IMG/VR virus record: IMGVR_UViG_3300010149_000088
Coordinates: 1 to 30,498 of that record
Strand: one strand, 5' to 3'
Length of the DNA: 30,498 nt
From: a virus
The translations under genes were made by a program, and so were the position numbers. How positions within the stretch are numbered: position 1 is the first letter of the stretch; each line of letters starts with the position of its first letter. This document shows positions 1 through 30,498 of this stretch, piece after piece. The notes beneath the pieces are model-generated. The model saw nothing but the letters and a program-made list of their open reading frames with translations. It was not told the DNA's origin and ran no database searches.

Positions 1-9
1 ATAATATAT

Positions 10-738
10 ATGCCAAAACGCAAAAAAATAAATAAGGAAGAATGTAACGAAATAGCTGAGGCTATTAAACCTTTAGGGAAAATTAAAATAAAATTAAAGC
101 AGTTTGATTTTAGCGAAAAACAAAAAGAATTATTAAACATAATTTTTGATAAAAAAACGAAGGTCGTCTTTCTTAGTGGCCCGGCAGGGACAAGTAAAAC
201 TTTTATGGCTATATATTCTGCCCTTCAACTATTTAACATGGATAACAAATACAGCCTAAGTTATATTAGGACTATTATCGAAAGTGCGGATAGAGGAATG
301 GGCGCATTGCCTGGAAATATAGACGAGAAGTTTTGTCCTTTTATGATGCCTCTGCAGGATAAATTAAACGAATTGACTTCCAATGAGGACACTCAATTTC
401 TTATTGACCAGAAGATTTTATCCGCCATCCCAATAAATTACCTTAGAGGAGCTAGCTTGAGAGATCAAATCGTAATCGCGGATGAAAGTCAAAACTTTAG
501 CGTAAAGGAGTTAATTACTTTAATCACAAGAATAGGAGAAAACACAAAAATGATAATATGCGGCGATACTATGCAAAGTGATATAAGTGGAAGAAGTGGA
601 TTTAAATATATTAAAGATATATTCGACGACGAAGATAGCGCGAAACAAGGAATACATAACTTTGAATTTGATTATAAAGATATAAAAAGAAGCGAAATAT
701 TAAAATATATAATTAAAAAACTGGAAAATAGTAATTAA
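10..738 (+). CDS. phoH: PhoH-family P-loop ATPase
   Basis: This 242-aa protein has the layout of PhoH-like ATPases, which are cytoplasmic nucleotide-binding proteins common in large phages and of unsettled phage function. Visible motifs are a Walker A, GPAGTSKT, at residues 57-64, a PhoH-type segment INYLRGASL just before the Walker B, and the Walker B acidic pair Asp158-Glu159 in IADESQN. A following strand, MIICGDTMQSD, matches the conserved ICGD sensor region of the family. The N-terminus is lysine-rich. The length is near that of the PhoH domain alone, so no extra PIN domain is fused. The ATG at 10 is close to the window edge and has an AT-only leader with no ribosome binding site visible. 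The next gene starts only 10 bases after the stop, so the two are probably co-transcribed. Family assignment is firm; the role in the phage is not known from the sequence. Confidence 0.93.
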   Translation: MPKRKKINKEECNEIAEAIKPLGKIKIKLKQFDFSEKQKELLNIIFDKKTKVVFLSGPAGTSKTFMAIYSALQLFNMDNKYSLSYIRTIIESADRGMGALPGNIDEKFCPFMMPLQDKLNELTSNEDTQFLIDQKILSAIPINYLRGASLRDQIVIADESQNFSVKELITLITRIGENTKMIICGDTMQSDISGRSGFKYIKDIFDDEDSAKQGIHNFEFDYKDIKRSEILKYIIKKLENSN

Positions 739-748
739 ATAAAAAATT

Positions 749-2020
749 ATGAAAAGAAATAGAACATTTTTACCTGAATTTAAAGTTGACTTGGTCGTTT
801 CTGAGTTATCTCAGGTGGTGGATTGGGGTTTAAAACAAATGAACGTACCTGACACCTGGAAAGTAACTCAAGGGGAGGATATAGTTTGCATGGTCATAGA
901 TACTGGGCATCCTATTCACTCTGACTTGCAGGATAATTTAATATTAGGTAAGAACTTCATAAAAGGAGAAACAATTTACGATAAAAACGGACATCAAACT
1001 CATTGCTCAGGCATTATTTGCGCAAAGAATAATGATTTTGGAATGGTTGGAGTCGCTCCAAAGTCCCAGTGTATTTCTGCGAAAGCCTTATCTAATTCCG
1101 GCTCAGGTTCATATCAAGGCTTAGCGGAAGCCTTAGATTATGCAATAGAAAAAAAGCCTGATGTGATATCAATGAGTTTGGGCGGGCCTAATTCTTCTCC
1201 AGCGCTAGAATCTAGAATAAAGAAGCTTTACGACATGAATATTCCTATTGTTTGCGCAGCTGGAAACTCTGGTCAAGGAGGCGTGAATTGGCCTGCGGCA
1301 TACAAGGAAACTATTGCCGTTGCTGCCTTTGATAAAAATGGTAAAGTTGCTAATTTTTCATCAAAGGGTGAGATGGTTGAATGGGCTGCCCCTGGAGTCG
1401 GAATATACAGCGCTTACTTAAATAATGCCTACGCTTCGCTAAGCGGGACATCAATGGCCTGTCCTTTTATAGCTGGAGTTATATGTTTAATGCTTGCCAA
1501 ACATAAAAAACAAGAAAGAGAAACTGGAAAAAATGACTGCAAGACTGTAGAGCAAATTAGAGAGCATTTATTGAAGTATACTCAAGACAAGGGGGAAGTG
1601 GGAAGAGATAAGAGTTGGGGATACGGAGTGATAGACGTAAAAAAATTAATTCTTGATGGGGGCGAGGAAGCTCCAAAACCAAAGCCTAAGCCAGAGCCTG
1701 AACCAGAGCCTGAACCAGAGCCTAAGCCAGAGCCTAAGCCAGAGCCTAAGCCAGAGCCTAAGCCAGAACCAGAGCCAGACATTCCTCATCCTTACCCGGA
1801 GCCTAGTCCAAGGAAGGAATCAAAAAGAAATTTGTATTTATGGGTTGGGCTGGCTCTATTGATTGTGTCGGCATCTTTGTTTTACATTTTTTATGCAAAG
1901 CCTTTTTCTAAAGAAGAATTATATATTCCTTATATAGATGAAAATGGAAATGTAGATTTTGATAAAAAACTCGAATATGAACTGTGGGAAGATGGGGTAT
2001 GGCGAGAGAAGGAGAAATAG
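749..2020 (+). CDS. Subtilisin-like serine protease (S8) with C-terminal membrane anchor
   Basis: This 423-aa protein contains a complete peptidase S8 catalytic set: Asp51 in VIDTGHP, His82 in NGHQTHCSG, the oxyanion Asn173 in AAGNSG, and Ser235 in SGTSMACP. The catalytic domain spans about residues 25-300. A low-complexity spacer of alternating Pro with Glu or Lys follows at about 309-343, then a hydrophobic segment at about 362-383 flanked by KESKR, and a 40-residue acidic tail. No N-terminal signal peptide or propeptide is obvious. I infer a tail-anchored enzyme, since only the C-terminal segment looks membrane-spanning, with the protease domain probably cytoplasmic. S8 proteases are unusual among phage late genes, where maturation normally uses a dedicated prohead protease. 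That enzyme is encoded separately at 10113. Possible roles are processing of virion proteins or attack on host proteins. Its 3' end overlaps the next small gene. Confidence 0.92.
1672..1785 (+). repeat. Tandem Pro-Glu/Pro-Lys coding repeat in the protease gene
   Basis: Short imperfect units resembling CCAGAGCCTAAG and CCAGAGCCTGAA are repeated head to tail inside the S8 protease gene. They encode the alternating Pro-Glu/Pro-Lys spacer between catalytic domain and membrane anchor. Such PE/PK tracts are usually extended spacers. The repetitive DNA would be prone to copy-number change by slippage, which would alter the reach of the protease domain without breaking the frame when whole units are lost. 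Confidence 0.85.
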
Positions 2021-2190
2021 TTAGCTTTAATTCTAAAGAAGGAGTTAAATCGGGGCTTATATTAAAAATATATAAACAAATAGGCTTTGAGGATCATGGT
2101 TCAGAAATGGCGGTAATAAAAGTTAAAGATGAAGGTTTAAATAGTTTAAAATCAGTAATTTCTGTAAAAGTAGAAAATATTATTGAATAA
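1999..2190 (+). CDS. Small hypothetical protein (63 aa)
   Basis: A short reading frame overlaps the last 22 bases of the protease gene. I prefer the ATG at 1999, beginning [10 protein letters not shown], over the upstream in-frame GTG at 1984. The protein is rich in Val, Ile and Lys with alternating hydrophobic residues, suggesting a small beta-barrel or SH3-like fold, but I recognise no family. The overlap suggests translational coupling to the protease. Codon and base use match its neighbours. An AT-only spacer of about 30 bases follows before the next gene. Confidence 0.6.
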
Positions 2191-2220
2191 TATATTAATA
2201 TATATATTATATGATTAAAT

Positions 2221-2469
2221 ATGGAAACAATAATTGCTTCAATAATAACATGCTTAACTACTCTTACAATAGCATATATTCATAGACGAAGACATTTCAA
2301 AAAAAGAGATGTAATGATTGATGAATTGCAAACTAAATTAAACATAACCGAATCTAACGTAATAATAATATCTAAAGAAGAGGATATTCCAAGGAGATTA
2401 TTAAAAACAAAAGGAAGCTCTGAAAGCGGCGGAGATATTCCAATAACTAAAATATTAATAATAAAATGA
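2221..2469 (+). CDS. Small single-pass membrane protein (82 aa)
   Basis: Residues 3-20 (IIASIITCLTTLTIAYI) form one hydrophobic segment followed at once by a strongly basic stretch, RRRHFKKR. This predicts an N-out, C-in membrane protein with a cytoplasmic tail of about 55 residues that contains a short helix (MIDELQTKLNI). The size would suit a holin-like or spanin-like protein, but one TM with a long charged tail is not diagnostic and no lysis enzyme is adjacent. The stop overlaps the start of the next gene in an ATGA, indicating coupled translation. Function unknown. Confidence 0.6.
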   Translation: METIIASIITCLTTLTIAYIHRRRHFKKRDVMIDELQTKLNITESNVIIISKEEDIPRRLLKTKGSSESGGDIPITKILIIK

Positions 2470-2765
2470 GCTTTAAATACTGTAGTCAATGTGGAAGTAA
2501 AAATGAATATTTAGCGATAGAGCCTAAGTTTTGCAGTTCATGCGGAGCGAGTCTTTCTTCTGGTCTATCTGAGTCGAAATCTTTGAAGCCGGCAAGTTTT
2601 AGTCAGAAAAAGGCTAAGGTATTGAACGAAGATGAAACTGACTCTTCTTTCGTTCCTAGCATATCGAGATTACAATACGATGTAGCACCTTTTGAGCAAA
2701 AAACCTTCAAAGTCGAAGACTTATTGAAGATAAACAATAATGAGCAGCCAGAAGAAGAGGGGTAG
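2466..2765 (+). CDS. Zinc-ribbon protein (99 aa)
   Basis: The N-terminus carries a CxxC...CxxC zinc ribbon with Cys6, Cys9, Cys23 and Cys26 (YCSQCG and FCSSCG). The rest is low-complexity, Ser- and Lys-rich, ending in an acidic tail, and shows no recognisable domain. Such ribbons often mediate nucleic-acid or RNA-polymerase contacts. The gene overlaps the preceding one by four bases and the following sigma-like gene by 26 bases, so the three are likely made from one message. A role as a partner of the sigma factor is an inference from position only. Confidence 0.75.
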   Translation: MSFKYCSQCGSKNEYLAIEPKFCSSCGASLSSGLSESKSLKPASFSQKKAKVLNEDETDSSFVPSISRLQYDVAPFEQKTFKVEDLLKINNNEQPEEEG

Positions 2766-3465
2766 GCCCAAAAAAATAAAATTTGAGGATAAAATTGAAG
2801 AAATTCAAGAAAATATCGAAAAAAGAAGAGGAAAATGGTTTTTAAAGGCTATAAACTGGATTAGCTGGGAGGATGTTTCCCAAATTATACTGGCTCATAT
2901 TCATAAAAAATGGCACCAGTGGGACCAAAAAAGACCTTTAGCTCCGTGGTTGAATAGAATCATATCTAATCAAATTAAAAATACATTAAGAAATCATTAT
3001 ACAAATTTTATTAGACCCTGCGTTCAGTGCCCATTTAATATTTCCGGATCTATAAGTCAAGTAGATAAAGAAAACTTATGTTCCTGGACTAAATCTGGAC
3101 AGCAAGACAATCTTTGCCCGCTATTTAAAAAATGGGACTCTTCGAAAAAGTATTGTCAAGGTATAAATATGGCTGGAAATGTAGATGATTTTGTTAATCA
3201 GCGAGACAGAGGAGCACAATCTTTTGATATTGATAAATCTAAGGATAAGTTAAATACCCACATGAAGAAAAGATTAAATGAAAAGCAATATAAAATATAT
3301 TATATGATATTTATGAAGGGCATGAAACCTGAAATTGTTGCTGAAAAAATGGGATATAAGAGTAATGAGAAAGGTAGAAGGGCGGGATACAAACAAATAA
3401 AAAATTTTGAAACATTATTTAAAAAATTAGCTAAAAAAATAATAGAAGAGGAAGATATAACATGA
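2740..3465 (+). CDS. Divergent phage sigma-70-family factor
   Basis: The 241-aa protein resembles compact sigma factors. Residues 43-90 match sigma region 2: WEDVSQIILAHI, then a spacer, APWLNRIISNQIKNTLRNH, a helix pattern for core-polymerase binding and -10 recognition. Residues 178-225 look like a region 4 helix-turn-helix (LNEKQYKIYYMIFMKG followed by AEKMGYKS). Two additions are unusual: an AT-hook-like KRGRPKK at residues 6-12, and between the two regions a Cys-rich insertion with Cys94, Cys97, Cys114, Cys126 and Cys139 that could bind zinc. A likely role is directing host RNA polymerase to phage late promoters, as gp55 does in T4. The start lies inside the zinc-ribbon gene and the stop overlaps the next start by four bases. 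Family call is moderately strong; promoter specificity is unknown. Confidence 0.72.
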   Translation: MSSQKKRGRPKKIKFEDKIEEIQENIEKRRGKWFLKAINWISWEDVSQIILAHIHKKWHQWDQKRPLAPWLNRIISNQIKNTLRNHYTNFIRPCVQCPFNISGSISQVDKENLCSWTKSGQQDNLCPLFKKWDSSKKYCQGINMAGNVDDFVNQRDRGAQSFDIDKSKDKLNTHMKKRLNEKQYKIYYMIFMKGMKPEIVAEKMGYKSNEKGRRAGYKQIKNFETLFKKLAKKIIEEEDIT

Positions 3466-4511
3466 ACTTAAGCGAAGAGCAAAAAGAGGAAATCAGGAAA
3501 AGGCAGTCAGAGATATCGGACTTAATTCTGCTTACTAGGGCAGTTTTTAATGATGACTCTTTAGATGGAAGAACAAAAGAGGGTAGGGCGGTAAGACAGT
3601 TTCTTGTTCAGGAAAAATTAGATTTCTCCACAACAAAAAAAGAGAAAAAGGAGAAAATTCAGTTTTCGGAAGAGCAAGAGGAGTTTATAATTAACCACGC
3701 CAGGGATGGGGGTTCGGCTTATGATATTGCTAAAATACTTTTTCCAGAGGTAAACATAAGCAATCTCAGCAAAGAGGTTATAGATGTTGCTGAATACATT
3801 AGAAATACTGATATCAGTTTACTGCGAGATAGCGAAACTGGATTAGTGAAGGAGTATTTCGCGCCTAAAACTAGAACGAAAATGGTTAAAAAGATAAATT
3901 TATATTGCCACGAGGAAATAAATGAAGAAAAGATGACTCGAGAGTATATGGATAACGCTGATAGCTGCATTAAGTTTTTGGGCGCACCCCGCTTTATTCA
4001 GGTTATTAATACCTACAGCGCTATGGATGATAGAAATTTATTCGAAGCAGAATATATAAGATCAGTATGGGATAAGCCAGATTTAACTAGTGATGAATTA
4101 AATTTATATATTAATGTTTGTATGGATTATATACATTTAAAAAATATAAGTAAAGCTATAGATAAATTAAATAGAATGTTTGAGGAGTGTGAAGACCAGA
4201 GAGATATGACCGTAAGACTAGCTGAGTTATTAAAAACAAAGAGTGAGGAATATAATCAATGCGAAAAAAGACAAGAAGCATTGATAGCTAGATTAAATGG
4301 AGATAGAAAAGAAAGAATAAAAAATAAACATAAAGATAATGCATCAATAATATCTTTAGTTAAATTATTCCAAAATGAAGAAGATAGAAAAAGAATGGTT
4401 GATATAGCTAATAAACAAAATCTATTAGTACTTGACGAAGCTAATAATATAGAAAGCATGGGAGCATGGAAGGCCAGAGTGCTAGGAATATCAAAAAACG
4501 ATGCAATATAA
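3462..4511 (+). CDS. Hypothetical protein, candidate small terminase or DNA-binding late protein (349 aa)
   Basis: I do not recognise a family with certainty. The protein is highly charged and mainly helical. Residues 68-115 (FSEEQEEFI, then a segment around SAYDIAKILFPE) look like a helix-turn-helix of the type found in small terminase subunits. A helical and probably coiled-coil region near residues 225-290 could support oligomerisation. It lies two genes upstream of the large terminase, about where a small terminase is expected, but it is longer than most. An SD-like AGAGGAAG precedes the ATG, which overlaps the stop of the sigma gene. An alternative is a regulatory or replication-linked protein. 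Confidence 0.6.
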   Translation: MNLSEEQKEEIRKRQSEISDLILLTRAVFNDDSLDGRTKEGRAVRQFLVQEKLDFSTTKKEKKEKIQFSEEQEEFIINHARDGGSAYDIAKILFPEVNISNLSKEVIDVAEYIRNTDISLLRDSETGLVKEYFAPKTRTKMVKKINLYCHEEINEEKMTREYMDNADSCIKFLGAPRFIQVINTYSAMDDRNLFEAEYIRSVWDKPDLTSDELNLYINVCMDYIHLKNISKAIDKLNRMFEECEDQRDMTVRLAELLKTKSEEYNQCEKRQEALIARLNGDRKERIKNKHKDNASIISLVKLFQNEEDRKRMVDIANKQNLLVLDEANNIESMGAWKARVLGISKNDAI

Positions 4512-4619
4512 GGGTGTAAAAGTTTCGCGGCATTAAATATTTCTTATTGTTAACAACAACTAGAAATAGATGAATAAATTATGCTTAATAAAAAGTAATA
4601 ATAAAAATTGCTTCTTAAA
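4512..4619 (+). promoter_or_regulatory. Intergenic leader with GTGTA motif
   Basis: About 100 non-coding bases separate two gene clusters. It begins with GTGTAAAAG at 4514, one of the recurring GTGTA elements in gaps of this window, and has a 10-bp palindrome, TTGTTAACAA, near 4547. Poly-A/T sequence runs up to the next start. It is a likely place for a promoter of the nuclease-terminase pair, but no standard -35/-10 pair is convincing. Confidence 0.3.
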
Positions 4620-5564
4620 ATGATAAACGAAGAGATTCCAGATACAACCTGCAGGGTTTGCGGAAAGAAGTTTGATTCAGAGCGGTCATTGCATGCTCAT
4701 ATAAAGGCCCACAATATCTTTGTTATGGATTACTATACTACGTTCTACCCTCGAAGTAATCTACTCACAGGAGAGCCCATAGCATTCAAAAATAAGAAAC
4801 AATATTTTTCTTCTTATTTTTCTAATAGGTCTGAAATTAGGAAATGGCTAGAAACGGTAGATAAGGATGTAGCTAAGAATATATTATATAAAATGTTAAA
4901 AGATAAGATTGAAGAAAAGAATATGTTATACGCTCCTTCTCATTTAGAATTAAAATTATATAATTTACCATCTATTGATATGTATAAAGAATTCTTTGGT
5001 TCATATAATGAAGTCTGCTCCAGACTTCATGTTGAGCCAGTATATAATAATATTATTAAAAACAAATTTTTAATGTTCGATAAAAATTTATATGAAATGG
5101 AGATTTTGATAGATACTAGAGAGCAACAACCACTATCATTTAAAAACAGCAAAAAACATAAGTTAGATTATGGAGATTATACTTTATCTGGAGATAATTA
5201 TACAAATACTTACGTAGACAGGAAGAGCGAGCAAGACTTTAAGTCTACAATGACGGTGGGATTCTCTAGATTTAAAAAAGAAATTCAAAGAAGTATTGAT
5301 TTCGACTCATATTTATATATAATAATAGAGTCCTCCCTGCAAAAAGTGATTAAAAACAACCCAAAAGCTTACCACGAATCTAATTTAAAATTTATATGGC
5401 ATAGAATGAGAGAAATTACCCATGAATTTCCAAGGAAATGTCAATTCGTATTTTCTGGAGGGCGAAGCAGGTCTCAAAAACTAATCCCAAAGCTCTTAAA
5501 AGCTGGGAAGGAGTTGTGGAGTTCTGATATCCAATATTATGTTGATTCTGGAAAATTAAAATGA
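4620..5564 (+). CDS. C2H2 zinc finger + ERCC4-family nuclease
   Basis: Using the ATG at 4620 (an in-frame TTG lies at 4608), this is a 314-aa protein. The N-terminus holds a classical C2H2 finger: Cys11, Cys14, His27, His31 in CRVCGKKF...LHAHIKAH. Around residues 117-138, IDMYKEFFGSYNEVCSRL resembles homing-endonuclease-associated DNA-binding repeats. The C-terminal half is an ERCC4 (XPF/Mus81-type) nuclease: ILIDTREQ with Asp165 and Glu168, DYGDYTL with Asp186, and the core DRKSEQD (Asp200-Arg201-Lys202-x3-Asp206). ERCC4 enzymes cut branched or flap DNA. The stop overlaps the terminase large subunit ATG by four bases, suggesting coupled synthesis and perhaps a role in clearing branches or making ends during packaging. 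Domain calls are strong; the packaging role is inference. Confidence 0.85.
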   Translation: MINEEIPDTTCRVCGKKFDSERSLHAHIKAHNIFVMDYYTTFYPRSNLLTGEPIAFKNKKQYFSSYFSNRSEIRKWLETVDKDVAKNILYKMLKDKIEEKNMLYAPSHLELKLYNLPSIDMYKEFFGSYNEVCSRLHVEPVYNNIIKNKFLMFDKNLYEMEILIDTREQQPLSFKNSKKHKLDYGDYTLSGDNYTNTYVDRKSEQDFKSTMTVGFSRFKKEIQRSIDFDSYLYIIIESSLQKVIKNNPKAYHESNLKFIWHRMREITHEFPRKCQFVFSGGRSRSQKLIPKLLKAGKELWSSDIQYYVDSGKLK

Positions 5565-7426
5565 CTTGGGAAGAAGACAATCAAAAAAGAATTAAGAAAA
5601 ACTACAGCATTAATGAACTGCTGGGCTCAAAAGAGGGTTATCTAGAAGAAAAAGAGGCTAAACTGCTTTTGTACGAATTTCTTAGAGAGAATATAACTTT
5701 TTCTGCAAATTTAATAGGAGGGGTTGACCTTTTTCCATTTCAACATATGGCAATTAAGGCTATGTTTGAAAGCGACTACTTTCTCGGTATATGGTCTCGA
5801 GGAATGTCTAAATCTTGGACTACTGGAATTTTTGCGTTTATGGACGCTTTACTTAATCAGGGAGTTGATATAGGCATACTTTCTAAATCTTTCAGGCAAT
5901 CTAAAATGATTTTTAAGAAAATAGAAGATATACTTTCTAAGCCTGAGGCCGCATACTTATCTCAATGTGTAAAAAGAATTTCAAAAGCTAATGATGAATG
6001 GGTTATGGAGATTGGCGATAGCTCTATAAGGGCTTTACCTCTTGGAGATGGATCCAAGTTGAGGGGTTTTAGATTTCATAGAATAATAATTGATGAGATG
6101 TTGCTGATGCCCGAAAGAATTTATAATGAAGTTGTGGTGCCCTTCCTGTCTGTAGTTCAAAATCCAAAAGAGAGAGAAACCTTGTATAATATGGAAACCG
6201 AACTGATAAATCAGGGTAAAATGACAGAAGAAGAGAGGTTCGTCTGGAGAAATAATAAATTAATTATGTTATCATCCGCTTCTTATAAGTTCGAATATTT
6301 GTACAAACTTTATGAGAATTTTGAACATTTAATTCAAGGAAAGCAGGATGCAAAAAACGCTTCTAGAGTTATTATGCACTTCTCTTACGATTGTGCTCCT
6401 AAACAGCTTTTCGATCAAAATTTAATAGATCAAGCAAAGTCAACGATGAGTCAAAGTCAATACGATAGGGAGTTTGGGGCCGTCTTCACGGATGATAGCT
6501 CTGGTTATTTTAAAATATCGAAAATGGCTGAATGCACCATTAAAGAAGGGGACTTCCCAAGTGTTGAGGTTAAGGGTGAGCCTGGTAGAGAGTATATATT
6601 ATCTTTCGACCCAAGTTGGGCGGAAAATGAAGGTTCTGATGATTTTGCAATGCAAGTTTTTAAGTTGGACGCGGATAGTCAAGAAAAATCAACCTTAGTT
6701 CATGTTTATGCCATGGCTGGAGAGAACTTAAGGAATCATATGAATTATTTCAACTATTTGTTAAATAATTTTAATATTGTAGCTATAGTAGGAGATTATA
6801 ATGGGGGAGTACAATTTACAAACGCTTTCATGGAAAGTGAAATGTATAAACAATCTTCAGCAAAAATAAATATAATTCAAACAGAGTTCGATAATACAGA
6901 GGAATATCAGAAATCATTAAGAGCTGCCAAGAGAGAATTTTCCAAAGAAGGGATTCCCTGCTGTCTTAGAAAGCCAACCTCAAGTTGGATCAGAAGAGCG
7001 AATGAGTTATTGCAAGCTAGCTTTGACCATAAAAAAATAAAATTTGCATCTCAGGCTATAGATGAAGCTTACCAATCTCAGAGAAAGAAAAAAATACCAA
7101 TTAAAGATTTAAAATTTTTAAGTAACGCCGAGGAAGTTTTAAAGCAGTCGGATGGAGCTAAAATGATAGACCTAGTTGAGCATTTGCATGACATGATGGA
7201 CTACACTAAGGGGCAATGCGCCTTAATAGAGGTAAAAACTTCTCCGCAGGGCACTCAGACATTTGACTTGCCTTTAACTTTAAAAAGAACATCTGGACCC
7301 GGAAAGGCTAGAAAAGACTGTTATTCTGCATTGGTTTTAGGTGTATGGATGATTAAAACTTTTTCTGACGTCAATTCTCAAAAAGAAGAAGTTTTTAATT
7401 CTTTTGTCCCTATGTTTATTAAATAA
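5561..7426 (+). CDS. terL: Terminase large subunit (packaging ATPase/nuclease)
   Basis: This 621-aa protein has both enzymatic halves of a large terminase. The ATPase domain shows a variant Walker A in WSRGMSKS (residues 78-85) and a Walker B with acidic pair at HRIIIDEM (Asp178-Glu179), followed by a coupling-type segment around LIMLSSASYK. The RNase H-like nuclease domain starts near residue 345 with YILSFDPSW (Asp350), then IVGDYNGG (Asp412), and a final acidic region near HLHDMMDYTKGQ. It pumps DNA into the prohead through the portal and cuts the concatemer. It begins inside the ERCC4 nuclease stop codon. The 60-base gap after it carries a palindrome and the portal promoter motif. Confidence 0.95.
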   Translation: MTWEEDNQKRIKKNYSINELLGSKEGYLEEKEAKLLLYEFLRENITFSANLIGGVDLFPFQHMAIKAMFESDYFLGIWSRGMSKSWTTGIFAFMDALLNQGVDIGILSKSFRQSKMIFKKIEDILSKPEAAYLSQCVKRISKANDEWVMEIGDSSIRALPLGDGSKLRGFRFHRIIIDEMLLMPERIYNEVVVPFLSVVQNPKERETLYNMETELINQGKMTEEERFVWRNNKLIMLSSASYKFEYLYKLYENFEHLIQGKQDAKNASRVIMHFSYDCAPKQLFDQNLIDQAKSTMSQSQYDREFGAVFTDDSSGYFKISKMAECTIKEGDFPSVEVKGEPGREYILSFDPSWAENEGSDDFAMQVFKLDADSQEKSTLVHVYAMAGENLRNHMNYFNYLLNNFNIVAIVGDYNGGVQFTNAFMESEMYKQSSAKINIIQTEFDNTEEYQKSLRAAKREFSKEGIPCCLRKPTSSWIRRANELLQASFDHKKIKFASQAIDEAYQSQRKKKIPIKDLKFLSNAEEVLKQSDGAKMIDLVEHLHDMMDYTKGQCALIEVKTSPQGTQTFDLPLTLKRTSGPGKARKDCYSALVLGVWMIKTFSDVNSQKEEVFNSFVPMFIK

Positions 7427-7430
7427 AAGC

Positions 7431-7454
7431 AAAGTAACTTTTAAAAGTGACTTT
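7431..7454. promoter_or_regulatory. 24-bp near-perfect palindrome after terL
   Basis: Two 12-base arms, AAAGTnACTTTT and its complement, meet with no loop; a single base pair (7436 with 7449) does not match. It starts four bases after the terL stop and ends 11 bases before the GTGTATTAAC element upstream of the portal gene. With no loop and few GC pairs it makes a poor terminator. Its shape better suits an operator for a dimeric regulator, or a weak processing hairpin. Confidence 0.4.
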
Positions 7455-7465
7455 TAGAATCTTGT

Positions 7466-7480
7466 GTGTATTAACATCTA
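7466..7480 (+). promoter_or_regulatory. Candidate late promoter, portal gene
   Basis: The sequence GTGTATTAACATCTA lies six bases before the portal ATG. It matches the element before the 9565 gene at 14 of 15 positions. The gene has no Shine-Dalgarno sequence. If TATTAA acts as a -10 box, the transcript would start almost at the ATG. Promoter activity is inferred from recurrence and position. Confidence 0.5.
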
Positions 7481-7486
7481 TAACAA

Positions 7487-9526
7487 ATGAAAAAGAAAAG
7501 ACCATACCGTAAAAAATCTCCCTATTGGAGTAACTTGTCAAAAGCTGTAAAAACGGGGCCAGACTCTTTTGAGGTTCCCTTTGTAGAGCCTGTATCTTGC
7601 GGGGAGAATTATTACGAGTATTCATCTGCGGCGTCTTGCCCAGCGGGAACAACTTCTAGAGATTCCGGATCGAGTTCTTCCCCTCGAAGGTCAAACAGAG
7701 CTCATCTCCCAACAAAGCAAAATAAGTATTCAAATATTAAACATTCCAGCTTACCCTATAAGGTATCAGCAGATGGGGTTGATTGTAGGGAGTCTATAGA
7801 GTTGTGTCAAAAAGCTTATGCAAATATACCCATATTTAGGAACGCTATAGATGTAATGTCTGAATTTTCAAACTCAGAAATTCACCTAGAAGGAGGCACT
7901 GAAACTTCTAGAACTTTTATATATAAGTGGTTTGAGAAAATTAACCTATGGAAATTAAAAGATCAATTTTTTAGAGAATATTATAGGTCTGGAAATATAT
8001 TTCTTTATCGAGTGGATGGAGATTTCAATAATCAAGATTTTAAAAATTTAAATAAAATTTACGGATCAAAAGAATACTTAAACCCAGGAAAGATTCCAAT
8101 AAGGTATATTTTATTAAACCCCTATGATATAGTGTCAACGAGTAGCACCTCCTTTGATAAAGGAGTTTATAAAAAGATTTTATCTGAATATGAACTAGAA
8201 AGACTTAGAAACCCGAAGACAGAAGAAGATCAAAATGTTTTTGATGCTTTACCTAAAGAAGCGAAAGAAGCCGTAAAGAAGGGGTCTTTTTCAAATGTAG
8301 GCCTAAAGGTTGAGTTAGATCCAGATAGGTTAGTTTATTCTTTTTACAAGAAACAGGATTATGAACCTTTTGCTATCCCTTTTGGGTTTCCGGTCTTGGA
8401 TGACTTGAATTGGAAAATAGAACTTAAAAAAATTGATCAAGCAATAAGTAGAACTATAGAAAATGTAGTCTTGTTGATTACTATGGGCGCCGAGCCCGAC
8501 AAGGGAGGGATAAACCCCCACAGTTTAGGGGCAATGCAATGTTTATTTCAAAATGAAAGTGTTGGTCGAGTTCTTGTTAGCGATTATACAACTAAAGCTG
8601 ATTTTATTATTCCTGATATAAATAAAATTCTTGGACCTAATAAATATGAAATAGTGAACCAAGATATTAGGGAGGGGCTTCAAAATATTATCGTAGGGAA
8701 AGAAAATTATTCCAGCACCCAGATAAAGGCACAGATTTTTCTAGAGAGATTAAAAGAAGCTAGAAATTGTTTTATAAATGATTTTATGATGCCTCAAATA
8801 AAAACTGTCTGCAAGGCTTTAGGCTTTAGGAAGTACCCAACTTTAAAATTTCAAGAAATAGATATTAAAGACGAGGTTCAGTTTCAAAGGATAATTACTA
8901 GGCTTTTGGAAATAGGGGTCATATCTCCAGAGCAAGGGATGAAATCAATCAGGACTGGGCTTTTTCCGAATCCAGAATCTTTAGAGGAAGCTCAGAAAGA
9001 ATACTCTCAACAAAGATCTGAGGGTTTATATAACCCCCTTGTAGGAGGTGTTCCAGCTGTAGAGGCTCCCGGAAGTGAAGAGGATAGAAAACTAAAAGAA
9101 GAGCAGATTAAAAAAAGCTCCAAAAATGTTAACGTTAATAATCAAAATTTAAATAAAAAAAACACTCCCAATCAGACAGGTAGACCCTTGGGGGCCAAGG
9201 CTAACGAAAAATTTTCAAGAAAGAATATTCAGTCGGTAGTTTATCAAATAGAAAGCTTAAGGACTTCTATAGCAAAGCAAGTAAGATCAAAGTTTTCCGT
9301 AAAAAGGTTAAATAAAACCCAAGAGAGTATTATAGATAGCTTATTAGAGTCTATAGTATGCAGTAAGAAAAAAGAAGTCTGGGAGGAAACCGCTAAAGCT
9401 TGCATTTCAGACTCAGAAAAAATGTCTGAATTGACTTGTTTGGAGGATATCATTGATATTTCTGCAGAGCACCAACTATCAGAATATCCATCAGCGATCC
9501 TATATCATAGTAACAATATAAAATAA
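7487..9526 (+). CDS. Portal protein
   Basis: The 679-aa protein is assigned as portal from position directly after terL and from content: a basic, Ser-rich N-terminus, then a mixed alpha/beta body with segments such as IPIRYILLNPYDIV, DRLVYSFYKKQ and PFGFPVLDDL, then a long helical stem region around residues 305-330. Segments near residues 380-480 (VNQDIREGLQNIIVG, FLERLKEARNCFINDFMMPQI) are typical of the portal stem and wing. The C-terminal 170 residues are a charged extension that is poorly conserved in appearance. Twelve copies would form the DNA channel at one capsid vertex and dock the terminase. No Shine-Dalgarno is seen before the ATG. Confidence 0.85.
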   Translation: MKKKRPYRKKSPYWSNLSKAVKTGPDSFEVPFVEPVSCGENYYEYSSAASCPAGTTSRDSGSSSSPRRSNRAHLPTKQNKYSNIKHSSLPYKVSADGVDCRESIELCQKAYANIPIFRNAIDVMSEFSNSEIHLEGGTETSRTFIYKWFEKINLWKLKDQFFREYYRSGNIFLYRVDGDFNNQDFKNLNKIYGSKEYLNPGKIPIRYILLNPYDIVSTSSTSFDKGVYKKILSEYELERLRNPKTEEDQNVFDALPKEAKEAVKKGSFSNVGLKVELDPDRLVYSFYKKQDYEPFAIPFGFPVLDDLNWKIELKKIDQAISRTIENVVLLITMGAEPDKGGINPHSLGAMQCLFQNESVGRVLVSDYTTKADFIIPDINKILGPNKYEIVNQDIREGLQNIIVGKENYSSTQIKAQIFLERLKEARNCFINDFMMPQIKTVCKALGFRKYPTLKFQEIDIKDEVQFQRIITRLLEIGVISPEQGMKSIRTGLFPNPESLEEAQKEYSQQRSEGLYNPLVGGVPAVEAPGSEEDRKLKEEQIKKSSKNVNVNNQNLNKKNTPNQTGRPLGAKANEKFSRKNIQSVVYQIESLRTSIAKQVRSKFSVKRLNKTQESIIDSLLESIVCSKKKEVWEETAKACISDSEKMSELTCLEDIIDISAEHQLSEYPSAILYHSNNIK

Positions 9527-9549
9527 TTTTATAATTTATTGAATTTCTC

Positions 9550-9564
9550 GTGTATTAACGTCTA
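9550..9564 (+). promoter_or_regulatory. Candidate late promoter abutting the 9565 ATG
   Basis: GTGTATTAACGTCTA directly touches the ATG at 9565 in the 38-base gap after the portal gene. It is nearly the same as the element at 7466. If TATTAA (9553-9558) is the -10 box, initiation about seven bases downstream would yield a leaderless message. No Shine-Dalgarno is present. Alternatively it could be a translation-control element. Confidence 0.5.
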
Positions 9565-10116
9565 ATGAATATAGAATTAGATTTCTCCGAACAGATAAAA
9601 TCTCACGAACTTTTTTGCGAATGCGAAGAAGGTATAGAAAGCTTAATAAGTCAAGAGTCTTGGGCTGAGGAAAAAAATAAAGGAAAAAAATTAAACAAAC
9701 CCTTTAGAACTCCCTCCGGCCCAAAGAAGTTCTCTGTTTACGTTAAAAACGAAAAAGGAAACATTGTTAAAGTAAATTTTGGAGACCCAAAGATGTCTAT
9801 AAAAAGAGATAATCCAGAAAGAAGAAAGTCTTTTAGGGCTAGACACAACTGCGATGATCCAGGACCGAAAACGAAAGCTAGATACTGGTCGTGTAGACAG
9901 TGGAGAGCAGGCTCTAAAGTTGAAGGCTCTTTAGAGGATTTGCCCGCAGAAGAGCTTGAGTCTATAATATTAGAAGAGCTTGACGAATCTGAAGCAAAAG
10001 GTCTTTGGGATAATATTAGAAACAAAAAAAAGAGAATGGGAAAGAATTATAAACCTGCAAAAAAAGGTTCAAAAAATAGACCTTCAGCAAAAGCCTGGAA
10101 GGAAGCTCAGAAATGA
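9565..10116 (+). CDS. Conserved head-module protein with SFRARH/ARYWSC signature (183 aa)
   Basis: The N-terminal 50 residues are acidic. Residues 54-115 then form a compact segment with KKFSVYVKNEKGN, KVNFGDPKMSIKRD, KSFRARHNC and KTKARYWSCRQW. The two Cys (in RHNC and YWSC) with several His and Arg residues could form a small metal-binding or basic fold. I recall this signature as recurring in phage proteins near prohead proteases, but no biochemical role is known to me. The C-terminus is strongly basic (KKGSKNRPSAKAWKEAQK), suiting contact with DNA or with an acidic scaffold. The stop overlaps the next ATG by four bases, linking it to the protease/scaffold gene. It may be a core or capsid-interior protein. 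Confidence 0.75.
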   Translation: MNIELDFSEQIKSHELFCECEEGIESLISQESWAEEKNKGKKLNKPFRTPSGPKKFSVYVKNEKGNIVKVNFGDPKMSIKRDNPERRKSFRARHNCDDPGPKTKARYWSCRQWRAGSKVEGSLEDLPAEELESIILEELDESEAKGLWDNIRNKKKRMGKNYKPAKKGSKNRPSAKAWKEAQK

Positions 10117-11732
10117 ATTACAAATATAAAGCTAATTTTTCAAACCCAATTGAACGATCTGATATTTTAAATTCTAATTTTCAATTAAATTCAATAGCAT
10201 CTTTAGATAATTTAAGCGAATTAATAGACGAAGATATTGATTTCGAGAAAAATATAGACTTGCTTGGAGTAGCTTTTAATGCCGCATTAATAAACGTATT
10301 TAACAGAAATGGGGATGGCATTGATACGGCTACCGCAGAAAAAATAAAACAATACTTTATTCATAAGCCTACAAATATCGAACATGATAAGAAAAAAGTT
10401 GTGGGACATATAATATCTTCCGCAATATCAAAAGTCTCAAGTAATGAAATTATTAAAAATGTTGACATCGATAGCAAGGAGCCTATGAATTTATCGTTAG
10501 GGGCTGTTATTTATTCAGCAGCTAATAGAGACTTCTCTAAACTTGCTGAAGAGTCCGTTATCCCTGAGAGCGATAAGTATATGAAAGTTTCTGCCAGCTG
10601 GGAGCTCGGGTTTAACGACTATTTTATTGCAGTTGGAAGCAGAAATTTAATGGATGCAGAAATAATAAAAGAAGAAAAACATATAAAAGAATTATCTAAA
10701 TATTTACAATGTTTTGATGGAGAAGGAAAACTCAATGATGGGTCCGAAATATATAGGTTGGTCGCCGGAGAAGTTTACCCTCTAGGCATAGGCTACACCG
10801 CTAATCCAGCCGCAAACGTGAAAGGAATACACATCAGAGAGGATAAAAAAAAAGATGAAGAAATCTCCGCAAATAGACCGTTAAAAACGGTCTCAAAAAT
10901 TAAGAGTGATTGCAGTGAAAATAAAAAAAATAAAAAAAATATTTCACAAACGGACAATTTAGATGTAATAGATTCTATAACAAAAATTTCACATATGGAA
11001 AAAAATATTTTACTAGAAGATTTCAAAACAATTCTTGACGAAAAGATCCCGGATCATGGGTTCAGTCAAGAAACCGTAGCTAACGTTGGGCGTGTCATTG
11101 GGGACGCAATTAAATCAAAAAGCGACCAATACGAAAAAGAGCTTTCTGAATTAGAGGACCAAAAAGTTAAAATTTCAGAAGCTGAAATTAAAATGCAATC
11201 AGACGTTGAGGAATTAAAGTCTGAGTTAGAATCCTCTCAAGCTGAGATTGAATCTTTAAAAGGAGAAATCGAATCTAGAAAAAAAGAAGATGCGTTTAAT
11301 TCTAGAATGGAATCAATTAGCTCTGAATACGATCTTAGTAAGGAAGACTCGAAGCTTCTTGCGTCAGAGATTAAAAGCGTGGGACTTAGCGATCAAGAGT
11401 TTGAAGACTATAAGTCTAAGCTTGAAGTAATGTGGGCTCACAAAAACAAGGAGTATATTAAAACCCAAGAAGAAGCTTTTGAAAAAAGAGTTCAAGATGA
11501 AATATTAAAAATTAGCCAATCTCAAAAATCAGAAATTGAATCTCAACCTTTAGAAACCTCGGAAGCTTCTACAGTTTCTGAAGAAGATACTATAGAGCAA
11601 GCTCTCGACCAAGTTGAAGAAAATTCTGAAAACATCTCAAATAACAACTCAAACTTAAACACCGAAGAAGATGGAATTAGAGAAAAATTCGCAAAAGCTT
11701 TTTCAAAAGAAAATCTAACAATCAAAATTTAA
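10113..11732 (+). CDS. Putative prohead protease fused to a coiled-coil scaffold (539 aa)
   Basis: Residues 45-250 resemble phage head-maturation proteases: FNRNGDGID, then KPTNIEHDKKKVVGHI with His91, and a later KVSASWELGF with Ser160 or Ser162 as candidate nucleophile. The exact catalytic set is not certain. A Lys/Asn-rich linker at about 245-290 leads into a long charged coiled coil (about 330-480) with heptad-like Glu/Lys/Leu spacing, then an acidic Ser/Asn-rich tail and a basic end (REKFAKAFSKEN). This matches a scaffolding domain, so one gene seems to supply both protease and scaffold. An internal ATG at 10995 could give a scaffold-only product. The position between portal and capsid genes supports the call. 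An SD-like GGAAGG precedes the ATG. Confidence 0.7.
   Translation: MNYKYKANFSNPIERSDILNSNFQLNSIASLDNLSELIDEDIDFEKNIDLLGVAFNAALINVFNRNGDGIDTATAEKIKQYFIHKPTNIEHDKKKVVGHIISSAISKVSSNEIIKNVDIDSKEPMNLSLGAVIYSAANRDFSKLAEESVIPESDKYMKVSASWELGFNDYFIAVGSRNLMDAEIIKEEKHIKELSKYLQCFDGEGKLNDGSEIYRLVAGEVYPLGIGYTANPAANVKGIHIREDKKKDEEISANRPLKTVSKIKSDCSENKKNKKNISQTDNLDVIDSITKISHMEKNILLEDFKTILDEKIPDHGFSQETVANVGRVIGDAIKSKSDQYEKELSELEDQKVKISEAEIKMQSDVEELKSELESSQAEIESLKGEIESRKKEDAFNSRMESISSEYDLSKEDSKLLASEIKSVGLSDQEFEDYKSKLEVMWAHKNKEYIKTQEEAFEKRVQDEILKISQSQKSEIESQPLETSEASTVSEEDTIEQALDQVEENSENISNNNSNLNTEEDGIREKFAKAFSKENLTIKI
10876..10892 (+). other. Intragenic hairpin at the protease/scaffold junction
   Basis: GACCGTT and AACGGTC form a perfect 7-bp stem with an AAA loop inside the protease/scaffold gene. 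It lies in the linker-coding part about 100 bases upstream of a possible internal start at 10995. No U-tract follows, so it is not a normal terminator. It may be chance or may influence internal initiation. Confidence 0.4.
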
Positions 11733-11736
11733 TAAA

Positions 11737-12423
11737 ATGCATAAATTACTACCATTCAGACAATACGACGAGAAAGACGTCCTTAACTTATTCAAGCTTG
11801 AGCTTGGATCCACTGCTTTAACGTCGCTAGTTCCTGGAGGCACAGCCTCTGGAGGTTTTACTGCAAAAGAATTCTGGAGCGGCACTGCAGTTGGCCCAGC
11901 ATCCTCTAATAATATGACAGATGCCGATCCTGGTGGACAGCACGGCACATCTCCAATTAGCGCCCCTTATTTAGGTGCAATCGGATCAGGGAACCAGGGG
12001 CATGCTTCTCAATACGGATCAATTTACCCAGAAGCTCCTATGTCAGTAGAAGCCATTGTAAACTCCTCAAGAGATACTATTATGGGTTTAACTATTAAAC
12101 CTACATTAGCTTACGATGAAAATGGTGAGAAATTACTTTACTACAACCAAAAGAAAGACGAGCTTCAATGTTCTACACCTGGAGAAACTGTTCCTGTTGT
12201 AGCTAGAGGAGTTTTTGCTGTAACTGCAGATTTTCTTGCTAACGCCGCAACTGCTGCGGTAGGAGACAGTATAGTTCCTGGAGCTGCAGGCGTGTTTACT
12301 TCGGTAGCTACTACTTCTTCTGGAACTGTAAACGCTGGAATGATATTAGCTGTAGGAGATAGAAGCGGGAATGGTACAAACGATACATTCTTAATTACCT
12401 TTAACGCTAACAGAGCTCTATAA
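11737..12423 (+). CDS. Probable head decoration or capsid-accessory protein (228 aa)
   Basis: The protein is Ala/Gly/Thr/Ser-rich with few charges, like a beta-rich virion structural protein. The N-terminal LPFRQYDEKDVLNLFKL is a motif I associate with phage proteins encoded just upstream of the major capsid gene. The body has a glycine-rich stretch (residues 34-90), then two hydrophobic beta-type repeats near VVARGVFAVTADFL and GMILAVGDRSGNG, the latter resembling decoration proteins that sit on capsids. It lies between scaffold and major capsid genes, four bases after the scaffold stop. A decoration role fits position and composition but is not proved; a minor capsid protein is possible. 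Confidence 0.6.
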   Translation: MHKLLPFRQYDEKDVLNLFKLELGSTALTSLVPGGTASGGFTAKEFWSGTAVGPASSNNMTDADPGGQHGTSPISAPYLGAIGSGNQGHASQYGSIYPEAPMSVEAIVNSSRDTIMGLTIKPTLAYDENGEKLLYYNQKKDELQCSTPGETVPVVARGVFAVTADFLANAATAAVGDSIVPGAAGVFTSVATTSSGTVNAGMILAVGDRSGNGTNDTFLITFNANRAL

Positions 12424-12450
12424 TCTTAACCAAGAAAGATTTTTAAAAAA

Positions 12451-13593
12451 ATGAATATTACACTAAAACGCACAGAAGAACAAGTTGAGCTTGTAAAAGC
12501 TATGGCTTCTAAGAATAAAAATGTAGCTTATGAAGCTCAAGCTGCAGCAGCAGAATTTATTGGCCCTGTATTATCAGAGGTTATGAATAACGCTCCTACA
12601 TTGAGCAATATGTTTCAAAGCTTTCAGTTCAATGACGATGATAACCCCTCTATTCCCTTGGATCTGTATCATGATATTACAGACGCTGATTATCTAGAAG
12701 TTTATAGCCAGTCTGGACCAGGAGGATTGCCATCAAACACAGTGATTCCAACGCATAGCGAACTCAAGTTCACTACTTACAGAATGGAAACTGCCGTAGA
12801 TTTCGAAAGAAGGTACGCAGCAAGATCTAGGCTCGATGTTATTAGTAAAACTTTTTCTAGGATTGCTCAAGAGTTAATGCTTAAGCAAGAGCAAACTTCA
12901 GCAAATCTTCTTCTTGGAGTTCTTGCTAATGCTTCAACTAATTCTCAAGCGCATGTAATTCCATCCGCTACTTCAAATCAATTTTTAATTGATGATGTTA
13001 ATAGATTAATCACAAGAGCAAAGAGAATTAACACTGCCTGGAACGGTGGAACGCCAGTTTCCGGCTCTAGAGGTGTTACTGATCTTATTGTTTCTCCTGA
13101 AATCATGGGTGAAATTAGAGCTATGGCTTACAACCCATTGAACACAAAAGGTTCTGGCGCTGCTGGAGCAAAAGCTAATGGAGATGTTGTTCCTGGTACT
13201 GAAGAATTCAGAAACCAACTTTATAAAAACGCTGGAGTTTCTGAAATTTATGGTATTAATATTACCGAAATTAATGAAATGGGAGTTGGACAAAGATTTA
13301 ACGCTGTATACGACGCATTGATTGCAGGTGGTAAACCTGGTGATGTTGGACATACTGGTACTAACTGGGGTGGAAACACCGGAGCAACTGCTGATGAAAT
13401 CATTATTGGTATTGATCGCACTAAGGATTCTCTTATGAGAGCCATTTCGGTTGATTCTGATACAGGATCTGAGTTGAAGCTTGTAGCTGATGACCAATAT
13501 ACCGTTAGGCAGCAAAAGGTTGGATATTACGGTTCCATTGAAGAAGGAAGAATGGTTTTAGACAAAAGAGCCTTAACTGGCATCGTTGTTTAA
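12451..13593 (+). CDS. Major capsid protein (HK97-fold expected)
   Basis: This 380-aa protein follows the scaffold and decoration genes and is followed by a strong terminator, as expected for the most abundant virion protein. Features fitting an HK97-type capsid protein include a helical N-terminal arm (residues 5-45), an extended loop region at about 60-110 (DNPSIPLDLYHD onward), a long helix around 128-152 (SRIAQELMLKQEQTSANLLL), and a DLIVSPEIMGEIRAMA segment near 210-225 typical of the P-domain strand and helix. The C-terminus has the usual strands YTVRQQKVGYYGSIEEGR. No large N-terminal delta domain is present, consistent with a separate scaffold. The leader is A-rich without a clear Shine-Dalgarno. 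Confidence 0.88.
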   Translation: MNITLKRTEEQVELVKAMASKNKNVAYEAQAAAAEFIGPVLSEVMNNAPTLSNMFQSFQFNDDDNPSIPLDLYHDITDADYLEVYSQSGPGGLPSNTVIPTHSELKFTTYRMETAVDFERRYAARSRLDVISKTFSRIAQELMLKQEQTSANLLLGVLANASTNSQAHVIPSATSNQFLIDDVNRLITRAKRINTAWNGGTPVSGSRGVTDLIVSPEIMGEIRAMAYNPLNTKGSGAAGAKANGDVVPGTEEFRNQLYKNAGVSEIYGINITEINEMGVGQRFNAVYDALIAGGKPGDVGHTGTNWGGNTGATADEIIIGIDRTKDSLMRAISVDSDTGSELKLVADDQYTVRQQKVGYYGSIEEGRMVLDKRALTGIVV

Positions 13594-13615
13594 GCTCTTC
13601 TTAAACTACCTTTAC

Positions 13616-13648
13616 AAAAAATCCACCTCATTGGGGTGGATTTTTTTG
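13616..13648 (+). terminator. Intrinsic terminator after major capsid gene
   Basis: Arms ATCCACC (13621-13627) and GGTGGAT (13635-13641) form a stem with loop TCATTGG, preceded by an A-run and followed by six or seven T. The A-run on the other side allows function in both directions. It separates the capsid operon from the connector genes. Confidence 0.92.
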
Positions 13649-13654
13649 TTCCCA

Positions 13655-13681
13655 CAGGTATAATAATAGTGTAACACATAA
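13655..13681 (+). promoter_or_regulatory. Candidate promoter before connector operon
   Basis: Right after the terminator are CAGGTATAA (13655-13663, including TATAAT at 13659) and GTGTAACACATAA (13669-13681). CAGGTATAA recurs at 18333, and GTGTA...ACACATAA recurs after the second terminator at 17974. A new promoter is expected here because transcription is cut just upstream. Which element is the true promoter is unclear. Confidence 0.45.
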
Positions 13682-13694
13682 ATATATACAAAAA

Positions 13695-14117
13695 ATGAAA
13701 ACCAAAAAAAGTTCAACCAAAAAAAAAGAGTTAAGTGAAACGCCTTCGCAGGAAATAGAAGAAAATTTAGAGCCTGTTAAGATTACTCAATTTTCAGATG
13801 GAGAGTTAATTAAAAAAGAAGCAAGATCTCTGGAAGATATTTTAAATCCTTCTGTAGGCAAAAATCCATTCAAAACCTCCGATGAAGAAGATTTCTCGAA
13901 ACAGCTTGGAGATATGACCCTTCCTGATATGCAATCTTTAGCTGTAGAGCTTGGCGTTTTTCCGTCTGGAAATAAAACTACCCTTAAAAATAAATTAAAA
14001 AAAGAATTTAATAAGAAATTCCATACTGGCAAGGGGGCAATAATTTCCCAGACTCAACCAATTCTTTCTCCAGAAGGGATGACTTTAGAGCAAAAAAAAC
14101 TTTTTAATATTGGTTAA
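13695..14117 (+). CDS. Head-module protein with SAP/HeH-like motif (140 aa)
   Basis: The first 30 residues are Lys/Ser/Glu-rich and probably disordered. Residues 73-110 contain LGDMTLPDMQSLAVELGV followed by GNKTTLKNKLKKEF, a helix-extended-helix pattern like SAP or HeH DNA-binding motifs. The last 30 residues end in a short helix (TLEQKKLFNIG). A DNA-contacting role near the portal or in the neck is possible. It is the first gene after the capsid terminator and its stop directly adjoins the next ATG (TAAATG), so it belongs to the connector operon. Family assignment is tentative. Confidence 0.6.
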   Translation: MKTKKSSTKKKELSETPSQEIEENLEPVKITQFSDGELIKKEARSLEDILNPSVGKNPFKTSDEEDFSKQLGDMTLPDMQSLAVELGVFPSGNKTTLKNKLKKEFNKKFHTGKGAIISQTQPILSPEGMTLEQKKLFNIG

Positions 14118-14678
14118 ATGGGAAAACTGGATGACATTGCCGTCCAAATCTTTGAAACTGAATTTTACGATGAATTGTCTGGCACTCCGGCAAGCATACA
14201 AATCAGAAAAGATCAAATATCAGCTTGGCTGGAGACTAATATTGGACATTTAAACGTTTTACTAAATCAATCTTTTAGGGTTGACTCAAGTAATGACGTG
14301 TGCCCAGTTTTAAACGAGGAAGAAGTTGCTATTTTCATTCAACTTTATCTAGTTTATTACTATAGAAGGGAGGCTCAATCCGTACTTAAGAAATTAACTA
14401 CCACCGTAATTAGCTCAACTCCAGTTATTACGAATTCGATGTCTGACTGGACGGAATTGCGAGAGGGAGACTCATCTATTAAGAGAGTTGCCTCAAATGC
14501 GTCTGCTCAACAAAAAGTACAAACATCCCAGCTTTATAAAAGTTTTTCTTTTGACGCCGCAGAGAGAATGAACCAACTTGTTCACAGATATAATATGTAC
14601 AAGTCTCAACCTAGGCAGGTCTCTGGAAGGGACGCTTTAGCTACAAATTGCTCTCCGCATCCAACCCCAACCCCCTAA
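14118..14678 (+). CDS. Putative head-tail adaptor (186 aa)
   Basis: This protein has a helical composition with ISAWLETNIGHLNVLLNQSF and EEVAIFIQLYLVYYYRREAQ, in the pattern of the helical adaptor that binds below the portal in siphoviruses and myoviruses. It stands first in the usual adaptor, closure, completion order between capsid and tail tube genes. The C-terminus ends in a short Pro/Thr tail (SPHPTPTP). It begins directly after the previous stop and is followed three bases later by the next start. The assignment relies largely on synteny. Confidence 0.6.
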   Translation: MGKLDDIAVQIFETEFYDELSGTPASIQIRKDQISAWLETNIGHLNVLLNQSFRVDSSNDVCPVLNEEEVAIFIQLYLVYYYRREAQSVLKKLTTTVISSTPVITNSMSDWTELREGDSSIKRVASNASAQQKVQTSQLYKSFSFDAAERMNQLVHRYNMYKSQPRQVSGRDALATNCSPHPTPTP

Positions 14679-14681
14679 TTC

Positions 14682-15122
14682 GTGGCAAACTTAATTCCAC
14701 CTGGAGATAAGTCTAATTTTGATAATGTATTTGATGATATTCATGATACTTTTGCAAGAGATATAACTATATACAAAGAAACTCAAAAAGTGTTCATAGC
14801 TACAAATAACACTTATAACGCTTTATATTCTAGAGTTAGAGATGAAAAAGGTTCTAGCAAGACAGTAGAAGCGTTAACCCTGAAAGCTAGAATAGCATAT
14901 GGCGGTGAATTTGGAAGGTCAAATGAAGAGAATGAAATACTTGGAATAGATGTGCCTTCAGACCACGTTAGAATAAAAATAAATCAAACTGGATTTAATT
15001 TAATTAAACAAGCCAAGGATGTCGAAATAGATGGAGAATTATTTAACGTGGTTTCTGATGCAGCAAAATCTGGGTTATTTTCTGTTAAATATTTTCATAT
15101 AATTTTAAAAAGAAGGGGATAG
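14682..15122 (+). CDS. Putative head-closure (stopper) protein (146 aa)
   Basis: The frame begins with GTG at 14682, three bases after the previous stop. The C-terminal half reads as a compact beta-rich fold: SDHVRIKINQTGFNLI, then EIDGELFNVVSDAA and GLFSVKYFHIILKRR. A pattern of a strand, an 'IDG..F.V.SD' turn and a final basic strand is typical of phage head-closure or stopper proteins. Its place second in the connector series supports this. No cysteines or enzymatic motifs are present. The next gene starts two bases downstream. Confidence 0.6.
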   Translation: MANLIPPGDKSNFDNVFDDIHDTFARDITIYKETQKVFIATNNTYNALYSRVRDEKGSSKTVEALTLKARIAYGGEFGRSNEENEILGIDVPSDHVRIKINQTGFNLIKQAKDVEIDGELFNVVSDAAKSGLFSVKYFHIILKRRG

Positions 15123-15123
15123 T

Positions 15124-15720
15124 TTGAAAATAAGAATAAACAATCGAGCTTTAATGAAAATAGAAAACTCGCAAGTTGCTCCCATCGTAAATAAGATTCT
15201 GATTGATAAGATTAATAAAGCTGTAAAGATCGCTCACGACCAAATGATTTCTGATTTTGAATCTCACCCAGTAACAAAAGAAATAGAGAGTGGGGTTAGT
15301 GGATGGAATCAGAGTGGGACATTATCTGGATATGGAAATTTATACACCTTTATAGGATTCGAGGAAGGCATGGATCCTATTGCGCCAATTAGATATTTAC
15401 TTGAGAAGGCCATTTCTGTAAAAATTATGCCTCCTAGTCAAAAATCTATGGTTTCGAATTTTTTGATAGAGCTCCCCTCTAAGCAAGAAATTTTTTCAGC
15501 CTCCCCAATGCCGTGGGCAGAGGGAAGAAGTTGGGCCGAAGGAATAGAGAAAGGGATTTCAGGACTTGGTTATTATTTAAACAAACTATCCTTCAAGAGT
15601 CGGTCAGAAGAAGGGATACAAGCAAAAACAAAAATAAGAAATGGAGCTTTTAAGAATACAAAATACTTATCTAATATTTTAAATGATCTTTCAAGAAACA
15701 TAAGAAGGGGGGTTAAGTGA
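15124..15720 (+). CDS. Putative tail-completion/neck protein (198 aa)
   Basis: A TTG start at 15124 is preceded by an SD-like AAGGGG at the end of the previous gene. The 198-aa product begins with a basic strand (MKIRINNRAL) and an early helix (NKILIDKINKAVKIAHDQMISDF), then a 'FIGFEEGMDPIAPIRYLLE' region. The end has KTKIRNGAFKNTKYLSNILNDL, resembling the C-terminal helix of HK97 gp10-like neck proteins. The SPMPWAEGRSWAEGIEKG stretch contains a short repeat (WAEG). Synteny places it third in the connector set. It overlaps the next GTG start by four bases. Confidence 0.55.
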   Translation: MKIRINNRALMKIENSQVAPIVNKILIDKINKAVKIAHDQMISDFESHPVTKEIESGVSGWNQSGTLSGYGNLYTFIGFEEGMDPIAPIRYLLEKAISVKIMPPSQKSMVSNFLIELPSKQEIFSASPMPWAEGRSWAEGIEKGISGLGYYLNKLSFKSRSEEGIQAKTKIRNGAFKNTKYLSNILNDLSRNIRRGVK

Positions 15721-16595
15721 AGGTAGGATTTGACCACGAAGTTCTCTCTAGTTTTTATCTTTGGTGTGACGATAGATTGAATTTTTTTGCTGAAGCTTAT
15801 CAGCCTCCAATCTCTCACACTTTTGAGTATGTAGACTCTGCCGACATTCCGATTGGTTGGAATGCTTTTTACAGTCCATATAGGCAATTTGTCTGGTCTT
15901 CAGATGTTATTGCAGTCGCCAACTCAGTTAAAATAGGAGGAGTGACAGTTCTTGATAAAGATGGAATTTTTATAGATTATAACAATGGGCGAATTTTAGT
16001 TGATACATCTAGTCGGCATGGCGCAAGCAAGACTTTGGTTATTACAGGGGACTTTGCTTATAAAACGCTAAATGTTTATATTACAGACGAAACGGAGGAA
16101 AGCGTAATATTAAATAGCGACTTTATTATATCTCCAGCAAATCAAACTTTTTTACAGCAAAATGGGGGTTTTGGAGAAAAAATTTATACCGTACCAGCAA
16201 TGTTTATCACTCTAGACAATTCAACAAATGAACCTTTTGCTTTTGGTGGTATGGATCAAACAGTTTTAAATGTGAGAAGCGTTGTAGTTGCAGATTCAAA
16301 TTACACCCTGGATGGCGCATTATCTATTTTTAGGGACTCAGCCAGAACGAACTTTCCTTTAATTGATTTTAATAATTTTCCTTTTGGAGAATTCAATCAT
16401 ATTAAAAATCCACCTTATAAATACAAAGATTTAATTACAGCTTCTTCTTCTGATTGTTTTGTGGATGAAGTAAAAGCTTCCAAGCTAACAGATAGGTCTA
16501 GAGAGAGAATAACGGGATCAAAGGATTATAAAATAGGGTTTCTAGACTTTAAGATTTCAAAAGCAAGATCTCCTAGGCAAATTTTTACAAGATAA
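15717..16595 (+). CDS. Unidentified tail/neck protein (292 aa)
   Basis: The frame starts with GTG at 15717, overlapping the previous stop and preceded by a G-rich AAGGGGGG. I do not recognise the family. The sequence is beta-rich with aromatic residues (FEYVDSADIPIGWNAFYSPYRQFVW) and strands such as KIGGVTVLDKDGIFIDYNNGRILVD, consistent with a virion structural protein. In siphoviruses this slot, just before the tube gene, normally encodes the tail terminator. The length here is about twice that of typical tail terminators, so the role may be combined or different. A 59-base AT-rich gap follows. Confidence 0.55.
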   Translation: MKVGFDHEVLSSFYLWCDDRLNFFAEAYQPPISHTFEYVDSADIPIGWNAFYSPYRQFVWSSDVIAVANSVKIGGVTVLDKDGIFIDYNNGRILVDTSSRHGASKTLVITGDFAYKTLNVYITDETEESVILNSDFIISPANQTFLQQNGGFGEKIYTVPAMFITLDNSTNEPFAFGGMDQTVLNVRSVVVADSNYTLDGALSIFRDSARTNFPLIDFNNFPFGEFNHIKNPPYKYKDLITASSSDCFVDEVKASKLTDRSRERITGSKDYKIGFLDFKISKARSPRQIFTR

Positions 16596-16654
16596 AATTT
16601 CCCATTCTAAGATTTTTGCTGTAAATAATAATACAACACTTTTTTAAAAAAATT
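16596..16654 (+). promoter_or_regulatory. Leader of tail tube gene
   Basis: This 59-base AT-rich gap contains TGTAAATAATAATA and then an A/T run leading to the ATG, with no Shine-Dalgarno. The A-rich leader resembles that of the major capsid gene. A promoter for this highly expressed gene is plausible, but no copy of the GTGTATTAAC element is present. Confidence 0.25.
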
Positions 16655-17920
16655 ATGGCAAGAGATAGAATTATATACCAAAGCGAAAACCTTTTTACAA
16701 GTAAAATAGGTTCAACCGGCACGGCGGCTAATTTCAAGGAAATTAATCGCGTTCAAGACATTAGTTACAACCTGGAGGTCTCAAGGACCGACGTCAATGA
16801 ATTTGGCCAGCTTGCAGCTATATCAAGAGAAGTTACTGAACCACCCACAGTTTCTTTAGACTTTTCTTATTTAGTTACCGATGGAACGCAAGAAGGTAAT
16901 TTAGGTTTTGACATAAATACTGGAGCGCTTCCTAATGCTACTGCAGTTCCAATGACAAAAAGTATGCTTGATCCCACCTCAACGACTTCCTCTCATGGCG
17001 CAAATGCAGATGAACTTAATTACTATATTGTAACAACCAAAGAAGGAAATGACCTTCATCACAATACAAAAGTCGTAGGGCATGCTGATAGTGGGTGTAT
17101 AGCCGTAGGAAACGGATTTATTACTAGTTACTCTTTATCTGGTGCGGTAGGAGATTTTGTTTCTGCAAGTGTTTCTGTTGAGGGTTCAAATATTTTATTT
17201 AAAGATGACCTTTCGGATGCTGCTGGTTTTGATAATCCAGCTATCGATACAAGCTCTTCAACTGGATCAAAGCTGTCAAACAAGGTGGTTATGACAGGTG
17301 TCACTTCTAGCGATGGGAACATTCAAGTAGGCGGTACAGAAATTGCTGCTATTAGACCTGGCGATGTAACTATTGATTTTGACGCAAGTGGATATTTTTC
17401 CGCAAAATCAGGAGCTAAGCCCGCTGGAGGTTTAAATGTTGGGGGGCCGGTATTGCCTGGAGCTGGATTTGGTCCTGGAACAAAAACTCCAATACATCTT
17501 CAAAACTTCTCTTTGGACGTTCCTGTAGGAAGAACTCCTATGACTAGACTTGGAAATCACTTTCCGTTTGCCAGAAAGATCGACTTCCCTGTAAGTATGT
17601 CTCTTTCTGTGTCTGCCTTAATGACTGATATTACTGATGGAGATCTTTCTGATCTAATTTGTAATGCCGAACAAAAGAGGGATATTGCAATCAAGATGAC
17701 AGACCGATGCGGAAGCAATCATGCTATCACTTATGTCATGAGAAATGCCATTCTTGATACTGAGTCGTTCTCTTCATCAATTGGAGACAATAAAACTGTT
17801 GATCTTACTTTCTCCGCTCAAGTTGGGGGAGCAAATGATACAGACAACGGAATCTTTGCATTTTCCGAGGCGACTAACAGGCCAACATCAGCATTTGATA
17901 CTCCCACTAAGACTCCTTAG
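16655..17920 (+). CDS. Major tail (tube) protein (421 aa)
   Basis: The N-terminal part fits a phage tube monomer: INRVQDISYNLEVSRTDVNEFGQLAAISREV, then PPTVSLDFSYLVTDGTQEGNLGF, a pattern of paired strands seen in large tube proteins. Later strands include GNGFITSYSLSGAVG and the closing set near DLTFSAQVGG. The length is well above the roughly 150-250 residues of simple tube proteins, implying an extra outer domain between about residues 200 and 330 (Gly/Ser-rich with hydrophobic strands). Composition is rich in Thr, Ser and Gly, as in abundant virion proteins. A strong terminator follows. The absence of a sheath gene before it supports a non-contractile tail. Confidence 0.85.
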   Translation: MARDRIIYQSENLFTSKIGSTGTAANFKEINRVQDISYNLEVSRTDVNEFGQLAAISREVTEPPTVSLDFSYLVTDGTQEGNLGFDINTGALPNATAVPMTKSMLDPTSTTSSHGANADELNYYIVTTKEGNDLHHNTKVVGHADSGCIAVGNGFITSYSLSGAVGDFVSASVSVEGSNILFKDDLSDAAGFDNPAIDTSSSTGSKLSNKVVMTGVTSSDGNIQVGGTEIAAIRPGDVTIDFDASGYFSAKSGAKPAGGLNVGGPVLPGAGFGPGTKTPIHLQNFSLDVPVGRTPMTRLGNHFPFARKIDFPVSMSLSVSALMTDITDGDLSDLICNAEQKRDIAIKMTDRCGSNHAITYVMRNAILDTESFSSSIGDNKTVDLTFSAQVGGANDTDNGIFAFSEATNRPTSAFDTPTKTP

Positions 17921-17940
17921 TAGGTTTTTAATCTTGCAAA

Positions 17941-17973
17941 AAAACCCTCAGGTTTCCCATCTGAGGGTTTTTT
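17941..17973 (+). terminator. Intrinsic terminator after tail tube gene
   Basis: AAAACCCTCAG (17941-17951) pairs perfectly with CTGAGGGTTTT (17961-17971) around a nine-base loop, with an A-run before and a T-run after. The symmetry makes it potentially bidirectional. It isolates the tube gene from the chaperone and tape measure genes. Confidence 0.95.
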
Positions 17974-17990
17974 GTGTATTCACACATAAG
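17974..17990 (+). promoter_or_regulatory. Candidate promoter before chaperone/tape measure operon
   Basis: GTGTATTCACACATAAG begins one base after the terminator T-run. It shares GTGTATT with the elements at 7466 and 9550, and ACACATAA with the one at 13669. It is 14 bases upstream of the next ATG, which itself has an SD-like AAAAGGA. Confidence 0.45.
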
Positions 17991-18004
17991 GTAAAAGGAA
18001 ACAA

Positions 18005-18295
18005 ATGAAAAAGAGTAAGGAAAAAGAAATTTTAGAATTTCAAATATATAGACTAGTGACAGCTCTCTATAAGGACTTCTTGGATAAAGTAGAAGGTCTC
18101 AGCGAAGAGCATAGAAATCAATTTGACAAGCTAAAGAAGTCAATGCCCGAAAAAGAAGATTTAATTAATCAAGCTGAATTTTTAGATAAGTCTCAATTAA
18201 ACTATCTAAGAAAAAAAATACTAGATAATGGAAATGACTGCAGAAGAGAATTAATTCTTATGTTAGAAAACTTTGAAATAAACTTTAAAAAATAA
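18005..18295 (+). CDS. Small helical protein, possible tail assembly factor (96 aa)
   Basis: A 96-residue, highly charged all-helical protein with no Cys-based or enzymatic motif. It has helices such as ILEFQIYRLVTALYKDFLDKV and LNYLRKKILDNGNDCRREL. It lies between the tube gene and the genes just before the tape measure, where tail assembly chaperones are normally encoded. The ATG follows an SD-like AAGGA. I do not recognise the family; the assembly role is by position only. Confidence 0.55.
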   Translation: MKKSKEKEILEFQIYRLVTALYKDFLDKVEGLSEEHRNQFDKLKKSMPEKEDLINQAEFLDKSQLNYLRKKILDNGNDCRRELILMLENFEINFKK

Positions 18296-18301
18296 AATTA
18301 T

Positions 18302-18341
18302 ATGTTATAATAATATTATAAACATTTTAACTCAGGTATAA
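18302..18341 (+). promoter_or_regulatory. AT-rich hairpin and CAGGTATAA element
   Basis: Positions 18302-18325 form an AT-only imperfect hairpin (arms ATGTT-ATAATA and TATTATAAACAT, one bulge) followed by TTTT. CAGGTATAA at 18333-18341 repeats the element seen at 13655, then a second GGTATAA leads into the ATG at 18352. It may be a weak terminator plus promoter, or a processing site. Confidence 0.35.
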
Positions 18342-18351
18342 GGTATAAAAA

Positions 18352-19194
18352 ATGAAAATTGACGAAAAAAAAATATTGTATTCCTTCTCTATAGATATCG
18401 ATAAAGAATCAGAAGAGCAGGTAGAAAAAACGAAGAAAAGAAAAAATAAAGAAACTGGAAAAATGGAATCTGTAAAAATTACAGAAACTAAAAAAATCAC
18501 CAAGCCAGTAAAGTTTAATGTGGTTATAAAAAAACCTAATCGAACTCAATTAGAAGACGGAGATATGTTCTATAGTTTAGAGCTAAACAAATTTATAAAA
18601 ATGGGCTTACTCACAAAAGCTATGCTAGCCAAGCAGTATGGTGCAAACGGGGGAGTCTGGACAGATAAAGAGCAAAAAATTTATGCCGATTTAATTTTCA
18701 AAATGAATCAAAAACAGATGGAAGTTCAGGCTTTTTCGGTTTTCTCAGAGAAGGGTAAATTATCTGGAAGGCAGGATGAGAAGCTTAAATCAGCAATGCA
18801 GGATTTAGCCGATATTAAGAAAGAGCTTACAGAGTATGAAATGCTTCAAAATTCCCTCTTTGATCATACCGCCGACATAAAAGCAAGAAATCGAGCTATA
18901 ATGTGGTATATACTGCATTTAACTTATTTTTCGGAAGGAGATTCAAAAGAAGCTCCCCTTGAAGAAATGTTTGAAGGTTCTGATTTTTCAGAAAGATATG
19001 TTTCTTACGAAAATAAAGAAGAAGATGGTGATGAACTTTATGAGAGAATAGTAGATAAGATTTCCTCTGTAATTACTATATGGTATATAAGTGGGTCTCA
19101 GGACAGGGATAGCCTCGAAGCTTACTTGGAGGATATGAATTCAGAAAAAGAAGTTGAGAGTTTAGATGAGCAGCCTGAAGAGTTAAATGCTTAA
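18352..19194 (+). CDS. Putative tail assembly chaperone, first gene (280 aa)
   Basis: This 280-aa acidic protein begins with a strand-forming segment, YSFSIDIDKE, a basic linker, and KPVKFNVVIKKPNRTQLEDGDMFYSLELNKFI. That last pattern is typical of phage tail-assembly chaperone N-terminal regions, which copy features of the tube protein's partner surface. A helical middle contains KSAMQDLADIKKELTEYEMLQNS. The end is acidic (ESLDEQPEELNA). It overlaps the next gene by eight bases. In many phages the second chaperone part is made by ribosomal frameshift; here the second frame has its own ATG and lies in the +1 frame. Call is based on synteny and composition. Confidence 0.6.
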   Translation: MKIDEKKILYSFSIDIDKESEEQVEKTKKRKNKETGKMESVKITETKKITKPVKFNVVIKKPNRTQLEDGDMFYSLELNKFIKMGLLTKAMLAKQYGANGGVWTDKEQKIYADLIFKMNQKQMEVQAFSVFSEKGKLSGRQDEKLKSAMQDLADIKKELTEYEMLQNSLFDHTADIKARNRAIMWYILHLTYFSEGDSKEAPLEEMFEGSDFSERYVSYENKEEDGDELYERIVDKISSVITIWYISGSQDRDSLEAYLEDMNSEKEVESLDEQPEELNA

Positions 19195-20185
19195 TGAAAA
19201 GTTTAAAAACTTAGAGAATATATATCATCAGATAAAAAACGGGTACTCTGAAACCTCGTTATTCGGTAAAAAAGTATTCATAAAACATGCCACAGCGGAG
19301 GACTCAGCCCTCATAGCTAAAGAAAAAGGAAAGTTCGATAAAAAGTCTAAAAAACTAGGGGTTATGAGTGAGTCTGAGCTTCTTGATTTTTTACAAAGAA
19401 ATGGGTCTTGGAGCAAAGAGGAAGAGGCTTTTTCCGAAAAAACGGAAAAAGAAATATTAGGCTTGAAAAAGACTAGAGATAAAATGATATTAAAAAAGCA
19501 TAAGGATGCAATTAATGATAGGATAAAAAAACTAGAAGAAGACGTAAAATCAAACAGAAAAAAAAGAGACTCTTTAGTTAGGAATACATCAGAAGAGTAT
19601 TCTGAAAAAAAATCAAACGAATTTTTTATTAGAAATTCCCTATTTAAGGACGAGGACCTTAAGGAACCTTTTTTCACCTTAAGTGAATTTGAAGAATTGG
19701 AAATAGAAGAGATTTCAGAAGTTTACGCTAATTATAATAAATCTCTAGAAGGATTTTCAAATGAAAATATCAGACAAATATCTATTGAGCATTTTTTCTT
19801 TTCAATATTTAGTTTATTCGGAGAAGATGTATCAGGATTTTTCTCAAAAAGTCATTTTAATTTAAGTTTTTACCAAATTAATTTACTAAGCTTCGCAAAA
19901 ATGTTTAGACATATATTTAAAGAAGAGCAAATACCCGAAGATATTAGAGATAATGCCGAAAAAATAATGGATCATTTAAGATCTGAAAGAGAGGGGCAAA
20001 AAAAGCTGAAAGAGACTAAAGAAAAACTTGAAAAATCTAGTGGGTTCGGTTTTTCAGGGGCATCTAGGGAGGAATTAACTGAAGCTGGAATAGATGTCGG
20101 CGGAGCTGAGGATATACATTCTATAGCTAGTAAGAAGGGAGGTTCTCTAAATATGGAAGATTTTATCGAGATTCATAAAAAATAA
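19187..20185 (+). CDS. Putative second tail assembly chaperone (332 aa)
   Basis: The ATG at 19187 lies inside the last codons of the preceding gene, in the +1 frame, so coupled re-initiation is likely. The protein is charged and helical, with a long Lys/Glu-rich coiled coil at about residues 75-130. A central segment (IEHFFFSIFSLFGEDVSGFF then FYQINLLSFAKMFRHIF) is more hydrophobic and could bind the tape measure helices. The C-terminus has a Ser/Gly stretch (SSGFGFSGASREEL). It is immediately upstream of the tape measure gene, the canonical place for a chaperone that keeps the tape measure soluble. I see no catalytic motif. Confidence 0.6.
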   Translation: MLNEKFKNLENIYHQIKNGYSETSLFGKKVFIKHATAEDSALIAKEKGKFDKKSKKLGVMSESELLDFLQRNGSWSKEEEAFSEKTEKEILGLKKTRDKMILKKHKDAINDRIKKLEEDVKSNRKKRDSLVRNTSEEYSEKKSNEFFIRNSLFKDEDLKEPFFTLSEFEELEIEEISEVYANYNKSLEGFSNENIRQISIEHFFFSIFSLFGEDVSGFFSKSHFNLSFYQINLLSFAKMFRHIFKEEQIPEDIRDNAEKIMDHLRSEREGQKKLKETKEKLEKSSGFGFSGASREELTEAGIDVGGAEDIHSIASKKGGSLNMEDFIEIHKK

Positions 20186-20214
20186 GTGTATATAGCTTAA
20201 TAGGCAAAAGGCAT
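20186..20214 (+). promoter_or_regulatory. Tape measure leader: GTGTATATAGC and SD
   Basis: GTGTATATAGC begins directly after the chaperone stop codon. An SD-like AAAAGG precedes the tape measure ATG at a normal spacing, which supports that start. The GTGTA core is the last of the intergenic series in this window. Confidence 0.4.
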
Positions 20215-23200
20215 ATGAATAACGTAGTAAACATTCCAACAGGGGCAACAGGATATAGAAACAGCATTGTGTCTCAAGCTAGATCTGCTCAAAAAACAGT
20301 GAACAGGATGCAGATGAGCCCGCAGTTAAATTCAAAAGGATTTGTTCAACCTTTGGGAAAAATAACAAACTCTGCCAGTGAGTTTCAAAAATCAATGGAC
20401 GCTTCTGCAGCTCGAGTTTTTGCATTTGGTGCAGCTGTAGGGGTTATTAACGGAATATCAGATTCTTTTAAAGCTTTAATTGTTTCTGCGGCTGAAGTAG
20501 AAAAATCACTTAAAGATGTTCAGGTTGTCATGGAAGCTAGTAACGCCCAAATGAAAGAGTTTGGCAAGGGTATATTTGATGTTGCAAAAAACACAGCATC
20601 GTCTTTTGATACGGTAGCTCAATCAGCTATAGAGCTAGCTAGGCAAGGTTTAAGTGCGGAAGAGACTATAAGTAGGGTTAACTCAGCTTTGGTTTTGTCA
20701 AGGTTGTCGGGGTTAGACGCGGTTAAATCAACAGAAGCTTTAACTGCGGCTATAAATTCATTCAACAAAGAAGGTGTAACTCACGAGCAAATAGTTAATA
20801 GAATGGCTAACGTAGATGCCTCGTTTGCGGTTTCTTCTGCAGACTTAGCGGAGGCAATATCCAGGGCTGGAGCAGTTGCTCAATCATCTGGAGTTTCATT
20901 TAATGAATTGGCGGCTATAGTAACCGCAGTTCAACAAAGAACTGCTAGAGGGGGCTCGGTAATTGGAAATGGTTTTAAAAGTATTTTTACAAGAATTAAA
21001 AGAAGTGGTGTTAGGGAGTCCCTTGAGGAAATAGGTGTTTCAACAAAAAAAGTAAATGGAGATTTTAGATCTTCTATTGATATATTAAAAGATTACGCAG
21101 CAGTCTACAAAAACCTTTCAGACGCTCAAAAATCTTATACATCAGAGCAAATTGCTGGAGTCTTTCAGATTCAAAACTTACAAGCATTATTGCAAGATTT
21201 AAATAGCGGATATTCCGTCTATAATAAAGCTCTAGGCGTAGCTAATAACACCACGACTCAAGCTACAGATAGAAATAAAGAACTGAATGAGACTTTATCT
21301 GCGGTTTTTACGCAAACAAGCTTGGGCGCTAAAGAATTAGCCGCTAGACTTGGGGAGCTAGCTGTATCAGACTCTTTTAAGGATATTTTAAAAGCGGTTG
21401 GCAAACTGGCAGAGTTTTTAAATAAAGCTTTAGATGAAAATCAAGGCAGCAATTTTGCCAAAAATCTTGTTAAGGGTTTTGGAAGTTTTATTACTGGACC
21501 CGGATTGGTAATAATTGGCGCTGCATTTATTAAGGTATTCGCTCTAGTTGGGAAGTTTGCAAAAGAAGCTTTTTCTGACTTACTTGGAGTAAATAGGGAA
21601 ACTAAGAGGCAGCAAGGTTTGCAGTCCGCAATAGGTTCAATACTTCTAAATAATGCTGGCGTTTACAATAGAATTTTACAAGCAGGAGCAAATACTGCAA
21701 AACAAGAACAAATAATTCTTTCTGTAATAAAGGCTGAAACGGCTGAAAGAGTAAAACAAGAAGCTTTAATAAGAAAGATAGCTAGCAGCAGAAGCTTAAC
21801 TGGGATAGGGGTTTCTGAAAAAGGATTTATTCCCGCTGGAAAGAATTCAAGAAAAGGTAAAAAAACTCTAGGTCTTGCGGGGGGGTTTTTGCCCGCTATA
21901 AACAGGGAGAGTTTAGACATTTCGAGAGGTGTTGGTGGGGCAAAGGGCGGAGATAAGCCTGTCGTTTTGCCCAGTCATAAGATGGGAGGGGGTAGAACAG
22001 AAAGCGTTGTAGCTCATACCGGAGAATGGATCGTCCCTAATTTTGGGGGATCCGGAGGAGACGCAATTTTTAATAGAGCCATGGCTCAATCAATAGGTTT
22101 ACCGTCGGGAGCTAGGCAGATCACGGCGGCTTCAGGTTTGGTTCCTAATTTTTCAACAGGAAAATCAACAAAAAAAATCTCAAGACCCTCCCTGGAGTTA
22201 GGCTGGAGGAAAAATGGCAATTCCCAATTATCCAAAAAGACTGACTTCAATGATACGTTTTCAGCTAAGATAAACACTTTTAAACAAGCCTTGAGTTCTT
22301 CTCAGGCTAAATCTGAAGCGAAGCAAAAATACACGAAAATACTTCAACCTCAACTGGAAGACAGTAGGGGAAATAAATATAAATCTTTCTGGAAAAACAA
22401 TAAATGGAACGATCATGAGAAAATAAAAAAATTAAGTTTTGAGGAAAAAAATAACTTAAAAAGATCTTACTCTATTAATAGGGAAAATTATAAAAATTTC
22501 TCCAAAGAAGGTTTCGGGCAAATGATGAAGTCAGCCCCTTATAACGGATCTAAGAAATATCTTAGAGATATTATCTCTCAAGAAGGGTATAAGGGCTCCA
22601 AGCAGCCAAGAAAATTAACTTCTAGATTTGCCGCACTTCAAAAAAACTTGTCTGGAGCTGTAGGAGAACTAAAAGGAGTTAAACATCTTGAAAAAATTGG
22701 ATACAAGGAGGCTAAAATAATTCCTAAAGCTGGCAGCTTTGATTTTCAAGCTAAGGATAAAAAAGGAAAGAAGGTTCTTTTTGAAAGCAAGCAAAAAGAA
22801 AAACAAAATGTTTCTGAATTTTTAAAAAAGGGAGCCACTGAATATTTAAAAAATATTGAACTTCCAGGATTTAAGAATGGTAAAGTTGACTCAATAAATT
22901 TAAACTCAGTTAAAGTTCAGGGATCTAAGTTATTTCCTGGGGGAGTTAATGCCTTGTTGTCCAGCTCGACAAAGTTAAATAATTCCAAAATAACCCACAA
23001 AGATTATGGAGTATCTGGCGAGTCGAGATCCAAATACGAAGAGATGGTTAAGAGTATTGAAAATATTTGGAAAAACCCTTCGGTAAACAAAAAAACAAAA
23101 GAAAGTTTGGTAGATTCTTTTGAACTTTTTGCTGACCCCAAAACAAGAGTATTAAAAAGTTTTTCTTCGGGTTTTATCCCAAACTTTGACAACTCGAAGG

Positions 23201-26200
23201 GAGTTATGACCAGTCGGGGATATTTAAATAATAGGCAGATAGCTCTACTCAATAGAAGAGAGGGGACATACCCAACAAAATCAGATGTAAATAAAACTAG
23301 AAATAGTGACGAAAAATTATATATGAATATGTTTTCGAAAGAAGACTTGAAATTAATAAATTCCGTCGAATCAAAACATTCTAAGAATAAAATAGCAGCA
23401 GCTAAAACCAAATCTAGAGAACAAAAAAATAAAATTAAAACTATAGACGCTTCAACTCAAGCCACTATGTTGATAGCATCTAATAATGTTAGAAGGAGGA
23501 TAGATACTACAGTTTCTCGAAAAGACGCTCAAGGTGTAGATAGGAAGACGAGATTGAAGTATAGAGTTGAAGGAATAAAATCAAACAAACTCAAGGATAC
23601 AGAAGAAAGCCTTAGGAATAGGGTGGAAAGTTTAATGAAAAAAGAATCTTCATCCCTAGCTTCTCAGATTTCAGGGGTTAATAGTTTCTCTGGGCATAAT
23701 GCGAAGATAACCCAGTTAGCTAATGCGGGTAGCGTGGGTTCTGCTGCTGGGTCTATATTTGAAACAGCCTTAAAGTCAATTAGTAATAATAAATTATTCA
23801 CAAAAAATAATGCTAGATTCGATATAGCTGGATTTCCTGATAAAAAACTACAATCTCTGTTTGGATATGCAACCCCTTACGCTGATGCAAAAATAGGATA
23901 TACAAAAGGGACTAAGGAGGATTTTGATTCTAAAGTTTTAGCTTTAGGGGCCGGGAAAACTAGTTTATCCAAAGCTCAAAAAGATAAAATGGCAGCAGTA
24001 TCTTCTGATACTAGGTCTAAATTCGGCCCAGCTAGAAAAGGGTCTGCTAAAAGAGCTGCCTCTGGGTTTATTCCAAATTTCGCAAGAGGGATTTCTGGTC
24101 GACAGAGAGAAAAGTTAAGAAGCATGGGCATTGATCCAGCTACGGTATCCAGAAAAAAATATAGATCTATTATGTCAGATAAAAACCAAGGGCTAAGTGA
24201 GTCGAAAACGACAATATTTAAGGGTAAGTCAGATGGTTCATTTCAAAATAGAAATTCAAACTTTTCAAAAAGATTTATTATGTCGGGAGATTCTAGAGCA
24301 AAAAGAATCTCTATTTCTGCAGGATCTAAAGCTGGTGCAATAGGGGCAAACATGGCAAGCTCATCAAAAACTTCACTAGAGCAGTCTTTGGCAAGTTTAA
24401 CTAAAAGAGTATCTAGGTTGGAGTCAAAACAACAACTTAATTTTTCTAAAGGGTTTATACCTAACTTTTCAAAAAAAGAACCTGCGACCTTAAACCGATT
24501 ACTTAGAGATGCTGTGTCAAATAACGTAGGTGGCGTAGCAACTGAAAACGGATTATCAATAGATAAAGAAAAAAAATTAATTATTAAAAACGGCAAGCCA
24601 ATAAATTTTGGAAACAAGGCTCACGTAAATCCGATAATTAATAATGAGAAAGTTTTAAGTCATATCTCAAAAAAAATAAACAACCAACTTTTTGAAGCTC
24701 AAAAATATGGAACGAAGGAAAGTATTTTACAAAAATTAGGGTTTAGCGCTGACCTAGATAAAAACAAGGCAAAAGTTGCTCAAGATGCTAGAAACATGGC
24801 TGGAGCTTTAAATGTAAGAAGGGAAGGCGGCACTAATAAAGTTGTGTCAAATGACCCTAATTTTACTTTAGGAAAAAGAGCTCCCAATGGAGAGCATACC
24901 ATTGCCTTAAAAAAATCCGCAGTAGCTCAAAACATAAAACGACTAGGAGAGAGGGGTTTTTCTGGAGTGGGTCAGGCGACTGCTAATAATTTATTATCAA
25001 CCCTATCCATCCAAAATACAAAAAGAGGTGGAACTAAAGGGGGCCTATCCCTAAAGAGGAGTTTTCAAACCACTTCTTTAATAGCTAAATTAATAAAAAA
25101 TAGAAAAATCAAAATAGGGCAAAGATTTATAGAAACAAAAACTGCGATTTCTAAAAAAATGAGCGGTCTTATAGATGGATATAATCATAACGTAATGACT
25201 GTTAAAGAGAGGCTGGCTTTGAGAAAAGCCAACTTAAGGAGAAAAGAAGCTGTTAGAAAAGAGTCGGCCAGAATTAGAAGAGAAGAGAAAAATTTAAGAA
25301 AATTAAAAGATAAAGAAGCTAGACAGCTAGCGAGAGGTAAAAAGCTGGAAGAGAAAGAGTTAAGAAGGAAGCAGGATTTGGAGAAAAAAGCCGAAGATAG
25401 AAGAGTTAGGAAGGAAAGCATTAAGAAAATTGGAACTTGGTTTACTGATAAATCGGGAAAAGCTGTAGACATTACGAGGGGTTCGCTTGCAAGAGCAGGT
25501 CGCGGGGCATTATCTGTAGGCGGGGGCATAAGCTCAGGTATATCAGCGGTAGCTGGTGGTATAGGTTCGGGCATATTAGCGTTAGGTAGCGGTGTGTCGA
25601 CTGGAGCGAGGGGTATCAAAGAGGGCTTTTTGAGAAATTTAAATTCAGTTGCCGAAAAAAAATCAAACTTAGGCCGACAGATAAAAGCTGCAGGACTTAA
25701 GAAAATTAGGTCTAGCAGGGATTTCGCAAATAAAGCTCAGGATAGGGTTGGATTGGCAGCCTCGAGGTTGTCGCCTAGATCTCTTAAGCCTAAAATAGGA
25801 GAAATTAGAGAACGTATTAAAGAGGGATCTTCAAGCGCTTTTAAGAAAGTTAGTAAAAAATTCTCTTCCATATCTCAAGGATTGGAAGAAAGATTCCCAG
25901 CGAAACAGTCTATCCAGAAAGAGTGGATTGCTTTGGCGAAAAGGTTAGATGTGAAAAATAATTTGAGTAAGGCTGGAACTTCAATAAAAAATAGATTTAA
26001 TTTTAAAAGAGAAGAGTTGGGGTATAAAACTAAGAAGGCTATATCCGCAGGAGTAGCTAGAGCTAAAGAAAATATCACTTCTGGGGCTCAAAAAATAAAA
26101 GAAAATAAAAGTAAAATTTTATTAGCTGGGGCAGCAAGTTTAGCTACATTACTAAAATCTAGTTCTGTAGCGGGCGTGGGAGGTTTAGCGGGTAAGGGAG

Positions 26201-29200
26201 TCTTGGGAGCTAAGGTTGGAGGAGGAGTTATGGCTGGAGGAGCTTTAGGTTTACCAGCTGTTGGCGTATTAACTGCACTTGGAGTGACCACTGTAGGGGG
26301 AGGCCTTGGCCTGGCTTACTTAATAAGAAGAGTTCAGAAAAGAAAAAGGGAAGCGCAAAAGCAAAAAAAAGAAGCGAGAAATAAAACACCATCTCTTTCT
26401 GTGTCTAGCATTTTTGATAGGGACATTAGGGGATCCGAAAAACATTTGTCAAAAGTAAGCGAAACAAAACAAGAAATCAAAAACCTAAATAAACTTATAA
26501 ATCAAGCTAAAGTTTTTGGGTCGGGAGAAGAATTTAGATCTGGAGGTTATCAATCAGCTAAGTTTGATGAAGCAAAGTTTAATAGAGAGGCTAGCTCCGT
26601 AAGAATTGATGGAAGAAATAGGAGAGTTGATAAAGAAAAAGGGACTAAAGGAAGGTTTTTGAATGTTCAGCCGTCTTTTTTAGATAGAAATGATCAGCTT
26701 TTTAAGGACTCCGGGTTGAGCGAGTTAAAGAAAAAAAGAGACTGGAAAAAATATCAACTTTCTATACTTGACGGAAAGTTTAATCCTGATTTGGGCGTTT
26801 CCAGTAGAACGTGGAAAGCGAACCAGAGATCTTATATGATAAAGGAGTTGGCCGAAGAATTAAATAGAAAAAAAGAGTATGCCTTTGAGAAAAGACAGAG
26901 TAATTTTTTATTAAAAAATAGAGGTTTTGGGAAAATGCAGGGAATCGTGGATTGGGCAAGTAATAAATACAACACAAGAAAGCAAAGCAGAAAAGACGCA
27001 AAGAAGCAAAGAACTTTCAGGGGTTTTAGGAAAGGTAGATTTTCATCAGGATTTATTCCAAATTTTTCGCCAAGGCATTGGAGTTTTAAAAAAAGACAAA
27101 AAGAAAGATTAAAAAGAAAAAAAAGACACGAGAAATATGATGATGACCTCCTGATGAAACAAGTGTGGCTCTCGAATAAGTTTCCAAAACTTACCAAAGG
27201 TGTTTCAGATTTTTCAAAAAGAATTAAAAGTGAAGATGGTCGGCCTGGTTTTAGTGATTTGTTTTTCTCTAAAGGTTTCATTCCAAGCTTTTCAGGTAAA
27301 CCTTTAGCCGAGGCTATATCTAGAGAATCAGCAGCGTTAAAACAAAGAGGGTTGTCTCAATCTTTAATACGAATCAATCAGCATAATTCTTTAAAAAGCG
27401 TAAAAAATCCAAAAGGGTTAGCGATAACTAATAAGGTTGATGAGCCTGCGGGAATTAATCAGGGAATATCAATGTCTAAGAAATCTGGAGTCGATCCAAA
27501 AAAACATGGAATGGTGCCTAATTTTTCAAGGTCCGGATTTTTTAGGTCAAAGCCAGGCAGTAAGCCAAAAAATAAAAAAGATAAAGATGGGGACCAACCT
27601 CCTATCCCAGAAGGCGGAGGCGGTCAAATTGGACTAGCTTCAGCATTTATTGCTCCCATGGTATCGGCGCAAATAGCTGACGGAAGGCAGGAGTATGAAA
27701 TGGACAGCGCATCAATCATTGGGAAAAGCGCAGCTGATTTAGCTGGATATGGAGGTCTGCTTGGGGGTATGAAGGGAGCTCTAATTGGCGGAGGAGTTGG
27801 CACGGTTTACGGGGCGAGTAAGGCTATATTTGAAGGCGACTCCAACTCATTGAAGAGTGATTTAGCTAATAAAATGGTCGAAGCACAAACAAAGATAAAT
27901 AAAGAGTTTGCAAAATACAAAACCGCCGAAAATTATGCAGGCGCTCTCTCGGATTTAAGTAATGCAACTAAAGCTGGAGACGTAGCTGGCATAAAAAAAG
28001 CATCTGCGCAAATTCAGAAGGCTTTGCAAGATTTAAAAAACCCCAGCTTGGTGGCAGAGTTGAACACTGTCGGGAATGGAATGGATTCTTTTGGCGAAAA
28101 AATAAAAATACTTGGAAGCTCAATGGAGGAAGCTCAAAAGAAAACGGTATTATTAAAACAATCCGCCGATACAATGGCGGAGTTGCAACATTTAGAGGGG
28201 ACGGGGGCTGGCTTTGGAACAAGGGCAATGATGGCGATTCCAGAAATTCTTTCTGGGCTTCCTGATATATTGGGGGGAAGGAAATCTGGCAGACAAATAA
28301 ATGCAACAAGCCCATTTGGAGGGAAGATAACTTTAGGGGATAATCAAAACATGGATCAAGCTAGAGTTTCCATGGAAAAAATTATGCCATCAATAGTATC
28401 CGCAACAAGGTCCGATTTTGACAAGGAGGCTATGAAATTATTTAAGCAGAGTTCGCCGTTTATTATCGACCCGAAAACTGGAGGTGGGTACGAAAATTTT
28501 TCAGAATTTAAAGAGGCGGCTAGGAACAAAATAAATCAGACTCAAGCGGAAGAACAAATAATCAAGTTAGAATCAGATGCTAATTTATTAAGAACTTTGG
28601 GGGCTAGAACTGATAGGCGTGGAGAAAAAGATCAAACTCGAGTTTTAAATGACCTACTTCAATCAAATATGATAAAAGATTTGGTTAAATCAGGGGCTCA
28701 GGGAGCAGCTATAGCAAAAGGCCTGACCTCCAATCTGGCGGGAGTTTCATTTGATGAAGATTTTGATTTTTCAAAAGCTGTAAGGAGTGGAGAGCACGTA
28801 TCAATGGGGTCGGGTAGTCAAGTATCATCAGATGATTACGTGCAAGATAATCAAATCGTAGCTTTGAGGCAACAAATGCTCAAAGAAATTAAGCAGATTC
28901 AGGGCAATATGAAGGTCTTAGAAGGTGCAGAGGGTGCAGCAGCGGGAATTCTTCAAGCAATGTCAAATATTGATGCAGATCTAAAAGAAGCTGTTAAAAA
29001 ATCCGAAAGACTTTCTGAAACTATAAATAACTTTACAAAAAACTTTGAATTTTCTAGAGAAGTAAAAACAAAAAAAAGACAACAAACAATGTCAAATTTA
29101 TCTCAAGGAGATGATATTTTATTTTCTGCGGGAATGATATCCGATGAAGAGGCTATCAGAAGAAATAAGGCCAGATCTGATTTTGAAATAAGAAAGTCTG

Positions 29201-30498
29201 GACAAGAGGAGTTAACTAGTAGGGTTTTAAGAACAATTTCTGAAAATGCCGACCCTAGTTCAGTAATTGATGTGGTTGGCTTACAAAAAAAGCATGATGT
29301 TCCAGTCGACAAATCTTCTGGAGGTACAATTCAAAGGCTTGAAAAAGAACAAGATCAAGAAAGAAGGCCAGAAATACAGCAGATAACAGAGCAGTTCGCT
29401 AAGTTCGCTCAATCTCAAGGAACCGCAAACATAGGGTTAAATAATATTGCCGGTTTTCTCTCTCAATTAAATACAGGTGGAAAAACTAACAACAATATAC
29501 TAAATGAGGTCAAGAGACACATTAAAGAAGTTTCTGTGAATACTTTAATGAGCTTACAACAAAATAAAAAAGCTAACGAGTTGTTAAAGATGAGGGGTCA
29601 TGTGGAGACTTTAAGTAAACTTGGAAGCTCTATATATAACGAAGGAACTATAAGCCAAGTTAAATCTGCCGTTGAAGGAGGAGGGCTTCAGGGTTTTGAT
29701 TTTTCTGATACAACCAAGGAAGAGTTTAGTAGAGGGGATTTTAATGGCGGTTCTCTTAGTAATCATGATTCGGGACTTCGCGATAGAGCTAGAAAAGGAC
29801 AAAGCCAAATGTTTTTAGAAAGTCTGTTTGGCATTGATTTGACAGGAGAAACAGGCAGAAGTAAAATGGAAAACCAAAAAAACACTGCGCTTTACAATCT
29901 AGATTTACTTAAAGATATTATCCCTGGTGATTTATTTGATAGACTAAAAGATAAGATAATGGAAGCAGCAAAAGCATTAGAGAAATTTAAAAAAACGCAA
30001 TCAGAACAATATGAAAAACTTGGACTAGATCCTAACGCAATGGCGTTACAAGACGCTGCGATGAAACAGCTTGTTGTGCAAACTAATATGGCATTAACAC
30101 TTAAGAGTATTGACGAGGGATTGGTAAAAAGAGATGGTACTATATTAGATGTATTTAGAGCAATTCAAAATCTTTTACCAACTAGCCCTCCAGCTACTCC
30201 AACAGCTACTCCAACAGCTACTCCGCCAGCCACTCCAACAGCTACCACGACAGCTAGTCCGCAGAATGCCCCGCCACCTGCAACGGTTACTGCCACGCGG
30301 GATAGTCGCTATTCGCTACCTGCTTATTCGCAGAACGCTCCACCATTAACATATTTAGATCCAAAAAATAATCCAAATAACCAGACTAGACCGCCGGTTA
30401 ATGTTCCGAATCCATTTCTACGACCAAAACCAAGGGGCAACAGAGGTCCGGACGGAAACCCTGGCCCGGGCGGGCAACCTGGAGGATCAGAATCAGAG
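20215..30498 (+). CDS. Giant mosaic tail tape measure protein (3' end beyond window)
   Basis: One open frame of 3428 codons runs from the ATG at 20215 to the window edge without a stop. Residues about 60-365 are a tape measure core of the PhageMin-tail type (VEKSLKDVQVVME, AAINSFNKEG, AEAISRAGAVAQSSGVS, AAIVTAVQQRT). A hydrophobic segment lies at 423-453, and the tape-measure motif HTGEWIVPNF ends at residue 610. The region to about residue 2440 is a mosaic: repeated GFIPNF(S/A) peptides, two PD-(D/E)XK-type modules, unknown basic modules, a basic coiled coil and Gly-rich hydrophobic segments. From about 2540 it becomes helical and coiled-coil again, then ends in a Pro/Thr repeat and a short collagen-like tract. 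The protein sets tail length and is ejected with the DNA. Two putative chaperones lie upstream. Core identity is firm; module roles are inferred. Confidence 0.93.
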   Translation, partial: MNNVVNIPTGATGYRNSIVSQARSAQKTVNRMQMSPQLNSKGFVQPLGKITNSASEFQKSMDASAARVFAFGAAVGVINGISDSFKALIVSAAEVEKSLKDVQVVMEASNAQMKEFGKGIFDVAKNTASSFDTVAQSAIELARQGLSAEETISRVNSALVLSRLSGLDAVKSTEALTAAINSFNKEGVTHEQIVNRMANVDASFAVSSADLAEAISRAGAVAQSSGVSFNELAAIVTAVQQRTARGGSVIGNGFKSIFTRIKRSGVRESLEEIGVSTKKVNGDFRSSIDILKDYAAVYKNLSDAQKSYTSEQIAGVFQIQNLQALLQDLNSGYSVYNKALGVANNTTTQATDRNKELNETLSAVFTQTSLGAKELAARLGELAVSDSFKDILKAVGKLAEFLNKALDENQGSNFAKNLVKGFGSFITGPGLVIIGAAFIKVFALVGKFAKEAFSDLLGVNRETKRQQGLQSAIGSILLNNAGVYNRILQAGANTAKQEQIILSVIKAETAERVKQEALIRKIASSRSLTGIGVSEKGFIPAGKNSRKGKKTLGLAGGFLPAINRESLDISRGVGGAKGGDKPVVLPSHKMGGGRTESVVAHTGEWIVPNFGGSGGDAIFNRAMAQSIGLPSGARQITAASGLVPNFSTGKSTKKISRPSLELGWRKNGNSQLSKKTDFNDTFSAKINTFKQALSSSQAKSEAKQKYTKILQPQLEDSRGNKYKSFWKNNKWNDHEKIKKLSFEEKNNLKRSYSINRENYKNFSKEGFGQMMKSAPYNGSKKYLRDIISQEGYKGSKQPRKLTSRFAALQKNLSGAVGELKGVKHLEKIGYKEAKIIPKAGSFDFQAKDKKGKKVLFESKQKEKQNVSEFLKKGATEYLKNIELPGFKNGKVDSINLNSVKVQGSKLFPGGVNALLSSSTKLNNSKITHKDYGVSGESRSKYEEMVKSIENIWKNPSVNKKTKESLVDSFELFADPKTRVLKSFSSGFIPNFDNSKGVMTSRGYLNNRQIALLNRREGTYPTKSDVNKTRNSDEKLYMNMFSKEDLKLINSVESKHSKNKIAAAKTKSREQKNKIKTIDASTQATMLIASNNVRRRIDTTVSRKDAQGVDRKTRLKYRVEGIKSNKLKDTEESLRNRVESLMKKESSSLASQISGVNSFSGHNAKITQLANAGSVGSAAGSIFETALKSISNNKLFTKNNARFDIAGFPDKKLQSLFGYATPYADAKIGYTKGTKEDFDSKVLALGAGKTSLSKAQKDKMAAVSSDTRSKFGPARKGSAKRAASGFIPNFARGISGRQREKLRSMGIDPATVSRKKYRSIMSDKNQGLSESKTTIFKGKSDGSFQNRNSNFSKRFIMSGDSRAKRISISAGSKAGAIGANMASSSKTSLEQSLASLTKRVSRLESKQQLNFSKGFIPNFSKKEPATLNRLLRDAVSNNVGGVATENGLSIDKEKKLIIKNGKPINFGNKAHVNPIINNEKVLSHISKKINNQLFEAQKYGTKESILQKLGFSADLDKNKAKVAQDARNMAGALNVRREGGTNKVVSNDPNFTLGKRAPNGEHTIALKKSAVAQNIKRLGERGFSGVGQATANNLLSTLSIQNTKRGGTKGGLSLKRSFQTTSLIAKLIKNRKIKIGQRFIETKTAISKKMSGLIDGYNHNVMTVKERLALRKANLRRKEAVRKESARIRREEKNLRKLKDKEARQLARGKKLEEKELRRKQDLEKKAEDRRVRKESIKKIGTWFTDKSGKAVDITRGSLARAGRGALSVGGGISSGISAVAGGIGSGILALGSGVSTGARGIKEGFLRNLNSVAEKKSNLGRQIKAAGLKKIRSSRDFANKAQDRVGLAASRLSPRSLKPKIGEIRERIKEGSSSAFKKVSKKFSSISQGLEERFPAKQSIQKEWIALAKRLDVKNNLSKAGTSIKNRFNFKREELGYKTKKAISAGVARAKENITSGAQKIKENKSKILLAGAASLATLLKSSSVAGVGGLAGKGVLGAKVGGGVMAGGALGLPAVGVLTALGVTTVGGGLGLAYLIRRVQKRKREAQKQKKEARNKTPSLSVSSIFDRDIRGSEKHLSKVSETKQEIKNLNKLINQAKVFGSGEEFRSGGYQSAKFDEAKFNREASSVRIDGRNRRVDKEKGTKGRFLNVQPSFLDRNDQLFKDSGLSELKKKRDWKKYQLSILDGKFNPDLGVSSRTWKANQRSYMIKELAEELNRKKEYAFEKRQSNFLLKNRGFGKMQGIVDWASNKYNTRKQSRKDAKKQRTFRGFRKGRFSSGFIPNFSPRHWSFKKRQKERLKRKKRHEKYDDDLLMKQVWLSNKFPKLTKGVSDFSKRIKSEDGRPGFSDLFFSKGFIPSFSGKPLAEAISRESAALKQRGLSQSLIRINQHNSLKSVKNPKGLAITNKVDEPAGINQGISMSKKSGVDPKKHGMVPNFSRSGFFRSKPGSKPKNKKDKDGDQPPIPEGGGGQIGLASAFIAPMVSAQIADGRQEYEMDSASIIGKSAADLAGYGGLLGGMKGALIGGGVGTVYGASKAIFEGDSNSLKSDLANKMVEAQTKINKEFAKYKTAENYAGALSDLSNATKAGDVAGIKKASAQIQKALQDLKNPSLVAELNTVGNGMDSFGEKIKILGSSMEEAQKKTVLLKQSADTMAELQHLEGTGAGFGTRAMMAIPEILSGLPDILGGRKSGRQINATSPFGGKITLGDNQNMDQARVSMEKIMPSIVSATRSDFDKEAMKLFKQSSPFIIDPKTGGGYENFSEFKEAARNKINQTQAEEQIIKLESDANLLRTLGARTDRRGEKDQTRVLNDLLQSNMIKDLVKSGAQGAAIAKGLTSNLAGVSFDEDFDFSKAVRSGEHVSMGSGSQVSSDDYVQDNQIVALRQQMLKEIKQIQGNMKVLEGAEGAAAGILQAMSNIDADLKEAVKKSERLSETINNFTKNFEFSREVKTKKRQQTMSNLSQGDDILFSAGMISDEEAIRRNKARSDFEIRKSGQEELTSRVLRTISENADPSSVIDVVGLQKKHDVPVDKSSGGTIQRLEKEQDQERRPEIQQITEQFAKFAQSQGTANIGLNNIAGFLSQLNTGGKTNNNILNEVKRHIKEVSVNTLMSLQQNKKANELLKMRGHVETLSKLGSSIYNEGTISQVKSAVEGGGLQGFDFSDTTKEEFSRGDFNGGSLSNHDSGLRDRARKGQSQMFLESLFGIDLTGETGRSKMENQKNTALYNLDLLKDIIPGDLFDRLKDKIMEAAKALEKFKKTQSEQYEKLGLDPNAMALQDAAMKQLVVQTNMALTLKSIDEGLVKRDGTILDVFRAIQNLLPTSPPATPTATPTATPPATPTATTTASPQNAPPPATVTATRDSRYSLPAYSQNAPPLTYLDPKNNPNNQTRPPVNVPNPFLRPKPRGNRGPDGNPGPGGQPGGSESE
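20398..21300 (+). other. Tape measure core domain
   Basis: Residues about 62-362 hold the conserved globular/helical start of phage tape measure proteins, with alternating Ala/Ser-rich helices (VFAFGAAVGVINGI, AIELARQGLSAEET) and the family-typical SSADLAEAISRAG. This part anchors the identity of the whole protein. Confidence 0.85.
22621..22920 (+). other. PD-(D/E)XK nuclease-like module A in the tape measure
   Basis: Between the copies at 22135 and 23170 lies a complete restriction-endonuclease-fold signature: helix SGAVGELKGVKHLEKIGY with Glu818, then FDF with Asp843, then KVLFESKQK with Glu857-Ser-Lys859. The order (helix Glu, strand Asp, strand ExK) and the spacing match PD-(D/E)XK nucleases. 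All expected catalytic residues are present, so the module may be active. This is a motif-based call without structural or homology confirmation. Confidence 0.7.
23680..23960 (+). other. PD-(D/E)XK nuclease-like module B in the tape measure
   Basis: Between the copies at 23170 and 24064 is a second, dissimilar candidate: AAGSIFETALKSI with Glu1183, then ARFDIAGF with Asp1203, then PYADAKIGY with Asp1224-Ala-Lys1226. The (D/E)xK slot uses Asp. The arrangement again follows helix Glu, strand Asp, strand (D/E)xK. Sequence similarity to module A outside these residues is slight, so it is not a simple duplication. Confidence 0.6.
25201..25425 (+). other. Basic coiled coil in the tape measure
   Basis: Residues about 1663-1737 are almost entirely Lys, Arg, Glu, Leu and Ala in heptad-like spacing (for example KNLRKLKDKEARQLARGKK). 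The net charge is strongly positive. This would form a long helix able to bind DNA or membrane phosphates. It sits in the 860-residue gap between peptide repeats at 24451 and 27049. Confidence 0.7.
25501..25620 (+). other. Gly/Ala-rich hydrophobic segment 1
   Basis: Residues about 1763-1790 are built of Gly, Ala, Ser, Ile and Val (SVGGGISSGISAVAGGIGSG), a pattern of closely packing membrane helices with GxxxG-like spacing. Basic sequence flanks it on both sides. Confidence 0.6.
26113..26340 (+). other. Gly/Ala-rich hydrophobic segment 2
   Basis: Residues about 1967-2038 contain two or three hydrophobic stretches (ILLAGAASLATLL; VMAGGALGLPAVGVLTALGV; TVGGGLGLAYLI), ending with RRVQKRKRE. This looks like a multi-pass or hairpin membrane-inserting region. 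Such segments in tape measures are thought to help DNA cross the inner membrane. Confidence 0.65.
27628..27835 (+). other. Gly/Ala-rich hydrophobic segment 3
   Basis: Residues about 2472-2540 hold GLASAFIAPMVSAQI and then LLGGMKGALIGGGVGTVYGA. The second part has repeated glycine spacing typical of membrane-active or colicin-like glycine-zipper helices. It lies shortly after the last peptide repeat and marks the return to ordinary tape-measure sequence. Confidence 0.6.
30190..30279 (+). repeat. Pro/Thr-Ala tandem repeat in the tape measure C-terminal part
   Basis: Units resembling CCAACAGCTACT are repeated in tandem and encode TPTATPTATPPATPTA-type sequence at about residues 3326-3352. It is an extended, probably disordered linker. 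Local base composition is visibly richer in C and G than the rest of the window. Confidence 0.85.
30439..30498 (+). other. Short collagen-like Gly-X-Y tract at window edge
   Basis: The last codons read as six consecutive Gly-X-Y triplets starting at GNRGPDGNPGPG (from about residue 3408). The tract may continue beyond the window. Collagen-like repeats are common in phage fibres but less expected in a tape measure protein. Confidence 0.5.

Follow-up and report, generated by a model that had tools for sequence, protein, structure and literature searches.

Phage tape measure proteins (TMPs) are regarded chiefly as rulers and membrane conduits, and polymorphic toxins usually consist of a single C-terminal toxin accompanied by an immunity gene. 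The enzymatic TMPs already known bear cell-wall hydrolases. In phage lambda, labelling locates the TMP at the inner membrane while injection is under way, and TMPs are generally expected to enter the host with the DNA (PMC13190303). Polyvalent proteins include nuclease, GNAT and P-loop domains, for which separation by proteolysis has been predicted (PMC5512222). The window analysed here, the whole stretch of 30,498 nucleotides of a viral record from IMG/VR, encodes a TMP from an extensive group of uncultured siphoviruses. The TMP group numbers at least 539 relatives in IMG/VR and bears motif-delimited cassettes instead of cell-wall hydrolases. Its N-terminus matches PF10145 (E 1.5e-30) and PHROG TMP families (best 9e-47), and it has in common with phage TMPs (PhageMin_Tail, PF10145; PHROG 4211 and others) this N-terminal domain, membrane-like segments and a gene order in which the TMP follows chaperone-like genes and precedes the tail tip. 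Placement downstream of the chaperone-like genes was syntenic in 21/21 genomes, and the genes downstream of the TMP in relatives read as tail-tip genes by eye. The N-terminal part of the locus is as follows.

18352-19194, forward strand: conserved gene adjacent to the TMP, tail-chaperone-like by position (21/21 genomes; 12/12 in the motif-poor group)
19187-20185, forward strand: second conserved gene adjacent to the TMP, tail-chaperone-like by position (21/21 genomes; 12/12 motif-poor)
20215-30498, forward strand: TMP open reading frame, 3428 residues in the window, open at the window end
20554-21159, forward strand: PhageMin_Tail domain, TMP residues 114-315 (PF10145 match)
21481-21570, forward strand: hydrophobic membrane-like segment, hydropathy peak 2.14, about 200 residues upstream of the first clear motif

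The TMPs of this group share a layout of an N-terminal TMP domain with a membrane-like segment, an array of interchangeable modules, a module of about 70 residues (F1 or F2) and a long C-terminal tape, with a short peptide at nearly every module boundary, where modules are gained and swapped. Membrane-like segments occur at 0.23 per 1000 residues within the arrays and at 2.37 outside them, so that they are about ten times scarcer in the arrays, and the array ends in F1 or F2 in 72 of 77 cases. In the window, the array comprises the following elements, motif copies being identified from sequence.

21823-21840, forward strand: GFIPAG, a weak copy in the preliminary description; by alignment a different element, GF[VI]PxGK, of the nearest relatives only
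21883-21900, forward strand: GFLPAI, by alignment a decayed true copy at the position of the relatives' motif 1
22021-22044, forward strand: GEWIVPNF, by alignment with relatives a separate conserved TMP element
22135-22152, forward strand: motif copy GLVPNF (GLVPNFS), residues 641-646
22153-23163, forward strand: module F35, residues 647-983, common to L002, no Pfam match
23170-23187, forward strand: motif copy GFIPNF (GFIPNFD), residues 986-991, linker pLDDT 31-39
23188-24057, forward strand: module F0, residues 992-1281, the commonest module (49 segments in 46 TMPs)
24064-24081, forward strand: motif copy GFIPNF (GFIPNFA), residues 1284-1289, linker pLDDT ~50
24082-24444, forward strand: inter-motif segment, residues 1290-1410, unique to the window by segment clustering
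24451-24468, forward strand: motif copy GFIPNF (GFIPNFS), residues 1413-1418
24469-27042, forward strand: long segment, residues 1419-2276, unique to the window, Lys/Arg-rich with glycine-rich hydrophobic stretches
27049-27066, forward strand: motif copy GFIPNF (GFIPNFS), residues 2279-2284
27274-27291, forward strand: motif copy GFIPSF (GFIPSFS), residues 2354-2359
27292-27501, forward strand: module F1, residues 2360-2429, the constant last module, NPxGLxVxNTxDEPxGxxQGI, pLDDT 91-95
27508-27525, forward strand: motif copy GMVPNF (GMVPNFS), residues 2432-2437, the last of the array

The window TMP thus holds seven good copies of GF(I/V)PNF and one degenerate copy. All ten positions at which the preliminary description placed the peptide do contain what was seen there; of its ten copies, seven are sound, while the three weaker ones differ in kind. 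That at 21883 is a decayed true copy, because the relatives aligned there show a perfect motif (GFIPNF, GYIPNF), whereas those at 21823 and 22024 belong to other elements. The second of these, HTGEWIVPNF, is distinct from the motif and lies in the alignment between motif 1 and motif 2; it is possible that the motif spread by copying of this element. The window TMP has eight [IVL]P[NS]F tetrapeptides, against a mean of 0.11 and a maximum of 2 in 2000 composition-preserving shuffles of the same protein, and the hexamer is absent from every other reading frame of the window. Nucleotide identity between copies is 0.74 over the 18-nucleotide core, 0.40 at third positions and 0.30 in the flanks. Third codon positions are therefore near random and the peptide is what is maintained, in agreement with the earlier claim of maintenance at the peptide level.

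For the family as a whole, all claims of frequency rest on 61 full-length TMPs gathered without use of the motif, the first DNA scan being left out of them since it selects for the motif. In this set, 60 of the 61 TMPs contained the motif, each in at least two copies, mostly four and up to 9-11, and copy number tracked array length (rho 0.82). The ten-letter consensus is [A][AS]xG[FY][IV]PN[FY]A. Over 395 copies the whole peptide is strongly conserved while synonymous codons vary, the G, P and N of these copies being partly fixed by the search pattern. Within a single TMP, motif variants resembled one another more closely than they did across TMPs (z 4 to 9), a real likeness for which base composition or copying may account. 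The distant TMPs SPbeta YomI, Stills, AM5 and KB12-38 had no copy, a tblastn search of 50,697 records of named phages found none with F1 or F2 modules, and a text search of 5.39 million papers for GFIPNF, GFVPNF and GYVPNF gave no match; the motif thus appears to be undescribed.

The peptide lies at module boundaries, and the copies show no fixed spacing. Homology between TMPs begins just past the motif and ends just short of it: relative to the masked motif, breakpoint starts peak at 0 to +10 and ends at -10 to 0, with 2.2 breakpoints per motif vs 0.73 per identically masked decoy, a threefold difference. Homologous TMPs therefore do exchange modules exactly at the motif, and its proposed role as punctuation between unrelated modules is supported. 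The 315 inter-motif segments fall into at least 79 families, 43 of them seen once. The motif stands to the left of F1, as found by HMM, in 53/61 cases, to the right in 54/61 and never inside, and flanks F8 on the left in 12/12 and on the right in 11/12. AlphaFold models place the motif in disordered linkers (pLDDT ~31-51) beside folded modules. It shares with polyproteins that are cut at repeated consensus sites a conserved, short peptide marking where domains meet, within linkers predicted to be exposed.

Several modules of the group resemble enzymes. GNAT (7e-8) and SNase (7e-6) matches were above the Pfam cut-offs, with a further match to a P-loop domain (1.5e-6) and one to a GHKL ATPase slightly below the cut-off (5e-5), and nuclease-like domains also occur among the inter-motif families. 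Effector-type domains are thus seen across the family; the window's own modules had no Pfam match, and effector function in this phage is a candidate one, resting on sequence patterns. F35 carries a GxxGE...D...ExK pattern that is PD-(D/E)xK nuclease-like by eye. F0, which is homologous to F8, has the conserved columns GxxFE...FD...DxK and a folded core with pLDDT mostly 84-96. Its fold had no clear match in Foldseek (best E 0.65) or VIA-align (best Z 5.1, in a row spanning residues outside F0), and a PDB sequence profile gave only chance-level matches; a nuclease fold for F0 is compatible with this. HAD-like F5 and nuclease-like F4 had no PDB profile match. Kinship between F1 and F2 was rejected, hhalign giving nothing significant.

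The motif has the look of a signal at which cargo destined for the bacterium is cut or docked. It would be a recognition site separating the injected cargo domains and would most likely serve cleavage, and cleavage is predicted. Our best explanation of the whole, a tentative one, is that the TMP carries injected cargo and is cut at the motif. During infection, the TMP would exit the tail and, like known TMPs, insert into the inner membrane; the module array would then be exposed to the cell. A putative protease would recognise the motif and cut between modules. This cutting, the least certain step, could free effectors resembling nucleases, acetyltransferases or kinases at an early stage of infection. 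The protease-site reading is a best guess, though no cognate protease was found: Peptidase_S78 prohead protease was present in 0/38 records, and no Pfam peptidase occurred inside any of 18 TMPs. More doubtful is the broader proposition that in abundant uncultured phages the TMP is a multi-effector polyprotein of swappable anti-host or counter-defence enzymes, which would be delivered at the membrane before the genome and set free by one protease cutting at one universal peptide.

Conservation of the motif would look identical for a binding site, and docking without cutting is a serious if unlikely alternative; the partner could be, for example, a tail-assembly chaperone, the wall of the tube or a host factor of the membrane or periplasm. 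A bound partner would hold modules unfolded in the tube or pull them through the membrane, and the boundary position, strict letters and variable spacing fit this, as do the two chaperone-like genes directly upstream of the TMP in every genome compared. The likeness of variants within a TMP is as if one partner reads all copies; it could also stem from base composition or copying, and being so confounded is therefore not taken as proof of a binding partner. One lineage, the L174 clade, bears on this directly. Here motif, array and constant F1/F2 module have disappeared together, in a single nested loss concerted across all copies. Across TMPs, F1/F2 is present in 70 and absent from 6 TMPs with at least three motifs, vs 3 and 13 with fewer (Fisher p 5e-9). 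The motif-poor group retains both chaperone-like genes (12/12) and the tested upstream tail genes. Docking on these would thus be dispensable, which weakens the earlier suggestion of a dock for a tail chaperone or tube protein, and loss of the motif while the tested tail genes are kept favours a role in cargo over one in tail assembly. A host factor as docking partner is compatible with the data. The TMPs of this clade retain F0 without intact motifs, which counts against the view of the peptide as functional punctuation between modules; as they also lack the multi-module array and F1/F2, that view is limited rather than overturned.

It is improbable that the motif is a passive hinge, kept as an unstructured joint and a convenient recombination spot between TMP genes. 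Its place in low-confidence linkers and the homology breakpoints at the motif would fit, but passive linkers tolerate many sequences, whereas here the entire peptide is conserved despite codon variation (with the caveat on G, P and N given above), third-position identity leaves scant DNA homology for recombination, and one lineage lost all copies in concert. As to the protease itself, one gene of the window might be considered.

749-2020, forward strand: subtilisin-like serine protease (PF00082, 1.5e-45)

That this subtilase cuts the motif, as might be supposed because one phage encodes both the protease and the repeat, is very improbable; a subtilase (S8) was found in 1/50 related or control records, 37 of which have motif TMPs, so that it is rejected as the general motif protease, while it could act as a local extra cutter. 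Least credible as the motif's partner is the small upstream gene at 18005-18295, present in 24/26 motif-rich vs 0/12 motif-poor loci, since L282 (four motifs) and L283 (eight motifs) have an unrelated gene in its place, which refutes it as a general partner and shows that its pattern reflects clade membership.

If the modules are released into the cell, this would be a new route for first-minute effectors, which would act where defences of the SNIPE type also strike (PMC13190303). The motif also provides a simple handle for finding and excising unknown effector domains, useful because so many (43/79) of the module families are seen only once, and makes the fate of the TMP after ejection, a long-standing question, testable with one peptide. 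Like polyvalent proteins, the TMP group is predicted to have several diverse domains of injected-effector type per polypeptide (Iyer et al. 2017, PMC5512222). In contrast to those proteins, for which built-in metallopeptidases are invoked and an internal processing peptidase is frequent though not universal, no peptidase was detected in the TMPs searched; the carrier here is a TMP and a fixed peptide marks the boundaries, while PMC5512222 never mentions 'tape'. Sle1 and Tme of contractile injection systems resemble the group in their TMP-like coiled-coil carriers, variable effector part and membrane hairpin, but belong to bacterial nanomachines and have a C-terminal effector part, and a repeated boundary peptide is not described in the available part of that report (PMC13277306). 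Cassette exchange behind a conserved carrier is shared with polymorphic toxins (PMC3482391). Unlike the polymorphic toxins, the TMP group places several inter-motif segments midway along a structural protein, and it carries a rapidly changing stock of cassettes, enzyme-like domains set off from one another by a constant boundary code.

The sequence tests used identify the protein carrying the repeated GF[IV]PNF-type peptide (the motif) in this 30,498-base virus record from IMG/VR as a tape measure protein (TMP): it matches PF10145 (E 1.5e-30) and PHROG TMP families (E down to 9e-47).

20215 to past the end of the window: TMP, final gene, 3428 aa inside the window, PF10145 and PHROG matches

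Every peptide copy reported in the preliminary description was found at its coordinates, and this TMP contains eight tetrapeptides of the form [IVL]P[NS]F where shuffled sequences would give 0.11. Between copies, the 18-nt cores are 74% identical in nucleotides, while third codon positions, at 40%, lie just over the flanks (30%), so it is the peptide rather than the DNA that is conserved, as had been claimed. Alignment with relatives divided the weak copies: that at 21883 is a true copy, decayed, but 21823 is a different element and the GEWIVPNF at 22024 a separate, conserved TMP element.

An IMG/VR scan with one codon form of GFIPNF[AS] returned at least 120 stretches, and among the matches listed in this motif-selected scan 96 of 120 ORFs had two or more copies, and three or more occurred in 71 of the 90 that reach 1000 aa. 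Because such a scan selects for the motif, a motif-independent set was gathered via the TMP N-terminus (family A6). Among the matches listed in that set, 60 of the 61 TMPs with an intact 3' end had at least two copies, four was their most frequent copy number, and copy number climbed with the length of the array, the modules strung between copies (rho 0.82). The highest count observed was 15, in a TMP of at least 3796 aa that runs off its locus (L205), and 384 copies give the consensus [A][AS]xG[FY][IV]PN[FY]A. In the TMP of L171, a Neomarinimicrobiota MAG locus, most copies are PNY with a non-aromatic second residue (GMVPNY, GHIPNY, GKIPNY, GAIPNY), as if the code had drifted in concert. No copies occur in the distant TMPs of Bacillus phages Stills and SPBc2 and Lactococcus phage AM5, or in those of Vibrio phage CKB-S1, Pseudoalteromonas phage KB12-38 and Lachnospiraceae prophage-like loci. 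The A6 N-terminus is common to at least 539 IMG/VR stretches and its best INPHARED matches are about 27% identical to the window's; this is a large siphovirus group, apparently without isolates. Modules of families F1 or F2 matched no named phage among 50,697. Related contigs are binned in MAGs of Flavobacteriales, Halobacteriovorax, Verrucomicrobiales and Neomarinimicrobiota, tentative pointers to the hosts that may be binning artefacts.

The preliminary description had asked whether modules swap exactly at the motif, and they do. In BLAST between TMPs with the motif swapped for random residues and decoys masked identically, match starts peaked 0 to 10 residues past the motif and match ends 0 to 10 ahead of it, and motifs averaged 2.2 ends each where decoys averaged 0.73. 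By HMM in the motif-independent set, F1 was preceded by a motif in 53 of 61 cases, followed by one in 54 of 61 and never interrupted by one; for F8 the left and right counts were 12 of 12 and 11 of 12. Only high flank values are informative, since a random point already has a 40% chance of a motif within the search zone used. The 315 inter-motif segments of 100 TMPs fell into 79 families (43 of them single) with a recurring fixed order: F3 often at the start, F0 or F8 after it, extra modules, and F1 or F2, the last module in 72 of 77 cases. F0 and F8 are homologous (hhalign 4e-8) and have in common a conserved GxxFE ... FD ... DxK pattern that resembles PD-(D/E)xK nucleases, making them putative nucleases; structure and PDB profile searches found neither fold nor profile match for F0. 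Firm assignments lie elsewhere: a GNAT module (E 7e-8), an SNase module (E 7e-6) and a P-loop family, which matches a P-loop protein of solved structure at 1.5e-6. A GHKL ATPase module scored just below the cut-off, and candidate ADP-ribosyltransferase, HAD, kinase and ParB-like modules were assigned by eye only. Among the largest modules observed is a 798-aa GHKL-ATPase-like one flanked by two TMP motif copies (L030:4358-6751, minus strand).

AlphaFold2, run on window aa 780-1300 with 38 sequences, predicts that the F0 core folds (block means mostly 84-96) and gives low pLDDT, about 31-51, at both flanking motifs; F1 is likewise predicted folded (91-95), with about 44-62 at the motif ahead of it. 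Membrane-like segments are ten times rarer inside arrays than outside (0.23 vs 2.37 per 1000 aa), with one about 200 aa ahead of the array's first motif; past the last motif, others are often found at a distance of 30-220 aa. Being rare inside and present on either side, they suggest that the array is usually soluble and flanked by possible membrane anchors. The window is atypical, with hydrophobic stretches inside one of its long segments and none scoring past the last motif. During lambda injection the TMP is known to reach the inner membrane (PMC13190303).

In one motif-poor lineage, the L174 clade, the TMPs measure about 1450-1750 aa and retain at most one intact motif, with remnants such as KGSLPNL and KGTIPNF at former motif positions; F0 is detectable in most, F1/F2 in none. 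Across TMPs, F1/F2 was present in 70 and absent from 6 with at least three motifs, against 3 and 13 with fewer (Fisher p 5e-9). Since these TMPs form one group nested within motif-rich TMPs (support 100/99; beside loci L282 and L283, with L256 outside, midpoint root), loss is the simplest interpretation. The clade has kept the tail genes tested upstream of the TMP, both chaperone-like genes among them, but neither motif array nor F1/F2; the motif is thus not needed for TMP and tail genes to persist, and its presence follows that of the cargo array.

We consider it probable that the motif serves for recognition within the linkers of a TMP that carries cargo, whatever its partner does there. Behind this reading stand the conserved peptide, its boundary position, module exchange, the predicted disordered context and joint loss with the array and F1. 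The likeliest use, proposed tentatively, is cleavage: the array would be exposed within the cell, the TMP cut at the motif, and the released modules might act as enzymes in this phage. Several candidate proteases were considered. The window encodes a subtilisin-like protease with a repeat tail (749-2020; weak PARP match) upstream of terminase, also on the contig of L006 and absent from most relatives; found in 1 of 50 records, it was rejected as the general motif protease. Peptidase_S78 occurred in 0 of 38 records, and no peptidase domain was seen inside 18 TMPs. A small upstream gene was present in 24 of 26 motif-rich and 0 of 12 motif-poor loci, but was rejected as the partner because L282 and L283, with 4 and 8 motifs respectively, are without it. 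This gene (window 18005-18295; homologues about -2100 from the TMP in L131-L149) encodes a conserved protein of about 76-96 aa with an RK[RK][IV]LDxGN signature; in its place the L174 clade and L282/L283 have an unrelated protein of 123-172 aa. The candidates that stay are a host protease and a phage protein that escaped recognition. Ranked second, and less likely, is that a partner docks at the motif and handles each module; the tail chaperone or tube protein suggested earlier as the docked partner falls below a cargo role, mainly because the L174 clade keeps the upstream tail genes that were tested, chaperone-like ones included, without the array. That the motif is a passive linker ranks last and is improbable.

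The window TMP would work similarly to the polyvalent proteins of Iyer et al. (PMC5512222), a paper in which the word 'tape' is absent and which looks to built-in metallopeptidases. In TMP-related effectors of contractile injection systems, described in 2026 (PMC13277306), the effector part is C-terminal. The motif letters had no match in the literature searched. The TMP is a known kind of protein; what is new here is a probable cargo carrier of this kind whose boundary peptide is universal.
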